From Pseudomonadota bacterium (GTDB lineage: Bacteria; Pseudomonadota; Alphaproteobacteria; Rhizobiales; Beijerinckiaceae), in assembly GCA_021813805.1 (NCBI GenBank), contig JAKAJL010000005.1:57330-121329 (forward strand): 64,000 bases of DNA, read 5' to 3'. Positions within the stretch are counted from its first letter, which is position 1. Every line of letters begins with the position of its first letter. Made by a program: the position numbers and the translations under genes. The notes beneath the pieces were generated by a model. The model was not told where the DNA came from, did not search any database, and was given only the letters and a program-made list of their open reading frames with translations. Below are positions 1 through 64,000 of this stretch, piece after piece.

Positions 1-1450
1 AGCTTTGGTTGAGGTCGCTGGTCGGCGCCGACATGCCGGTCCCGGCGATGTCGAGATGGGCCCAGGGCGTGTCGTTGACGAATTTCTGGAGGAACTGCGC
101 CGCCGTGATCGAGCCGGCGTTGCGTCCGCCGGTGTTCTTGATGTCGGCGAATTTCGACTCGATCAGCTTGTCATAGGCCGCGCCGAGCGGCATGCGCCAC
201 ACCTTTTCGCCGGTCTTGATCCCGGCCTCGGTCAGGCGCTGGGCAAGTTCGTCATTATTGCTGAACAGGCCGGCGTATTCCTGTCCGAGCGCGACGAGAA
301 TCGCGCCGGTGAGGGTCGCGAGATCGACCATGAAGGCGGGCTTGTACGCGTCCTGGACATGCCAGAGCACGTCGGCCAGCACCAGACGCCCTTCGGCGTC
401 GGTGTTGATGATCTCGATCGTCGTCCCCGACATGGCGGTGACTATATCGGCGGGGCGCTGGGCGCCGCCGCCCGGCATGTTCTCGACCAGGCCGATCGCG
501 CCAACGGCGTTGACCGCGGCTTTGCGCGAGGCGAGGGCGTGCATCAGGCCGGTGACGCAGGCGGCGCCCGCCATGTCGCCCTTCATGTCCTCCATTCCGG
601 CTCCGGGCTTGAGCGATATGCCGCCCGAATCGAAACAGACGCCCTTGCCGACGAAGGCGACCGGCGGAGCGTCCTTCCGTCCGCCGTTCCAGCGCATGAT
701 CACCACCCGGCTCGGCCGTTTGGAGCCCTGCCCCACGCCGAGCAGCGCCCGCATGCCCAACGCCTCCATCGCCGGGACGTCGAGGATTTCGACCGCGACT
801 CCCAGTTTTTCGAGTTCCCTGGCCTTTTCCGCGAAGCTCTCCGGATAGAGCAGGTTCGGCGGCAGGTTGACCAGGGTGCGGGCGAGATCGACGCCGTCGG
901 CGAGACCCGCGACGCCAGCGACGGCCGCTTCGTCCGCGCCGGCGATCCTCACATCGGTCGGACCGCCGTTCTCCGAATCGTCCTTAGCCGCCTTCTTGCT
1001 CTTGAACTGATCGAATTTATAGGCGCGCAGGCGCAGGCCGAGGGCGAAATCCGCCGCCGCGGCCTTCGCGTCCTCGGGCGGCGAGGCGAAATCGAACAGG
1101 ACGCGTCCTTGCGCGGCCTTGCCGAGCTTGGCGATGGCCAGGCCGCCGAGGCGCAGGAAATCAACCTTTTCGCCGTCCTTTTCCGGCGCGGTCCCGAGCA
1201 CTAGCAGCCTTTGAGCGGCGAGGCCGGCGGGCGCCAGAATGTCGAGGGCAGAGCCGATCTTGCCCTTGAAAGAGGCCGCCTCCGCGGCGCGCGCAATCAC
1301 TTTGGCCGCATCGCCGAGCGCGGCGGCCGAAGCCGCGCCCAGCGCGAGCGCGCCATCGACGAAAACCACCAGGGCGTAGCCGCCCGATTCGGGCGGCGTA
1401 GAAAGAGCCTCCGCAATGGGCATGACGCCAAGCGTGACGGACGCGGACAT
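1..1450 (-). CDS. pepA: Leucyl aminopeptidase (M17), C-terminus cut by window edge
   Basis: Cytosolic dinuclear-metal aminopeptidase that removes N-terminal residues from peptides. The frame is absent from the ORF track because it has no stop inside the window. Reading the minus strand from the ATG at 1450 gives about 483 uninterrupted codons. The M17 signature NTDAEGR is present, preceded by the metal-binding stretches [11 protein letters not shown] and MKGDMAGAA. It ends at the window edge in ...APTSDLNQS, only a short distance before the normal C-terminus. It is divergent from lptF, the same arrangement as pepA/lptF in enterobacteria. The frame and motifs are seen; the metal ions and specificity come from family knowledge. 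Confidence 0.95.
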
Positions 1451-1709
1451 GGAAACCTCGCTTTGGGCGCGCGGCGGGGCGCGGGCAGACTGATGGAAGA
1501 AGCTCGCCTCACTATGCGCCCGCGCGGCGAATCCGGTCAATGCGGGCCCAGCCTGAAAATTACGGTCCCGCAAAATAGCGCCTGAGCGCGCCAAAGGACG
1601 GCCTTGGAATGGCCCCACTGTCCGGGCTATCTGAGAGCCGCCGCCGCGCGCTTTGCCTCGCGGCCGTTTTGATCTATGTCGAAGCCGCGGCCGCGATCGA
1701 AAGCAGCAC
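1451..1709. other. Divergent pepA/lptF intergenic region
   Basis: This 259-bp stretch separates the two divergent starts and must carry both promoters. I see no convincing ORF and no clear -35/-10 pair. The ORF-track call beginning at 1653 is only an upstream extension of lptF. Confidence 0.5.
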
Positions 1710-2837
1710 ATGACTCTGGTTGAACATTATATCCTCAAGATCGCCGCCACGGCCTTCCTGGTCGCGCTCGGCGTGCTGACGGCCGTCATCTGGCTGACTC
1801 AGGCGATGCGCGATTTCGACCTGATGACCACCAAAGGCCAGTCCCTGATCGTGTTCTTCCATATCACCGGCCTGATCATCCCCTCGCTGCTGATGGTCAT
1901 CACGCCGATCGCCTTGTTCATCTCCGTCCTATTCGCCCTGAACAAGCTCAACGGCGACAGCGAACTTGTGGTCGCCGCCGCCGCCGGCCTGTCGCCATTC
2001 CAGCTTTTCCGGCCTTTCGCCGTCTTGATCGTGGCCGGGTCGCTGTTTTGCGGCTTCATGTCGCTGGAGGCCATGCCATGGAGCTTCCGCGCCTTGCGAT
2101 TCGCGCTGACCGAGGTCCATTCCGACTTTCTGACCCGAATCGTCCGGCCCGGCGCCTTCAACGCGCTGGATTACGGTCTTTATTTCCACTATCGCGCGCG
2201 TGGGCCAGGTGGCGCACTGCTCGGCATTTTCATGCTCGACCAACGCGATCCCGGCCAGAACAATGTTTACATCGCGGAAAAGGGAATCGCCTCGAAGGTC
2301 GGCGACGAGAGCTATTTGGTGCTCGAAACCGGCACGATCCAGCGCCAGGACAAAGGCTCGGCCGCGCCCGCCATGGTGGTGTTCGACTCCTACGCCCTCG
2401 ACCTGAGCCATTTCGGGGCCGGCATGGACGCCGGGCCCTTGCGCCCCCGTGAGCGCACCACCTGGGAACTGCTTCATTACGACCCTTCCGACCCCTATGT
2501 GAAACTGGACGAAGGTCATTTCCGCGCCGAGCTTCACGACCGCTTCGTCGCTCCACTCTATGCCCTGGCCTTCGGCATGATCGCCTTCGCGGCGCTGGGC
2601 GCGCCGCGGACCACGCGGCAAAATCGCGGCCTCGCGATCACGGGAGCGGTCATGGCGGGGCTGGCCCTGCGGGTCGGCGGCTTCGGCGCCACGGCGCTGT
2701 TGGCGCGCCAGCCCTCCGCCACGGCGCTCGCCTATTTGCTGCCGCTTTCGGGCTGCGTGCTGGCGGCGGGTTTCGCCTTTGCCCCCGCCTCCGGCCTCCC
2801 CTTCCGGCGCGTCCGCGCCAAGCTCGCGGCGGCCTGA
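1710..2837 (+). CDS. lptF: LPS export system permease LptF
   Basis: Inner-membrane subunit of the LptB2FG transporter, which extracts LPS from the inner membrane and pushes it onto the periplasmic Lpt bridge. I chose the ATG at 1710 ([10 protein letters not shown]) rather than the track start at 1653, because family members start just before the first membrane helix. The protein is about 375 aa. It has N-terminal helices (about residues 10-110), a soluble periplasmic beta-jellyroll region, and C-terminal helices from about residue 270. It is in the YjgP/YjgQ family. The stop abuts the lptG start with no spacer, so the two are presumably translated together. Assignment as F rather than G rests on gene order. 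Confidence 0.92.
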
Positions 2838-3920
2838 ATGATCGGACGCACGCTTGGCCTCTATCTCGGCTCGCGATTCGTCAAAAGCGTGGCGGTCGTG
2901 TTCTTCACGATTTTCGCCCTGATCTACATGGTGACTTTCGTCGAGTTGCTGCGCCGCTCCAGCGACAGCCCCAACGCCAGCGCGGCCCTGATGGCCTGGC
3001 TCGCGTTCCTGGACACGCCGATGGTCGCCGAGCAGATTCTCCCTTTCGTCGTGCTGTTCGGAGCGATGGCGGCTTTCATCAACCTCACCCGCAAGCTCGA
3101 ACTTGTGGTGGCGCGCGCGGCCGGCGTCTCGGTTTGGCAGTTCCTGGCGCCGCCGGCTTTGGCCGCGCTTGGCCTCGGCTTGGTCGCGATCGGCGTTTAC
3201 AATCCTCTCTCGGCGACGATGAAGCAGCACGCCGAGATCGCGGAGGCGCGGGTTCTCAAAAACAAGCTGCTCGCCAACGACACCAGCATGTGGATTCGCC
3301 AGACCAGCCCGGTCGGACAGTCCATCCTGCGCGCGTCCGCCTCGACGGATTCCGGTTTGCGCCTGTTCAATGTCTCGGCCTATGTGTTCGACAAGGCCGG
3401 GGCCTTCCTGGAACGGGCCGACGCCGACGAGGCGGATATGGTCGGTGGCGAGTGGCGGCTTTCCCATGTCGTGATCACCGCGCCCGGAGTCGCGCCGCGG
3501 AGAGCGGATGTTTACCATCTCGCGACTAATCTGCTCCCCAGTCAGGTCGTACAGAGTTTCGTGTCGCCTGAATCGGCCCCATTCTGGTCTTTGCCGCGCC
3601 TGGTGAAAGACACGGAGGAAGCCGGTCTCGACGCAGTGGGGTATCGTTTGCGTTTCCAGTCTCTCCTCGCGTTGCCCGCGCTTCTCGCGGCCATGGTATT
3701 GATCGCCGCCGCGTTTTCGCTGAAGCTGTCCCGCATGGGAGGCGTCGGCATGCAGGTTTTGGGTGGCGTCGGAGCCGGCTTCGTGCTTTATGTCGCCAGG
3801 AAACTCGTATCCGACCTCGGCGCCGCGGGCGTGCTCAGCGCGCCCGTGGCCGCGTGGTCGCCTGCGGTTGTGGCGAATATGTTGGGCGCGCTCACTCTTC
3901 TTAATCGCGAGGACGGCTGA
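2838..3920 (+). CDS. lptG: LPS export system permease LptG
   Basis: Partner of LptF in the LptB2FG LPS extractor. It is 360 aa of the YjgP/YjgQ family. The N-terminal helices (about residues 10-120) include the family-typical stretch with FINLTRKLELVVARAAG. A periplasmic domain follows, then three C-terminal helices from about residue 270. The ATG lies directly after the lptF TGA. Its own TGA overlaps the lptD ATG by one base (TGATG). LptB is not in this window and must be encoded elsewhere. Confidence 0.93.
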   Translation: MIGRTLGLYLGSRFVKSVAVVFFTIFALIYMVTFVELLRRSSDSPNASAALMAWLAFLDTPMVAEQILPFVVLFGAMAAFINLTRKLELVVARAAGVSVWQFLAPPALAALGLGLVAIGVYNPLSATMKQHAEIAEARVLKNKLLANDTSMWIRQTSPVGQSILRASASTDSGLRLFNVSAYVFDKAGAFLERADADEADMVGGEWRLSHVVITAPGVAPRRADVYHLATNLLPSQVVQSFVSPESAPFWSLPRLVKDTEEAGLDAVGYRLRFQSLLALPALLAAMVLIAAAFSLKLSRMGGVGMQVLGGVGAGFVLYVARKLVSDLGAAGVLSAPVAAWSPAVVANMLGALTLLNREDG

Positions 3921-6568
3921 TGGCCCTGGACCGTCCCGACCGCCTCAATCGCCGTCACGCCCGCGCGCGCCGTCACGCCCGCGCGCGCCGTCACGCGCGC
4001 GCGCTGCGCTGGGGCGTTTTCGGCGCGCTCGCCGCGGGATTAATCGCCGCCGCCCCACCTCTCGCGACTGGCGCCGCCGCCCAGACCCTGGGCGACCGAA
4101 TCGCTGGCGCGGGCAGCGGCAAGAAGGGGCCGATGGTCGTCGAGGCCAATCAGGTCGTCTATGACGACAAGACCCATGCCGTGTCGGCGGTGGGCGACGC
4201 TCAGATCTACTATGAAGGGAAAACGCTCGAAGCCGACCGGGTGACCTATTTCAAGGACACCGGCCGCGTGCTGGCCGAAGGCTCTGTCAAGCTCACCGAA
4301 GCCGACGGCACCGTGACCCATGCCGACAAGATGGAGCTGTCCGGCGATTTCAAGCAGGGCTTTGTCGACACATTGCGCGCCGACACCAAGGAGCGCACGC
4401 ATCTCGGCGCGACCCGCTCGGACAAGGTGGACCAGGACACGACCGTGTTCCACAAGGGCACCTACACGGCCTGCCCGAGTTGCGCCCAGCACCCGGACCG
4501 GCCGCCGTTGTGGCGGCTGCGCGCCAAAAAGATCATTCACAAGAACAACGAGCAGATGCTCTATTTCGAAGACGCGACCTTCGATCTCTACGGCTTCCCG
4601 ATCGCCTATTTCCCGTTTTTTTCGACGGCGGACCCTAGCGTCAAGCGCCAATCCGGCTTCCTGATGCCGACGCTCGGCTTCTCCACCACGGCCGGCTACG
4701 GCTTCGGCGTGCCCTATTTCTGGAACATCTCGCCGAACATGGACTTGACCCTGACGCCGAAATATTACGTGCGCCAGGGCCTGTGGGGCGACGTGGATTT
4801 TCGCTACCGGCTCGACAACGGCTATTTCTATATCGACGCCAACGGCATCCGTCAGAATAACGACGCCGCCTTCGCGCCTCAGCCCTGGGGCGCGGGACCC
4901 CAGCCCTCGGGCCTGGGCGGCGTGACCGACCGCGGGTCGATCACCACCCAGGGCACGATCTGGCTCAGTCCGAACTGGAAATTCGGCTGGGACGTGATGC
5001 GTCTGTCCGACAAATGGTATCTCTATGACTATGGCATCCCGAACCAGGTTCTGGTCCCGACCCTCCCCGGCAATGTCTTCAGCGAGACGGCGTCGACCGT
5101 CTATCTGACCGGCCAGGGCGACCGCGGCTATTTCGACCTGCGCGGCTATTCCTTCCAGGGGCTGACCAATTTCGACTATCAGCCCCAGCTCGCCGCCGTT
5201 TGGCCGATGCTGGACTACAACAAGACGATCGACCTTCCGCCCGAGAAAACCTACGGCCTCGGCGGCCAGATCGAAGTCGACGCCAATCTGACCAGCTCCT
5301 CGGCGGCGTTGGCCTCCTTCCAGCAGACCAACGCGATCGAGGTCGACAATCTCTACGGTCTCCATCCGGTCTGCAACAGTCCGGTCACCGGCCTCCCCGA
5401 TTACAACCCCGGCGCCTGCATCCTGCGCGGCATCGGCGGCAGCTACACTTCCGGCACGGTCCAGCTGTCGTGGGAGCGCAAAATCATCGACCCCTTGGGC
5501 GAGGTCTTCACGCCCTTCGCCTTCGTACGCGCCCATGGAGATTATCTGGACTATTCGACGTCGGGTTACGCGACCTTCGGCTCGGACACCATCGCCAACG
5601 CCTACCAGAGCAATTATTTCTCTTATAACAACCAGTTCCAGGGCCTGGTGACGCCGGGCGTCGGCCTGGAATGGCGCTATCCCTTGCTGGCGCGGCTGCC
5701 GATCGGCTCGCTGGTGATCGAGCCGATCGGCCAGATCATCGCGCGCCCCAATGCCCCGCCCTCGAACCTGCTGGTCAATCTCGACGCCCAAAGCCTCGTG
5801 TTCGACGATTCGAACCTTTTCGCATGGAACAAATATTCAGGCTATGACCGGTTCGAAACCGGCGTGCGCGCCAATTACGGCGCCCAGTTCACCCTGGACA
5901 TGGACCAGCACGGCTATGTCAACGCCCTGTTCGGCCAATCCGCCCAGGTCGCCGGCGTAAATCCTTTCAGTACCCCGGATATGGCCAATATCGGGCTTGA
6001 ATCGGGATTGAACACCCCCCTCTCCAATTATGTGGCGCGTGTCTCCTACGTGCCCAACAGCAATTACAGCTTCATCACCAAGGCGCAATTCGACGAGGCG
6101 ACCTGGGCCTTGGCGCGGTTGGACATCAGCGCGCACGCCAAATACGGCCCGATCGATTTCAGCGGCCAGTTCGCGGATTACGAGCAGCAGCCTTTGATCG
6201 GCTATATCTATCGGCGCGAGGGCCTTCAGTTCACGACGCGATATGACGTCGCGGAGCATTATTTCGTCTCAGGCAACATCAATTTCGACCTCAGCCGGCA
6301 CTATTACTACCCCGCCTACCTTCCCACCCCTCAGCCGGTCTACTCCATCGCGACCTGGGGTCTCGGCGCCGGCTATGCGGACGATTGCACCAAGGTGACG
6401 CTGAATTACTACAACACGATCTCGGACATGTACTTGAATCCGCCGACCTATATGCGCAACCAGGTCCTGATGGTGACGGTCGACCTCCGTACGCTCGGCC
6501 AGATCAGGGCCCCGATCACGCTTACGCCCAGCCAGGTGCAGGACGGCATCCACTATACCTACAATTGA
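3920..6568 (+). CDS. lptD: LPS assembly outer-membrane protein LptD
   Basis: Outer-membrane beta-barrel that, with the LptE plug, inserts LPS into the outer leaflet. It is 882 aa. The N-terminus is unusual: an arginine-rich stretch built from three copies of RRHARA precedes the hydrophobic core WGVFGALAAGLIAA and an apparent signal-peptidase site near AAAQT. An OstA/LptA-like jellyroll follows (about residues 70-180), then a C-terminal barrel rich in aromatic alternation. Cysteines include YTACPSC, two in the middle and one near the C-terminus (YADDC), consistent with LptD interdomain disulfides. The start overlaps the lptG stop by one base. The family call is firm; the disulfide pairing is inferred. 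Confidence 0.95.
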   Translation: MALDRPDRLNRRHARARRHARARRHARALRWGVFGALAAGLIAAAPPLATGAAAQTLGDRIAGAGSGKKGPMVVEANQVVYDDKTHAVSAVGDAQIYYEGKTLEADRVTYFKDTGRVLAEGSVKLTEADGTVTHADKMELSGDFKQGFVDTLRADTKERTHLGATRSDKVDQDTTVFHKGTYTACPSCAQHPDRPPLWRLRAKKIIHKNNEQMLYFEDATFDLYGFPIAYFPFFSTADPSVKRQSGFLMPTLGFSTTAGYGFGVPYFWNISPNMDLTLTPKYYVRQGLWGDVDFRYRLDNGYFYIDANGIRQNNDAAFAPQPWGAGPQPSGLGGVTDRGSITTQGTIWLSPNWKFGWDVMRLSDKWYLYDYGIPNQVLVPTLPGNVFSETASTVYLTGQGDRGYFDLRGYSFQGLTNFDYQPQLAAVWPMLDYNKTIDLPPEKTYGLGGQIEVDANLTSSSAALASFQQTNAIEVDNLYGLHPVCNSPVTGLPDYNPGACILRGIGGSYTSGTVQLSWERKIIDPLGEVFTPFAFVRAHGDYLDYSTSGYATFGSDTIANAYQSNYFSYNNQFQGLVTPGVGLEWRYPLLARLPIGSLVIEPIGQIIARPNAPPSNLLVNLDAQSLVFDDSNLFAWNKYSGYDRFETGVRANYGAQFTLDMDQHGYVNALFGQSAQVAGVNPFSTPDMANIGLESGLNTPLSNYVARVSYVPNSNYSFITKAQFDEATWALARLDISAHAKYGPIDFSGQFADYEQQPLIGYIYRREGLQFTTRYDVAEHYFVSGNINFDLSRHYYYPAYLPTPQPVYSIATWGLGAGYADDCTKVTLNYYNTISDMYLNPPTYMRNQVLMVTVDLRTLGQIRAPITLTPSQVQDGIHYTYN
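3952..4005 (+). repeat. 18-bp in-frame tandem repeat in the lptD signal region
   Basis: About three near-perfect copies of cgccgtcacgcccgcgcg encode repeated RRHARA units in the LptD n-region. The unit is a multiple of three, so copy-number change would keep the frame and lengthen or shorten the positively charged part of the signal sequence. Confidence 0.85.
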
Positions 6569-6749
6569 GCATTGACCGGGCTCGCAGCGTGGCGCGACGT
6601 AGAGCCGGCGCGGCGCTGGCGTCTTGCCCTGGCGCGCCTAATGCGGTTACAGCATGTTGCGCCGATCGGATTGCCGCCGCAATTTTCGCAAATGAGAAGA
6701 GTCGGCGGCGCGCGCGGCGTCGAGGAACAGGCTGTCACGGATCAGGAAC
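6569..6749. other. lptD/surA-like spacer
   Basis: A 181-bp gap inside the otherwise tight lpt-rsmA run. I see no gene, and no strong hairpin with a U-tract. It could hold an internal promoter for the surA-like gene. Confidence 0.4.
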
Positions 6750-7682
6750 ATGGCATTGCGGTTCAGAACAAATTTCGGCTGTCCGGCGCGGGCGGTCGCG
6801 CTCGGCCTGCTCGTCATGGCGGCGCTTGCGCCGGCGCAGGGCGTCCGCGCCCAGACGATTGTCGCCAGCATCAATGGCGATCCGGTCACAACCTACGATC
6901 TTGCGGAGCGCGCCAAACTATTGCGCGCCATGGGCCAGCCGTCGTCGCCCTCGGCGGCGATGGACAGCCTGATCGAATCGCGGGTGAAGGCCACCGAGGT
7001 CAATAAATTCAATATTCACGTCACATCGGCCCAGCTGGGTCCGGCCATTCATTACTACGCCCAGAAGGCGCATATGACGGATGCGCAGCTCCAGCAGCGG
7101 ATCGCCGCGGCTCATGTCGATCACAAGCACGTCGAAAATTTCTTCTCCATCCATGTCGCCTTCGATGTCTACGCGCGCGCGCGCAACCGCGCCGTCGAAG
7201 CGAGCAGCGCGGACGTGGACGCCGAAATGGCGCGCGACAAATCGATCGCCCAGGAAAAAACCTACACGCTTCGTCAGGTGCTGCTGATCGTGCCGTCGTC
7301 ACAGGGAGTGGCGGGTCTTCAGGCGGCCGCCAGGAAGATGGAGGCTTTGCGCGGGCGATTCGTCAATTGCGACACCGGGCCCAAAGTCGCCGCCGAACTC
7401 GGCGATTTTGTCGTCCGCGACCCGGTCACCCGAACCTCGTCGCAACTGGGCGAGCCATTGTCGGCCCTGCTCGACAAGACGCCGATTGGCCATCTGACGC
7501 AGCCGAGCCGCGACTCGAGCGGACTCGCCGCGATCGCCGTTTGCGAGCGCAAGACCGCCTCCACCGACGCGCGGCGCCAGGAGGCGCAGGACAAGGTCCT
7601 GCAACGCATCGTCGAAAAGCAGGCCCAGGAGCTTTATGCCGATCTGCGCAGCCATGCCGTGATCGTCAAAACAGGAAAATGA
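6750..7682 (+). CDS. SurA-like periplasmic chaperone / peptidyl-prolyl isomerase
   Basis: Exported chaperone for outer-membrane proteins; its place right after lptD fits a role in LptD folding. It is 310 aa. A signal peptide (ARAVALGLLVMAALAPAQGVRAQ) is followed by the SurA N-terminal motif IVASINGDPVTTYDLAERAKLL. A parvulin-like region follows (about residues 165-275), recognisable mainly by order and by the segment TYTLRQVLLI. It is shorter than enterobacterial SurA, which has two parvulin domains; this is the usual one-domain alphaproteobacterial form. The ATG at 6750 follows a weak cagga ribosome site. The stop overlaps the pdxA start (ATGA). Isomerase activity is not certain because the parvulin residues are divergent. 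Confidence 0.85.
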   Translation: MALRFRTNFGCPARAVALGLLVMAALAPAQGVRAQTIVASINGDPVTTYDLAERAKLLRAMGQPSSPSAAMDSLIESRVKATEVNKFNIHVTSAQLGPAIHYYAQKAHMTDAQLQQRIAAAHVDHKHVENFFSIHVAFDVYARARNRAVEASSADVDAEMARDKSIAQEKTYTLRQVLLIVPSSQGVAGLQAAARKMEALRGRFVNCDTGPKVAAELGDFVVRDPVTRTSSQLGEPLSALLDKTPIGHLTQPSRDSSGLAAIAVCERKTASTDARRQEAQDKVLQRIVEKQAQELYADLRSHAVIVKTGK

Positions 7683-8716
7683 GCGAAATCCCGCGCCCCC
7701 TCTGCCTGACTCAAGGGGACCCGTCTGGGATCGGGCCGGACATCACGCTCGCGCTTTACAGCCGCGCCCGCGAGCAGGGCGCGGCTTTCTTCGAGCCTTT
7801 TTTTGTCCTGACCGACCCCGATCTGCTGCGCCGCCGCGCCGGCCAGCTCGGCCTCGCGGTCGAAATCGCCGAAGCGGCGCCCGAAGAGGCGGCAAAAATC
7901 TTTCCCTCCGCTTTGCCCGTGGTCGCCCTGGACGCCCGCGTCCGCGGCGAGCCGGGGCGGCCCGACCCGAACGACGCGGCGGCGACCATCGAATCGATCG
8001 CCCGCGCGGTGGAATTCGTCCATGCCGGCCGGGCGGCGGCCGTCGTCACCAATCCGATCGCCAAATCCGTGCTCTACCGCGCCGGTTTCGCCCATCCCGG
8101 CCATACCGAATTTCTGGGCGAACTGGCGGAAAAAAATTTCGCCCGGCCCGCGCGGCCGGTGATGCTGCTGTGGTCGCGCGAACTGGCCGTGGTCCCGGCG
8201 ACCATCCATGTGCCTCTGGCGCAGGTTCCCGCCCTGCTCAAAACCGACGACCTCGTCGAGATCGGCGCAATTGTCGCCGAGGCGTTCCGGCGCGATTTCG
8301 ACGTCGCCCGGCCGCGACTGGTTTTTGCCGGCCTCAATCCCCATGCCGGCGAGGACGGCGCCATCGGCCGCGAGGACATCGAGATCATCGCGCCGGCGGT
8401 CGCGCGGCTTTCCGCGCGCGGTTTGGATGTTCGCGGGCCCCTGCCCGCCGACACCATGTTCCACGCGGCAGCGCGGAAAACCTATGATGTCGCGATCTGC
8501 GCCTATCACGATCAGGCGCTGATCCCGATCAAGACGCTCGCTTTCGACAGCGGCGTCAATGTCACCCTCGGCCTGCCCTTCATCCGTACCTCACCCGACC
8601 ACGGCACGGCTTTTTCCATCGCCGGAACCGGCCGGGCCAGCGAAACCAGCCTTGCCGAGGCGACAGCGCTCGCCGCGCGCATGGCCCGCGCGCGCCTCGA
8701 AGCGTCGCGCGCATGA
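7679..8716 (+). CDS. pdxA: 4-hydroxythreonine-4-phosphate dehydrogenase
   Basis: NAD-dependent oxidation of 4-phosphohydroxy-L-threonine in the DXP-dependent pyridoxal 5'-phosphate pathway; cytosolic homodimer with a divalent metal. The track ORF starts upstream at 7367, but the true start is the ATG at 7679 ([20 protein letters not shown]), overlapping the surA-like stop by four bases. The protein is 345 aa, normal for PdxA. It has the N-terminal GDPSGIGP motif, the HPGHTEFL segment with a metal-binding His, [11 protein letters not shown], and the C-terminal [12 protein letters not shown]. The stop overlaps rsmA by four bases. The pdxA-rsmA pairing is widely conserved. Confidence 0.96.
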
Positions 8717-9576
8717 GCGGCGATCTCCCGCCTTTGCGCGAGGTCGTCGCCCGCCACGGCCTGAGCGCGAAGAAATCGCTCGGCCAGAATTTTCTCTTCG
8801 ACCTCAATCTCACCGGAAAAATCGCCCGCGCCGCCGGCCCGCTGGACGAGGCGACCATTCTGGAGATCGGCCCCGGTCCCGGCGGCCTGACCCGCACCTT
8901 GCTCGCGCAGGGCGCGAAAAAGGTGATCGCGGTGGAGCGCGACGACCGCTGCCTCGCGGCGTTGGAGGAAATCGCCGGGGCCTATCCTGGACGGCTGGAG
9001 GTTTTTGCCGGCGACGCCCTGACGCTGGATTATCCCGCCTTCGTCGCCGAGCGCGCGACGGAAGGCCCGGTCCGCATTTGCGCCAACCTGCCCTATAATA
9101 TCGGCACGCAACTGCTGACGACCTGGCTCACCCTCGACGCCTGGCCGCCCTTCTATGACCGGCTGGTGCTGATGTTCCAGCGCGAGGTCGCGGAAAGGAT
9201 CGTGGCCAGCCCACGCGAGCGCGCCGACTATGGCCGCCTCGGCGTGCTGGCCAATTGGCGCTGCGCGACGCGGATTCTGTTCGACGTGCCGCCGTCCGCC
9301 TTCACGCCTCCGCCGAAAATCACCTCCAGCGTGGTCGAATTGCGGCCGCGTTCGGCTCCGGTCCCCTGCGAGGTCAAGTCGCTGGAGGCGGTGACGCTGG
9401 CCGCCTTCGGCCAGAGGCGCAAAATGCTGCGCCAGGCCCTCAAGAGCCTGCCCGGAGTTGGCGATCCCGCGCCGCTGCTGGAAGAGGCCGGAATCGCGCC
9501 GACACGGCGCGCGGAGGAAATCGATGTCGAGGGTTTTTGCGCCCTCGCCCGCGCCTTTTCGCGAAGGCGCGCTTAA
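8713..9576 (+). CDS. rsmA: 16S rRNA dimethyladenosine transferase RsmA (KsgA)
   Basis: SAM-dependent enzyme that dimethylates two adjacent adenosines in the 3' terminal hairpin of 16S rRNA during late 30S assembly. It is 287 aa. It starts [17 protein letters not shown], followed by the family motif [11 protein letters not shown]. The SAM-binding motif [11 protein letters not shown] lies at about residue 53 and the catalytic NLPYNIGT motif at about residue 123. It overlaps pdxA by four bases (ATGA). Its TAA stop interlocks with the TAA stop of the convergent gene on the minus strand through the shared bases TTAA at 9573-9576. It is the last gene of the lpt-pdxA run. Confidence 0.97.
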
Positions 9577-9995
9577 TGTTCCGTGTTGGCGGCGCGCGGA
9601 CCCAGCGCGCGCATCAGGGCGACGAGAGCCGCGAAAAGCGCCGCCGCCGCCGCGACAAGGCGCGGGCTGCGGATCGCGAGCCGCGCGGCAACCGGCGCCG
9701 CGCGAACCAAAACATTGGTCTTGACCGCGACCTCGACCTGCTCCGCCGCGCGGTTCAGCGCTTTGGCCGCAACGACAAGAAGGATCGCGCCGAAAACCAG
9801 CGCGCCGCCGCCGACGGAAAGCGCCGCCAGCCAGGGGGCCAGACGGGCCAGAAGCGCGAGATAAGCGGCAAAGGCGAAAAAGCTCAAGGACAGCAGCAGC
9901 AGAACCGCGCCGGCCAGCGCCCCGACGGCGAAAAGCCGGAAACGGCGCGAAAGCACGGCCGTCTCCAGGCCCAGGACGGAAAACACGCCGCTCAT
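9573..9995 (-). CDS. Small two/three-helix membrane protein, holin-X/phage-holin-like family
   Basis: About 140 aa from the ATG at 9995 ([15 protein letters not shown]); the track start at 10061 is less likely because the chosen ATG overlaps the upstream stop by four bases. It shows two adjacent hydrophobic helices ([26 protein letters not shown] and the [22 protein letters not shown] stretch) and a third near the C-terminus. This layout resembles proteins annotated as phage holin family / Actinobacterial holin-X, which usually sit beside a DUF883-like protein, as here. No lysis genes are nearby, so a cell-envelope or stress role is more likely than a phage origin. Function unknown. Confidence 0.7.
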
Positions 9996-10336
9996 GTCCG
10001 GGGCGCCCGATTGCGCCACAGCCCGACGATGAGGCCAAGGCCGAGCGCCGCCGCGAGCCACGGCAAGGGATTGCGCCGCACCGACTGCGAAATCTCCGCG
10101 AGTCCGGCCTCCCCGATGTCGCGGGCCTCGCCCGCGAGTTCGGCGAGATTGTCAGAGGCCGCCCGGCCCGCCTCTTTCAGCGCCCTCGCCGCCGCCTCTG
10201 GATCGGCGCCGAGCAGCGAAGCAAGCTCCTCCATCGCCCTTTGGACGGCGCCGAGGGCCTGCGCAACCGAGGAGGCGTCGCCTTCTTTGTCCGGCTGGGG
10301 GGATTCGTCGGCTTCGGCGGACTTCTTGCTGGTCAT
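9992..10336 (-). CDS. DUF883/ElaB-YqjD-like C-terminal membrane-anchored protein
   Basis: 114 aa. The charged N-terminal half (MTSKKSAEADESPQPDKEG) leads into an alanine-rich amphipathic helical region, then RRNPLPWLAAALGLGLIVGLW, a single C-terminal transmembrane helix ending in Arg residues. This matches the layout of ElaB/YqjD/DUF883 proteins, some of which attach ribosomes to the membrane in stationary phase. Ribosome binding here is inference from that family. It is translationally coupled (ATGA) to the holin-X-like gene downstream. Confidence 0.7.
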   Translation of the reverse strand: MTSKKSAEADESPQPDKEGDASSVAQALGAVQRAMEELASLLGADPEAAARALKEAGRAASDNLAELAGEARDIGEAGLAEISQSVRRNPLPWLAAALGLGLIVGLWRNRAPRT

Positions 10337-10431
10337 GGCGGACTCCGGGCCTGACGCAGTTTAGACCGAAAAATTGACGATTCGCAAAAAGGGGCGTGCT
10401 CGGAACGCCGCGCGCCCCGAGCGCTGGCGCC

Positions 10432-10908
10432 TCAATGCATCTTCATGCGCTCCATTTTCGGCCCCGTCGAGGTCATGTCCATGACCGGCGCCGAAACTTC
10501 GACCTTGCCGGCCTTGGCGAAATCGAGGGTCAGGATCACGGTCTCGCCCGTTTTCAGCGGCTTCTTCAGCCCGACCAGCATGACGTGATAGCCGCCCGGC
10601 TTGAGGGCGACCGCACCATGCGCGGGAACGGCGAGGCCGTCGGTGACCGCCCGCATTTTCATCACCCCGTCCGCCATTTTCATTTCATGGATTTCGGTCG
10701 TGGCCGCGATGTCGGACGAGACGCCGGTCAGCCGGTCATCGGCGTTCCCGACGTTTTCGATGGTCATATAGGCGGCGCCGGCGGTCGCGCCGGCCGGCGT
10801 GGCGCGCGACCACGGATGATCGACGCGGACCGCTCCGGTCTGGGCGGCGGCCGGACCGGCGACGGCCAGCAGCAGGGCCGTGGCGGCGAATAGGGGCGGA
10901 AGCTTCAT
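10432..10908 (-). CDS. Periplasmic copper chaperone PCu(A)C, canonical ligands
   Basis: 158-aa exported copper(I) carrier of the family that loads Cu onto cytochrome c oxidase or other cuproproteins. The track ORF to 11499 is too long. The real start is the ATG at 10908, with aaaggaga eight bases upstream and a clear signal peptide (MKLPPLFAATALLLAVAGPAAAQ). The mature part has DHPWSRATPAG near its start and the copper motif EIHEMKMADGVMKM...HVML, i.e. the family pattern H(M)-X10-M-X21-H-X-M. The Met/His-rich C-terminus (KMERMKMH) may add copper sites. Compare the ligand-poor relative at 57712. Confidence 0.92.
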   Translation of the reverse strand: MKLPPLFAATALLLAVAGPAAAQTGAVRVDHPWSRATPAGATAGAAYMTIENVGNADDRLTGVSSDIAATTEIHEMKMADGVMKMRAVTDGLAVPAHGAVALKPGGYHVMLVGLKKPLKTGETVILTLDFAKAGKVEVSAPVMDMTSTGPKMERMKMH

Positions 10909-11390
10909 GACGTTCTCCTTTTGCGCCCGCATCCTGCGCGGGTCTTTCAAACATTGGTCCGGAGGGAGCCGTCCGGTTCGCGGGCGTGGACTTTGTCCCG
11001 GGCAAAGCGCGGCGACAAGGTCACGGCGCCCGCGCCGACGGGCGCGAACGACGGGGAGGTCATGGATCCGGTCGCGGCGATTCATTCTCATCCACGCCGG
11101 CCGGACGGCCGGCGGCAAGGTTGGCGCCGATCCTATGCGCCGCGCGCCGGGGCGGCAATCGGTTTCCGCGGACGCCTCGTCGCGCAAATATTGCAACAAG
11201 CTTCCCGCTGGCGCGAAAGCGTCCCGGTCCTTAAGCGAACGAATAATCGCGTCATTCATTGCACAGACCAGAAGCCGGTGAACAACGTCGGGCGCCGGAT
11301 TTTTCGGCTCCGGGCCGGGCGCCTCCAGGTCGCAGGCGAGCGCGACGATCGGCGGAGTCGAGCCGCCAGGAGCGAGGCGCGCTATGGCCT
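10909..11390. other. 482-bp stretch without a convincing gene
   Basis: ORFs cross this stretch on both strands, but none has a ribosome site, a signal sequence or a recognisable domain. The minus-strand one is only the upstream extension of the PCu(A)C frame. It lies between the cytochrome b5 stop and the PCu(A)C start. It may hold the PCu(A)C promoter; I see no clear terminator. Confidence 0.5.
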
Positions 11391-11747
11391 CTATTTCAGG
11401 TCGCCGATGAAATAGCCCTCCAACATCCGGTCGGCCGCCTCGGAATGGCGGCGGCCCCTGGTCTTGGTGTCGTAAGCCGCGGAGGCTTCCCTCCCGCACC
11501 AGACTTCGATGACATCGGGCCGCGACGGATGGTCCGGCAGATAGGCGGTCACGTCATAGACCTTGCCATGAATGGCCATCCAGCAATCTCCGGGCGAGGC
11601 ATGGGTCGCAACCTCGGCCAGAGAATAGTCTTTCTTCACGGGCGCCCCGGAGTCGGCGAGCGTCTCCGGCGCCGAAAGACCGGCTAGCCACAGGCCGCCG
11701 ACCAGAACCCAGAATGCGGCGGTCGCCATGAGATAGATTTTGCGCAT
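11391..11747 (-). CDS. Membrane-anchored cytochrome b5 domain protein
   Basis: 118 aa. The N-terminal hydrophobic segment (MRKIYLMATAAFWVLVGGLWLAG) acts as a signal anchor, followed by a cytochrome b5-like heme-binding domain with SLAEVATHASPGDCWMAIHG and KVYDVTAYLPDHPSRPD. Probable axial ligands are the His in DHPSR (the family HPGG position, here changed to HPSR) and the His in RGRRHSEAAD. The track start at 11846 is rejected because the ATG at 11747 overlaps the upstream gene's TGA (TGATG). It is likely a periplasmic-facing one-electron carrier working with the flavocytochrome encoded just upstream. The electron partner is inferred from context. Confidence 0.85.
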   Translation of the reverse strand: MRKIYLMATAAFWVLVGGLWLAGLSAPETLADSGAPVKKDYSLAEVATHASPGDCWMAIHGKVYDVTAYLPDHPSRPDVIEVWCGREASAAYDTKTRGRRHSEAADRMLEGYFIGDLK

Positions 11748-13000
11748 CACAGGGGTCCGAAATTTTCGAAATGCATCCGGCGATAGGCGACGCCGCGCCG
11801 GCGAAGAAAACGAGCGAAGGTTTCGACCATCGGCGGCGGCCCGCACAGCCAGAATTCGCCCTTCCCGATTTGCTTCTCGGCGGGAAGGACGCTTTCAGGA
11901 TCCATTGGCTCGTTGCCCGTCGCCTTGAGCAGCAATGTCAATTTCGGCCAGCGCGCGGCGTGGGCGCGCAGTTCGTCGACGAAAAGCGCGTCGGCGCCCG
12001 AGCGATAGAGATAGATCAATGTGGTCGGGCTGTCCAACCTGCCGGCGCGCAACAAGGCCAGGAACGGCGTGATTCCGACGCCGCCGGCGATCCAGTATTG
12101 CGGCGTCGGCGCGGGATCGGCGAGAAATTCGCCGAATGCCCCCTGGACGCGCGCCGGAACCCCCGGTTCGATGGATTGAATGTTGCGCGTGCAGTCGCCA
12201 AGCGCCTTCACCGCGATGCGAAAGCCGGAAACGCCATCGACCGAACTGACGGTGAAAGGGTGAAACTCGCTGCAGCCCTTGAACCGCCGGCTGGACTGAA
12301 AGGCGACCAAGGCGAATTGCCCGGGTTTCGCCGCGATGGCTTCGCCCAGAGGCGCCAGACTGACTTCGACGGCGTTGGGGGAGACGCGCGCAACCGAGCA
12401 AACGACATAGGGAGAGGCGCCGAGGCCCCAGTCTGCGCGCATGAAGCGCCAGGCGAGCAGCGCCGAACTGACGAAAAGGATCGGCGTGACCGGTTCGTCG
12501 ATCCCTAACAGGATGAGATGGAGCAACCCGACCAGCACCGCAACGCCGAGCGCCGCATGGAGGGGGCGGCGAATTTGATAGCGCAGACGCGTGGCGAAGG
12601 TCGCGCCTAGCCCGAACATGAGCAGAAGCAATGACAGCCATCCCGTCCAGACCGGCCAGCTTTCGCTGAAGGGCGACAGAAGCTCCCATGCTTCCCGCGG
12701 AGCCTTCGGCAGGGAGGCTCCGGCGAGCAGCAGCGGGTGCGCCAACAGCGCTATGTAGGCCGCCATGCCGAGCCGATGATGCCAGCCATACATATTTTCC
12801 AACCCGCCAAGCAGGGGCGCCAGGCGTGGTTCGCGCAGGGCCAGGAAGAGGCTGGCGAGAAGCATGGCGCACCCGGCCCATCCGAGGCCGATCCCGATTT
12901 GCCGAGCCGGCGCGCCCCCTTCGGGATATGCCCAGAACACCAGTCCCGCGACGAAGAAGAACGCCAGGATGGGAACCGACAATTTGGCCAGGTCTCGCAT
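11747..13000 (-). CDS. Ferric-reductase-like transmembrane flavocytochrome (heme b / FAD / NAD(P)H)
   Basis: About 417 aa from the ATG at 13000 (MRDLAKLSVPIL); the track uses a TTG at 13015. The N-terminal half holds about six helices with heme-ligand histidines in YGWHHRLGM, IALLAHPLLL, RRPLHAALG and LLHLIL, as in the ferric reductase-like (FRD) domain. The C-terminal half is a ferredoxin-reductase-type module: FAD motif FHPFTVSS, nucleotide-binding IAGGVGITPFLALL, and terminal EFWLCGPPPMVE. It would move electrons from cytosolic NAD(P)H through FAD and hemes across the membrane. The final acceptor is unknown; it need not be iron. It overlaps the cytochrome b5 gene by one base and lies 17 bp after the small exported protein gene. 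Confidence 0.85.
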   Translation of the reverse strand: MRDLAKLSVPILAFFFVAGLVFWAYPEGGAPARQIGIGLGWAGCAMLLASLFLALREPRLAPLLGGLENMYGWHHRLGMAAYIALLAHPLLLAGASLPKAPREAWELLSPFSESWPVWTGWLSLLLLMFGLGATFATRLRYQIRRPLHAALGVAVLVGLLHLILLGIDEPVTPILFVSSALLAWRFMRADWGLGASPYVVCSVARVSPNAVEVSLAPLGEAIAAKPGQFALVAFQSSRRFKGCSEFHPFTVSSVDGVSGFRIAVKALGDCTRNIQSIEPGVPARVQGAFGEFLADPAPTPQYWIAGGVGITPFLALLRAGRLDSPTTLIYLYRSGADALFVDELRAHAARWPKLTLLLKATGNEPMDPESVLPAEKQIGKGEFWLCGPPPMVETFARFLRRRGVAYRRMHFENFGPL

Positions 13001-13017
13001 GCCGTCCGCCGCCAAGG

Positions 13018-13335
13018 TCAGTCTTGTGAATCGGACTGGGGCCGCAAATGCGCGCAGAAGTCGCGGCCGTGTTCAGGCAACGTGAGCCCGAGACGCGCGG
13101 CGCGCTCCTGCATCAGGCGATGGTGCGCGACCTGATAGGTGTGGCAGTCGTCGTAATTGGCGAAGGACCTGATCTTCGCCTGATGCGCAATTCGCTCCGC
13201 CGGCGACATAAGCATCCAGCCGCGCGTGTTTCCCTCGTTCGCCCGCCATGGCCCGGCGGCTTGCGCCGCCACGGTCAAAAAGCCGGCGAACGGAAGGAGC
13301 AGCGCGAAGAAATGGAAACGATTGCGCCTTGTCAC
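13018..13335 (-). CDS. Small exported protein of unknown function, first gene of the flavocytochrome operon
   Basis: About 105 aa if translation starts at the GTG at 13335 (MTRRNRFHFFALLLPFAGF), with a gaagagg site about 11 bases upstream. The track start at 13461 gives an implausible leader. It has a signal peptide ending near VAAQA. The short mature domain carries GWMLMSPAERIAHQAK, DDCHTYQVAHHRLMQERA and a C-terminal Cys in GRDFCAHL. I recall similar small proteins beside respiratory genes, but no function is known to me. The two Cys and several His residues could form a disulfide or bind metal or heme; there is no CXXCH motif. Confidence 0.65.
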   Translation of the reverse strand: MTRRNRFHFFALLLPFAGFLTVAAQAAGPWRANEGNTRGWMLMSPAERIAHQAKIRSFANYDDCHTYQVAHHRLMQERAARLGLTLPEHGRDFCAHLRPQSDSQD

Positions 13336-13351
13336 GAGAATGATCGCCTCT

Positions 13352-13365
13352 TCATTATTTAATGA
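13352..13365. promoter_or_regulatory. AT-rich inverted repeat before the flavocytochrome operon
   Basis: TCATTA-tt-TAATGA has perfect six-base arms with a two-base centre, 17 bp upstream of the proposed GTG start. It stands out from the GC-rich surroundings. It could be an operator or part of a promoter; no regulator is identified. Confidence 0.35.
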
Positions 13366-13591
13366 TCGCACGTCACAGGCGGCGGGTCTCTGACATGGAT
13401 CATGACCAGCGGAGCATCGCGTGCGCGCCGACGCGGCTCCCGTCCCTTCCCGTCCGGGCAACCAAATTTTCCCATAGCGCGCCGATGCTTACAGGTCGCT
13501 GACATTGGTCGTCAGCGGCCCGTCATTGCGTCCATGGCAGAAGCCCGCCACCGCCCGCGAACGAAAGCGGGGTTCGTGGAAAGAGGAAATG

Positions 13592-13870
13592 ATGCGCAAA
13601 TTGGCCGTTCTCGCGGGGATCGCCGCTCTCGTCGGCGCCGCAGGTTTCGCCCATGCGGAGAGCGATGGCCGGCCCTGCATGATCGCGCCGGAAGGCGATT
13701 ATCTGACGGTCGACGCCTTCCTCGCCAAGGCAATCGACCAGGCCTACAAAGTCCGCAGCCTTGAAACCAAAGCGGGATGCGGCAAAATCCGCGCGGTCGA
13801 CAGAAACGGCGGGGAAGCCGAGCTTTTTGTCGATCTGGCCTCCGCCGACGCCACAAAACGCAATGACTGA
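13592..13870 (+). CDS. Exported PepSY-like small protein
   Basis: 92 aa from the second of two adjacent ATGs, the one correctly spaced from aagagga. A signal peptide (MRKLAVLAGIAALVGAAGFAHA) is followed by a PepSY-like fold region: YLTVDAFLAKAIDQAYKVRS, then a beta-rich tail with GCGKIRAVDRNGGEAELFVD. Two cysteines may pair. PepSY proteins of this size are periplasmic and often accompany metal or redox systems; the exact role is unknown. It diverges from the flavocytochrome operon and lies upstream of the RND operon. Confidence 0.7.
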   Translation: MRKLAVLAGIAALVGAAGFAHAESDGRPCMIAPEGDYLTVDAFLAKAIDQAYKVRSLETKAGCGKIRAVDRNGGEAELFVDLASADATKRND

Positions 13871-14229
13871 GTTCTTTTCCGATTGCGGCTGGCGACGCCG
13901 GCGGCGCCATGCCGCCGGACAGGCCGTCGCCCGAGACGCGGCCGACGCCCCTGGCCGAAGATTCGAAGAGTTAAGACGCGGCTCGCGTCGCCGCCTTTGT
14001 CAGCAACATCCGGTTGAAGTATTGATACATGTCAGCGAATGGTCAGCCTAGGCGGCCGATAATTCCGCGCCGTAGACTGGCGCTCGAAGGTCATGTACTT
14101 GGCGCACATTTACCGCGCGTTTGCGTCGCGCGCGCTCGGTCGGCGAGTTGGAGCCGCGCGGCGCCGGTCCCTGCCGGCGCGAAGAATCACGGCGCGGGCG
14201 ATGCTTCGTGGGCAAACCGGAACTTCGTC
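13871..14229. other. 359-bp spacer before the RND efflux operon
   Basis: No gene seen. The track ORF beginning at 14029 runs into the adaptor gene, but its first 67 codons look like random arginine-rich sequence. The region should contain the efflux operon promoter. I found no clear MerR-type or two-component operator. A TTGAT half site at 14022 is not a full FNR box. Confidence 0.45.
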
Positions 14230-15312
14230 ATGAGTTGGACTCTTGCCTTTTTCCTTCGCTCGCCCCGCCGCCTGGCCGCGTGGGTCGCGTTTTTTCTTTT
14301 CGCCCTGGCGCCCGCCCGTCTTCCTGCGAAGGAGCTTCTCCTCACTCCCGAACAGATCAAACAGCTCGACATCCGGCTCGCCGAAGTCCGCCCGGCGACG
14401 AAGAGCATTGTCGCGACCTTGCCCGCGACGATCGTGCCGCCGGTCAATTCGCGCATCGCGGTGACGGCGCCTTTCGCCGGAACCGTGGTCCAGGTTCATG
14501 GCCTGCCGGGCCAGGCGGTCCATAAGGGCGAGCCGCTGGTGGGCTTGACGAGCCGCGACCTTACAGAGGCGATCGTCCGGCTGAAGCAGGCCGAGGCCGA
14601 CTTGCAGGCGGCGGAGGCCATCGCGCGGCGTCAGCGTGAATTATACGCCAAGAACCTCGTGTCGTCCGGCAAGCTCGGCGAGGCCGAGGCGCAGGTCGCC
14701 AAGGTCCAAGCCCTGGTGCGGCAGAGTGAGCGCCTGCTGAAGATCGGCAACATCCAGATCAATCCCGACGGCAGTTACGCGCTGACCGCGCCCAACGACG
14801 GGCGGATCGTCGAAATGCGCGTCGCGCCCGGCGCGGCCTTGCAGGCGATGGACACGGCGGCGGTCATCGACACGAGCAGCGAACTCTGGCTTCAGGCGCA
14901 GCTTCCCGCGCAACTGGTGGGTAAGGTTCTGGTCGGCGACGGGATCGACCTGCCCGATGGCGACGCCGGCAAGGTCATATCGGTCGGCGTCACCCTCGAT
15001 CCGGTCACCCGTTCGACCACACTGCTCGCCGAAATTCCGGCCAGCGCCAAGCATATCGCCGGCCAGACCACTTCGATCACCATCGTCAAGCCGGTGAAGG
15101 GCAAGGAACTGGAGATCTCCACCGAAGCCATCGACTGGATCGCCGGCGCGCCTTACGTCTTCGTGCGGTCGAAGAACGGATTCCTGCCAATGCCCGTCGT
15201 CATCAGGGGCCGCGCCGGCGAGGTCGCCACGATCGAGGCCGATCTGCAGCCGGGCCAGCAGCTTGCCGTCAACGGTCTCGCGCAGCTTGAAAAAATCATG
15301 TCCGGGGAATGA
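14230..15312 (+). CDS. RND efflux periplasmic adaptor, CzcB/CusB-like
   Basis: 360-aa membrane fusion protein linking the inner-membrane RND pump to the TolC-type channel. The start is the ATG at 14230 (MSWTLAFFLRSP), followed by a signal-like helix ending near LPAKE. Then come a first lipoyl half (VTAPFAGTVVQVHGLPGQAVHKGEPLV), a helical hairpin with coiled-coil character (about residues 115-165), a second lipoyl half (ALTAPNDGRIVEMRVAPGAAL) and beta-barrel/membrane-proximal domains. There is no obvious N-terminal metal-binding extension. The stop overlaps the pump start by four bases (ATGA). Confidence 0.9.
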   Translation: MSWTLAFFLRSPRRLAAWVAFFLFALAPARLPAKELLLTPEQIKQLDIRLAEVRPATKSIVATLPATIVPPVNSRIAVTAPFAGTVVQVHGLPGQAVHKGEPLVGLTSRDLTEAIVRLKQAEADLQAAEAIARRQRELYAKNLVSSGKLGEAEAQVAKVQALVRQSERLLKIGNIQINPDGSYALTAPNDGRIVEMRVAPGAALQAMDTAAVIDTSSELWLQAQLPAQLVGKVLVGDGIDLPDGDAGKVISVGVTLDPVTRSTTLLAEIPASAKHIAGQTTSITIVKPVKGKELEISTEAIDWIAGAPYVFVRSKNGFLPMPVVIRGRAGEVATIEADLQPGQQLAVNGLAQLEKIMSGE

Positions 15313-18300
15313 ACATGCTTCGCCGGCTCGTTGAATTCTCGCTGTCGCAACGCCTGTTCGCTCTCCTGGTCGCCGTTCTGCTGGCGGCGGGCGGCGGTTA
15401 CGCCTTCTCGCGGCTGCCGATCGACGCATTTCCCAATATCGCCCAGACGCAGGTCAAGATCATTCTCAAGGCGCCGGGCATGACCCCGGAAGAAGTCGAG
15501 ACGCGCGTGGTCGCGCCGCTCGAAATGGAGCTGCTCGGCATTCCCGGCAAGACCATTCTGCGCTCGTCAGCCAAATACGCCATCGCCGACCTCACTTTGG
15601 ATTTCGCCGACGGAACGGACATCTACTGGGCGCGCCAGCAGGTCGCCGAGCGGCTCGCCGCCGTCCGCCCCGACCTGCCCGCCAATGTCGCCGGCGGGCT
15701 GGCGCCGATCTCGACGCCGCTGTCCGATGTCTTCATGTTCACTGTCGAGGGCCGCGGCCTTTCGCTGGAAGAGCGCCGCACCCTGCTCGACTGGACGATC
15801 CGCCCCGCCCTGCGCACTATTGCGGGCGTCGCCGACGTCAATGCGCTCGGCGGTTTCGTCCGCACGTTCCAGGTCTCGCCCGACGCGCGGCTTCTCGCCG
15901 CGGCCGGAATGAGCGTCGCCGACCTGATCGACGCCATCTCCGCCAATAATCGCAACGACGGCGCGGGGCGGCTCAGCGATGGCGAAAAAGCCCTGGTCGT
16001 TCGATCGGAAGGCGCGATTCAAAAGCCTCAGGATCTCGAACAGATCGTTCTGAAGAACGTCAATGGCCGCATTTTGCGTGTCGGCGACGTGGCGACGGTT
16101 CGCATCGGCGAACTCACCCGCTACGGCGCCGTCACGGAAAACGGCGCCGGCGAAACGGTCGAGGGGCTGGTGATCGCCTTGCGCGGCGCCGACGCCAGCG
16201 CCGTCGTCAAGGCCGTAAGCGATCGGCTGCAGGAGCTGAAATCGAGTTTTCCGCCAGGCGTGTCGCTGAACGTCTTCTACGACCGCTCGGACCTCATCCA
16301 CAAGGCGGTGGGCACGGTCAGGAAGGCCCTGATCGAGGCCACGGTTCTGGTCGTGTTCCTGCTTCTGCTGTTTCTCGGCAACCTTCGCGCCGCGCTTGTC
16401 GTCGCCGTGACCTTGCCGATGGCGGCCCTGACGACCTTTCTCATCATGTGGCTCGCCGGCATGTCGGCCAATCTCATGAGTCTCGGCGGCCTGGCCATCG
16501 CCATCGGCCTGATCGTCGACGCGGCCGTGGTCGTGGTGGAAAACAATGTCGAACGTTTGGCGCACGCCCACGACAGCCCGACGCCGACCATCCATCACAT
16601 CTATCAGTCGACCGCCGAGGTCACGGCCCCGGTCGCCTCGGGGATTCTCATCATCTGCCTCGTCTTCCTGCCCCTGCTGTCTCTGCAGGGACTCGAGGGC
16701 AAGATGTTCGCGCCGGTGGCGCTCACCATCGTTTTCGCCCTGAGCGGATCGCTGCTGCTGTCGCTCACCCTGATCCCCGTGCTCTCGTCGATGCTTCTGA
16801 AAGTCTCGGGCCATGGCGAGCCGTGGCTCATGCGGGTTCTGACGCCCGTTTACGGAAGGGTTCTCGACTTTGCGCTGCGCCGGCCTCTGCCCGTCGTCGC
16901 CGTCGCGGCCGGCGGCCTCGTCGCCGCGGTCGTCGCCTATGGCGCGGTCGGCAAGGCGTTCATGCCGTCGCTGGACGAGGGCGCGATCATCATGCAGACG
17001 ACGAAACTCCCGTCGATCAATCTCGCCCACAGCGTCGCGCTCGATCTGCTGATCCAGAAAAAGCTGCTCGAACGGGTCCCGGAGGTCGAGCGCATCGTGA
17101 CGCGCGTCGGCGCGGACGAGCTGGGCCTCGACCCGATGGGCCTCAACGAGGCCGATAACTTCCTGGTGCTGAAGCCGAAGGAGAAGTGGCGAGTTCCGGA
17201 CAAGGAGTGGCTGCTATCGCAATTGCGTCAGGCGATGTCCGAAATTCCCGGAGTCGAGTTCGCCTTCACCCAGCCCATCGAAATGCGCGTGTCGGAAATG
17301 CTGACCGGCTCGCGCGGCAATCTGGCGGTCAAGATCTTCGGTCCCGATCTCGGCGCGCTCGCCGAACTCGCGGGCCGCGTCAAGGCGACGCTGGAGAAGG
17401 TTCGCGGCGCCGCCGAAGTGATGACTCCATCAGCCGGCGCGGTCGATTACCTCCAGATCAAGCTTGACCGGATGGCGCTTGGCCGCGCCGGAGTGTCGGT
17501 CACCCGCGTCCAGGACGAATTGCGCGCGCTGCTCGAAGGCGCGCCAGCCGGATTGGTGATCGAACCCGGGCGGCGCACCAATATCCTCGTCCGCGGCCCG
17601 CAGCCGGTCCGCGAATCGCCGGAGCTCTTTGCCCAAATGCAGCTGGCGGCGGGCGACGGCGGCATGATCCGCGTCGGCGACGTCGCCCAGCTGACCCGTC
17701 AGTCCGGCGTGGTGAAGGTCGACCGTGAGGACGGCTCGCGTTTTTCGATCATCCAGGCCTATGTCAGCGGGCGCGACCTCGTCGGCTTCGTCGAGGACGC
17801 CCAGAAGGCGGTGGCCAGGGACGTCCCCTTGCCGCGCGGTTACAGGCTGGTATGGGGCGGCGAGTTCGAAAACCAGCAGCGCGCGGCCGCGCGCCTCGCC
17901 ATCGTCGTGCCGATCGCGCTCGGTTTGATTTTCGTTGTGCTTTTCGCCACGCTCGGATCGGTGAAACAGTCGCTCCTGATCCTCGCCAATGTCCCCTTCG
18001 CCCTGGTCGGCGGACTTGTCGCGCTCTGGATCTCGGGGCAATATCTGTCGGTCCCGGCGTCGGTCGGCTTCATCGCGCTTCTAGGCATCGCCGTACTCAA
18101 CGGTCTGGTCATGGTCGGCTATTTCAATCAGCTCCTGGCGGGGGGCGCGCCGATCGACGTCGCCGTGCGCGACGGCGCGCTGCGCCGTTTGCGGCCCGTC
18201 ATGATGACCGCGACCATCGCCGCGTTCGGGCTTGTGCCGCTGCTTTTCGCGACCGGCCCCGGATCGGAGATCCAGAAGCCGCTCGCAATTGTGGTGATCG

Positions 18301-18431
18301 GCGGCCTGATTACCTCGACCCTTCTGACGCTGGTGCTGCTGCCGATCTCCTTCCGGCGCTTCGGCGCTCCGGCCGGCCCCTCGCGAGTTGAAACGCGGAA
18401 ACCGCAATGGACCACGACCTCTGCAAACTGA
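15309..18431 (+). CDS. Heavy-metal efflux RND pump (HME family), CusA/CzcA-like
   Basis: 1040-aa proton-driven exporter of the heavy-metal efflux RND family. It has twelve predicted helices and two large periplasmic loops. The helix-4 proton-relay motif reads AIGLIVDAAVVVVEN: Asp and Glu are kept, but the first Asp of the CzcA motif (DFGxxxDGA) is Ala. Among published HME subclasses this resembles the CusA (Cu+/Ag+) type more than the divalent-cation types. Other landmarks are LDEGAIIMQTTKLPS, DPMGLNEADNF and the C-terminal RLRPVMMTATIAAFGLVPL. It is fused by four-base overlap to the adaptor and followed by DUF3240. Substrate assignment is inference. Confidence 0.92.
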   Translation: MNMLRRLVEFSLSQRLFALLVAVLLAAGGGYAFSRLPIDAFPNIAQTQVKIILKAPGMTPEEVETRVVAPLEMELLGIPGKTILRSSAKYAIADLTLDFADGTDIYWARQQVAERLAAVRPDLPANVAGGLAPISTPLSDVFMFTVEGRGLSLEERRTLLDWTIRPALRTIAGVADVNALGGFVRTFQVSPDARLLAAAGMSVADLIDAISANNRNDGAGRLSDGEKALVVRSEGAIQKPQDLEQIVLKNVNGRILRVGDVATVRIGELTRYGAVTENGAGETVEGLVIALRGADASAVVKAVSDRLQELKSSFPPGVSLNVFYDRSDLIHKAVGTVRKALIEATVLVVFLLLLFLGNLRAALVVAVTLPMAALTTFLIMWLAGMSANLMSLGGLAIAIGLIVDAAVVVVENNVERLAHAHDSPTPTIHHIYQSTAEVTAPVASGILIICLVFLPLLSLQGLEGKMFAPVALTIVFALSGSLLLSLTLIPVLSSMLLKVSGHGEPWLMRVLTPVYGRVLDFALRRPLPVVAVAAGGLVAAVVAYGAVGKAFMPSLDEGAIIMQTTKLPSINLAHSVALDLLIQKKLLERVPEVERIVTRVGADELGLDPMGLNEADNFLVLKPKEKWRVPDKEWLLSQLRQAMSEIPGVEFAFTQPIEMRVSEMLTGSRGNLAVKIFGPDLGALAELAGRVKATLEKVRGAAEVMTPSAGAVDYLQIKLDRMALGRAGVSVTRVQDELRALLEGAPAGLVIEPGRRTNILVRGPQPVRESPELFAQMQLAAGDGGMIRVGDVAQLTRQSGVVKVDREDGSRFSIIQAYVSGRDLVGFVEDAQKAVARDVPLPRGYRLVWGGEFENQQRAAARLAIVVPIALGLIFVVLFATLGSVKQSLLILANVPFALVGGLVALWISGQYLSVPASVGFIALLGIAVLNGLVMVGYFNQLLAGGAPIDVAVRDGALRRLRPVMMTATIAAFGLVPLLFATGPGSEIQKPLAIVVIGGLITSTLLTLVLLPISFRRFGAPAGPSRVETRKPQWTTTSAN

Positions 18432-18718
18432 CGCTGGTCTTTCCTTCCGCCGCGGAAGACAAGATTCTCGACGTCCTCCTCGATTCGGAGCCTCCGCTGC
18501 CCGGTTTCACCAGCCTGCGCGCGGAAGGCCATGGCGCGAGCTTCGACGACGTCTCCGCGCGCGAAAAAGTTCGCGGGCGTGTTGAACGCCGCATGGCCGT
18601 CCTGGTGCTGGCGCGGGAACGGGTGGAGACGCTGCTGACCGATCTGCGCGAGCGCTGTCCCGTTCCGGATCTGACCTACTGGGTGGAATCGGTCGAACGC
18701 TTCGGTCAATTCAGGTGA
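18407..18718 (+). CDS. DUF3240 PII-like protein of metal efflux operons
   Basis: 103 aa, starting MDHDLCKLTLVFPSAAEDKILDVLLD and containing EGHGASFDD, REKVRGRVERRMAVLVLARE and a C-terminal YWVESVERFGQF. This is the compact ferredoxin-like (PII-like) fold of DUF3240, found almost only beside HME-type RND pumps. It has no signal peptide, so it is cytosolic. A metal- or pump-sensing role is plausible but unproven. It overlaps the pump's 3' end by 25 bases and the outer-membrane channel by four (GTGA), so it is firmly part of the operon. Confidence 0.88.
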   Translation: MDHDLCKLTLVFPSAAEDKILDVLLDSEPPLPGFTSLRAEGHGASFDDVSAREKVRGRVERRMAVLVLARERVETLLTDLRERCPVPDLTYWVESVERFGQFR

Positions 18719-20127
18719 CCGCCCCGACGAGGAAGGCCGCGGCGTCCGCGCGACGCGGCTGCGCCGCCGTTTTCCTTGCGTCCCTCTCGGCTTTTTCGCC
18801 TTTCAACGCGGCGGCGGAAACGATGTCGGGCGCGCTGGCGCGCGCTTATGAAGCCAATCCGGACCTCAACAGCGAACGCGCCGGCGTTCGCGCCAGCGAC
18901 GAGAACGTCCCGAAGGCCAAGGCCGGCTGGCTGCCGAATATTTCCGCCGCCGCCAGCGCGGCCTACGAATACAGCGTTTCGATCAACGATCCGCTCGAAC
19001 CGGGGTTGCAAAAAATGGCGGCGACTCCGCGCGACTATGGCGTGACGGCCACCCAGACCTTGTTCGACGGACAGCGCACGGCGAATGCGGTCAGCGGCGC
19101 CGAGTCCGGCGCGCTGATGGCGCGCGAAACTCTGCGCGATGCCGAATCCACCATCCTGCTCGCGGCGGCGACCGCCTATATGGACGTCTTGCGCGATACT
19201 GCGACCCTCGCGCTGAGACGGAACAATGTCGCGGTCCTCGAGGTCGAGTTGCAAAATGCGCAAAGCCGTTTCGACGCGAATGAAGTGACAAGGACCGACG
19301 TCGAACAGGCCAAGACGGCGTTGGCCACGGGTCGCGCGGATGTCGCCTTGGCGCGCGCCCGACTGGACGCCAGCGCCGCCACCTATCGGCGCACGATCGG
19401 CGCCGAGCCGGTTCGGCTGAATCCGGCCCAGCCGATCGAAAAATTGCTTCCGCCTAGCCTCGATGGAGCGATCGACCTCGCTCTGGCTAAAAACCCGACG
19501 ATCCTCGGCGCGCTGCATCAGGTCGATGTCGACGAGGCGGCGGTCAAGGCCGCCGAGAGCGCCCTGTCGCCGACAGCGACCGCGGCGGCCAATGTCCAGC
19601 AGCAATATGACGTGACCGGAATCCCCGGCTATAATCAAACGATCGCCGCCGTTGGCGGCCAGATCGATATTCCGATCTATCAGGGCGGAGCCGAATATGC
19701 CGCCATTCGCGGCGCCAAGGAGCGCCTCGGCAAGACGCGTCTCGCCGTGGAAACGCGGCGCCGCGCCGTCAGAGCGGATGTCACGGTCGCATGGGCCCAA
19801 CTGGCGGCGGCGCGCGCGTCGATCCCCGCCACTGAGGCGAATGTCAAGGCGGCTGAATTCGCGCTCGATGGCGTGCGGGAAGAAGCCAAGGACGGTCTGC
19901 GCACGACGCAGGACATCCTGAACGCCCAGCAGGACCTGCTCAACGCGCGCGTGCGTCTGGTGACCGCCCAGCGCGATCGCGTCGTCGCGTCCTATGCGGT
20001 CATGTCGGCGATGGGGCTGCTTTCCGCGCGCCGGCTGGCCCTTTCCGTCGCGATTTACGATCCCGCAGTCCACTATCGGCAGACCAGGAATCGTTTTTTC
20101 GGCATGACCACGCCGGACGGCCGCTGA
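18715..20127 (+). CDS. TolC-family outer-membrane efflux channel
   Basis: 470 aa. The start is the GTG at 18715, which overlaps the DUF3240 stop. A signal peptide (near AAVFLASLSAFSPFNAAAE) precedes two repeated OEP domains of long helices. Landmarks: MSGALARAYEANPDLNSERAG at the mature N-terminus, TATQTLFDGQRTANAV, and in the second half IDIPIYQGGAEYAAIRGAKE and LRTTQDILNAQQDLLNARV. It resembles the TolC/type I secretion outer-membrane subfamily more than the shorter CzcC lipoproteins, so a TolC-type channel appears to serve a metal pump here. It ends the four-gene operon. Confidence 0.92.
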   Translation: MTAPTRKAAASARRGCAAVFLASLSAFSPFNAAAETMSGALARAYEANPDLNSERAGVRASDENVPKAKAGWLPNISAAASAAYEYSVSINDPLEPGLQKMAATPRDYGVTATQTLFDGQRTANAVSGAESGALMARETLRDAESTILLAAATAYMDVLRDTATLALRRNNVAVLEVELQNAQSRFDANEVTRTDVEQAKTALATGRADVALARARLDASAATYRRTIGAEPVRLNPAQPIEKLLPPSLDGAIDLALAKNPTILGALHQVDVDEAAVKAAESALSPTATAAANVQQQYDVTGIPGYNQTIAAVGGQIDIPIYQGGAEYAAIRGAKERLGKTRLAVETRRRAVRADVTVAWAQLAAARASIPATEANVKAAEFALDGVREEAKDGLRTTQDILNAQQDLLNARVRLVTAQRDRVVASYAVMSAMGLLSARRLALSVAIYDPAVHYRQTRNRFFGMTTPDGR

Positions 20128-20232
20128 CCGGCGCGACCCAGCCGCCGTCGATCCGCGACCCCATGACGCCTGCCGGGGACAGGCGGAACATCCGCTTATC
20201 CCCTGTCCGAATTTGCGGCGCCATGCTGGAAA

Positions 20233-20306
20233 TGGAGCGGGTGAAGGGAATCGAACCCTCGTATTCAGCTTGGAAGGCTGCTGCTCTACCATTGAGCTAC
20301 ACCCGC
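20233..20306 (-). tRNA. tRNA-Gly (anticodon TCC)
   Basis: Reading the minus strand from 20306 gives a full cloverleaf: acceptor GCGGGTG/CACCCGC, D-arm GCTC/GAGC, anticodon loop CTTCCAA (anticodon TCC, reading GGA), and T-arm with GGTTCGATTCC. Discriminator base T is followed by an encoded CCA at 20235-20233. Total length with CCA is 74 nt, normal for tRNA-Gly. Confidence 0.97.
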
Positions 20307-20337
20307 ACTGGACCTGCTTATGCCAATCGGCGCAACG

Positions 20338-20369
20338 CTTGGCAAGGTCCTTGGCAAGGTCCTTGGCGA
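20338..20369. repeat. 12-bp tandem repeat between tRNA-Gly and the ABC exporter
   Basis: Two exact copies of cttggcaaggtc followed by a partial third (cttggcgag) sit just past the 3' end of the ABC exporter gene. No coding role is seen. Confidence 0.8.
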
Positions 20370-20376
20370 GCCGTTC

Positions 20377-22218
20377 TCACTCCGCTTCGGTTCCCAGAAA
20401 ACCGCCGCTCTGGCGCCGCCACAGCCCGGCGTAAATGCCGTTGCGCGCAAGAAGCTCGTCGTGCCGCCCATCCTCGACGATCCGGCCATGGTCGATCACG
20501 ATGAGACGGTCCATGTGGGCGATGGTGGAGAGCCGGTGGGCGATGGCGATTGTGGTGCGGCCCTCCATCAGCTGGGTCATTTCCTCCTGGATCGCCGCCT
20601 CGACTTCGCTGTCGAGCGCGCTGGTCGCCTCGTCCAGCGCCAGGATCGGCGCGTCTTCGAGAATCACCCGGGCGATGGCGATGCGCTGGCGCTGCCCGCC
20701 GGACAGCTTGACCCCGCGCTCGCCGACCAGCGCCGAAAAGCCGGCGGCGCCGTCCTGGTCGCGCAGGCGCAGGATGAAGTTCTCGGCATGGGCGCGTCGC
20801 GCGGCGTCGAACATTTCCGCGTCGCTCGCCTCGGGACGTCCGTAGCGAATGTTCTCGGCGATGGACCGGTGCAGCAGAGTGTTGTCCTGAGTCACCACGG
20901 CGATGCGGCGGCGCAGGCTCTGCTGCGTGACTTTCGAAATGTCTTGCCCGTCGATGCGGATTTCCCCCGATTCGAGGTCGTAGAACCGGAGCAGCAGATT
21001 GACCAGAGTGCTTTTTCCCGCGCCGCTGCGGCCGATGAGGCCGACCTTCTGGCCCGCCGGAATAACGAGGTTGAGATTTTCGATCACGCCGCCTTCCCCC
21101 GGCTTGCGGCCGCGGCCGTAATGGAAGGAAACATCGCGGAACTCGACCGTTCCGCCCTCGCGCCTGACCGCCAGTTCGACGGCGCCGGGCGCGTCGACCA
21201 CCGTATAGGGCCGTGCGATCGTCTCCATGCACTCCTCGACCCGCGCCAGGGTCTCGAAAACCACGGTGACTTCGTTGCGGATCCAGCCCGACATGTTCAC
21301 CATCTGCCAGGCCATCGGCACGATCATCACCGCGACGCCGGAGGAAATCCGGCCCTCTTGCCACTGCGCCAGAGCCAGGGCAGGAGAGCCGATCAGCAAG
21401 CCGACGTTCAGGACGGTATGGGTGACGCCCATCAGCCAGATCTGGTGCAGGGTGGCGCGGAAGCCGGCGCTGTGGCGTTCGAGCTCGGCGAGATTGGCGG
21501 CCATTTCCTCGCTTTCGCGGCCGAATAGCTTCACCAGCCCGATATTGGAGAAAATGTCGTTTACATGACCGACCAGTTCCGTGTGCTGGCGGGCGTGCGC
21601 GAGCTGGAGCGCGCGCACGCGCGGCACGAAATAAACCAGCGAGGCGACGAAGGCCGCCAGCCAGATCAGGGTCGGCAGGGCCAGCCAGACGTCAAAGCGC
21701 ATCATGGCGACGATGGAGGCGAAGACGAAAAAGCCGCAATACCAGATCGCGCTCATCGTGCTGCGCAGCGGATCGCGCAGCGCCGCGCCGCCGTCCACCA
21801 CCTTGTTGGCGATGCGCCCGGCGAAATCGCTGGTGAAATAGGCCATGGAGTGGCCGAGCGTGTAGCGCGCGAGCTGATAGCGGATCAGATTGTTGAACCG
21901 CGCGGAATATTGATGGTCGTAAAGCCACCACATTAGCGCCATGCAGCCGCCCCAGCCCAGCAGCACCGGAACGGCGATGCGCCACAGCCACGGGTGGCTC
22001 AACACATCGCGGCTCGCGCCCGTGGCGGAAATGTCGTTGACCAGCCAGCCGATCATCACCGGAATCATGGTCGCGCCGGCGGCGACGGCAGCTTCGAGCA
22101 ATAGAAGAACCGCCAGAAACCATTTGATCTGACGAACGAAATACCAGATGAACGGCCAAAGGCGCGCGGGCGGCGGCCCACCGGGCGATCCTTCGAGAGA
22201 TATGATGTGCAACGGCAT
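20377..22218 (-). CDS. ABC exporter half-transporter (MsbA/lipid-exporter-like)
   Basis: 613 aa with fused membrane and ATPase domains; works as a homodimer or heterodimer. The membrane domain spans about residues 25-330 with six helices (e.g. WFLAVLLLLEAAVAAGATMIPVMIG split over helix 1). The nucleotide-binding domain follows: Walker A GRSGAGKST, Q-loop VTQDNTLL, signature LSGGQRQR, Walker B ILALDEATSALD and switch His in TIAIAHRLST. The start is the ATG at 22218. Substrate cannot be told from sequence; lipids or drugs are common for this subfamily. It is a single-gene unit. Confidence 0.9.
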   Translation of the reverse strand: MPLHIISLEGSPGGPPPARLWPFIWYFVRQIKWFLAVLLLLEAAVAAGATMIPVMIGWLVNDISATGASRDVLSHPWLWRIAVPVLLGWGGCMALMWWLYDHQYSARFNNLIRYQLARYTLGHSMAYFTSDFAGRIANKVVDGGAALRDPLRSTMSAIWYCGFFVFASIVAMMRFDVWLALPTLIWLAAFVASLVYFVPRVRALQLAHARQHTELVGHVNDIFSNIGLVKLFGRESEEMAANLAELERHSAGFRATLHQIWLMGVTHTVLNVGLLIGSPALALAQWQEGRISSGVAVMIVPMAWQMVNMSGWIRNEVTVVFETLARVEECMETIARPYTVVDAPGAVELAVRREGGTVEFRDVSFHYGRGRKPGEGGVIENLNLVIPAGQKVGLIGRSGAGKSTLVNLLLRFYDLESGEIRIDGQDISKVTQQSLRRRIAVVTQDNTLLHRSIAENIRYGRPEASDAEMFDAARRAHAENFILRLRDQDGAAGFSALVGERGVKLSGGQRQRIAIARVILEDAPILALDEATSALDSEVEAAIQEEMTQLMEGRTTIAIAHRLSTIAHMDRLIVIDHGRIVEDGRHDELLARNGIYAGLWRRQSGGFLGTEAE

Positions 22219-22359
22219 GGCTGTTCCCGGAAGAGGGCATTACCGCCCATAGCAGAAAGCGGCCGGCAAGACGAAGGCGCCGACACGTTTCGCGCGGCCA
22301 TGGACAGAACGCCTTCGCACGGCGCATAGTCGCGCCGGCGCCCTTCGGAGGATGTCTCC

Positions 22360-22539
22360 ATGGACCAGACGATGCGGATTCTCGCCCTCGTGGCGATCCT
22401 TCTCTACATCGCCCCGCGCGTTTTCGGCGAACGCGTCTCGGAAGCGCAGCGCCTGTGGCTGTGGCGCGCGGCGTCTGGCGCGCTCGCCATCGGACTGGCG
22501 ATCGCCTTGTTCGAGACTTTCCTGTGGTTCCGGGGTTGA
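22360..22539 (+). CDS. Two-helix small membrane protein, 59 aa
   Basis: Not listed in the ORF track in this frame. ATG at 22360 preceded by a strong cggagga site. It translates to MDQTMRILALVAILLYIAPR, then a charged stretch (GERVSEAQRLWLWR), then a second helix (ASGALAIGLAIALFETFLWF) ending RG. Two hydrophobic helices around a polar loop with a good ribosome site argue for a real gene. Function unknown. Confidence 0.65.
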   Translation: MDQTMRILALVAILLYIAPRVFGERVSEAQRLWLWRAASGALAIGLAIALFETFLWFRG

Positions 22540-22665
22540 CCCGCCGCCCTGGTCTTCGACCTAAGGCGTATTTTGCGGCGCACAAATTTATTGCAGCGCA
22601 TCAGCGCCTTGCCTAGAATGCGCGGCGCAAAGCTCTGCCAAACCAATCCTGCGCAAGGTGTTTCC

Positions 22666-23097
22666 ATGTCGAAGATCGACACCCTCCTGCCCGCTGAAAT
22701 CACCCAGTTCTCCAGCGAGAATGTCCGCAAGGCCGCCGAAAGAGGCGTCAGCCAGACGCGCGAGGCCTTTGAGAAGCTCAACGCCTCCGGCAGGAGCGCC
22801 GCCGGTTCGTTCGACGCCAGCGCCGTGGCCGTCGCCCGCGGCGTGTCGGAATTCAACGCCAAGGCTTTCGAGGCTTTTCGCGCCAATACCGGCGCGGCTT
22901 TCGACTTCCTGGCCTCGCTCGCGGGGGTGACAAGCCCGGCCGAGATCGTCGCCCTTCAGTCGGACTTCGCCGGAAAGCAGTTCAAGGCCATGAGCGAACA
23001 GGCAAGGGACCTCTCCGCACTGACGCGCAGGATCGCCGCCGATTGCATCGAGCCGATCAAGAGCCAGTTGGAAAAGGCGTTCAAGCCGCTGGCCTGA
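22666..23097 (+). CDS. Phasin family protein
   Basis: 143-aa protein of the type that coats polyhydroxyalkanoate granules. The start is the ATG at 22666 (MSKIDTLLPAEITQFSS); the track's upstream start at 22573 has no support. It is an almost wholly helical, alanine-rich amphipathic protein with the phasin_2 pattern: NVRKAAERGVSQTREAFEKL, FNAKAFEAFRANTGAAFDFL, ALQSDFAGKQFKAMSEQARDL and a C-terminal PIKSQLEKAF. There is no signal peptide. No PHA synthase is in the window, but the glycogen operon downstream suggests a region with several carbon-storage genes. Confidence 0.9.
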   Translation: MSKIDTLLPAEITQFSSENVRKAAERGVSQTREAFEKLNASGRSAAGSFDASAVAVARGVSEFNAKAFEAFRANTGAAFDFLASLAGVTSPAEIVALQSDFAGKQFKAMSEQARDLSALTRRIAADCIEPIKSQLEKAFKPLA

Positions 23098-23264
23098 CCG
23101 CGACTTTTCCCGGCTTCGCGCCGTCGCGCGGAGCCGGCGAAGGCGCCGCCATAAAATTTTAATCCGGCGACGCCCTCCTTTTCTGGACCACGGGGTGATA
23201 ACCTGCCCGAGCTTCGGCTTTCAGGCTTGCGGGAGCGGAGCGTGACAGGGAAAAGGATTCACCC

Positions 23265-23450
23265 ATGAAAAAACTGATTCTCGGTCTCGTCGCCCTCGGC
23301 ATGTTCGCCGCCGAAATTCCAGCGGCGAACGCCGTGGTCTGCGCCCGTGGCGTTCACCGCGCGGGTTGCGTCGCGCCGCGCGGGGCTGTGGTTGTCCATC
23401 GTCCGGTGGCGCGTTGCTGGTGGCATCGCGGCGTGCGCGTCTGCCGCTGA
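23265..23450 (+). CDS. Small secreted cysteine-containing protein, 61 aa
   Basis: Signal peptide MKKLILGLVALGMFAAEIPA, then a short mature part VVCARGVHRAGCVAPRGAVVV and a C-terminal CWWHRGVRVCR with four cysteines in all. Similar tiny exported proteins are common as hypotheticals in Hyphomicrobiales. A rho-independent terminator follows closely, supporting a monocistronic gene. Function unknown; two disulfides are plausible. Confidence 0.7.
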   Translation: MKKLILGLVALGMFAAEIPAANAVVCARGVHRAGCVAPRGAVVVHRPVARCWWHRGVRVCR

Positions 23451-23473
23451 CGCTTCGGCGGCGATCGATGTGA

Positions 23474-23505
23474 GGCGGCTCCACGCGCGGAGCCGCCTTT
23501 TCTTT
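23474..23505 (+). terminator. Rho-independent terminator
   Basis: Perfect nine-base stem ggcggctcc/ggagccgcc with loop acgcgc, followed by ttttcttt. It ends transcription of the 61-aa secreted protein gene. Confidence 0.9.
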
Positions 23506-23512
23506 GCCAGGT

Positions 23513-23587
23513 GGTTCTTGGCCTATCGGTTCTTGGCCTATCGGTTCTTGGCCAATCGGTTCTTGGCCAGTCGGTTCTTGGCCTTTC
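23513..23587. repeat. Five tandem 15-bp repeats upstream of glgP
   Basis: Five adjacent copies of ggttcttggcctatc; the first two are identical and the last three differ in the final bases (caatc, cagtc, ctttc). They lie between the terminator and glgP, ending 94 bp before the glgP start. The 15-bp unit without spacers rules out a CRISPR array. Confidence 0.9.
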
Positions 23588-23681
23588 GTATGAGTTTGGC
23601 GATTGATCTCGGGCGCCCACCCCGGCTAAGCTGGATACGGAAAGGCGCGCGCCCGGCGCGCCGACAGACGGAAATCCCGAG

Positions 23682-26204
23682 ATGAACGAAGTCGCCGCGC
23701 CCACCCGCGCCCCCACAGAGCCGGGAGCGGAACCCTGCGCCGAGCGGCGCGCCGCCGATCCAGCCCAGGAAGTCGCGCGCCTGCGCGAAGCGGTGCTGGA
23801 AAAGCTCTGCTATTCCGTCGGCAAGGACCGCAACACCGCGAGCGACCGCGACTGGTTCATCGCCGTGGCGCTGGCCACACGCGACCGCATCGTCAACGAC
23901 TGGATGCTTTCGGTGCGCGCCGCCTATCAGGAAAACCGCCGCCGAGTCTATTATTTGTCGCTCGAATTTCTGATCGGCCGCCTGCTGATCGATTCGCTCA
24001 CCAATCTCGGGCTGGTCGAGCCGATGCGCGCGGCGCTCGCCGGCCTCGACATCGACCTCGACAAGCTGCGCCAGGTCGAGCCCGACGCCGCGCTCGGCAA
24101 CGGCGGCCTGGGGCGCCTCGCGGCCTGTTTCATGGAGAGCATGGCGACGCTCTCCATCGCCGCCCACGGCTACGGCATCCGCTACGACAACGGCCTGTTC
24201 CGCCAGACCGTCACCGACGGCTGGCAGCACGAATATCCCGAGGACTGGCTGGATTTCGGCAATCCCTGGGAATTCCCGCGCCCGGAGGTCAATTACAATA
24301 TCGGCTTCGGCGGGGTGGTCGAGTCCACCCCGCGCGATCCCGGCTCGGCCGCGCGGATCTGGCGTCCCGGCGAGACGGTGGTCGCGGTCGCCTACGACAT
24401 TCCGATCGTCGGCTGGCGCGGCGCGCAAGAGCATAATTTCGTCAACACCTTGCGGCTGTGGTCGGCGCGCGCGCCGGATCCCCTGCGCCTCGACGCCTTC
24501 AACGCCGGCGATTATGTCGGCGCCCTGGCCGATCAGGTGCATGCGGAATCGATCTCGAAAATCCTTTATCCCGCCGATTCCACCCCCGCCGGTCAGGAAC
24601 TCCGACTGAAGCAGGAATATTTTTTCGCCTCGGCCTCGCTCCAGGATCTGATCCGCCGCCATCTCACGCAGAACGGCGACATCAACACGCTCCACGAGAA
24701 GGCCGCGATCCAGCTCAACGACACCCATCCGGCCATCGCCGTGGCCGAACTGATGCGCCTGCTGGTGGACATTCACCTCATCGACTGGGAGCGCGCCTGG
24801 GAGATCACCCAGGCGACTTTCTCCTACACGAACCACACTCTTCTGCCCGAGGCGCTCGAAACCTGGCCTGCCGCGCTGATGGAGCGGTTGCTGCCGCGCC
24901 ACATGCAGATCATCTATCTGATCAACGCCAAGCATCTCGATCACCTGCGCGCCGAGGGCATGGACGATCCCGGCAAGCTCTCGGCCCTGTCGCTGATCGA
25001 CGAGCACGGCGGCCGCAATGTCCGCATGGGCCATCTCGCCTTTCTCGGCTCGCACAAGGTCAACGGCGTCTCCGCGCTCCATTCGGAATTGGTGAAGGAG
25101 ACCGTGTTCCGGGAGCTCCACGAGATTTTCCCGGACCGCATCGTCAACAAGACCAACGGCATCACCTTCCGCCGCTGGCTGTTCGAGGCCAATCCCCATT
25201 TGACCAAGCTGCTGGGCGAGACCATCGGCAGGGATTTCTATGACAATCCCGAGGCGCTCAGGGCGCTGGAGCCGCTGGCGACCGATCTCGATTTCCAGGC
25301 GCGCTTCGCCGCCGCCCGGCTCGCCAACAAAACCGCGCTCGCCGGCCTGATCGCCGACCGGATGCTTATCAAGGTCGATCCCAACGCGATTTTCGACGTC
25401 CAGATCAAGCGCATCCACGAATACAAGCGGCAATTGCTGAACATCCTCCAGACCATCGCCCAATATAACGAGATCCGCGCCTATCCCATGCGCGACTGCG
25501 TGCCGAGAGTGAAGATCTTCGCCGGCAAGGCGGCCGCCAGCTATTACATGGCGAAGCTCATCATCAAGCTCGCCAATGACGTGGCGCGGGTGATCAACAA
25601 CGACCCCACCGTGCGCGATCTGCTGAAAGTGGTGTTTCTGCCCAATTACAACGTCAGTATGGCCGAGGCGATCATCCCCGCCGCCGACCTTTCGGAGCAG
25701 ATTTCGACCGCGGGCATGGAGGCGTCCGGCACCGGCAACATGAAAATGGCGCTCAACGGGGCGCTCACGATCGGCACGCTCGATGGCGCCAATGTCGAAA
25801 TCAAAGAGCGCGTCGGCGACGACAACATCTTCATCTTCGGCCTCACCGCCGAGGAGGTCGCGGCGCGGCGCGCGCGCGGCATAGACGCGCGCGAAACCAT
25901 CGCTCATTCGCCGATGCTGCGCGAGGTGCTGGAGTCGATCCAGGACGGCGCTTTCTCGCCCGACGACCGTCATCGCTACGCGCCTCTGGTCGACATGCTC
26001 ACCTATCACGACTACTTCCTCGTGACGGCGGATTTCGACGCCTATGTTTCGACGCAAATGAACGTCGCCCGGCGCTGGCGCGACCGCAAGTCCTGGTGGC
26101 GCTCCGCCATCCTCAACACCGCCCGCACCGGCTGGTTCTCTTCCGACCGCGCCATCGCGGAATATGCCGAGGACATCTGGAACGTTCCGGTCCGCGCGCC
26201 ATGA
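23682..26204 (+). CDS. glgP: Glycogen/alpha-glucan phosphorylase
   Basis: PLP-dependent enzyme that releases glucose 1-phosphate from non-reducing ends of glycogen. 840 aa, normal length (GT35). It contains RRVYYLSLEFLIGRLL near residue 90, ALGNGGLGRLAACFMES, the PLP/phosphate region, and the PLP-lysine motif EASGTGNMKMALNGALTIG near residue 690, followed by LDGANVEI. The N-terminus has a short Ala/Pro/Glu-rich extension (APTRAPTEPGAEP). It is the first gene of the operon glgP-glgB-glgC-glgA-glgX/malQ and overlaps glgB by four bases. Confidence 0.97.
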   Translation: MNEVAAPTRAPTEPGAEPCAERRAADPAQEVARLREAVLEKLCYSVGKDRNTASDRDWFIAVALATRDRIVNDWMLSVRAAYQENRRRVYYLSLEFLIGRLLIDSLTNLGLVEPMRAALAGLDIDLDKLRQVEPDAALGNGGLGRLAACFMESMATLSIAAHGYGIRYDNGLFRQTVTDGWQHEYPEDWLDFGNPWEFPRPEVNYNIGFGGVVESTPRDPGSAARIWRPGETVVAVAYDIPIVGWRGAQEHNFVNTLRLWSARAPDPLRLDAFNAGDYVGALADQVHAESISKILYPADSTPAGQELRLKQEYFFASASLQDLIRRHLTQNGDINTLHEKAAIQLNDTHPAIAVAELMRLLVDIHLIDWERAWEITQATFSYTNHTLLPEALETWPAALMERLLPRHMQIIYLINAKHLDHLRAEGMDDPGKLSALSLIDEHGGRNVRMGHLAFLGSHKVNGVSALHSELVKETVFRELHEIFPDRIVNKTNGITFRRWLFEANPHLTKLLGETIGRDFYDNPEALRALEPLATDLDFQARFAAARLANKTALAGLIADRMLIKVDPNAIFDVQIKRIHEYKRQLLNILQTIAQYNEIRAYPMRDCVPRVKIFAGKAAASYYMAKLIIKLANDVARVINNDPTVRDLLKVVFLPNYNVSMAEAIIPAADLSEQISTAGMEASGTGNMKMALNGALTIGTLDGANVEIKERVGDDNIFIFGLTAEEVAARRARGIDARETIAHSPMLREVLESIQDGAFSPDDRHRYAPLVDMLTYHDYFLVTADFDAYVSTQMNVARRWRDRKSWWRSAILNTARTGWFSSDRAIAEYAEDIWNVPVRAP

Positions 26205-28414
26205 CGCCGAAATTCAATCGGGCGAGCGAGGCCGACGTCGAAGACCTCGTCGCGGGCCGCCATTCCGACCCCTTCGCCGTTCTCGGACCGCATGAGGACC
26301 ACGGCGGCGTGACCTTGCGCGCCTTCGCGCCGGGCGCCCGGACCCTTTTCGCAATTTTCGCCGACGGCGAACGCTTCGCGCTCGACGCGCGCGGCGCCAA
26401 CGGTTTTTTCGAGGGCTTCTGCCCCGGCAAGCCCGCCTTCGCGGCCTATCGTCTCGCCGCCGAGAACGAAGGCGGCGCGTGGGATTGGGACGACCCCTAC
26501 CGTTACGGCCCGATCCTCGGCGAAATGGACGACCATCTGCTGGTCGAAGGCGCTCATCTCGAGCTGTACCGCCGGCTCGGCGCCCATGTCCTCACCCACC
26601 AGGGCGTCGAGGGCGTTCATTTTTCGGTCTGGGCTCCGCATGCGAGCCGCGTTTCCGTGACCGGCGACTTCAACGGCTGGGACGGCCGCCGCCATCCGAT
26701 GCGCAAACGCGTGGACAGCGGGCTTTGGGAAATCTTCATCCCCGAACTGAAGGCGGGCGCGCTCTATAAATACGAACTGCTCTCGGCCTCCGGCGAAATG
26801 ATGCCGCTCAAGGCCGATCCCTTTGGCCAGGGCGCCCAGTTGCGGCCCATGTCGGCCTCGGCCGTGCCGCGTTCGGGAAAATTCGCCTGGAGCGACGCCG
26901 ATTACCTTGCCGCGCGGGCGCAGAAAGACCCCCGCCGCGCGCCGATGGCCATCTACGAGGTCCATCTCGGCTCATGGCGGCGGGGCGAGAACAACCGCTT
27001 CCTGACCTACGACGAACTCGCCGACAGCCTGGTCCCCTACGCCCGCGACCAGGGTTTCACCCATCTCGAGCTTCTCCCCATTTCCGAACATCCGCTCGAC
27101 GCCTCCTGGGGCTATCAGCCGATCGGCCTCTATGCGCCGACCTCGCGTTTCGGCGACGCCGATGGATTCAAGCGGTTCGTCGATCGCGCTCACGCGCAAG
27201 GCCTCGGCGTGATCCTTGACTGGGTGCCGGCCCATTTCCCCACCGACGAACATGGCCTCGCCTGGTTCGACGGCGAGCCGCTTTACGAACACGCTGATCC
27301 GCGCCGCGGTTTTCACCCGGACTGGAACACCGCGATCTATGATTTCGGCCGGCGCGAGGTCGCCAATTTCCTCGCCGTCAACGCGCTCTACTGGTTCGAG
27401 CAGTTTCATATCGACGCGCTGCGCGTGGACGCCGTCGCCTCCATGCTCTACCTCGATTATTCCCGCCGCGAGGGCGACTGGACGCCGAACCAATATGGCG
27501 GCAAGGAAAATCTCGAAGCCATCGCTTTCCTGCAAAGGGTCAACAGCCTCGTCTACGAGCGCTATCCGGGCGCGATGATGATCGCCGAGGAGTCGACCGC
27601 CTGGCCGGGCGTTTCCCATCCGGTCCATGCGAACGGCCTCGGTTTCGGCTTCAAATGGAACATGGGCTGGATGAACGACAGCCTGCGCTACATGTCGCAG
27701 GACCCTGTCTACCGCCGCTGGGGCCACAACCAGCTCACCTTCGGACTGCTCTACGCGTTCAGCGAGAATTTCGTCCTGCCGATCTCCCACGACGAGGTCG
27801 TGCATGGCAAAGGCTCGGTGCTCAGCAAAATGCCCGGCGACGAATGGCAGAAATTCGCCAACGTCCGAGCCTTTTACGCCTTCATGTGGGCGCATCCCGG
27901 CAAAAAGCTCCTGTTCATGGGCCAGGAATTTGGACAATGGTCGGAATGGAGCGAGGCGCGCTCGCTCGATTGGCATCTGCTGCAATTTGGGCCGCACGCC
28001 GGTCTGAGCCTGCTGGTGCGCGACCTCAACCATCTCTACCGGACGCAAGCCGCCCTCCATGCCCGCGACTGCGAGTCGGACGGCTTCGAATGGCTCGTGG
28101 TGGACGATTCCGACAATTCCGTCTTCGCCTGGCTGAGGCGCGGCGAGGCGAACGACCCGCCCATCGCCGCGGTGGTCAATTTCACCCCCGTTCCGCGCGA
28201 GAATTACCTCCTGCCCCTGCCCACGCCAGGGCGCTGGCGTGAAATCCTCAACAGCGATTCCCATCATTACGGCGGTTCGGGCGTCGGCAATTTCGGCGCC
28301 GTCGAGGCATCGCCGGAGCCCTCCGCCGGGAGGCCGGCGTCGGCCCGGGTCACGCTGCCGCCGCTCGGCGCCGTCTTTTTCCTGTTGGAACCGGAACACA
28401 TTCGGGAGGTTTGA
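26201..28414 (+). CDS. glgB: 1,4-alpha-glucan branching enzyme
   Basis: Makes alpha-1,6 branches by cutting an alpha-1,4 chain and transferring it. The true start is the ATG at 26201 (MTPKFNRASEADVEDL), overlapping the glgP stop; the track start at 26096 is inside glgP. 737 aa. Order: N-terminal N1 module (DPFAVLGPHE), CBM48 module (VHFSVWAPHASRVSVTGDFN), then the GH13_9 barrel with ALRVDAVASMLYLDYSR (nucleophile Asp), MIAEESTAWPGV (acid/base Glu) and PISHDEVVHGKGS. All catalytic residues are present. Confidence 0.97.
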   Translation: MTPKFNRASEADVEDLVAGRHSDPFAVLGPHEDHGGVTLRAFAPGARTLFAIFADGERFALDARGANGFFEGFCPGKPAFAAYRLAAENEGGAWDWDDPYRYGPILGEMDDHLLVEGAHLELYRRLGAHVLTHQGVEGVHFSVWAPHASRVSVTGDFNGWDGRRHPMRKRVDSGLWEIFIPELKAGALYKYELLSASGEMMPLKADPFGQGAQLRPMSASAVPRSGKFAWSDADYLAARAQKDPRRAPMAIYEVHLGSWRRGENNRFLTYDELADSLVPYARDQGFTHLELLPISEHPLDASWGYQPIGLYAPTSRFGDADGFKRFVDRAHAQGLGVILDWVPAHFPTDEHGLAWFDGEPLYEHADPRRGFHPDWNTAIYDFGRREVANFLAVNALYWFEQFHIDALRVDAVASMLYLDYSRREGDWTPNQYGGKENLEAIAFLQRVNSLVYERYPGAMMIAEESTAWPGVSHPVHANGLGFGFKWNMGWMNDSLRYMSQDPVYRRWGHNQLTFGLLYAFSENFVLPISHDEVVHGKGSVLSKMPGDEWQKFANVRAFYAFMWAHPGKKLLFMGQEFGQWSEWSEARSLDWHLLQFGPHAGLSLLVRDLNHLYRTQAALHARDCESDGFEWLVVDDSDNSVFAWLRRGEANDPPIAAVVNFTPVPRENYLLPLPTPGRWREILNSDSHHYGGSGVGNFGAVEASPEPSAGRPASARVTLPPLGAVFFLLEPEHIREV

Positions 28415-28492
28415 TCCGTTACGAGGCGGGCGCGAACGGCCCCGCTTATCACCAAATAAATGCGCTCCAAGCGGCGCTGGAGGAACCGCTCG

Positions 28493-29785
28493 ATGACCAA
28501 ATCATTTAATGTCCCGCTATCCAAATCCCCGACGCATGGCGGGCCGCTTTCCCGCCATGCCCTGGCCTATGTGCTTGCGGGCGGACGCGGCTCGCGCCTG
28601 ATGGAATTGACCGACCGCCGCGCCAAGCCCGCCGTGTATTTCGGCGGCAAGTCGCGCATCATCGATTTCGCTCTGTCCAACGCGCTCAATTCAGGCATTC
28701 GCCGCATCGCGGTCGCCACCCAGTACAAGGCCCACAGCCTGATCCGCCATCTCCAGCGCGCTTGGACCTTCCTGCGTCCCGAGCGCAACGAAAGCTTCGA
28801 TCTTCTCCCCGCCTCGCAGCGCATCTCGGAAAACATGTGGTATGTCGGCACCGCCGACGCCGTCTATCAGAACGCCGACATCATTCTCGACTACGATCCA
28901 CAGTTCATCATCGTTCTCGCCGGCGACCATATTTACAAGATGGACTATGAGCGCATGCTCCAGCAGCATGTGGATCAGGGCGCGGATGTCACCGTCGGCT
29001 GCCTCGAAGTTTCGCGCGAAGAGGCCAAGGGCTTCGGCGTGATGGGGATCGACAGGTCCAACCGGATCATCTCGTTCCAGGAAAAGCCCAAGGACCCGCC
29101 GGCCATGCCCGGCAAGCCCGACCGCTGTCTCGCCAGCATGGGAATCTATGTTTTCACGACGACATTCCTGTTCGACCTGTTGCGCGAGGACGCCGCCAAC
29201 CCCAATTCCAGCCACGATTTCGGCTCCGACCTGATCCCCCACATCGTGAAGCACGGCAAGGCGGTCGCGCATCATTTCTCCTCGTCCTGCGTGCGCTCGA
29301 CCCAGGAAATCAGGCCCTACTGGCGCGACGTCGGCACAGTGGACGCCTATTGGGCGGCCAATATCGACCTGACGGGAATCGAGCCTGAGCTTGACCTGTT
29401 CGACACCACCTGGCCAATCTGGACCTACGCCGAGCTGACGGCGCCGGCCAAATTCGTCCACGATTTCGATGGACGTCGCGGCCAAGCCTTTTCGTCGCTG
29501 GTTTCGGGCGGCTGCATCGTCTCGGGAAGCACCCTGCGCAATTCGCTGCTGTTCAACCGGGTGCGTGTCAATTCCTACGCCCAGGTCGATCATGCGGTGA
29601 TCCTGCCGGACGTCGACGTCGGACGCTCGGCTCGGCTCAATAAGGTCGTCATCGATCATGGAGTGCGCATCCCGCCGGGTCTCGTCATCGGCGACGACCC
29701 CGAACTCGACGCCGCCCGCTTTCGCCGCACGGCCAACGGCGTCTGCCTCGTCACCCAATCGATGATCGACAGACTTTCTTCATGA
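28493..29785 (+). CDS. glgC: Glucose-1-phosphate adenylyltransferase
   Basis: Makes ADP-glucose from ATP and glucose 1-phosphate, the committed and usually allosterically controlled step of glycogen synthesis. 430 aa from the ATG at 28493, with ggagga upstream. The N-terminal nucleotidyltransferase domain has [24 protein letters not shown] and [19 protein letters not shown]; also [13 protein letters not shown] and [12 protein letters not shown]. The C-terminal left-handed beta-helix contains the hexapeptide-like repeats from about residue 330. It lies 78 bp after glgB, the longest gap in the operon, and overlaps glgA by four bases. Confidence 0.97.
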
Positions 29786-31230
29786 AGCCGATCGCCGCCC
29801 TTTCCGTCACGCCGGAAGTCTATCCCCTGATCAAGACCGGCGGGCTCGCCGATGTCGCGGGCGCCCTGCCCGGCGCGCTGGCGGCGGAGCATGTCGAATT
29901 GCGCACGCTCTGTCCCGGCTACCGCCCGGTGCTCGCCGCGTTGGACGAGGCCGAGACCGTCGCCCGTGTCGACGACCTCTTTGGCGGGCCGGCGCGAGTT
30001 CTCGCCGGCAAGGCCGGCGGGCTCGACCTGTTCGCGATCGACGCGCCCCACCTCTATGACCGCGACGGCGGCCCTTATGCCGGCCCCGACGGCCGCGATT
30101 TCGCCGACAACGCCTTTCGCTTCGCCGCGCTCTCAAAGGTCGGCGCGGAGATCGGATTGGGGCTGATCGAGGGCTGGCGCCCGCGCGTCGTCCACGCTCA
30201 TGACTGGCAGGCGGGTCTGACCGCCGCTTACTTCCATTACAGCGGCCGGCCGCGTCCGGGCTCGCTGATCACCGTCCATAATCTGGCCTTTCAGGGACAG
30301 TTCCCGGTCGCGGTCTTTCCCGCGCTCGGCCTGCCGCCTCGAGCCTTCTCGATCGAAGGCGTCGAATATTACGGCGGCGTGGGTTTTTTGAAGGCCGGGC
30401 TCCAGCTGGCCGACCGCGTCACCACCGTCTCGCCGACCTATGCGGAAGAAATCCAGCAGGGCCATTCCGGCATGGGCCTCGACGGCCTGCTGCGCATGCG
30501 CGGGAGCCAGCTCGCCGGCGTGCTCAACGGCATAGACACGACGGTCTGGAATCCCGAAACCGACCCGATGATCGCCGCGCCCTTTTCCGCCAAGACTATC
30601 GTGGCGCGCGCCGAGAACAAAAAGGCGCTCCAGGCGCGCATGGGGCTCGCACACGCGCCGGATCGCCTGCTGATCGGCGTGGTCAGCCGCCTGTCGTGGC
30701 AGAAGGGGCTCGATCTCCTCCTCGCCTGCCTGAACTTCTTCGACGAGCACAACGCCCAGCTCGTGCTGCTCGGAACCGGCGATCCGGCGCTCGAAGCGGC
30801 CTTCCAGGACGCCGCGCGCCAGCATCCGGGCCGCATCGCCGTCCATTTCGCCTATGAGGAGCCCCTCGCGCATCTGATCCAGGCGGGTTCGGACGCCATT
30901 CTCGTGCCCTCGCGTTTCGAGCCCTGCGGCCTCACCCAGCTTTGCGCCATGCGCTACGGCGCCGTGCCGGTGGTGGCGCGGGTCGGGGGACTGGCCGATT
31001 CCGTCATCGACGCCAACGAAATGGCGATCCACGCCAATTGCGCCACCGGCCTGCAGTTTTCGCCCGTCACCTCGGAGGCGCTCGCCGGGGCCCTGCGCCG
31101 CTGCGCCGCGCTCCATGCGCGCAAACCGGTCTGGAAAAAGGTCCAGCTCAACGGCCTGAAAACCAATGTCGGGTGGTCGATTCCCGCCAAGCATTACGCG
31201 GCGCTCTATCGCGAGGTCGCGCCGGCTTGA
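29782..31230 (+). CDS. glgA: Glycogen synthase (ADP-glucose type)
   Basis: GT5 enzyme that adds glucose from ADP-glucose to the non-reducing end of glycogen. 482 aa. The N-terminal [16 protein letters not shown] motif binds ADP-glucose. [16 protein letters not shown] and [12 protein letters not shown] are in the N-domain. The C-domain has [16 protein letters not shown] and the catalytic region [20 protein letters not shown]. Coupled to glgC by ATGA and to the downstream fusion by TTGA, so synthesis and debranching genes are translated as a chain. Confidence 0.97.
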
Positions 31231-34200
31231 TCCCGGAAAAGCTCCTCCCCGGCTCGCCCGAGCCCCTCGGACTGAGCCTTGTCGAGGGCGGCGCCAATAT
31301 CGCGGTCTATTCCGAGGCGGCCGAGAGAATCGAATTATGCCTGTTCGACTCCAGCGGCCGGAAGGAACGCGCGCGCCTCGGCTTGCCCGGGCGGACCGGC
31401 CCGGTTTTTCACGGCTTCGCGCCCAACCTTGGCGCAGGCGTGCGCTATGGCCTGCGCGCTTACGGCCCGTGGCGGCCCGAGAATGGCCTGCGGTTCAATC
31501 CAAAAAAGCTGCTGTTTGATCCTTTCGCTCTCGCGCTCGACGGCCCGATCCAGCTTCACGACTCGCTGTTCGACGCGAACTCCGACAGCGGGGCCTTCGC
31601 GCCCCAGGCGGTCGCCGCCGCCCCGCAACTGGCGCGTCCCCATCGCCGCAGGATTCCGTGGCCGGAAACCGTGATTTACGAATTGCATGTGCGCGGCTTC
31701 ACCCGCATGCTCGACGCCGTGCCCGAGAAGCTCCGCGGGACCTTCGCCGGCCTCGCCCATCCGGCCGCCATGGCCCATCTGCTGCGGCTCGGCGTGACCA
31801 CCTTGGAACTGATGCCCTGCGCCGGCTGGATCGACGAACGCCATTTGCGCGCGGCCGGCCTGACCAATTACTGGGGCTATAATCCGATCGCCTTTTGCGC
31901 GCCCGACCCGCGCCTCGCGCCGGGCGGCTGGCGCGAAATCCGCGAGAGCGTCGCCGCCTTGCAGGAGGCCGGCTTCGAGGTGCTGACCGACGTGGTGCTC
32001 AACCACAGCGGCGAAAGCGACGCCGAGGGCCCGACCGTCTCGCTGCGCGGCCTCGACAACGCGACCTTTTACCGGCTCGATCCCGCAGACCCCGCCGCTT
32101 ATGTCAATGACGCCGGATGCGGCAACATCCTGCGGCTCGATCATCCCGCCGTTCTTCGCCTCGCCATGGACTCCTTGCGCGCATGGGCGCTTTACGGCGG
32201 CGTCGACGGCTTCCGTTTCGATCTCGCCACGACGCTTGGCCGCCGCGCCGAGGGTTTCGACCCGCATGCGCCCATGCTCGCGGCGATCGCGCAGGACCCG
32301 GTCCTGCGCGAATTGAAACTCATCGCCGAGCCGTGGGACATCGGGCCGGGTGGCTACCAGCTCGGCGCCTTTCCCGCCGCCTGGGGCGAATGGAACGATT
32401 CGTTCCGCGACGCCGCGCGCAAATTCTGGCGCGGCGACGACGGCATGATCGGGGAAATCGCCACCCGCATCGCCGGCTCGTCCGATCGTCTCGAAGGCCG
32501 CAAGCCGCCCTCGCGCAGCGTGAATTTCGTCACCGCCCATGACGGCTTCACCTTGGCCGATCTCGTATCCTATGCGCGCAAACACAACGAGGCCAATGAC
32601 GAAGGCGATCGCGACGGGACGGACTGCAATTATTCATGGAACAACGGCGCCGAGGGCGAAACGGCGGACGTTGGCGTTCTTGCCGCCCGGCGGCGCGACC
32701 AGCGCAATCTGCTCGCTTTGCTGCTGCTCTCGCGCGGAACGCCGATGCTGTCGATGGGCGCCGAACTGGGCCACAGCCAGAATGGCAACAACAATGCTTA
32801 TTGTCAGGACAGCGAGATCGGCTGGCTCGACTGGCGCAAAGCCGACGCGCGGCTGACCGCTTTCACCGCCGCCCTGATCGCCTTGCGCAAGGCGACGCCG
32901 GCCTTGCGGCAAGACCGATTCCTCACCGGCGCGCCACAGGGCGACGGCCCCGCCGATGTCGAATGGCGCGGCGCCGATGGCGAAATCCTCACAACCGACC
33001 AATGGCGCGAGGCCAAGCGGCGCTTTCTCGCCGGATTCTTCGACGCCGAGGGCACGCGCGCCGGCGTGCTGTTCAACGCCGGCCATGATGAAGCGCATTT
33101 CCGCCTGCCACGCGCGACCAAAGGCCATTTCTGGCGCCGCGCGCTCGACACCGGCGCCGAAGACGGCAATGGCGACGGCGCCGGATTTGACGGCGATGAA
33201 ATCCTTGTGATCGCGCCGCGCTCGACGCTCGTGCTCATCGACACGGCGGAGCAGGAGACGCCCCGCGCCGCTTCGCCCGCGACGCTCGACACGCTCGCCG
33301 GCGCGACCGGAATCGCCCCGCACTGGCATGACGTGAAGGGCGAGCGCCATATCGTCCCGGATTCGACCAAGGCCGCCTTGCTCAAGGCCATGGGCCTGCC
33401 CACGGCGACCCAGGCCGAGGCCCGCGCCAGCCTCAAACGTCTCGCCGACCAACGCGACCGCCGCGCCCTGCCCTATGCCGTGGTCGCGCGCGAGGGCGAA
33501 AAAATCGAGGCGCCTCTGGCCCTCGCCGAACCGCGCGCGGAGTTGGAGCTGGAAGACGAGGCCGGCGACCGCCGGCGGCTGTCATTCGGCGCGGACACGT
33601 TGCGCGCGGAACAGCGCCGGGCCTGCGATGGCGCCGCGTTCACCGTCCATATTGCGACTCTGCCGCCCTTGCCTGCCGGACGCTATAAACTGACGCGGCT
33701 CGATGCGCCGGAGGCGCCTTGCGCGTTGATCGTCGCTCCCGGCGCCTGTTATTGGCCGCCGGCGCTCAAAACCCGCGTCTCGGGCGTCGCCGCCCAGGTC
33801 TATAGCCTGCGCCGCGACGGCGATCAGGGAATCGGCGATTTCACCTCGCTGGCCGAACTGGCCGAACGCGCCGGAGCCGCCGGCTACGCCACGGTCGGGA
33901 TCAACCCGCTCCATGCCTTGTTCGCGCGCGATCGCGAGCGCGCCAGCCCCTATTATCCGAGCGACCGCAATTTCCTCGATCCGATCTATCTCGATCTCGA
34001 AACCCTGGGCGAAATCACCGGCCTGCCTTGCGATCTGACGCCCGATGAGCGCGCGGCGGCGAAAAGACTCGCCGCGAAGACGGAAGTCGATTATCCGGCG
34101 GTCTGGGCGCTGAAGGCGCGAAAAATCGCGGCGCATTTCTCGGACTTCGAGGAGACCGCGCGGCGCGACCCCGCCCTTCCCGCCGCGCGCGAATTCGACA

Positions 34201-35261
34201 ACTTCATCGCCGAAGGCGGCGAGCGATTGCAGGCTTTCGCGTCCTTCGAAGCCTCTGCGCGACAGGGAGACGTCCCTGCCCGCGCCATCCTGTTCGAGCA
34301 ATTCTTATGCGACCGACAGTTCGCCCGCGCCGCCGCGCGCGGTCGGGCTGCCGGCCTCTCGCTCGGCTTCTACCGCGACCTTGCGGTGGGCGCGGCGCCC
34401 GACGGCGGCGAGGTCGCGGCCGAGCGCGGCCTGTTCCTGCCTGGCGCCTGTGTCGGCGCGCCGCCCGACCCCATCGCCGAAACCGGGCAGAACTGGGGCC
34501 TGCCCCCGCCCGACCCGCTGGCCATGGCGCGCGACGGCTACAAAACCTTCGCGACCTTGCTGCGCGCCAACATGCGCCACGCCGGCGCCCTGCGCATTGA
34601 CCATGTCATGGCGCTCCAGCGGCTGTTCATCGTGCCGGAAGGCGCGCCGGCCACCGAGGGCGCCTATCTTTCCTATCCGCTCGACGACCTCGTCGGCGTG
34701 CTGGCGCTGGAAAGTTTTCGCGCGCGCTGCCTCGTCATCGGCGAGGACCTCGGCACCGTGCCGGCGGGTTTTCGTGAAAAAATGGCGCCGGCCAATGTGC
34801 TGAGCTATCGCGTGTTGTGGTTCGAGCGCCAGGCGCAAGACTTCGCGCCTCCGGCCGCTTATCCGCAAATGGCGGTGGCCTGCGCCTCGACCCATGACTT
34901 GCCGACGCTGGCCGGCTGGCGGCGCGGCGCCGATATCGACGAAAAGGCCGCGCTCGGCCTGATGACGCCGGAAGCCGCCGAAAAGGAGCGCGCGCGCCGC
35001 GCCGCCGACATCGCCTGCCTGCTGAAGGCGCTCGCGGCGCAAGACCTCGCCCTGACAGATCCCGCATCCGATGAGGATTTTGCCGCCGCGATCCACACCT
35101 ATGTGGCGAAAACGCCCTCGGCCCTGGCGATGATCCAGCTCGACGATCTGCTGAGCGAGAAAATCGCCGTCAACCTGCCCGGCACCGACCGCGAGCGCCC
35201 CAACTGGCGCCGCAAGCTTTCGCGCGAAATAGCGGAGCTCCCGCCGCTGCCGCGCCGCTGA
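31227..35261 (+). CDS. glgX/malQ: GlgX-MalQ fusion: glycogen debranching enzyme + 4-alpha-glucanotransferase
   Basis: One continuous frame with two full enzymes. The track start at 30942 lies inside glgA. The likely start is TTG at 31227, overlapping the glgA stop (TTGA) with gcgagg upstream, giving 1344 aa. Residues about 1-680 are GlgX (GH13_11, isoamylase type): nucleophile Asp in GFRFDLATTLG (about 331), Glu in LIAEPWDIGPGGYQLG (about 368), and HD in VTAHDGFTL (about 439). From about 685 it is MalQ (GH77): SPYYPSDRNFLDPIY, Asp in ALRIDHVMALQRLF (about 1125), Glu in VIGEDLGTVP (about 1173) and CASTHDLPTLAGWRRG. All catalytic residues are present, so both halves look active. GlgX would cut branches and MalQ would lengthen the released short chains for GlgP. 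Confidence 0.95.
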   Translation: MIPEKLLPGSPEPLGLSLVEGGANIAVYSEAAERIELCLFDSSGRKERARLGLPGRTGPVFHGFAPNLGAGVRYGLRAYGPWRPENGLRFNPKKLLFDPFALALDGPIQLHDSLFDANSDSGAFAPQAVAAAPQLARPHRRRIPWPETVIYELHVRGFTRMLDAVPEKLRGTFAGLAHPAAMAHLLRLGVTTLELMPCAGWIDERHLRAAGLTNYWGYNPIAFCAPDPRLAPGGWREIRESVAALQEAGFEVLTDVVLNHSGESDAEGPTVSLRGLDNATFYRLDPADPAAYVNDAGCGNILRLDHPAVLRLAMDSLRAWALYGGVDGFRFDLATTLGRRAEGFDPHAPMLAAIAQDPVLRELKLIAEPWDIGPGGYQLGAFPAAWGEWNDSFRDAARKFWRGDDGMIGEIATRIAGSSDRLEGRKPPSRSVNFVTAHDGFTLADLVSYARKHNEANDEGDRDGTDCNYSWNNGAEGETADVGVLAARRRDQRNLLALLLLSRGTPMLSMGAELGHSQNGNNNAYCQDSEIGWLDWRKADARLTAFTAALIALRKATPALRQDRFLTGAPQGDGPADVEWRGADGEILTTDQWREAKRRFLAGFFDAEGTRAGVLFNAGHDEAHFRLPRATKGHFWRRALDTGAEDGNGDGAGFDGDEILVIAPRSTLVLIDTAEQETPRAASPATLDTLAGATGIAPHWHDVKGERHIVPDSTKAALLKAMGLPTATQAEARASLKRLADQRDRRALPYAVVAREGEKIEAPLALAEPRAELELEDEAGDRRRLSFGADTLRAEQRRACDGAAFTVHIATLPPLPAGRYKLTRLDAPEAPCALIVAPGACYWPPALKTRVSGVAAQVYSLRRDGDQGIGDFTSLAELAERAGAAGYATVGINPLHALFARDRERASPYYPSDRNFLDPIYLDLETLGEITGLPCDLTPDERAAAKRLAAKTEVDYPAVWALKARKIAAHFSDFEETARRDPALPAAREFDNFIAEGGERLQAFASFEASARQGDVPARAILFEQFLCDRQFARAAARGRAAGLSLGFYRDLAVGAAPDGGEVAAERGLFLPGACVGAPPDPIAETGQNWGLPPPDPLAMARDGYKTFATLLRANMRHAGALRIDHVMALQRLFIVPEGAPATEGAYLSYPLDDLVGVLALESFRARCLVIGEDLGTVPAGFREKMAPANVLSYRVLWFERQAQDFAPPAAYPQMAVACASTHDLPTLAGWRRGADIDEKAALGLMTPEAAEKERARRAADIACLLKALAAQDLALTDPASDEDFAAAIHTYVAKTPSALAMIQLDDLLSEKIAVNLPGTDRERPNWRRKLSREIAELPPLPRR

Positions 35262-35350
35262 AAAACAGCTCATCGGCCTGCCTGGCGCCCTCCCTCCCCC
35301 TTGTGGAGAGGGATTACCGGCTGCGAGGTCGCGTAACGAAACTCCAAGTT

Positions 35351-35650
35351 TCACCGTTTCCGCCTGGCCTTGCGCGTCCTGCTGTCAAAAGTCGGGACGT
35401 AAAAATCGGGGTCCTTTCTCGCGACCCAGGCGATGAAGCGCGCGATTTCGTCTTGACCGCGCAGGGCCTCGATCGTGCCAAAAGCGCGCAAAATCTCGCG
35501 CTCCGACAAGGTCTTGTGAATCTTGCGATGGCAGATCGGATGCAGCGCGACCGTCTCCCCGCCGCCAAAGGTTTTGGGCGTCAGATGATGGGCCTCGATT
35601 TTCGCGCCCAGCGGGCGTCCGCACAGGGGGCAGATCGCGGCGTCATCCAT
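35351..35650 (-). CDS. Small HNH-type nuclease domain protein
   Basis: 99 aa from the ATG at 35650 (MDDAAICPLCGRPLG). It has a zinc-binding CPLC pair, the HNH core KIEAHHLTPKTFGGGE and ALHPICHRKIHKTL, so two Cys pairs/Cys-His and the catalytic His are visible. The C-terminus is basic (TRKARRKR), suiting nucleic acid binding. The start overlaps the 3' end of the DMT transporter gene by eight bases. Such stand-alone HNH proteins are common in alphaproteobacteria. There is no methylase or restriction partner here, so a role in DNA repair or processing is as likely as defence. Confidence 0.8.
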   Translation of the reverse strand: MDDAAICPLCGRPLGAKIEAHHLTPKTFGGGETVALHPICHRKIHKTLSEREILRAFGTIEALRGQDEIARFIAWVARKDPDFYVPTFDSRTRKARRKR

Positions 35651-36713
35651 GCGTATGGCGGTGATGCAGATCCGGGTAATGGGGATGCGAGTGGATGAGC
35701 CCCTCATGGCGGTGGCGATGGGAATGGGGCTCGGTCACAGGGCCGTCATGACGATGCTGGTGGTGTTCGTCATGGACATGGGCGTGCTCATGCTCGAACG
35801 GCTCGTGGGCGTGTTCGTGGTCGTGCCGCTCGGCGAGATGCGGCCACAGGCCGAGGCCCATCAGCGCGCCGGCGACAAGCAATTGGGTGGTCGGCTGTTC
35901 GCGCAGCAGGACCAAGGAGGCCAGCGCGCCGATGAAGGGCGCGAGGGCGAAATAGGCCCCGGTGCGCGCGGCGCCCAGCCGCCGCAATGCGAGAATATAC
36001 AGGACTAGGCTGACCCCGACCCCGAAGAGGCCGACCAACGCCGCCGCGCCGGAAAAAACCAGGCCGGGGGTCGCGGCGCCGCGCGCCAGCGCGGCGAAAA
36101 GATTGACCGAGCCCGCCGCCAGTCCCTTGATCGTGGCGATCGACACCGGGTCGGCGGAAGACAATTTACGTGTGAGATTGTTGTCGATTCCCCAGGCGAG
36201 GCAGGCGCCCACGACCAGCAGCGCGCCCTTGTCCAGCGCCAGCCCGCGCCCCTGCCAGGACAGAACGACGGCGCCGGCCAGGATCGCCATGGCGCCGGCG
36301 AAGAGCCTCGCGTCCACATTCTCGTGAAAGACCAGCCAGGCGATCGCCATGGTCGCCAGGCCTTCGATGTTGAGCAGCAGCGAGGCGCTGGCGGCGCTGG
36401 TCGCCTTCAGCCCCGCCATCAGCAGCAAAGGCCCCAGAAACCCGCCGAAAAACACCACGGCCGCGAGCCACGGCCAATCGGCGCGGCGCAGCGGCGCCTC
36501 GGGCGCCGGCAAGCCGACGGCGCGCCGGGCGAGATGAAAACCGGCGAGGCCCACGCCGGCGCCGAGATAGAGCGCGCCGGCCAGCATTTGCGGATCGAAT
36601 CGCCCCAGCAGCGCCTTGGCGAGCGGCGCGGTCAGGCCGAACAGCGCCGCCGAGCCGAGCGCGAACGGGACTCCCGGCCATAAAGGCCCGAGCCGATGCA
36701 GAAAGGCCGACAC
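35643..36713 (-). CDS. DMT/EamA-type transporter with a long His-rich C-terminal tail
   Basis: 356 aa starting at GTG 36713. About ten helices arranged as two EamA repeats (e.g. FALGSAALFGLTAPLAKALLG in the first, LACLAWGIDNNLTRKLSS-like region in the second). From about residue 298 the protein ends in some 60 residues with more than 20 histidines (EHAHEPFEHEHAHVHDEHHQ and HSHPHYPDLHHRHTHG). Tails of this kind bind Ni, Zn, Co or Cu, so a metal permease, or metal-regulated transport, is likely; the actual substrate is unknown. It follows the universal stress gene after three bases and overlaps the HNH gene. Confidence 0.85.
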   Translation of the reverse strand: MSAFLHRLGPLWPGVPFALGSAALFGLTAPLAKALLGRFDPQMLAGALYLGAGVGLAGFHLARRAVGLPAPEAPLRRADWPWLAAVVFFGGFLGPLLLMAGLKATSAASASLLLNIEGLATMAIAWLVFHENVDARLFAGAMAILAGAVVLSWQGRGLALDKGALLVVGACLAWGIDNNLTRKLSSADPVSIATIKGLAAGSVNLFAALARGAATPGLVFSGAAALVGLFGVGVSLVLYILALRRLGAARTGAYFALAPFIGALASLVLLREQPTTQLLVAGALMGLGLWPHLAERHDHEHAHEPFEHEHAHVHDEHHQHRHDGPVTEPHSHRHRHEGLIHSHPHYPDLHHRHTHG

Positions 36714-36716
36714 GGT

Positions 36717-37571
36717 TCAGCGCGCCCTCATCGTGAAGACGGGAATGCGCGCCTCCGCTAGGACGTCGCGGGTGACCCCGCCAAAAAGCGTCTCCCACCA
36801 CGCGCCATGGGTAAAGGCGCCGATCAGCAGGCAATCGCCGCCGAGCCGTTCCGCCTCGTTCAACAGGTCATGACCGACGCTTCCCGCGCTGCGGGAGAGA
36901 TGGAGAATCTCGACGTTCAGGCCGAGCCGCTCGAAGAAGTCCCGGGCGCTCGGCTCATAAAAACCGGCGCCCGGCTTGGCGCCCCAAAGAACCGTGATCC
37001 TTTCGGCCTTTTTCAGCCAGGGTAACGCCGCCCGCGCCGCCGTCTCGACCGGGGCGCCCGGCTTCCAGCCGATGACGATATGGCGGCCGATGACCCGCTC
37101 GCCGTCGATCACGTCACGCGGCGCGACCAGCACCAGCCGTTGGCCGCCGAACAAGGCGGCGTGGAAAGCGTCGGCGGCGTCCAAATGGACCGGTCGACTG
37201 ACCACGATCAGGTCGGCTCTGGCGGCGTCAAGGGCGACATTGGCTTCGACATCGCCTTCGTCGTCGCGCCAGGCGATCGGTGGCGCTGCCGGCGCCGACT
37301 CACGAAAGCTATCGACCACCACCTTGACGCGCGCCGCGCGAACTTCGGGCGGGCCTTCATAGAGTTCGCGCAATTGCTGGACCTCTAGCTCCTCCGCGTC
37401 AACGAAAGCATGATGGGCGTTAAATCCGACATGGGCGGCGCAGATTTCGGTGTCAAAGCCCTGGCCGGCGGCGACGGCGCATTGCAGCGTCGAAAGCGCG
37501 GTTTCTGCCTCCGGCAGCAGCGCGCAGATGTGGAGCGCGCGTTTTTCGTTCGATTCAGCCCCGGCGGTCAC
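36717..37571 (-). CDS. Tandem-domain universal stress protein
   Basis: 284 aa from a GTG at 37571 with an excellent aaggagg site eight bases upstream. It contains two UspA-like alpha/beta domains; the second is clearer, with HIVIGWKPGAPVETAARAAL, then the C-terminal DCLLIGAFTHGAWWETLFGG and VTRDVLAEARIPVFTMR. The ATP-binding G-2X-G-9X-G(S/T) motif is not obvious, so it may not bind ATP. The first gene of a three-gene minus-strand unit with the His-tailed transporter and the HNH protein. Confidence 0.85.
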   Translation of the reverse strand: MTAGAESNEKRALHICALLPEAETALSTLQCAVAAGQGFDTEICAAHVGFNAHHAFVDAEELEVQQLRELYEGPPEVRAARVKVVVDSFRESAPAAPPIAWRDDEGDVEANVALDAARADLIVVSRPVHLDAADAFHAALFGGQRLVLVAPRDVIDGERVIGRHIVIGWKPGAPVETAARAALPWLKKAERITVLWGAKPGAGFYEPSARDFFERLGLNVEILHLSRSAGSVGHDLLNEAERLGGDCLLIGAFTHGAWWETLFGGVTRDVLAEARIPVFTMRAR

Positions 37572-37652
37572 GGCAGTTCCTCCTTCGAGGCTGGTAATTT
37601 AGTCCGGCGACAGATCGCCTTCCACGGAAAAATGGGCTGTGAAGGCGCGGCT

Positions 37653-37680
37653 TGACAAAAGGTGAGCGGCGCGTATGGTG
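37653..37680 (+). promoter_or_regulatory. Sigma-70-type promoter for rpmG
   Basis: TTGACA at 37653-37658 and TATGGT at 37675-37680, spaced by 16 bp, about 100 bp upstream of the rpmG ATG. It is one of the clearest promoter-like pairs in the window. Confidence 0.7.
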
Positions 37681-37782
37681 CGCCCGAGTTTGGGCCGGAG
37701 CGATCCGGCCCCTTTTGTTCCGTCATCGGCCACTGTCCGCTTTTCAGGATGCGGCCCCAGCTTCGCTTTCAAGGTAACCGCC

Positions 37783-37950
37783 ATGGCCAAGGCCGCCACG
37801 ATCAAGATCAAGCTACTGTCGACCGCCGACACCGGCTATTTTTACGTCACCAAGAAGAACGCCCGCACCAAGACTGACAAGCTGGCGTTCAAGAAATACG
37901 ATCCCGTCGCGCGCAAGCACGTCGAGTTCAAGGAAACCAAGATCAAGTGA
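37783..37950 (+). CDS. rpmG: 50S ribosomal protein L33
   Basis: 55 aa, [20 protein letters not shown] followed by [13 protein letters not shown] and ending [10 protein letters not shown]. It is the cysteine-free form of L33 without the zinc ribbon, as expected in alphaproteobacteria. Single-gene unit with its own promoter upstream and a strong terminator 20 bp downstream. Confidence 0.98.
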
Positions 37951-37970
37951 TCGCTTGAAAATCCGACGCA

Positions 37971-37996
37971 AAGCCGCCTCCGGGCGGCTTTTTTTT
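37971..37996 (+). terminator. Rho-independent terminator of rpmG
   Basis: Six-base stem gccgcc/ggcggc with tccg loop, extended by A/T pairs, followed by eight T residues. Confidence 0.93.
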
Positions 37997-38042
37997 ATGC
38001 AGCGCCGCGCGACTCAACCGGCTGCGCCGCTGACGTTCTTGC

Positions 38043-38768
38043 TCAAACCGGCTTGCGGAACAAGGCTCGCCAATGGCGGATCGCCGCCGGGCCTGACGGC
38101 GCGTCGTCCAGGCGCTCCAGCGCCAGGCCGCAGTCGCGAAAGGCCTCGATGTCGCCGCGGGCGAGCGGCCAGGGCGGACCCTCGATCCGCTGGTTGTCGT
38201 CGCGGGCGCGGGCGATCGCCAGCAGGCGACCGCCCGGCTTGACGAAACCCGCCGACGCTTGGCGCATCGCGGGAAGAAGTTCAGCGGGCAGGGCCTGCAA
38301 GGTATAGGTTTCGTGAACGAGGTCGAAAGCCTCGCGCCATTGCGGCGGCGGGGCGAAGAGGTCGGCGACGACGAAATCTATCGTTTTGCCGGCGAACCGC
38401 CCACGCGCCCACTCCACCGCGCGCGGAGCGAAATCGAAAGCCGTCACCTGGGCGCCGCGATCGGCCAGAGCGGCGGCGTTATCGCCAAGCCCGCAGCCGA
38501 CGTCGAGCGCCTTCACGCCAGCAAGGTCGGGATTTTGCCGGAGCCAATCCGCCAGCAGGGGATGGGGCGCGAGATTGCCCCAAGGCACGCCGGCCGCATC
38601 GCCGTCGGCCAGTTCATAAACCGCCTCGAACCAATTCTTGCGTTTCGGGTCCGCCAGCGGCCCATCCCGCCGCGCGGGGTCTATCGAATCGAGCCGCGCC
38701 CGGGCGGCCTCGCGGCGGCGCGCGAAATCGGCGTCGATAATATCGTCATGCGGCGGCTTTTCGGCCAT
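38043..38768 (-). CDS. Class I SAM-dependent methyltransferase
   Basis: 241 aa from the ATG at 38768 (MAEKPPHDDIIDADFARRRE); the track ORF to 39590 runs into gyrA. It has the SAM motif I ALDVGCGLGDNAAALADRG near residue 95, VTAFDFAPRAVEWARGRF (motif with acidic residue), and DFVVADLFAPPP. The N-terminal KRKNWFEAVYELADGDAAGV-type segment resembles methyltransferase-11/TPMT-like small-molecule methylases. Substrate unknown. It begins five bases after the gyrA stop, so it is likely cotranscribed with gyrA. Confidence 0.85.
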   Translation of the reverse strand: MAEKPPHDDIIDADFARRREAARARLDSIDPARRDGPLADPKRKNWFEAVYELADGDAAGVPWGNLAPHPLLADWLRQNPDLAGVKALDVGCGLGDNAAALADRGAQVTAFDFAPRAVEWARGRFAGKTIDFVVADLFAPPPQWREAFDLVHETYTLQALPAELLPAMRQASAGFVKPGGRLLAIARARDDNQRIEGPPWPLARGDIEAFRDCGLALERLDDAPSGPAAIRHWRALFRKPV

Positions 38769-38773
38769 GTCGC

Positions 38774-41515
38774 TCAAGCCTCCGCTTCCGTTTCGCCTTC
38801 GTCGCCTTCGTCGCTTTCGCCGCTCTCGTCCTCGCCGATCCGTTCGACCGAGACGACCTTTTCGGTCTCCGCCGTATTGAAGACGATGACGCCCTGGCTG
38901 CCGCGGCTGACGATCCTGATGCCCTCGACCGGGCAGCGGATGAGCTGGCCGCCATCGGTCACCAGCATGATCTGGTCGCTCGCTTCGACCGGCATGGAGG
39001 CGACCAGTTCTCCGTTGCGGGCGTTGACCGCCATGGCGGCGATGCCTTTGCCGCCGCGTCCGGTGACGCGATATTCGTAGGACGAGGTGCGCTTGCCATA
39101 GCCATTGGCGGAAATCGTCAGGATCAGCTGTTCCGCGGCCGCCATTCGCTCGAAGGCCGAGGCGTCGAGGGGCGCGGCGCCCTCGCCGCTCTCCTCGGTC
39201 TCGTCGGTCTCGGGCTCGGCCGGTTCGCCGGCGGCGGCGCGGCGCATCTTCAAAAAGGCCGCGCGTTCGGCGGGCGTGGCGTCGCTGTGGGTGAGGATGG
39301 ACAGCGCGATGACCCGGTCGCCCCCGGCGAGATTGATCCCGCGCACGCCCATGGAATCGCGGCCCTTGAACACGCGCACATCGTCGACCTTGAAGCGGAT
39401 GCACTGGCCCTTCGATGTGGTCAGCAGCACGTCCTGGTCTTCGGTGCAGATCTGGACGTCGACAATGCCCTCGCCCTCGTCGAGCTTCATGGCGATTTTC
39501 CCGGCGCGGTTGACCTGCGTGAAATCGGAAAGCTTGTTGCGCCGAACCGTGCCGCCGGTGGTGGCGAACATTACGTCGAGGCTTTCCCACATCGCCTCGT
39601 CCTCGGGCAAAGCCATGATCGAGGTGATGCGCTCGCCCTGCTCCAGCGGCAGCATGTTGACCAGCGCCTTGCCGCGCGACTGCGGCGCGGCGAGCGGCAG
39701 GCGCCAGACCTTTTCCTTGTAGACCTGGCCGCGCGAGGAAAAGAACAGCACCGGCGCATGGGTCGAGGCGACGAACAGGCGCTGGACGAAATCCTCCTCG
39801 CGGGTCTGCATGCCGGAACGGCCCTTGCCGCCGCGCCTTTGCGCGCGATAGGTCGAAAGCGGCACGCGCTTGATGTAGCCGGCGTGGGAGACGGTCACCA
39901 CCATGTCCTCGCGCTGGATGAGGTCCTCATCCATCATGTCGCCTTCGACATCGAGGATCTGGGTGCGGCGCGGCACGGCATGGGCCGCCTTCACGCTGAG
40001 CATTTCATCCTTGACGATGCCAAACAATTTTTCGCGTGAGCGCAAAATTTCGAGATATTCGGCGATTTCGGCGGCGAGTTTGTTGAGGTTTTCGGCGATC
40101 TCGTCGCGGCCGAGCGCAGTGAGCCGTTGCAGGCGCAGATCGAGGATGGCGCGGGCCTGCGCTTCCGACAGGCGGCAATTGCCGTCCTCGTCGATGGAGT
40201 GGCGCGGGTCGGCGATGAGCGCGACCAGCGGCGCCATGTCATGGGCCGGCCAGACGCGGCCCATCAAGGCTTCGCGCGCCGTCGCCGCATCGGCTGAGGT
40301 GCGGATCAGGCGGATCACTTCGTCGATATTGGCCACCGCAATGGCGAGGCCGACCTGGATATGGGCGCCGTCGCGCGCCTTGTTGAGCTTGAATTTGGTG
40401 CGCCGGCTGACGACTTCCTCGCGGAAATCGATGAAGGCTTTCAGGCAATCGGTCAGATTGAGGCTTTCCGGCCGCCCGCCGTTCAGCGCAATGATATTGA
40501 CGCCGAACGAGCTTTGCAGGGCGGTGAAGCGGTAGAGCTGGTTCAGCACCACGTCGGCCACGGCGTCGCGCTTGAGCTCGATGACGATGCGCATGCCTTC
40601 GCGGTCGGATTCGTCGCGGAGGTCGGAGATGCCCTCGATTTTCTTCTCCCGCACCAGTTCGGCGATCTTTTCGATCAGCGTCGCCTTGTTCACCTGATAG
40701 GGAATTTCGGTAAAGACGATGGCCTCGCGGTCCTTGCGCAGGGTCTCGACAGTCGCCACGCCCCGGATCACGACCGAGCCGCGGCTGGTCTCATAGGCCT
40801 GCCTGATGCCGGCGCGCCCCATGATCGCGCCGCCCGTGGGGAAATCCGGCCCCGGAACGATCTCCATCAGCTCGGGAAGCGTCATGTCGGGCTTGTCGAT
40901 CAAGGCGACGCAGGCGTCGATGACCTCGCCGAGATTATGCGGCGGGATATTGGTCGCCATGCCCACGGCGATGCCGCCCGCGCCATTGACCAGCAGATTG
41001 GGGAAGCGGGCCGGAAGGACCGTCGGCTCCTGCTCCTTGCCGTCGTAATTGGGTTGGAAATCGACGGTGTCGGAGTCGATGTCCTCGATCAGGGCCAGCG
41101 CCGGACGGGCGAGACGCGATTCGGTGTAGCGCATGGCCGCCGCGCGGTCGCCGTCCACCGAGCCGAAATTGCCCTGGCCGTCGATGAGCGCGAGGCTCAT
41201 CGAAAAGGGCTGGGCCATGCGCACGAGAGCGTCATAGATCGCCGCGTCGCCGTGAGGGTGGTATTTACCCATCACCTCGCCGACGATGCGCGCCGATTTC
41301 ACATAGGCCCGGTCGGGCAAAAAATTGTTTTCCTGCGCCGAGTGGAGGATGCGGCGGTGCACCGGCTTGAGGCCGTCGCGCACGTCCGGCAGGGCGCGGC
41401 TGACGATCACGCTCATCGCATAAGCGAGGTAGGAGCTTTTCATCTCCTCGGTGATCGAAACCGGACGGATGTCGGAGGAAGGCGGAACTGGATGGTCGTC
41501 GTTCTGGTCGGCCAA
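38774..41515 (-). CDS. gyrA: DNA gyrase subunit A
   Basis: 913-aa breakage-reunion subunit of gyrase. Active-site Tyr in AAMRYTESR (about residue 130), the quinolone-resistance region in [19 protein letters not shown] (about 81-99), and the GyrA-box QRRGGKG in the C-terminal beta-pinwheel. The position matching E. coli Ser83 is Ala (residue 91), while the Asp87 equivalent is kept. The pinwheel contains a Glu-rich insertion (about residues 785-810, [14 protein letters not shown]), and the C-terminus is acidic. Start is the ATG at 41515. Confidence 0.98.
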
Positions 41516-41759
41516 AATGCGCTCGCGGGCTTGAAAGCGAAAATTCTTTTCTTTCTAGGCGATTCTCCCGGTAAAGGCCAGTTTTGCCGCCCTATCGGCT
41601 CGCGCAAAAAACACACGCGACGTCAATGAGTTATCGAATGTTTTTCCGGCAGGCGCCCGAGAGACGCGCGAAAGCTTTTCCACACGGCCGCCGCCGACTG
41701 GCGAAAGCCGCGCGCCCGCTTATATTCAGCCAAAAGAAATTCTTCAGGAGGGGACGGCG
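41516..41759. other. Divergent region between gyrA and an unknown gene
   Basis: A 244-bp stretch holding the gyrA promoter on one strand and the start of the 204-aa protein gene on the other. No gene seen; no operator that I can name. Confidence 0.4.
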
Positions 41760-42374
41760 ATGAGCGAACGCGGACCGGTCTGCGACGCTAGCGACGAAGC
41801 CAAATACCAGCGGATGAGCGCGAGCGCGCGGCCCCTGTCGCGCAGCGAGGCCGCGGCCTTCGATCACGATTTGAGCGCCGCGCGCATGAGGGAAGACGAC
41901 CTGGAGAACGACCCCGCGGCGGACGATGTCGCGCTCAGGAGGGCGATTTTCGAGAAATGGCGGCTGATCCATGACTGGACGCGGCGCAATCCCTATCGCG
42001 ACAAGCCGGCCGCCCGCCCCGACCAATGGCGCGCGGCGCTGGAGAAATTTCGCCCGTTGCGCGACCGCGAACTGATCGACTGGCTGCTCCTGCAGATCGA
42101 TGTCGCGACCAATCTCGCCAATGGCGTCCAGGACATGCGCCCGCGCGACCCCGGCCCGACCTGGCTGGTGACGCTGGAATATGTCTCCAACCGGAAGCGC
42201 AAGGCGCTGGCGACCCTGCATTGGGCGGAAGCGGCCGAAAAGGAGGGCTGTTTTACGGTGGATTCCGAATGGCACGCCCGCAGCGCCGCGATTCTGGGCC
42301 ACGAGCCGAGCGATTTCGAACGCGGCGACGGCGGCCACGAAGGCGTGCCGTTTATAGTCGAGCGGGAGAAATAG
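41760..42374 (+). CDS. Hypothetical cytosolic protein, 204 aa
   Basis: ATG at 41760 preceded by aggagggg at good distance, which decides this frame over the overlapping minus-strand ORF. The protein is charged and helical with no signal peptide: MSERGPVCDASDEAKYQRMS, KWRLIHDWTRRNPYRDKP, ELIDWLLLQIDVATNLANG and HARSAAILGHEPSDFE. I recognise no domain. It is divergent from gyrA. Confidence 0.65.
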   Translation: MSERGPVCDASDEAKYQRMSASARPLSRSEAAAFDHDLSAARMREDDLENDPAADDVALRRAIFEKWRLIHDWTRRNPYRDKPAARPDQWRAALEKFRPLRDRELIDWLLLQIDVATNLANGVQDMRPRDPGPTWLVTLEYVSNRKRKALATLHWAEAAEKEGCFTVDSEWHARSAAILGHEPSDFERGDGGHEGVPFIVEREK

Positions 42375-42489
42375 TGGCGGCCGGGGAAGGCGGAACAATG
42401 GAGAGTACTGGCGAAATTCCGCCACCGCCGTCGCTCACCCTCCCAAATCCGACGCAACAGCGCCAGCTTCTCGTGGGTCGAAGGATTGG

Positions 42490-43071
42490 TCACCGTAACC
42501 CCGGTTCGATCTTGGCCGGCGTCGGGGCCGGCGAAAAGGAAGGAAAACGTCCAGGAAGGCTCATAAATCCCGCAATTCCTCGCATCCGATCTGTCGGCAA
42601 ATAGATATCGAACAGGTTTACCGGTCCCATCAGGATTTTCTGCGGCCCGAGTGTGATCATTGACGTTTCGTCCAGCACGGCGCTTTCGTCGGCGTGCGTA
42701 TGGATTTCGGGCGTGGAGGTCTTGCCCCGCTTGGAGATCGCGACATCAAACGCGTGCTCATTGACGTCCCTGACGCGCAACGCCGCAGCTGTGTCGCTTA
42801 AGAACTTGCGACGCTCTTCGCGATCGATCCTAACGACACCAGCACCATGCTCGCAAATTCTTCGTGCCCTTACGACATTGAAAATAAAAGACTTCGCCAG
42901 AGCCATTTGTATTCGCGGGGCCGCGCGCGCATCGGCACCCAACGGAGCGCCAGACAGTGTGATATGGCCGGCGATCAGGCGCTGCATGATCTCGAAGTCT
43001 TCACAAGCCGTTTCAAGCACCAGCGCTAGGCCCTCGGCTACGGTTGCCTTTTTATTGGTTGCGCCAGGCAT
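42490..43071 (-). CDS. Hypothetical protein, 193 aa, lower-GC region
   Basis: ATG at 43071 with gaggg upstream. Helical N-terminal half: NKKATVAEGLALVLETACED, LSGAPLGADARAAPRIQMAL, AKSFIFNVVRARRICEHGAG; then DREERRKFLSDTAAALRVRD and a C-terminal segment ending in Pro-rich residues. No known domain recognised. Base composition and codon choice are less GC-biased than the flanking gyrA and ssb, and it sits alone between housekeeping genes, so acquisition by transfer is possible. No integrase, repeat or attachment site is seen beside it. Confidence 0.6.
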   Translation of the reverse strand: MPGATNKKATVAEGLALVLETACEDFEIMQRLIAGHITLSGAPLGADARAAPRIQMALAKSFIFNVVRARRICEHGAGVVRIDREERRKFLSDTAAALRVRDVNEHAFDVAISKRGKTSTPEIHTHADESAVLDETSMITLGPQKILMGPVNLFDIYLPTDRMRGIAGFMSLPGRFPSFSPAPTPAKIEPGLR

Positions 43072-43241
43072 TGTGCCCTCCGGCTCGGAAACCTAGTTAC
43101 GGTGACAGTGCGACTTAGCCAGCGGTGCCGCCGCCTACCTCCACGACCAAAAGTCCACGACCACCAAAACCGTAAGGTCGTAATGAGGCTATCATCGCCG
43201 GACGGGAAGCCGCCGAGCGGATGGCTATCCCATTCGCCCCC

Positions 43242-43730
43242 TCAGAACGGAATGTCGTCGTCCAGCATCGCCGAGCTGCGTCCGCCGCTGCTTTCGGCGG
43301 GGCTGCGCTCCATCGGCGACTGGCGGCCGAAATTGCCGCTTGCAGCGCCGCTGTAGCTGCCTTCCTCGCCGCCCCGGCCCCGGCTGTCCAAAAGAGTCAG
43401 TTCGCCGCGGAAGCGTTGCAGCACGACTTCGGTGGTCTTGCGCTGGTTGCCGTCCTTGTCGGTATATTCGCGGGTCTGGAGTTGGCCTTCGAGATAGACT
43501 TTCGAGCCCTTCTTGCAATATTGCTCGGCGATCTTGCCCAGATTCTCGTTGAAAATCACGACATTGTGCCATTCGGTGCGGTCGCGGCGCTCGCCCGTCG
43601 CCTTGTCGCGCCAGCTCTCGGTCGTCGCCAGCGAAAAGGTCACGACGGGATCGCCGGAGCCCATGCGGCGCACTTCCGGATCGCGGCCGAGATTGCCGAT
43701 CAAGATCACCTTGTTGACGCTGCCCGACAT
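43242..43730 (-). CDS. ssb: Single-stranded DNA-binding protein
   Basis: 162 aa. OB-fold N-terminal domain: MSGSVNKVILIGNLGRDPEV, TEWHNVVIFNENLGKIAEQY, GSKVYLEGQLQTREYTDKDG. A Gly/Ser-rich linker follows and the conserved acidic tip MLDDDIPF that recruits repair and replication proteins. It is divergent from uvrA with a LexA-type box between, so both are probably SOS-inducible. Confidence 0.97.
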   Translation of the reverse strand: MSGSVNKVILIGNLGRDPEVRRMGSGDPVVTFSLATTESWRDKATGERRDRTEWHNVVIFNENLGKIAEQYCKKGSKVYLEGQLQTREYTDKDGNQRKTTEVVLQRFRGELTLLDSRGRGGEEGSYSGAASGNFGRQSPMERSPAESSGGRSSAMLDDDIPF

Positions 43731-43862
43731 TTTTTCCGCTCCCTTATTTGGCGACGCGGCATCCTATCTGGCCGAAACGACCCGCGCGCGGATCAAATTC
43801 CCTTTTCCACAAGAGCCATTCACGCCGGCGTGGACGCCATCGGTTCCCGATGGCTTTGACTT

Positions 43863-43877
43863 GTTCTATTTATGTTC
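43863..43877. promoter_or_regulatory. LexA (SOS) box, GTTC-N7-GTTC
   Basis: GTTCTATTTATGTTC matches the alphaproteobacterial LexA direct-repeat operator exactly. It lies 63 bp before uvrA and 133 bp before ssb, in an AT-rich patch, well placed to control one or both genes. Confidence 0.85.
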
Positions 43878-43939
43878 TAGACCGGCGAGACGAATCGTGC
43901 AAGCGTCAAAAGGGTGAAATCCGGCGGAAAAATCGCTAA

Positions 43940-46927
43940 ATGAGCCGCGACGCCTCCCGGAACGAAACGATGGACGATAAAACCGCAAAGCCGAAAAAGC
44001 CCAAAAAGGCCGCGCCCGCGCCGGAAAAATCGCGCGAGCGGGCGGAGGCGGCGGCCTTTCGCATCGGCGAGGGGCGGGTCATTTCGCTACGCGGGGCGCG
44101 CGAGCATAATCTGAAAAACATCGACCTGACCATTCCGCGCGACAAGCTGGTGGTTTTCACCGGCCTGTCGGGCTCGGGGAAAAGCTCGCTCGCCTTCGAC
44201 ACCATCTATGCCGAAGGCCAACGCCGCTATGTCGAGAGCCTTTCGGCCTATGCCCGCCAGTTTCTGGAAATGATGCAGAAGCCGGACGTGGACCATATCG
44301 AGGGCCTGTCGCCGGCGATCTCCATCGAGCAGAAGACCACCTCGAGAAACCCGCGCTCCACCGTCGGAACGGTTACTGAAATCAACGATTACATGCGCCT
44401 GCTGTGGGCGCGGGTCGGCATTCCCTATTCCCCCGCCACCGGCCTGCCGATCGAGAGCCAGACCGTGAGCCAGATGGTGGACCGGGTGCTGGCTTTGCCC
44501 GAGCGCACGCGGCTCTATCTGCTGGCCCCGGTGGCGCGCGGGCGAAAAGGCGAATATCGCAAGGAAATCGCCGATTACATGAAGCGCGGCTTCCAGCGCC
44601 TGAAGATCGACGGCCAGTTTTACGACGTCGCCGACGCCCCGGCGTTGGACAAGAAATTCAACCATGACATCGACGTGGTAGTGGATCGGATCGTGGTGCG
44701 GCCCGACATTTCCGCGCGGCTGGCAGAAAGTTTCGAGACCGCGCTTGAACTGGCCGACGGGCTGGCGGTGGTGGAATTCGCCGAAAGCTCGGAAGGAAAG
44801 CCGCCGGAGCGCATCATTTTCTCGTCGAAATTCTCCTGCCCCGTGTCCGGCTTTTCCATTCCCGAAATCGAGCCGCGGCTGTTTTCCTTCAACAGCCCGC
44901 ATGGCGCCTGCCCGAGTTGCGGCGGCATCGGCTCGGAACAGAAAGTCGATCCCGACCTGATCGTCCCCAATCCCGACCTAACCCTGCGCAAAGGCGCCAT
45001 CGCCCCCTGGGCCAAGTCGCCTTCGCCCTATTACGGCCAGACCCTCGAAGCCCTTGGCAAGGCCTTCAAGTTCCGCATGGAGGACCGCTGGGCCGACCTG
45101 TCCGAGGCGGCGAAAATCGTCATCCTTTATGGCTCGGGCGACAAGGACGTGCTGTTCTCCTATGCCGACGGGGTGCGCGCCTATGAGGTCAAAAAACCCT
45201 TCGAGGGCGTGATCCGCAACCTGGAGCGGCGCTATCTCGAAACCGAAAGCGACTGGGCGCGCGAGGAAATTTCGCGCTTCATGTCGGCGCGGCCCTGCGA
45301 CGCCTGCGCCGGCTTCCGCCTCAAGCCCGAGGCGCTGGCGGTCAAAATCGACCACAGGCACATCGGCGAGATTTCTGAACTGTCGGTGCGCGACGCGTCA
45401 CGATGGTTCAGTGACTTACCACATAAACTTGATGCAAAACGTCAGGAAATCGCGGCGCGCATCCTGCGCGAGATCGACGATCGGCTGAAATTCCTGGTCG
45501 ATGTCGGGCTCGATTATCTCACGCTCGCGCGCGGCTCGGGGACCCTTTCGGGCGGCGAGAGCCAGCGCATTCGGCTCGCCTCGCAGATCGGCTCCGGCCT
45601 GACCGGCGTGCTCTATGTGCTGGACGAGCCATCAATCGGCCTGCACCAGCGCGACAACGCCCGCCTGCTCGAAACCCTGCGGCGCCTGCGCGACCTCGGT
45701 AATTCGGTGATCGTGGTCGAACATGACGAGGACGCCATTCTGGCCGCCGATTATGTCGTCGATGTCGGCCCCGGCGCGGGGGTGCATGGCGGCGAGATCG
45801 TGGCCCAGGGAACGCCGGCCGACATATTGGCCGACGCGAATTCGCTCACCGGGGCCTATCTCACGGGGCGCCTGCAGGTCGCCGCGCCGAAAAAACGCCG
45901 CAAGCCGGAGGCCGGACGACGCCTGCGGTTGACCGGGGCGCGCGGCAATAATCTGAAAAACCTCGTCGTGGACATTCCGCTCGGTCTGTTCACCTGCATC
46001 ACCGGGGTTTCCGGCGGCGGCAAATCAACCCTGATCCTCGACACGCTTTACAAGGCGGTGGCGCGGCGACTCAATGGAGCGCTGGAACACCCCGCCCCCT
46101 TCGACAAGCTCGAAGGACTGGAACTGATCGACAAGGTCATCGATATCGACCAGTCGCCGATTGGCCGCACCCCGCGCTCCAACCCGGCGACCTATATCGG
46201 GGCCTTCACCCCCATCCGCGACTGGTTCGCCGGTCTGCCCGAGGCCAAGGCGCGCGGCTATGGGCCGGGGCGATTCTCCTTCAACGTCAAGGGCGGACGC
46301 TGCGAAGCCTGCCAGGGCGACGGGGTGATCAAGATCGAGATGCACTTTCTGCCCGACGTCTATGTCACCTGCGACGTGTGCAAGGGCAAGCGCTATGACC
46401 GCGAGACTCTGGAGGTGCGCTACAGGGACAAGAGCATCGCGGACGTTCTGGACATGACGGTCGAAGAAGCGGCGGACCTTTTCAAGGCCGTGCCGTCGAT
46501 CCGCGACAAACTCAACACGCTGGCAAGGGTCGGCCTCGGTTATGTGAAAGTCGGCCAGCAGGCCACGACCCTGTCGGGCGGCGAGGCGCAGCGCGTCAAA
46601 TTGTCGAAGGAACTGTCGCGCCGCGCGACTGGCGGCACGCTCTATATTCTCGACGAACCGACCACCGGCCTGCATTTCCACGACGTCAAAAAGCTGCTCG
46701 AAGTGCTCCACGCCCTGGTCGAACAGGGCAACAGCGTGGTGGTGATCGAGCATAATCTCGAAGTCATCAAGACCGCCGACTGGATCATAGACCTCGGTCC
46801 CGAAGGGGGAGACGGCGGCGGCCAGATTGTCGCCCAGGGTCCGCCCGAGGCGATTCTGCGCGAACCCGCCTCGCACACTGGGCGTTTCCTCAAGGAGGCG
46901 CTGGAGCGCCGCGGCAGAAATCTGTGA
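43940..46927 (+). CDS. uvrA: Excinuclease ABC subunit A
   Basis: DNA damage-recognition ATPase of nucleotide excision repair, 995 aa. Two ABC modules: Walker [21 protein letters not shown] and [16 protein letters not shown]; signatures [12 protein letters not shown] and [16 protein letters not shown]; Walker [13 protein letters not shown] and [13 protein letters not shown]. Zinc-binding Cys pairs at CPSCGG, CDACAG, and [16 protein letters not shown]. The N-terminal lead before [15 protein letters not shown] is Lys/Ala-rich; a second ATG at 43970 is an alternative start. A short stretch near 45400-45445 has unusually low GC. Confidence 0.97.
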
Positions 46928-47174
46928 TTAACCGAAAAGTTGGGGCTCCATTTTTTCGTATTATGCCATAAACTGATATGCGAATGTAATGTGAGCCGCG
47001 GCTTTGGAGTTCAGGTAAAACGCTTGGCTGAAATTCACAGCTCAGGCCTTTACGTGTGCAGTGAGAGCGCCCAAATAAGTTCATAGGCGAACGATTGAAG
47101 CTGCGGCTTCGTGTTTTTCGTTCCGGATCAGTTCGGTAGCTGAACGGGCGCGGAAAAACCCCCCGTTCAATCTT
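46928..47174. other. Lower-GC intergenic region with several hairpins, possible small RNA
   Basis: No ORF is convincing. Contains GAAGC-tgcg-GCTTC followed by gtgttttt (47097-47117), and GAACGGG/CCCGTTC (47142-47168), then a strong terminator. It could be the 3' UTR of uvrA or a separate structured transcript ending at 47210. Confidence 0.35.
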
Positions 47175-47210
47175 GCGCCCGCCGGCCCCTCCCCCCGGCG
47201 GGCGCTTTTT
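47175..47210 (+). terminator. Strong rho-independent terminator
   Basis: Eleven-base stem gcgcccgccgg/ccggcgggcgc with a nine-base C-rich loop, followed by ttttt. It reads on the plus strand, about 250 bp after uvrA, just before the convergent Mth938-like gene. Confidence 0.9.
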
Positions 47211-47219
47211 GATCCGTGT

Positions 47220-47609
47220 TCAACCGGTGGCGATCAGCGCGGCGGCGACGAGGCGGCGTTCTCCGAGCAGGATATTATAAGTCTGGCAGGCGGCGCCGGT
47301 GTCCATCGGGTCGCAGCGGACGCCCGACTCGCGCAATTTCTGGCGCAAGGCGGCCGGAACCGGCTGCAGCGATTTTCCACAGCCAAACAGCAGCAATTCA
47401 ACCGCGCCGGGCGGCAGGGCGAACAGCGGCGCAAGCGACGCTTCGTCGATTTCCGCGAAAGCTTTCGGCGCGAAGGCGTGAATTCCCTCCGGCAGAACCA
47501 GAATCGAGCCGCGATGCGACATGCCGCCAAACCGGAACCCGCCGGCGCCGAAAGCCTCGATGGCGTGGCGGCCCGGCAGAAAACCCTCGTATCGCCGCTC
47601 GACCGCCAT
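47220..47609 (-). CDS. Mth938-like (DUF498/Xcc1710) domain protein
   Basis: 129 aa: MAVERRYEGFLPGRHAIEAF, GFRFGGMSHRGSILVLPEGI, LLLFGCGKSLQPVPAALRQK, VRCDPMDTGAACQTYNILLG, and ERRLVAAALIATG at the end. This is the Mth938 fold, related to mitochondrial NDUFAF3, an assembly factor for complex I. It is often last in the secD-secF operon in alphaproteobacteria, as here, with its ATG directly against the secF start-side neighbour's stop (no spacer). Molecular role in bacteria is not established. Confidence 0.9.
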   Translation of the reverse strand: MAVERRYEGFLPGRHAIEAFGAGGFRFGGMSHRGSILVLPEGIHAFAPKAFAEIDEASLAPLFALPPGAVELLLFGCGKSLQPVPAALRQKLRESGVRCDPMDTGAACQTYNILLGERRLVAAALIATG

Positions 47610-48575
47610 TCAGACTCCCGACAGCGGCCGCGCGCCGGTCTTGCCGCCGACGCCTGTGACTTCATCGGACGCCGCGCGCAATTCGTTGCGCAGGCCGAGA
47701 TAGATCAGGGTCGGAGAGCAGATGAAGACGGAGGAGTAAGTCGCGACGAAAATGCCCCACATCATCGCGAGCGAGAACGACTGGATCACGTGGCCGCCGA
47801 GCACAACCAGCGACAGCAGGGCCAGAAAGACGGTCGTGGCGGTCATCAATGTGCGCGGCAGCACGGCGTTGATCGACAGGTCGATCAGATCATCTGTCGG
47901 CATCTTCTTGTATTTGCGCATATTCTCGCGGATGCGGTCGAGCACGACCACGGTTTCGTTGAGCGAATAGCCGACGATGGTCAGGATCGCCGCGATCGAG
48001 GTGGTGTTGAATTCGAGCTGGGTGATCGAAAAAAAGCCGACCGTGAGCAGCAGATCGTGCATGGTCGCGGTGATCGCAGCCAAGGCGAATTGCCATTCGA
48101 ATCGGAACCAGAGATAGGCCAGCACCGCAAGGATGGAGATGACGACGCCGAGCGTGCCCTGCTGCACTAGTTCGCTCGACACGCGCGGGCCGACCACGGA
48201 GATGGCGCGGAAGTCGTAGGTGCCGCCGAGCGCCTGTTTCACCTTTTCAACCGCCGCCTGTTGCGCGGCGTCGCCGCCCGGCTGCATGCCAAAGCGGATC
48301 GAGGCGTCGGCGGGGGTGCCGAAACCCTGCACTTCCAGGTCGCCGAGGCCGAGATGGCTTGAAAGGTCGCGGATATAGGAAAGATCGGCATGACCCGACT
48401 TGGCCTTGACCTCCATCATCGTGCCGCCCGAAAAGTCGATGCCGAAATTCATGCCGACGACAAGAAACAGCACGACCGCGATGACCGAGAGCACGGCGGA
48501 AAAGGGATAGGACACGCGCCGGAAGCGCATGAAGGGGAATTTGGTGTTTTCGGGCGCGAGGCGAAGAAGCTTCAT
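47610..48575 (-). CDS. secF: Protein translocase subunit SecF
   Basis: 321-aa inner-membrane RND-like subunit which, with SecD, uses proton-motive force to help proteins leave the SecYEG channel. Landmarks: VVGMNFGIDFSGGTMMEVKA, the periplasmic domain, then helices with ITATMHDLLLTVGFFSITQL, TIVGYSLNETVVVLDRIREN and the C-terminal VVLGGHVIQSFSLAMMWGIF. It starts 12 bases after secD. Confidence 0.97.
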   Translation of the reverse strand: MKLLRLAPENTKFPFMRFRRVSYPFSAVLSVIAVVLFLVVGMNFGIDFSGGTMMEVKAKSGHADLSYIRDLSSHLGLGDLEVQGFGTPADASIRFGMQPGGDAAQQAAVEKVKQALGGTYDFRAISVVGPRVSSELVQQGTLGVVISILAVLAYLWFRFEWQFALAAITATMHDLLLTVGFFSITQLEFNTTSIAAILTIVGYSLNETVVVLDRIRENMRKYKKMPTDDLIDLSINAVLPRTLMTATTVFLALLSLVVLGGHVIQSFSLAMMWGIFVATYSSVFICSPTLIYLGLRNELRAASDEVTGVGGKTGARPLSGV

Positions 48576-48587
48576 GTCGTGAACCCG

Positions 48588-50168
48588 TCAAATCGGCAAT
48601 CGGGTCGGGCGGGCATGGCGATACCACAGAGCGATCATCATCCGCGTCATGGTGACGGCGGTAACGATGGTGGTGAGAATGCCGAGCGCCAGCGAGACCG
48701 CGAAGCCGCGCACCGGACCGGAACCAAGGAAATAGAGAATCGCCGCGACCACGAACATGGTGACGTTGGAATCGACGATGGTGGCGAAGGCGCGCTTGAA
48801 GCCGGCGTCGAGCGCGGAGATCAGCGAGCGGCCGGCGTGGGATTCTTCGCGGATGCGCTCATAGATCAGCACGTTGGAATCGACCGCCATGCCGATGGTC
48901 AGCACGATGCCGGCGATGCCGGGCAGGGTCAGGGTCGCGCGCAGCAGCACCAGAGCCGCGAAGATGAAGGAAATATGGATCATCAGGGCGAGGTTGGCGA
49001 ACACGCCGAAGACGCCATAGGTGACCAGCATATAGGTCAGGACCAGCGCCGCCGCCAAATAGGCCGCGCGTTTTCCCGCGTCGATCGAATCCTGGCCGAG
49101 GCCGGGACCGACGGTGCGTTCCTCGACAATGGTAAGCTTGGCGGGAAGAGCGCCAGCGCGCAGCAGAATCGCGAGGTTGTTCGCCTGCTCGACGGTGAAG
49201 CGGCCGGAAATCTGGCCCGAGCCGCCGGTGATCGGCCCGAGAATGCGCGGCGCGGAAATGACCTTGTTGTCGAGCACGATGGCGAAGGGCCGCCCGACAT
49301 TGGCCGAGGTCACTTGGCCGAATTTCTGGCCGCCGCGAATGTTGAAGCGGAAATTGACCACCGGTTCGCCGGTGCGCTGGTCGAAGCCGGGCTGGGCGTC
49401 GGTGAGGTCCTCGCCCTGCACCATGACCTGCTTCTCGACAGGCAACTGCCCCGGTTGATCGGTCTGGTCGAGCATGTCCACATCGCCGGGATTGTAGCCT
49501 GGCTCGGCGACCAGGCGGAATTCCAGCTTCGCGGTGGTGCCGACGATGTCCTTGAGCCGGTCGGTGTCCTTGAGGCCAGGCACTTCGACCAATATGCGGT
49601 CGGAGCCCTCGCGCTGGATATTGGGCTCGGTGGTGCCGAGACCGTTGACGCGGCGGTTCAGCACCTCGATCGTCTGCTCCACGGCGCGGGCGATCTTGTT
49701 GTTGATCGCCGCGTCGGTCAGGGTCAGCTTGAGCAGGCCGTCGCCGCTGTCGACGACGTCGAGGCCGGAGCCGCCGGGACCGGTGGAGAGCCGTACGAGA
49801 TTATAGAGCTTGGGCGTGATTCGAGCCCGCTCCTCGGCGTTGGGAATGCGCACCTGGACGCCGCGCGCGCTCATGCCGACGCCCCCGGAAATCGGTATCT
49901 TTTCCTCGCGCAATTCGCGGCGCAGGTCGTCGCGCAGATTGCCGACCATGGTGCGGATCACGTCGGCGCGATCGACCTCATAAAGCAGATGCGCGCCGCC
50001 CTGGAGATCGAGCCCGAGCACGATGGAGTTCGGCGGCAGCCAGGAGGGCAGAAACTGCGCGAGTTTCGCGCGATTGTCCGGCCCGATCATACTTGGAACG
50101 CAGATCAGGATCGCCATCAGGGTCGCGGCGAGGGTAAGGACGATTTTCCAGGGGGCGTAGCGCATCAT
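48588..50168 (-). CDS. secD: Protein translocase subunit SecD
   Basis: 526-aa partner of SecF. It has the N-terminal helix APWKIVLTLAATLMAILICV, LGLDLQGGAHLLYEVD, the large periplasmic P1 domain, RILVEVPGLKDTDRLKDIVG and VNFRFNIRGGQKFGQVTSAN, then six helices with IVLTIGMAVDSNVLIYERIR. Two adjacent ATGs (50168 and 50165) can start translation. Located between yajC and secF. Confidence 0.97.
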   Translation of the reverse strand: MMRYAPWKIVLTLAATLMAILICVPSMIGPDNRAKLAQFLPSWLPPNSIVLGLDLQGGAHLLYEVDRADVIRTMVGNLRDDLRRELREEKIPISGGVGMSARGVQVRIPNAEERARITPKLYNLVRLSTGPGGSGLDVVDSGDGLLKLTLTDAAINNKIARAVEQTIEVLNRRVNGLGTTEPNIQREGSDRILVEVPGLKDTDRLKDIVGTTAKLEFRLVAEPGYNPGDVDMLDQTDQPGQLPVEKQVMVQGEDLTDAQPGFDQRTGEPVVNFRFNIRGGQKFGQVTSANVGRPFAIVLDNKVISAPRILGPITGGSGQISGRFTVEQANNLAILLRAGALPAKLTIVEERTVGPGLGQDSIDAGKRAAYLAAALVLTYMLVTYGVFGVFANLALMIHISFIFAALVLLRATLTLPGIAGIVLTIGMAVDSNVLIYERIREESHAGRSLISALDAGFKRAFATIVDSNVTMFVVAAILYFLGSGPVRGFAVSLALGILTTIVTAVTMTRMMIALWYRHARPTRLPI

Positions 50169-50195
50169 GGCGGGAGGCGAATCCGTTTCTGGCCG

Positions 50196-50537
50196 TCAGG
50201 CGTTGTCCTTGACCGGCTCGCCCTTGGCGCGCACTTCGGCGATGGCGGACCGCGCCTGGCGCACCCGCACATTGGGAGCGATTTCGATTTCGATCTCACT
50301 ATCGTCCGTCGCCTTGGTCACCTTGCCGATCAGTCCGCCGTTGGTGACCACGGTGTCGCCCCGGCGGATGGCCGAGACCATGCTCTGGTGCTGCTTGGCC
50401 TTCTGCTGCTGGGGCCGGATAAGCAGGAAATACATGATGACCAGAATGATGGCGAAAGGCGCCATCTGAATCAGCGCGTCGGCGCCGCCCGCGCCGCCGC
50501 CGGCGGCCTGGGCAAAGGCGGGGGTAATGAAATTCAT
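50196..50537 (-). CDS. yajC: Preprotein translocase subunit YajC
   Basis: 113 aa. One hydrophobic helix (MAPFAIILVIMYFLLIRPQQ) with the family hallmark RPQQQKAKQHQSMVSAIRRGD, then a small beta-rich cytosolic domain (DTVVTNGGLIGKVTKA). It has an N-terminal Gly/Ala-rich segment. It binds the SecDF complex and is the first gene of yajC-secD-secF-Mth938. Confidence 0.97.
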   Translation of the reverse strand: MNFITPAFAQAAGGGAGGADALIQMAPFAIILVIMYFLLIRPQQQKAKQHQSMVSAIRRGDTVVTNGGLIGKVTKATDDSEIEIEIAPNVRVRQARSAIAEVRAKGEPVKDNA

Positions 50538-50739
50538 GTCCTGATTTCCACGTTATCTCCGCGCTCGCGCGGAAGGGATTTGGCGCCGGACTATAGCCAT
50601 GGCAGGCTCGAAAGCAATGGCGGCCTGAGCAGGTTTTCTCAAAACTGGACCGCCGATTCCGGACAATGCCGGCGGAGGCCGATCGCCGGCGACGAAAGCC
50701 GCAGCCGGACCCGCCGCCATCCGCCGCGGCGTCCTGTAG

Positions 50740-50756
50740 TTTAGAATTCATCTAAC
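50740..50756. promoter_or_regulatory. Irr-type iron control (ICE) box before bfd
   Basis: TTTAGAATTCATCTAAC matches the Irr/ICE consensus TTTAGAA-N3-TTCTAAA at 12 of 14 defined positions. It ends 72 bp before the bfd ATG, where Irr would repress iron-storage genes during iron shortage. Regulator identity is inferred from alphaproteobacterial practice. Confidence 0.7.
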
Positions 50757-50827
50757 AAACACCAAATTGCTTCCTTGGCCGGCGCGGCCATGTTCTATGG
50801 GCCTATCGAAACCAGCGGCGGCGAAAC

Positions 50828-51061
50828 ATGATCCTTTGTTCCTGCAACATGATCACGGACCGGGACGTGCGGGCGAGCGTCAAGCCGTGCGGCGCATCCG
50901 CGGACCGCGCCCGTGACGTGTTCAAATTCAAGGGCTGCGCGCCCAGCTGCGGCCGCTGCGTGCGCAATATTCAGGGCGTTTGCGAGCGCGAGGCGGCCAC
51001 CAGGGCGGAAAGCCGGGCGCCGGGCGCGCGCCGACCGGCGCTCGCCATGGCCGCCGAGTAA
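50828..51061 (+). CDS. bfd: Bacterioferritin-associated ferredoxin
   Basis: 77-aa [2Fe-2S] protein that passes electrons to bacterioferritin so that stored Fe3+ can be released. It has the family Cys pattern C-X-C (MILCSCNMITDRDVR) and CAPSCGRC near residue 40. The C-terminal tail (AESRAPGARRPALAMAAE) is longer than in short Bfds. It lies 72 bp before bfr, and the shared promoter region carries the Irr-type box. Confidence 0.93.
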   Translation: MILCSCNMITDRDVRASVKPCGASADRARDVFKFKGCAPSCGRCVRNIQGVCEREAATRAESRAPGARRPALAMAAE

Positions 51062-51133
51062 GTCGACCCCGGCCCGGAACGAATAGCTCGCCAGCTCGTT
51101 TTATAACCAAGCTCATGAAAAGGGAGTAACCCG

Positions 51134-51613
51134 ATGCGCGGCGACGCAAAAGTCATTGACTATCTCAACAAGGGCCTGCGCAGCGAACTGACCGCGATCA
51201 ACCAGTACTGGCTGCATTTCCGCATTCTTGACAATTGGGGCTACAAGGCCCTGGCGAAAAAATGGCGCGAGGAATCGATCGAGGAAATGACCCATGCCGA
51301 CAAGTTCACGGCGCGGATTCTTTTCCTCGACGGATTTCCCAACATGCAGGAGCTGAACGGCCTGACCATCGGCGAGAACGTCAAGGAGATCATCGAACTC
51401 GACCTCGCCTCGGAAATGGCCGCGCGGGCGCTTTATCTGGAGGCGGCCGCCTACTGCCTGTCGGTCAACGACCGGGTGAGCATGAATCTGTTCGAAGCGC
51501 TGGCCCACGACGAGGAAGAGCATATCGACTTCCTCGAAACCCAGCTGGAATTGATCAAACAGGTCGGCGTCGAGCTTTACGCCCAGAAGCATATCGGCGA
51601 ATTGTCGTCGTAA
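51134..51613 (+). CDS. bfr: Bacterioferritin
   Basis: 159-aa heme-containing iron-storage subunit forming a 24-mer. Ferroxidase ligands are all present: Glu18, Glu51, His54, Glu94, Glu127 and His130, and the heme ligand Met52 lies in EEMTHADKF. It starts MRGDAKVIDYLNKGLRSELT, with aaaggga upstream. It follows bfd in the same orientation and is likely coexpressed. Confidence 0.98.
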   Translation: MRGDAKVIDYLNKGLRSELTAINQYWLHFRILDNWGYKALAKKWREESIEEMTHADKFTARILFLDGFPNMQELNGLTIGENVKEIIELDLASEMAARALYLEAAAYCLSVNDRVSMNLFEALAHDEEEHIDFLETQLELIKQVGVELYAQKHIGELSS

Positions 51614-51635
51614 CCCGCTCTCGTCATGACGAGCC

Positions 51636-52184
51636 TCAATCGCTTCGTTCCGCCTTCAGGTCGAAATCGACGCCCACATTATAGCCGACCCATTCGTCGC
51701 TCGCCCATTGCCCCTGCCCCACGCCAAAAGCCTCGCGCTTGAGGTCGGCATGGCCCTTCGCCTCGGCCTTGCGGCCGTCGATCGCCAAAGTGAAGGGCAG
51801 ATGGATCTCCTTGGTCGCGCCGCGCAGTGTCAGGTCGCCGACGGCCTCGTAACCCGCGGCGGTCCGCGTCACCTGGCGCGATTCGAACCGCGCCTGGGGA
51901 AAAGCCGCGATATCGAACCAATCCTTGTCCGGCAGCGCCGTATCCCGCTGCCGGTCGCCGGTGGCGGCGCTGGCGAGATCGACGGTCACGACGATCTTCG
52001 CCTCGGCGAGATTTTGCGGGTCGAGCGAAATTTTCGCGTCGAACCGGCTGAAATGGCCGGTGAATTTTTCGCCGGCCTGTTCGCCGGAAAAAGTCAGCGC
52101 GCCGCCGGGAAGGATTTTCCAATCGGCGGCCTGGCACGCCGACGCGACCGCAAGCGAAGCGGCGGCAAGGATGATGCGTTTCAT
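51636..52184 (-). CDS. YceI-family periplasmic lipocalin-like protein (copy 1)
   Basis: 182 aa; the track frame to 52565 is an upstream extension. The ATG at 52184 overlaps the cytochrome b561 stop by four bases. Signal peptide MKRIILAAASLAVASACQAA; YceI barrel with GALTFSGEQAGEKFTGHFSR, DKDWFDIAAFPQARFESRQV, GDLTLRGATKEIHLPFTLAI and a C-terminal VGYNVGVDFDLKAE. YceI proteins bind isoprenoid or other amphiphilic ligands in the periplasm. It belongs to the more divergent, shorter type compared with copies 2 and 3. Confidence 0.92.
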   Translation of the reverse strand: MKRIILAAASLAVASACQAADWKILPGGALTFSGEQAGEKFTGHFSRFDAKISLDPQNLAEAKIVVTVDLASAATGDRQRDTALPDKDWFDIAAFPQARFESRQVTRTAAGYEAVGDLTLRGATKEIHLPFTLAIDGRKAEAKGHADLKREAFGVGQGQWASDEWVGYNVGVDFDLKAERSD

Positions 52185-52765
52185 TCCCGGATATCTCCCG
52201 GACCGGCGAAAAAACTCATGCGCGTCAGAGGAACGTCGCCCTTCATCGCATGGCGCAAGGCGGCGCCGACATGGCCGGCGACGACAGCGATCAACGCATA
52301 GGCGCCGTATTTGTGCAGGGCCTGCGCGACGGCAAAGGCCGGCGCCTTGTTCGGCAGGTCGGCCAGAAGCCAGATATGCGGCCAGGGAACCAATCCGAAC
52401 AGCACCGTCGGAATGTTCAACGGCGCCGTCGAGACGACCGCCCAGCCGGTCAAGGGCAGAGCCAGCATGAAAACATAAAGCGCGGCATGGCCGACGTGAG
52501 CGGCCTGGCGCTCCAGCGTCGGCAGGGCGTCCGGCAGAGGCGGCGCGGAGCGCACGAACCGCCACGCCAGGCGCGCGACCGCCAGCAGCAGCATGACGAT
52601 CCCGATCGACTTGTGCAGCTGGAACAACTGGATCACGCGGGCCTTCGGAAGCCCCGCGTGCTTCATCGCCAGTCCGAGGCCGGTCAGGACGAAAATCCCG
52701 AGCGCCATCGTCCAGTGCAGCGCGACGGCGACCGCGTCGTAATGTTCGCCCGAGCTTTTCGTCAC
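52181..52765 (-). CDS. Di-heme cytochrome b561
   Basis: 194-aa four-helix membrane cytochrome b of the b561 family. Heme-ligand histidines appear in VALHWTMALGIFVL, QLFQLHKSIGIVML, HVGHAALYVFMLALPLTGW and ALHKYGAYALIAVVAGHVGA. GTG start at 52765. It would exchange electrons between the quinone pool and a periplasmic partner. It lies between two YceI genes and overlaps copy 1. The b561/YceI pairing is common in proteobacteria, but the redox reaction has no agreed function. Confidence 0.93.
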   Translation of the reverse strand: MTKSSGEHYDAVAVALHWTMALGIFVLTGLGLAMKHAGLPKARVIQLFQLHKSIGIVMLLLAVARLAWRFVRSAPPLPDALPTLERQAAHVGHAALYVFMLALPLTGWAVVSTAPLNIPTVLFGLVPWPHIWLLADLPNKAPAFAVAQALHKYGAYALIAVVAGHVGAALRHAMKGDVPLTRMSFFAGPGDIRE

Positions 52766-52766
52766 A

Positions 52767-53363
52767 TCAGCACCTCAATTCGAAAGCGCCGCGAATGGTC
52801 AAGTGGACCAGATCCCCGACCATTGGAGCAAGGGCCTTCATGCCGAATTCGGCGCGCTCGAAGGCGCCTTCGCCGTCGAACCTCACCGCGTCTTTCTGGG
52901 TCGCCGATTTGCCCCCGAGGCCGACGAAATGCGCATACATGACGACAGGCCTCGTCACGCCGCGCAGGGTAAGCTCGCCCCGAACCGTCGCCCGATGGCC
53001 GCTGGTCGGGGTCACGCTGTTCGAGACGAAGCGCGCCGTGGGATATCTTGCGGAGTCCAGCCATTCCGCGCCCCGCAACCGTCCGGTGATGTTTTTGTCC
53101 GGCGTCGAAACGGTCGCGGTTTTCACCGAAACGTCGAGTTTCGAAAGTCTCGGATGCGCCGGATCGAACTTCAGCCAACCCGTGGCGCCCGTGGCGACGC
53201 CGGAGAAATCCGACAGGCCGAATTGCGAAACCGAAAACCGCACCCGGGTATGGGCGGGTTCGACCAGATAGACGCAGGCGGCGCCCGACCGGGCGAAAAC
53301 CGGCGCGCCCGCGACGACGGCCACGGCCGCGCCCAGGGCGCCGACGACGAAAACGCGGTTCAT
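52767..53363 (-). CDS. YceI-family periplasmic protein (copy 2)
   Basis: 198 aa. Signal peptide MNRVFVVGALGAAVAVVAGAPVFA, then CVYLVEPAHTRVRFSVSQFG, SGVATGATGWLKFDPAHPRL, LRGAEWLDSARYPTARFVSN, RGELTLRGVTRPVVMYAHFV and FGMKALAPMVGDLVHLTIRG. This is the classical YceI layout. It is the first gene of the YceI-b561-YceI operon and one base from the b561 GTG. It closely resembles copy 3. Confidence 0.95.
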   Translation of the reverse strand: MNRVFVVGALGAAVAVVAGAPVFARSGAACVYLVEPAHTRVRFSVSQFGLSDFSGVATGATGWLKFDPAHPRLSKLDVSVKTATVSTPDKNITGRLRGAEWLDSARYPTARFVSNSVTPTSGHRATVRGELTLRGVTRPVVMYAHFVGLGGKSATQKDAVRFDGEGAFERAEFGMKALAPMVGDLVHLTIRGAFELRC

Positions 53364-53528
53364 GATCGCTTCCTTTCCCTGAAACCAGGGGAGTTTACGC
53401 CAGGCCCGGGGCTAATCTGAGGCCCCGCGGCTCCGACGCCGATCATTCGGTTTCAATTATCTTCCACATATGCCGGACAGACCGAACATGCGCGACCGCA
53501 TCGCGGCGTTGGCGCGGGATTCGATAAA

Positions 53529-53555
53529 GGTCAGTGCTGCCCAGGTCAGTGCTGC
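53529..53555. repeat. Short direct repeat across the 3' end of YceI copy 3
   Basis: Two exact copies of ggtcagtgctgc, at 53529-53540 and 53544-53555; the second contains the stop codon of the copy 3 gene on the minus strand. Confidence 0.8.
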
Positions 53556-54160
53556 AATTCGAAGGCGCCGTGGATGGTCAGATGGACCGTGTCGCCGATC
53601 ATGGGCGCATAGGCTTTCACCCCGAATTCCGTACGCTTGATCACGCCCTCGCCGTCGAAACCCACCGTATAGCCCTTGGTGATCGGATTGACGCCCGCGC
53701 CGACGAAACGCGCATGAAGGGTCAGCGGCCTGGTCACGCCGTGAAGGGTGAGATTGCCCTGGATGGTCGCCTGACCTGCGCCTGTTGGGATCACCCTGGT
53801 CGAGACGAAAGTCGCCTTGGGATATTTGTCGGCGTCGAGCCAGTCGGCGCCGCGCAATTCGCCGGTGAGCTTTTCGACCGGAGTCAGGATCGTCGCCGTC
53901 TCCACCGAAACGTCGAGTTTGGAATTGGCCGGATGGGCGGGGTCGAGCTTGAGCGAGCCCGAGGCGCCGGTCACCACGCCCGAGAAATTGGACAGGCCGA
54001 AATGCGAAACCGAGAACAGGACCTGAGTATGATAGGGCTCGACCAGATAATCGCCGGCCTTGACGTCCCCGCTTCGGCTGGCGGCCGCCTGAGCGAGCGA
54101 GGCCGAGCCGGCGCCAAGAACAAGAGCCGCGCCGAGGGCGGCGACAGAAATATGCTTCAT
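53546..54160 (-). CDS. YceI-family periplasmic protein (copy 3)
   Basis: 204 aa. Signal peptide MKHISVAALGAALVLGAGSAS..; DYLVEPYHTQVLFSVSHFGL, SGVVTGASGSLKLDPAHPAN, LRGADWLDADKYPKATFVST, NLTLHGVTRPLTLHARFVGA and FGVKAYAPMIGDTVHLTIHG. It shares the same motif order as copy 2, suggesting local duplication. It is separated from copy 2 by about 180 bp and diverges from the LysR gene, which may control it. Confidence 0.95.
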   Translation of the reverse strand: MKHISVAALGAALVLGAGSASLAQAAASRSGDVKAGDYLVEPYHTQVLFSVSHFGLSNFSGVVTGASGSLKLDPAHPANSKLDVSVETATILTPVEKLTGELRGADWLDADKYPKATFVSTRVIPTGAGQATIQGNLTLHGVTRPLTLHARFVGAGVNPITKGYTVGFDGEGVIKRTEFGVKAYAPMIGDTVHLTIHGAFELQH

Positions 54161-54268
54161 GTCGGTTTCCTTTGGTTCGAAATGAGGTCCGCGAGGCTGG
54201 CGCCGGACTTGCGGCTAATCTGCGGCCTTTCGCCTCTGGCGACCAGCCGTTGGTTTATGATAGTTTGC

Positions 54269-54283
54269 ATCTGATTTTCAGAT
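54269..54283. promoter_or_regulatory. Perfect palindrome upstream of the LysR gene
   Basis: ATCTGA-ttt-TCAGAT, a six-base inverted repeat nine bases before the LysR ATG and in the YceI copy 3/LysR divergent region. It is a candidate autoregulatory operator; its position over the ribosome site is unusual for activation. Confidence 0.5.
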
Positions 54284-54292
54284 AGATCTACC

Positions 54293-55213
54293 ATGCGCGA
54301 CCGTTTCTCGCTCGACCAGATCCGCACCTTCGTCGCCGCCGCCGAAGAGGGCAGTTTTTCCGCCGCCGCGCGCAAGCTGGGCCGGGCGCAATCCGCCGTC
54401 AGCGATCTCGTTCGCCGGCTGGAGGAGGAACTCGGCGTCGAATTGTTCGACCGTTCCGCGCGCTTCCCGCGGCTCACGCCCGCTGGAAATCTGCTCCTGC
54501 GCGACGCCCGCGCCGTCGGCGGCGCCGTCGATTTCCTGAATTTCCGCGCCCGTGGCCTGTCCGAGGGGATCGAACCGGAGCTCTGGGCGGTGGTGGACGT
54601 CTATTTCCCCTTCCAAGCGATCACCGAGGCGGCAAGGGATTTCCGACAGCGCTTTCCCGCGACTCCGCTTCGCCTTTATGTCGAGGTTCTGGGCGCGGCG
54701 ACCGAGCCGGTGCTCGACGGCCGCGCCAGTTTCGCGGTGGCCGGCGGACCGGGGCCGCTTCCGCCCGGCCTGAGCGGCGAGCCGCTGGCCGGCGTCCTGA
54801 TGGCGATGGTCGCGAGCCCGGACCACCCGCTGGCGGGCTTCAAAGGCGTGATTCCCCGGGACGAATTGGCGAAACATGTCCAGCTCGTGTTGACCGAGCG
54901 CGCCAGGCGCCCCGACGAGCGCGAATATAGCGTGATGTCGCCGACGACCTGGCGCCTCGCCGATCTCTCCGCCAAGCACGCCTTCCTGCTCGGCGGCCTC
55001 GGCTGGGGCTCGATGCCGTTGCACGCCGTGGCGCACGACCTCGCCGAAGGCCGGCTGGTGCGGCTCGCGACGCCGGAAATCCCCGCCTCCGGCCTCGTTG
55101 CGCCCATGGCCGCCGTCTATCGCGCGGCGGCGCCGCCCGGCCCGGCCGGGCGCTGGCTAATCGAGCGCCTCAAGGCCGGCTCGTCGGCAGAGACGCAAAT
55201 AACGCCGAATTGA
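54293..55213 (+). CDS. LysR-family transcriptional regulator
   Basis: 306 aa. N-terminal winged helix: FSLDQIRTFVAAAEEGSFSA, AARKLGRAQSAVSDLVRRLE, EELGVELFDRSARFPRLTPA. A periplasmic-binding-protein-like effector domain follows (about residues 90-295) with a variable ligand pocket. It diverges from YceI copy 3 with 132 bp between starts, the usual arrangement for a LysR regulator and its target. Inducer unknown. Confidence 0.93.
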   Translation: MRDRFSLDQIRTFVAAAEEGSFSAAARKLGRAQSAVSDLVRRLEEELGVELFDRSARFPRLTPAGNLLLRDARAVGGAVDFLNFRARGLSEGIEPELWAVVDVYFPFQAITEAARDFRQRFPATPLRLYVEVLGAATEPVLDGRASFAVAGGPGPLPPGLSGEPLAGVLMAMVASPDHPLAGFKGVIPRDELAKHVQLVLTERARRPDEREYSVMSPTTWRLADLSAKHAFLLGGLGWGSMPLHAVAHDLAEGRLVRLATPEIPASGLVAPMAAVYRAAAPPGPAGRWLIERLKAGSSAETQITPN

Positions 55214-55370
55214 CAAGCGTCATGGCGCCGGGGCGAAGTCCTCCCTATGTTACAAATACGGAGGAAAGATCAGCCCCGCCCAAACGGGACCAAAGGTTCG
55301 GGGGCGCAATTCGCTTCCATAACCAGCGCCGCGCAATACGGCGCCCAACCCGAGACCCGGGAGTTTCATC

Positions 55371-55823
55371 GTGACCAAAATTGCTCTTCCCCATGACGCG
55401 TTCGTTTTCGTCGGCGACGGACGCAAGGCCTTGTTTCTGCGCAACGAGGGAGATGAGAAATACGCCAATCTGGTAACCGTGCGCGTGATGGACGGCGAGG
55501 ACAATCCGCCCAACCGCGAACAGGGAACGGACAAGCCCGGCCGCTCCGTCGCCAGCGCCCATTCCAGCGTTCGCAGCGCCATGGAGCCGACCGACTGGCA
55601 CGAGATCGAGGAGCATCGCTTCGCCGAACGCGCCGCCGAGGCTCTGGAGGCCATCATGCGCGAGCGCGCCGCGCCGGCTCTCGTGATCGCGGCGCCCGCC
55701 CGGACTCTCGCCGATTTGCGTCGCAGCCTGCACGCCGACGTCAAGGCCAAGGTGCGCGCCGAGATCGACAAGGATCTCACCAATATTCCTGTCTGGGACA
55801 TCGAAAAGCATATCGTCGGCTGA
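55371..55823 (+). CDS. Host-attachment family (baeRF-like) protein
   Basis: 150 aa from the GTG at 55371. It matches the small proteins named for attachment to host cells (first reported from Agrobacterium): MTKIALPHDAFVFVGDGRKA, FLRNEGDEKYANLVTVRVMD, HEIEEHRFAERAAEALEAIM, APALVIAAPARTLADLRRSL and KDLTNIPVWDIEKHIV. The fold is eRF1-domain-like. No signal peptide, so it acts in the cytosol; the attachment name is historical and the biochemical role is unknown. Confidence 0.88.
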   Translation: MTKIALPHDAFVFVGDGRKALFLRNEGDEKYANLVTVRVMDGEDNPPNREQGTDKPGRSVASAHSSVRSAMEPTDWHEIEEHRFAERAAEALEAIMRERAAPALVIAAPARTLADLRRSLHADVKAKVRAEIDKDLTNIPVWDIEKHIVG

Positions 55824-55937
55824 CGTCTTGGCCGGGCCGCCCCTCCTCCGGGCGGCGCGGTCTGTCCCGCAAGATTGAGGCAATGTTCGGCCGCTAGTTT
55901 CGCGCCATTCGTCCGTTCCTCTGGGAAGGAGAGCGCG

Positions 55938-57626
55938 ATGCGCATCTGGCGCGATTTAAGCATTAAAACGAAAATCCTTGTCGCCTTTTCCGTCAGTTTC
56001 CTGGCGATCGCCGCGTTCTGCGGGCTGACATTGACCCGCATGGCGGGAATGGCGGAGAAATCCGCGACGATCCGCGACCATTGGATGCCGGCGGCGACGA
56101 AAGTCGGCTATCTGCAAAAGGCGCTGATCAATTATCGCCTGGCTGAAAACCAGGCGCTGCTGGCGATCGCGTCCAATTCGGACGCCGCGGGCGTTCATGA
56201 CGCCGTCTCCGCCGCCGCCGCGCGCGTCGAACAGGCCTACGACGAATATAGGCCTTTCATCGCCGCAGGCGGCGAGCCCGCTTCGATCATGGCCGACTTC
56301 GACCGCGCATGGCCGGCGTTCCGCGTCTCGGCGCAGGAGGCTGTTGCCATGGCGCGCGACGGCCATCTCGCCGACGCCATGAAGGTTTACGCCGGCGCCG
56401 ACGACGCCGGGCTGGTCGATCTTCTCGATCGGCAAAGCGTCCTCGCGGAAACAGGGGGCGCCGACGCCGCCGCGAAAGTCGAGGAAACCTATCGCGACGG
56501 GCGCTGGACGGTGTTGCTGGGCGTCCTCGTCTGCGCCATTGTCGGCGCCGTGCTGGGCGCCGGCCTCGTCTTCGGGATGGTCGCGCCGCTGCTGCGCGCC
56601 GCCCAGGCCGTGGACAGACTGTCGCACGGCGACCTCGATGTCGCGGTGGAGGGCGTCGAGCGGCGCGACGAAATCGGCGCGCTGGCTCGCGCGCTCGAAA
56701 TCTTCAAGGGCAATATGCGCCGGGCGCGCGACCTCGAAAACGAGGCGAAAGACGCCCGGTCCGGGCAGGAAAGCCAGAGGCGCGCGATGGCCGCGCAAAT
56801 GGCCGGCCAGTTCGAAAGCAAGGTCCGGACGATCCTCACCGTCGTCCTTCGCGCAGTGGAAGACGTCAGCCAATCCGCCCGAGTCCTGAGCGATTCGGCG
56901 GTCGAAACCGCCGCCCAGGCCCAGATGGTGGCCGACGCCTCGGAAGCCTCGTCGAGCAATATTTCCTCCGTCGCCTCGGCGACCGAACAATTGACCTATT
57001 CGGTCAGGGAAATCGATTCTCAGGCGCGCGAATCCCGGCAAATCGCAGGCGATTCAGCCAATCAGGCCGAAGGCGCCGACCGGCAGATGCGCGATCTCGC
57101 CGCCGCCGCCGACCGCATCGGCGGGATTGTCAACATGATCGCCGAAATCGCCGGCCAGACCAATATGCTCGCCCTCAACGCGACCATCGAGGCCGCTCGC
57201 GCGGGGGAAGCCGGACGCGGATTCGCCGTCGTCGCCCAGGAGGTCAAGACGCTCGCCGAGCAGACCAGCAAGGCGACCGCCGAGATCGGCGCCCAGATCA
57301 ACGACATCCAGGCGACAACCCAGCGCGCGGCGGACAATATCTCGACCATCGTGCGCACGACCGAGCGGGCCAACACCATCGCGGGCGCGATCGCCGAAGC
57401 GGTCTATCAGCAGGGCGAGGCGACCAAGGAAATCGCCTCCAACGTGCAGCACGCCTCGCAGGGCGCCCATCAAGTGGCGGAAAATATCGGCGGCGTGCTC
57501 GAAGCCGCGAAAAGCTCCTCCGCCGCCTCCAACCGCATGTTGAACGCGGCCGGCGATCTCGCCCGGCAGGCCGAGGCCCTGCGCGGCGAGGTCGATTCTT
57601 TCCTGAGCGCCCTGCGCGCGGCTTGA
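55938..57626 (+). CDS. Methyl-accepting chemotaxis protein
   Basis: 562 aa from the ATG at 55938, with ggaaggagag upstream. TM1 about residues 10-30 ([20 protein letters not shown]), a four-helix-bundle periplasmic sensor (about 35-195), TM2 about 195-220 ([20 protein letters not shown]), a HAMP domain ([20 protein letters not shown]), then a long cytosolic signalling hairpin. The hairpin tip is [20 protein letters not shown]. No CheR/CheB pentapeptide is visible at the C-terminus. No che genes are nearby, so it is an orphan receptor. Confidence 0.95.
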
Positions 57627-57711
57627 CCTGATTTCCGCACGGTTGCCGCGCGACAAAAGGAAGCGCCTTTTCCAGGTTGGTTTGATGGGGGCGTCATTGC
57701 ATTATGGCCCC

Positions 57712-58158
57712 ATGAAGCCAGAGCCGCGCGCCATCGCCCTCGCCTTTTTCGTCCTCGGCGCAGCCGGCGCGCGCGCCGGCGGCCTGTCGATCGAGCATGT
57801 CTGGGCGCAGCCGACGCCGCCCAGGGCCATTGTCGGGCGGGTCTATCTGGCCATCGCCAACAATGGCGCCGAGGTCGACCATCTCGTCGCGGCGTCAACC
57901 GATGTCGCTGGCGCGGCCGAGGTCAGCGGCGTCCGCATCCTGCAGGACGTGCCGAACCAGCGCCATCTGGTGAATGTCGACATTGCCCCCGGCGGGAAAA
58001 TCCTGTTCAGCCCAGGCGGCTATCACATCCTTTTGCGCAATCTCAAACATCCGCTCGTCGCGGGGGAGCGTTTCAGGGTCGTTCTGACCTTCGAAAAAGC
58101 CGGCGACATCCCGCTCGACGTCGAGGTCGAGGCCCCCAAGCCCGCCGCGCCGCCGTGA
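57712..58158 (+). CDS. PCu(A)C-like exported protein with degenerate copper site
   Basis: 148 aa from the ATG at 57712 (MKPEPRAIALAFFVLGAAGA). Signal peptide ending near ARAGG; mature SIEHVWAQPTPPRAIVGRVY, ANNGAEVDHLVAASTDVAGA, FSPGGYHILLRNLKHPLVAG, RFRVVLTFEKAGDIPLDVEV. The fold follows PCu(A)C, but the usual copper ligands are not kept: the EIHxMxM segment reads EVSGVRILQ and the HxM pair reads HIL. It may hold Cu weakly or do another job. Contrast with the canonical homologue at 10432-10908. Confidence 0.85.
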   Translation: MKPEPRAIALAFFVLGAAGARAGGLSIEHVWAQPTPPRAIVGRVYLAIANNGAEVDHLVAASTDVAGAAEVSGVRILQDVPNQRHLVNVDIAPGGKILFSPGGYHILLRNLKHPLVAGERFRVVLTFEKAGDIPLDVEVEAPKPAAPP

Positions 58159-58164
58159 ACCGAA

Positions 58165-58974
58165 TTAAACCCGGAGCGAAAGCGCGCCCTGCCGGACGAG
58201 CAACCGGCCGTCCCGGACGACGATGGTCTCGCCTTCCTCCAGGGGCTTCCAGTCCTCGTCGCTCAAGGGAACGCTGGCGAAAAGCACGAGATGCTGGCGC
58301 GGCCCTTCCGCGCCGTCGAGGGCGTCGCGATCCCTTTCGCAGCAGCGCTCCAGCCGCCACAGGCCGGGCGGCGCGATGAGTCCATCGCTCCGGGTTCGGC
58401 GGTGGCCGTGGGCGAACAGGGCGTCGCCGTCGCAATAAAGGAAATTGGCGGGGCCGAGCGCCCGCATGTCGGACGCGAAATCCTCGAAAACCGCGCGCCT
58501 TTTTTCGAGCTCGGGCGTCGCGCCTTCCCGCCACAGCGGGGCCATGCCCTCCAGCAGGATACAGAAGGCGCGTTCCGAATCTGTCTCGCCCATCGGCAAA
58601 AAACGCCGCGCCGCGCCGGCGAATTTTTCGTCGATCCCGCCGAGATTGCCATTGTGGGCGAAGACGTGAGCCTGTCCACCCAATTCGCGCTGAAAGGGCT
58701 GGGCGTTGGCGTGGGTCTTGGCGCCCCGCGTCGCGCGCCGGATATGGGAAATCATCAGGCGGGTCGGAATCCGCCGTTCCTCGATGAAATGCAGCCAGGA
58801 ACTGTCGGCCGCGGGCGCCGGCTCCTTATAGAGCCGCGCGTCGCGCCCTTCGAGGAAGGCGAGCCCCCAGCCGTCCGCCGCGTCGCTGGTGAATCCGCCA
58901 TGTTCGGCGAAGGTCCGCAGCGAGAATGTCGCTCGCGTCGGCGACAGGCTCGAAAAACCGAAAAGCTCGCACAC
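58165..58974 (-). CDS. Class II glutamine amidotransferase (YafJ/EgtC-like)
   Basis: 269 aa if started at the GTG at 58974, which puts Cys at position 2 (MCELFGFSS), the catalytic nucleophile freed by removal of the first Met. The track start at 59019 adds 15 residues and would bury that Cys. Other family motifs: SDAADGWGLAFLEG, RRATRGAKTHANAQPF, AHNGNLGGIDEKF, MGETDSERAFCILL. It hydrolyses glutamine to supply ammonia; no acceptor domain is attached and the partner is unknown. Confidence 0.9.
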   Translation of the reverse strand: MCELFGFSSLSPTRATFSLRTFAEHGGFTSDAADGWGLAFLEGRDARLYKEPAPAADSSWLHFIEERRIPTRLMISHIRRATRGAKTHANAQPFQRELGGQAHVFAHNGNLGGIDEKFAGAARRFLPMGETDSERAFCILLEGMAPLWREGATPELEKRRAVFEDFASDMRALGPANFLYCDGDALFAHGHRRTRSDGLIAPPGLWRLERCCERDRDALDGAEGPRQHLVLFASVPLSDEDWKPLEEGETIVVRDGRLLVRQGALSLRV

Positions 58975-59061
58975 GACGCCATCCCGCCGCTTCACGCCCA
59001 TGGCGGCGAAGTCTTCCACGTTCCCCGCCGCCGGTCAAAGCCCTGGCTTCAGCTTTTTGCG

Positions 59062-59637
59062 TTACTTGCCCGCTTCGTCCAGCGCCTTTTTCAGCGTGAA
59101 GGCGCCGCGCAGGTCGCCGAGCTTGAAGCCCGTCGCCTGATCCTTGGGGTAAAGCTGGGCGATCTTTTGTTTCAGCTCCGGCGCGACATTCAGGCCGTGG
59201 CAGGTCAGGCACATTTCCCCGGTCGGAATCGCCTTCATAAAGCGGAAGGTCTTGCCGCCCTTGTCCTCGACCGTCGCGGCGCTGACGAGCGTATCGGGCT
59301 TTTCGCCCTTGGCGAACCGGGCGGCGAAACCCTCCATGACCTTGCGCTCGTAATCATCCGGCGCGGAGGCGGCGTTGCGCGGCTTCAGACTGGTCCGGCC
59401 GATCGACCAACCGCTGCTCTTCGACAGATCGGCGGCGATTTTCGGCGCCTGCCTGTTGCAGATGTCCAGCGCGCCGAGTGGCCCCCCCTTGGCCATGGCG
59501 CCGCTTATCGCCGCCTTCAACTCCTTGGCGTATTCGGCCGTCAGTTCCGCCGCCCGCGCCTTGAGCGCCGCTTCGTCGGCGACAGCCGTTCCGCACAGAA
59601 GGAGGAACCCAAGTCCCGCCACGACACCCTTGAACAT
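59062..59637 (-). CDS. DUF3365 (Tll0287-like) monoheme cytochrome c
   Basis: 191 aa from the ATG at 59637 (MFKGVVAGLGFLLLCGTAVA), with ggagg six bases upstream. Signal peptide, then helical DUF3365 core: LTAEYAKELKAAISGAMAKG, ALDICNRQAPKIAADLSKSS, RTSLKPRNAASAPDDYERKV. One heme motif CLTCHG near residue 150, so a periplasmic monoheme cytochrome. It diverges from the octaheme cytochrome with a 288-bp shared intergenic region, so it may belong to the same electron chain. Confidence 0.9.
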   Translation of the reverse strand: MFKGVVAGLGFLLLCGTAVADEAALKARAAELTAEYAKELKAAISGAMAKGGPLGALDICNRQAPKIAADLSKSSGWSIGRTSLKPRNAASAPDDYERKVMEGFAARFAKGEKPDTLVSAATVEDKGGKTFRFMKAIPTGEMCLTCHGLNVAPELKQKIAQLYPKDQATGFKLGDLRGAFTLKKALDEAGK

Positions 59638-59925
59638 GAAAGCCTCCATAAAGCTATACTATATGTATATCTTATTTTTCGTACTTGCGGCAAGGGGCCC
59701 GCCGTCGGCGCCAAATCCACTGAAAAAAAAGCGCCGGATTCAACTCAATTCACGAGAGATTGCGCCGCGACGAAACGCCGCAGGTGGCGTTGGGCGGCTT
59801 CTATGGATTTGACAAAAGGCGCAATAAACATTCATAAAGTTTATAACTTAATGCTAGCCAGGGGTCGGCGCGCCGGGATGATGGCCGATTGATCGCCCAT
59901 CCGGCGAGGAGGCATCGAAACGAAA
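59638..59925. other. AT-rich divergent promoter region, DUF3365 / octaheme cytochrome
   Basis: 288 bp with AT-rich patches at both ends (near 59650-59685 and 59810-59860), in contrast to the flanks. It should drive both genes. No full FNR/FixK box (TTGAT-N4-ATCAA) was found, so the signal is unknown. Confidence 0.5.
59809..59837 (+). promoter_or_regulatory. Possible promoter for the octaheme cytochrome
   Basis: TTGACA at 59809-59814, a 17-bp spacer, then TCATAA at 59832-59837 (four of six matches to the -10 consensus), about 90 bp before the ATG. Confidence 0.4.
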
Positions 59926-61623
59926 ATGACGGCGCGCGCGCGATATATCACTTCGGCTGCCTTGACTCTGTGCCTGGCGATGAGCGGCGCGCGCGCGCAG
60001 GAAAAATTCCAGACCACGGATTCGCCGCCGCCGGCCAAATATCAGAAGATGGAGGCCCCGCCTCCTCCGCCGCCGCCGGTCCTGAACCAGGCCTCCGGGG
60101 TCAGGTTGAGCGAGCCGGCCGACCACTCCAAGTTCGAAGCGCTGAAAGGCCCCTTCGCGGATAGCGCGGCCGTCACCAAGGCTTGCGCAACCTGCCATAC
60201 CGACGCCGAGGCCCATATCAAGAAGACGATCCACTGGACCTGGAACTATGTCAATCCGCGCACCGGCCAGCATCTCGGCAAAGAAAACGTCATCAACAAT
60301 TTCTGCACCAACGCCAAGGACAACGAGGGCATGTGCGGCGTCTGCCATATCGGCAATGGCGTGAAGCCCGGCGAGGAATACGCCTTCAACAAGCAGACCA
60401 GCGTCGATTGCCTCGTCTGCCACGATCGCACGGGCAAATATTACCGCCTGCCGCCGACGCGCGGCAATTCGGCCTGCGCCGCCATGTTCGAGGGCCGCGA
60501 CCCGATCAATTTCACCGAAGTCGCGCAGCATGTCGGCCTGCCGGGCCGCGAGAATTGCGGAACCTGCCATTTCAACGGCGGCGGCGGCGATGGCGTCAAG
60601 CATGGCGACCTCGATTCGTCGCTGATCCGCCCAAGCAAGGCGCTCGACGTGCATATGTCGGAACAGGGGCAGAATTTCGCCTGTTCCGAATGCCACCTCT
60701 CGCAACATCACGAGATCGCTGGCAGCCGCTACGACATGATCGCCAAGGACGAAGGCGGAACCGGCAAGCCCGGCCTGCGCCGCGACGTCGCGACCTGCGA
60801 ATCCTGCCACGGCGCCACACCCCATCCCAAGCCCAGCCTGATCGGCTATCAACTCGACGCCCACGCCCAGCGCCTCGCCTGCCAGACCTGCCATGTTCCA
60901 AAAATGGCGCGCGGCGGCGTCGCCACCATCACCGACTGGGACTGGAGCACCGCCGGCAAGCTTTATAACGGCGCGGGCTATTACGAGGAAGAATACACCC
61001 AGGGGAACGGCGAGAAGCGCCACACCTACTGGTCGATCAAGGGCGATTTCAAATGGGGCGAGAACCTCGTCCCGACCTATAAATGGTTCAACGGCGAGAT
61101 GATCTACACGCTCGCCGACACAAAGATCGGCGACAAGAAGGCCGTCACGCCGATCAACGAGCCGCAGGGCGGTTGGATGGACCCCAAGTCGCGCATCTGG
61201 CCGTTCAAGGAAATGCACACCAACGTGCCCTATGACGCAGGGAACAAAACTCTCGTCTTCAACCACCTGTGGGGCGCCGACAAGACCGCGTTCTGGGGCA
61301 ATTTCAACATCAAGAAGGCGATCGCCGCCGGCATGGAGATCGAACACCGGCCCTTCTCCGGCGAGATCGGCTTCCTGAAGACCGTCTCCAACTGGCCAAT
61401 CACCCATATGGTCGCGCCCAAGGAGGACGCGGTGAAATGCGGCGAATGCCATGCGCAAAAGAGCCGTCTCGCCAATGTGCCCGGCGTCTATATGCCCGGC
61501 CACACCCGCTTTCCCTGGATGGATTTTCTCGGTTTGGCGGGGGTCGGTCTGACCTTGGCCGGCGTCGCGGTCCACGGCGGCCTGCGCATCGCCCTGACCA
61601 AGAAGCACAAGGAAGACGCGTGA
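59926..61623 (+). CDS. Octaheme tetrathionate-reductase-family cytochrome c with C-terminal membrane anchor
   Basis: 565 aa. Signal peptide ending near ARAQ, then a Pro-rich segment, then eight CXXCH heme motifs in this order: CATCH, CGVCH, CLVCH, CGTCH, CSECH, CESCH, CQTCH and CGECH (about residues 87, 137, 162, 211, 253, 291, 319, 505). The large gap before heme 8 holds a non-heme region (YWSIKGDFKWGENLVPTYKW). A single helix near residues 528-552 ends in basic residues, anchoring it to the membrane. Octaheme tetrathionate reductases (OTR) can also reduce nitrite and hydroxylamine in vitro; the substrate here is not known. It overlaps its cytochrome b partner by one base. Confidence 0.95.
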   Translation: MTARARYITSAALTLCLAMSGARAQEKFQTTDSPPPAKYQKMEAPPPPPPPVLNQASGVRLSEPADHSKFEALKGPFADSAAVTKACATCHTDAEAHIKKTIHWTWNYVNPRTGQHLGKENVINNFCTNAKDNEGMCGVCHIGNGVKPGEEYAFNKQTSVDCLVCHDRTGKYYRLPPTRGNSACAAMFEGRDPINFTEVAQHVGLPGRENCGTCHFNGGGGDGVKHGDLDSSLIRPSKALDVHMSEQGQNFACSECHLSQHHEIAGSRYDMIAKDEGGTGKPGLRRDVATCESCHGATPHPKPSLIGYQLDAHAQRLACQTCHVPKMARGGVATITDWDWSTAGKLYNGAGYYEEEYTQGNGEKRHTYWSIKGDFKWGENLVPTYKWFNGEMIYTLADTKIGDKKAVTPINEPQGGWMDPKSRIWPFKEMHTNVPYDAGNKTLVFNHLWGADKTAFWGNFNIKKAIAAGMEIEHRPFSGEIGFLKTVSNWPITHMVAPKEDAVKCGECHAQKSRLANVPGVYMPGHTRFPWMDFLGLAGVGLTLAGVAVHGGLRIALTKKHKEDA

Positions 61624-62312
61624 TGACCGCCGTCACGACCAACGACCTTCTGGGCCAGGACGGGTCCAAGCGCACGGTGATGATCTACAGCCGCTATGAG
61701 CGGTTCTGGCACTGGTCTCAGGCGGCGTTGATCCTCATCCTCGCCTTCACCGGCTTTGCCGTCCACGGCCTCATTCCGCTGCCCTACAGGACAGCTGCCC
61801 AGATCCATTCCTATGCGGCGATCGCCTTGATCGCGCTGTGGGCCTTCACCACCTTCTGGCATTTCACCACCGGACAGTGGCGGCAATATCTGCCGAAGCT
61901 GGCGAGCCTGCCGGCGATCCTGAAATTCTATGCGTGGGGCATCCTCGCCGGCGCGCCGCATCCCTATACCAAGACGCTGAAACGCAAGCAGAACGCGCTC
62001 CAGTCCCTGGCCTATCTCTGGTTCATGGTCATCATCGGCCCGGCGTTATGGTCGTCCGGCATCGTCTATCTGACCTATCCTCTGTGGGCGAAAATAGCGG
62101 CGGGAACCATCGCCTTGCCGGTCGTCGCCTTCGTTCATCTTGCCGCAGCTTATCTGATCACCATTTTCGTCATTATTCACATTTATATGACGACGACCGG
62201 CAAAACGCCGCTCCACTATGTCAGGACGATGATCACCGGCTATGACACGATCCCATTGTCGAAGGCCGAGGCGGCCTATCTCGCCGAGGACGAACCGGGG
62301 CGTCTGAAATGA
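61623..62312 (+). CDS. Membrane cytochrome b partner of the octaheme cytochrome
   Basis: 229 aa from the ATG at 61623. Four to five helices with heme-ligand His in YERFWHWSQAALILI, GFAVHGLIPL, QIHSYAAIALIALWAFTTFW and ..VHLAAAYLITIFVIIHIYM. This is the thiosulfate-reductase/hydrogenase cytochrome b type (b561-like, PF01292). It would oxidise quinol and feed the octaheme cytochrome (or run in reverse), giving a quinol-linked respiratory module. The TGATG overlap means coupled translation. A strong terminator follows. Confidence 0.93.
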   Translation: MTAVTTNDLLGQDGSKRTVMIYSRYERFWHWSQAALILILAFTGFAVHGLIPLPYRTAAQIHSYAAIALIALWAFTTFWHFTTGQWRQYLPKLASLPAILKFYAWGILAGAPHPYTKTLKRKQNALQSLAYLWFMVIIGPALWSSGIVYLTYPLWAKIAAGTIALPVVAFVHLAAAYLITIFVIIHIYMTTTGKTPLHYVRTMITGYDTIPLSKAEAAYLAEDEPGRLK

Positions 62313-62373
62313 GGTTTTGAATTCCTGAGAGGCTGCCGGGCGCTCCCCTCCCCCCAAGCCTTCAGGTCAACTC

Positions 62374-62412
62374 GAGGACATTCCCTCCCCCAGGGAATGT
62401 CCTCTTTTTTTT
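62374..62412 (+). terminator. Terminator of the octaheme cytochrome operon
   Basis: Perfect 13-base stem gaggacattccct/agggaatgtcctc with a ccccc loop, followed by eight T residues, 61 bp after the cytochrome b stop. One of the strongest terminators in the window. Confidence 0.95.
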
Positions 62413-62513
62413 GATATTCGCCTTCTCCGCGAAAAGCTTCGCCATCGCGGCCCACTGGCGAGACTTTTCCCGGTTTCTCGGGCGGCGCTCCTGAACGTCA
62501 AGCGGACAGGCGG

Positions 62514-62559
62514 AAAAAAACGAAGGGCCCGTCGCGGTGTTTCCAACCGCAACGGGCCC
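62514..62559 (-). terminator. Terminator of apbC (mrp)
   Basis: Stem gggcccgt/acgggccc (62525-62532 with 62552-62559) with an inner pairing gcggt/accgc. On the minus strand it is followed by seven T residues (62520-62514). It lies 27 bp beyond the apbC stop. Confidence 0.9.
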
Positions 62560-62585
62560 CAAGCATTTAGCGATTTCGTCCCGCC

Positions 62586-63716
62586 TTATTCGACCGCGAT
62601 GCGCGGCGCCTTCTTGGCCGGCGCCTGATTCATCGCGTCGCGGACCTTCTCCGCCAGCACGAGATAGGGCTTCGCCTGAGGGGCGTCGGGGTCCTTGGCG
62701 ACGACGGGCAGGCCGGCGTCCGAGGTTTCGCGCACCGAAGCGTCGAGCGGCGCTTCGCCGAGGAAGGGAACGCCCATTTTCTCGGCCTCGGCCCTCGCTC
62801 CGCCATGAGCGAAAATATCGGTGCGCTCGCCGCAATGCGGGCACAGGAAATAGCTCATGTTCTCGAACAGGCCGTAGATCGGCACATGAACCTGATTGAA
62901 CATGGCGATGCCGCGCCGCGCGTCGATCAGCGCGAGGTCCTGCGGCGTCGACACGATCACCGCGCCGGCGAGGCCGACGTTCTGCGCCATGGTCAACTGG
63001 GTGTCGCCGGTGCCGGGCGGCATGTCGACCACCAGCACGTCGAGTTCACCCCAGGCGACGTCGCGCAGCAACTGGGTCAAGGCGGACATGACCATCGGGC
63101 CGCGCCACACGATCGCCGCGTCGTCAGGCACCAGGAAGCCGATCGACATGACTTTTACGCCGAATTTCTCGATCGGCTTCAGCGCGCCGCCTTCCTCCAT
63201 GTCGGGACGGCCGGAAATGCCGAACAGGCGCGGCTGCGAGGGGCCGAACAGATCGGCGTCGAGCAGGCCGACCTTCATGCCGAGGCGGGCGAGGCCGATC
63301 GCCAGATTGGCGGAGGTCGTGGACTTGCCGACGCCGCCCTTGCCCGACGCAACCGCGACGATCTTCTTGATTCCCTCAACCCCGGCGCCGTGGGTGGCCC
63401 CGTGCGGCGCTCCATGCGCCCCTTGGCCATTGCCGCCCTTGGGCGCCGCCTGCTGCGGCGCGCTGTCCGGCGCGCGCTCCGAGGTCAGCACCACCACGGC
63501 GCCCTTGACGCCGGAAATGGCCTTGACCGCCGTCTCGGCGGCCTGCCGCATCGGCTGGCAATGGGGCGCCTGCTCGGGGGTCACTGCAATCGAGAGGAAA
63601 ACCTTGCCCTCGCGGATGCTGATTCCAGAGATGGCCCCGGATTGCGGCAACGGCGTCCTGCCGTCCGGACCAGGAACCTTGGCCAAAGCCGCGAGAATGT
63701 CGTCGTTGGTGAACAT
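62586..63716 (-). CDS. apbC: Fe-S cluster carrier ATPase ApbC/Mrp
   Basis: 376 aa. N-terminal DUF59 domain (MFTNDDILAALAKVPGPDGR; FLSIAVTPEQAPHCQPMRQA), an Ala/Gly/His-rich linker, then a MinD-like P-loop domain: GKGGVGKSTTSANLAIGLAR (deviant Walker A), VDMPPGTGDTQLTMAQNV, and CPHC near residue 297 that binds the bridging Fe-S cluster. Delivers Fe-S clusters to apoproteins in the cytosol. Single-gene unit bounded by terminators on both sides. Confidence 0.95.
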   Translation of the reverse strand: MFTNDDILAALAKVPGPDGRTPLPQSGAISGISIREGKVFLSIAVTPEQAPHCQPMRQAAETAVKAISGVKGAVVVLTSERAPDSAPQQAAPKGGNGQGAHGAPHGATHGAGVEGIKKIVAVASGKGGVGKSTTSANLAIGLARLGMKVGLLDADLFGPSQPRLFGISGRPDMEEGGALKPIEKFGVKVMSIGFLVPDDAAIVWRGPMVMSALTQLLRDVAWGELDVLVVDMPPGTGDTQLTMAQNVGLAGAVIVSTPQDLALIDARRGIAMFNQVHVPIYGLFENMSYFLCPHCGERTDIFAHGGARAEAEKMGVPFLGEAPLDASVRETSDAGLPVVAKDPDAPQAKPYLVLAEKVRDAMNQAPAKKAPRIAVE

Positions 63717-63860
63717 GAATTGACCCTTTGCTGCGCTTTCCCCGTCCGATTGCGCGTGTTGTCGTTACTGGCCCGGCGCACTTTTTGGATGCGTTTTCGG
63801 CGCCGGGAGGCTGTGTGGATGTGTGATCGGCGCCGGCAAATGTCCAGTCGCCGGATGCGC

Positions 63861-63898
63861 AAAAACGCAAACAGGCCCCGCCTCGCGGGCGGGGCCTG
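63861..63898 (-). terminator. Terminator of the gene upstream of apbC
   Basis: Eleven-base stem caggccccgcc/ggcggggcctg with loop tcgcg. On the minus strand it is followed by tttgcgttttt. It belongs to the partial gene at the right edge. Confidence 0.85.
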
Positions 63899-63918
63899 AT
63901 GTTGTTTAGCGCCGGCGG

Positions 63919-64000
63919 TCAGTCGGCGGCGACGTCGAGGCCGGCCTCGCGGGCCTTGCGTTCGAAATATTTCTCCGCTTCGTCGGTGAAGTCGTCGGTG
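63919..64000 (-). CDS. 3' end of an unidentified gene (window edge)
   Basis: Reading the minus strand from the edge gives 26 codons and a TGA: ..DDFTDEAEKYFERKAREAGL then DVAAD. It is followed by a clear terminator. Acidic, helical C-terminus; too short to name. Confidence 0.65.
   Translation of the reverse strand, partial: TDDFTDEAEKYFERKAREAGLDVAAD

Follow-up and report, generated by a model that had tools for sequence, protein, structure and literature searches.

An octaheme tetrathionate reductase-family cytochrome and its membrane cytochrome b as a probable quinol-linked reductase with a candidate RegR-type site and a recurrent small heme-protein neighbor

The locus described here most likely encodes a redox-regulated, quinol-linked periplasmic reductase. 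It lies within a 64,000-nucleotide stretch of a Beijerinckiaceae genome (the window) and consists of an octaheme tetrathionate reductase family cytochrome c (OTR), a membrane cytochrome b and a divergently transcribed mono-heme DUF3365 protein (Table 1). We favor, with some confidence, a reading in which a quinol-linked OTR-cytochrome b reductase is placed under RegA/RegR-type control, with DUF3365 as its probable small redox partner. The structure of OTR was solved in 2004, and the physiological role of the enzyme has been open ever since. The locus offers three direct handles on that role, namely a candidate regulator site, a cytochrome b as electron donor and a small heme protein as recurrent neighbor, and it adds DUF3365 and the redox-regulator site as new partners, both open to test, to what is an ordinary respiratory enzyme.

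Table 1. Features of the OTR locus, with positions counted along the window.
Feature	Position	Strand	Basis
DUF3365 protein, stand-alone sCache_heme (Tll0287-like, PF11845), 195 aa, signal peptide	59062-59649	-	PF11845
Divergent DUF3365/OTR intergenic region, 276 bp, AT-richer	59650-59925		GC
Predicted RegR-type box GCGGCGTTTCGTCGC, perfect match to consensus GNGRCRTTNNGNCGC	59767-59781	-	sequence match
OTR, octaheme tetrathionate reductase family cytochrome c, 565 aa, signal peptide, 8 CXXCH	59926-61623	+	TIGR04315
OTR Lys225 codon	60598-60600	+	equivalent to Lys153 of 1SP3; 81/81 OTR rows
OTR C-terminal hydrophobic membrane helix, residues about 531-549, then KKHK	61516-61572	+	hydropathy
Membrane cytochrome b, PF01292 Ni_hydr_CYTB / b561 type, 229 aa	61623-62312	+	PF01292
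Terminator-like hairpin with T tract, 3' of cytochrome b	62374-62404	+	2 sites in scanned stretch, 0.9 expected

The octaheme protein matches TIGR04315 with 558.7 bits (cut-off 375) over 440 of 440 positions, and PDB entry 1SP3 with an E-value of 9.1e-88. It has CXXCH motifs at residues 87, 137, 162, 211, 253, 291, 319 and 505, which line up with all eight heme motifs of 1SP3, and each is kept in 79-81 of 81 homologues. We take Cys64, Asp150 and Lys153 of 1SP3 to line the active site, with Lys153 as the distal ligand of the active-site heme; all three are retained in the window OTR and are widely kept among the 81 homologues (78, 76 and 81, respectively). The N-terminus carries a signal sequence, as judged by eye. 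The C-terminal hydrophobic helix recurs in 71 of the 81 homologues, and the ten that lack it include three OTRs of family f119, which likewise lack cytochrome b.

Downstream, the OTR stop codon (TGA, 61621-61623) and the cytochrome b start codon (ATG, 61623-61625) overlap by one base. The earlier note had pointed to this overlap, to the eight CXXCH motifs and to the C-terminal helix, and we found each of them in place. We surveyed OTR genes across GTDB genomes in an order sample and a phylum sample, which together hold about 80 OTR loci; a scan of named genomes with a single sequence had given 6 loci. Cytochrome b is present at 75 of 78 loci from the two samples, and the three exceptions all belong to one family, so that the OTR-cytochrome b neighborhood is indeed conserved in relatives. 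At three loci the two genes form a single open frame, and these fusions provide direct evidence that OTR and cytochrome b work together. The two proteins thus constitute one module. As separate observations, tandem duplications of the OTR-cytochrome b pair occur in genus g111 (L065 7410-12729, L075 7225-12632 and L064 6805-12087), with one OTR copy in L064 split into two frames.

The cytochrome b scores 73.8 bits against PF01292 (cut-off 30.1), and His30, His62, His172 and His186 are kept in 75-77 of 77 aligned rows. Its AlphaFold model (pLDDT 91.3) finds its best PDB match in 1kqf_C, which is FdnI, the subunit through which formate dehydrogenase N reacts with quinone. Since the protein falls below the equivalog cut-offs for PhsC (100 against 204 bits), the hydrogenase subunit HyaC (36 against 121.5) and FdnI (27.5 against 115.9), we do not file it as a subunit of any of these enzymes. 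Near-universal adjacency, gene fusions, the FdnI-like fold and the conserved histidines together bear out the proposal of the earlier note that a membrane-anchored OTR is served by its own quinol-linked cytochrome b. In the mechanism proposed here, for which we infer the direction of electron flow, the substrate, the binding of a regulator and the role of DUF3365, OTR and cytochrome b would together make up a respiratory complex of the cytoplasmic membrane that is linked to quinol. Electrons would travel from quinol through the di-heme, FdnI-like cytochrome b to the octaheme OTR, which would be anchored by its own C-terminal helix and would use its Lys-ligated heme to reduce a small substrate in the periplasm.

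A variant of this module is found in a ten-row OTR clade (families f79, f85, f90, f106 and f107), in which the cytochrome b carries a response-regulator receiver domain at its C-terminus. Pfam recognizes the domain (PF00072) at eight of these loci (L143 7218-8285, L146 4358-5386, L148 6277-7335, L153 1839-4538, L155 2985-5837, L156 8699-9823, L157 6310-7350 and L158 6673-9108), and at L149 (1-1008), where a contig end interrupts the gene, it is seen by sequence. OTR, cytochrome b and receiver make up one polypeptide at L153, L155 and L158. Judged from these gene structures, the OTR-cytochrome b module may be able to couple to two-component signaling; the window cytochrome b is without a receiver domain. 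At two further loci, a long frame beside OTR (L136, 5142-7397) or overlapping it (L151, 7765-11418) combines a cytochrome b match with seven CXXCH motifs, and could represent a cytochrome b-multiheme fusion.

The region between DUF3365 and OTR has a GC content of 0.50 at 59580-59859, compared with about 0.6-0.67 in its surroundings, and is partly conserved in two congeners that share the locus. It contains a perfect match, not remarked on in the earlier note, to the published RegR consensus, GNGRCRTTNNGNCGC (PMC5506826), and a RegR-type box also lies between DUF3365 and OTR in the own-genus genomes G010 and G007. Sites of RegA, PrrA and RegR are degenerate and unlike one another between species (PMC5506826). 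The 44 alphaproteobacterial OTR loci examined, 671 kb in all, contain nine perfect RegR boxes. Seven of these fall in the interval from 300 bp upstream of an OTR start to 100 bp within the gene, where 0.25 would be expected; with 200 shuffled motifs the count at OTR starts never rose above one, and sites with one mismatch are enriched there too (9 versus 2.4). The boxes at OTR starts come from four lineages: the window's own genus, G193 with G349, G026, and G365 (Blastochloris sulfoviridis). Our choice of motif was prompted by a conserved block in the window's genus, after which the consensus was checked and the enrichment computed. The independent part of the enrichment test is therefore provided by the other three lineages. 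We found no perfect RegR box upstream of DUF3365 genes that are unlinked to OTR, which indicates that the box does not belong to DUF3365 as such. In the mechanism we favor, a RegA/RegR-type redox regulator would set expression of the locus through the predicted box. RegR is reportedly a regulator of denitrification genes in Bradyrhizobium, a finding attributed to Torres et al. in 2014. The titles and abstracts of the literature searched yielded no paper linking RegR to OTR, and the RegR box at OTR and the fusion of cytochrome b to a receiver are the new elements here.

Other signals in and around the locus were also considered. A candidate FNR-type site in the intergenic region, TTG-N10-CAA, noticed by eye, was rejected for its wrong spacing. 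A scan for sigma-70 promoters returned one weak site (59631-59660, plus strand), no more than expected by chance. The genes that flank the locus are unrelated to it, encoding a PCuAC copper chaperone, a class II glutamine amidotransferase and an Mrp-type ATPase.

The earlier note had placed a mono-heme DUF3365 gene divergently across an AT-richer region from OTR, where we find it with its single CXXCH, and had tied the two genes together by inference. DUF3365 adjoins OTR in nine genomes from at least four lineages among the roughly 80 OTR loci, in differing gene order: divergent in the own-genus genomes G000, G010 and G007, downstream in the same direction in G266, upstream in the same direction in four f81 genomes, and 3.7 kb upstream in G614. 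It could be argued that this link is accidental, that OTR and cytochrome b are the whole system and that DUF3365 is a chance neighbor with its own promoter and function. The small number of linked genomes favors such a reading, as does the modest co-occurrence of the two genes at genome level (21/41 versus 106/357, p 0.007, not tree-corrected), and most genomes that have both keep them apart. Against it, about 0.08 DUF3365 neighbors within 5 kb of OTR would be expected by chance, compared with at least four lineages seen. The linked genes also have separate origins on the DUF3365 tree, where the G266 copy groups with copies of its own family from OTR-less genomes, the own-genus copies fall beside those of G026 and G365, and the f81 copies are set off from the rest. 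We therefore regard an accidental link as rather doubtful.

On the OTR tree, seven of the eight placed OTRs with a DUF3365 neighbor belong to one OTR clade. In the order sample, a PF11845 gene is present in 11 of 12 genomes of this clade plus its sister pair, while of the 29 remaining OTR genomes 10 have one (p 0.0014, not tree-corrected). When the neighbors of unlinked DUF3365 genes were compared, no common partner was recognized. The DUF3365-OTR link is real in a subset of genomes and is no general rule: the association drawn in the earlier note holds as a repeated pairing, but DUF3365 is absent beside OTR at most loci. The pairing across at least four lineages is nevertheless better evidence for the link than the earlier note had. 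The f81 genes (L141 8753-9346, L144 4141-4752, L145 2469-3098 and L147 6734-7306) encode proteins with lipobox-like N-termini, such as LTGC, a feature in which the window protein differs, and the f81 operons run on into a triheme cytochrome c.

The host genome (G000) encodes NarG (2167 bits) and SoxB (875 bits), as well as cytochrome d1 family genes on the same contig, of which the best is NirS-like and the others are perhaps the related NirF or NirN. Searches of the same genome gave no match for NrfA and nothing above the cut-off for NirK, and a photosynthetic reaction center was absent. With NarG, cd1-type genes and SoxB all in one genome, nitrogen-oxide and sulfur substrates are both possible. 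A reading of OTR as the sole nitrite reductase of this host is not borne out, given the cd1-type (NirS-like) genes, which could already deal with nitrite. In this nitrate-reducing host our first choice of substrate would be a nitrogen oxide, such as nitrite or hydroxylamine, and the alternative a sulfur compound, either tetrathionate or another sulfane sulfur.

OTR keeps different company in other clades. Distant loci of the same phylum (L127, L131, L132, L135 and L152) lie near sulfide:quinone oxidoreductase-like, persulfide dioxygenase-like, rhodanese or YeeE-type genes, and at L135 a CsoR-family repressor adjoins DUF3365. At three further loci an ArrA/ArxA-like molybdoenzyme directly follows OTR and cytochrome b (L093 1930-4488, L074 6331-8889 and L154 2671-5253). 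The L093 enzyme scores 1100 bits against NF041714, for which the cut-off is 1600, and the L154 enzyme is accompanied by an ArrB-like Fe-S subunit; the literature searched contained no paper with both arxA and an octaheme protein. Since OTR stands near sulfur genes or an ArrA/ArxA-like molybdoenzyme in other clades, its substrate may vary by clade. These surroundings, together with SoxB in the host genome, lend some weight to the reverse direction of electron flow, in which OTR and cytochrome b would take electrons from thiosulfate, sulfane sulfur or hydroxylamine in the periplasm and deliver them to the quinone pool, and in the one clade the module could be the quinone link of the molybdoenzyme. 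However, the window neighborhood holds no sulfur gene, none was recognized in the window's OTR clade, and in published work OTR acts as a reductase in vitro (PMC4484225). We consider the oxidative direction unlikely and retain the quinol-linked reductase as our working model.

The DUF3365 protein scores 88.5 bits against PF11845 (cut-off 24.1), and its AlphaFold model (pLDDT 90.5) has Tll0287 (5b82) as best PDB match, with an E-value of 9.6e-10. It carries one heme c motif, C147-L-T-C150-H151, with Cys64 as a candidate axial ligand; Cys64 and the CXXCH are invariant in 25 of 25 sequences. A recent preprint has redefined the family as sCache_heme and reports redox-like properties for a stand-alone member with an axial Cys, a type said to bind NO weakly, and sensor-like NO binding for a member attached to a signaling domain (PMC12889525). 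By analogy, we infer that the window DUF3365 is Cys/His-ligated and may serve a redox role rather than NO sensing. In the quinol-linked reductase model it would be a periplasmic mono-heme protein with Cys/His ligation that recurs as a neighbor and most probably acts as a small redox partner. A role as sensor, in which the Cache-fold heme domain would report NO or the redox state to the OTR complex, seems very improbable to us: sCache_heme domains attached to signaling modules do bind NO like sensors (PMC12889525), and a distant OTR clade has its cytochrome b fused to a receiver, but the window DUF3365 is of the stand-alone, weakly NO-binding type and has no output domain, and its neighboring cytochrome b has no receiver.

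Several known systems share parts of this arrangement. The window OTR has the heme motif order and the Lys153, Cys64 and Asp150 residues of Shewanella oneidensis OTR (1SP3; TIGR04315). The Shewanella enzyme is periplasmic and receives its electrons from the carrier STC, which is fed by CymA (PMC4484225), whereas the window OTR has a C-terminal membrane helix and a cytochrome b of its own. The cytochrome b has PF01292 and its histidine pattern in common with the subunits FdnI, HyaC and PhsC, FdnI being the best fold match. Their partner is a molybdoenzyme or a hydrogenase, while here it is an octaheme cytochrome. DUF3365 shares its fold, CXXCH and axial Cys with Tll0287 and the stand-alone sCache_heme proteins (PF11845; PMC12889525), but is divergently linked to OTR, unlike those known proteins; no link of DUF3365 or sCache_heme to OTR was found in the literature searched. 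The pairing of OTR with cytochrome b is itself already known, including its quinone-linked reading: an excerpt of one study describes an Otr and cytochrome b561 cluster in Ignavibacteriae Ch128a and proposes a quinone-linked terminal reductase (PMC7509429). The window shows the same pairing, with DUF3365 and the RegR box as elements that go unmentioned in that excerpt.
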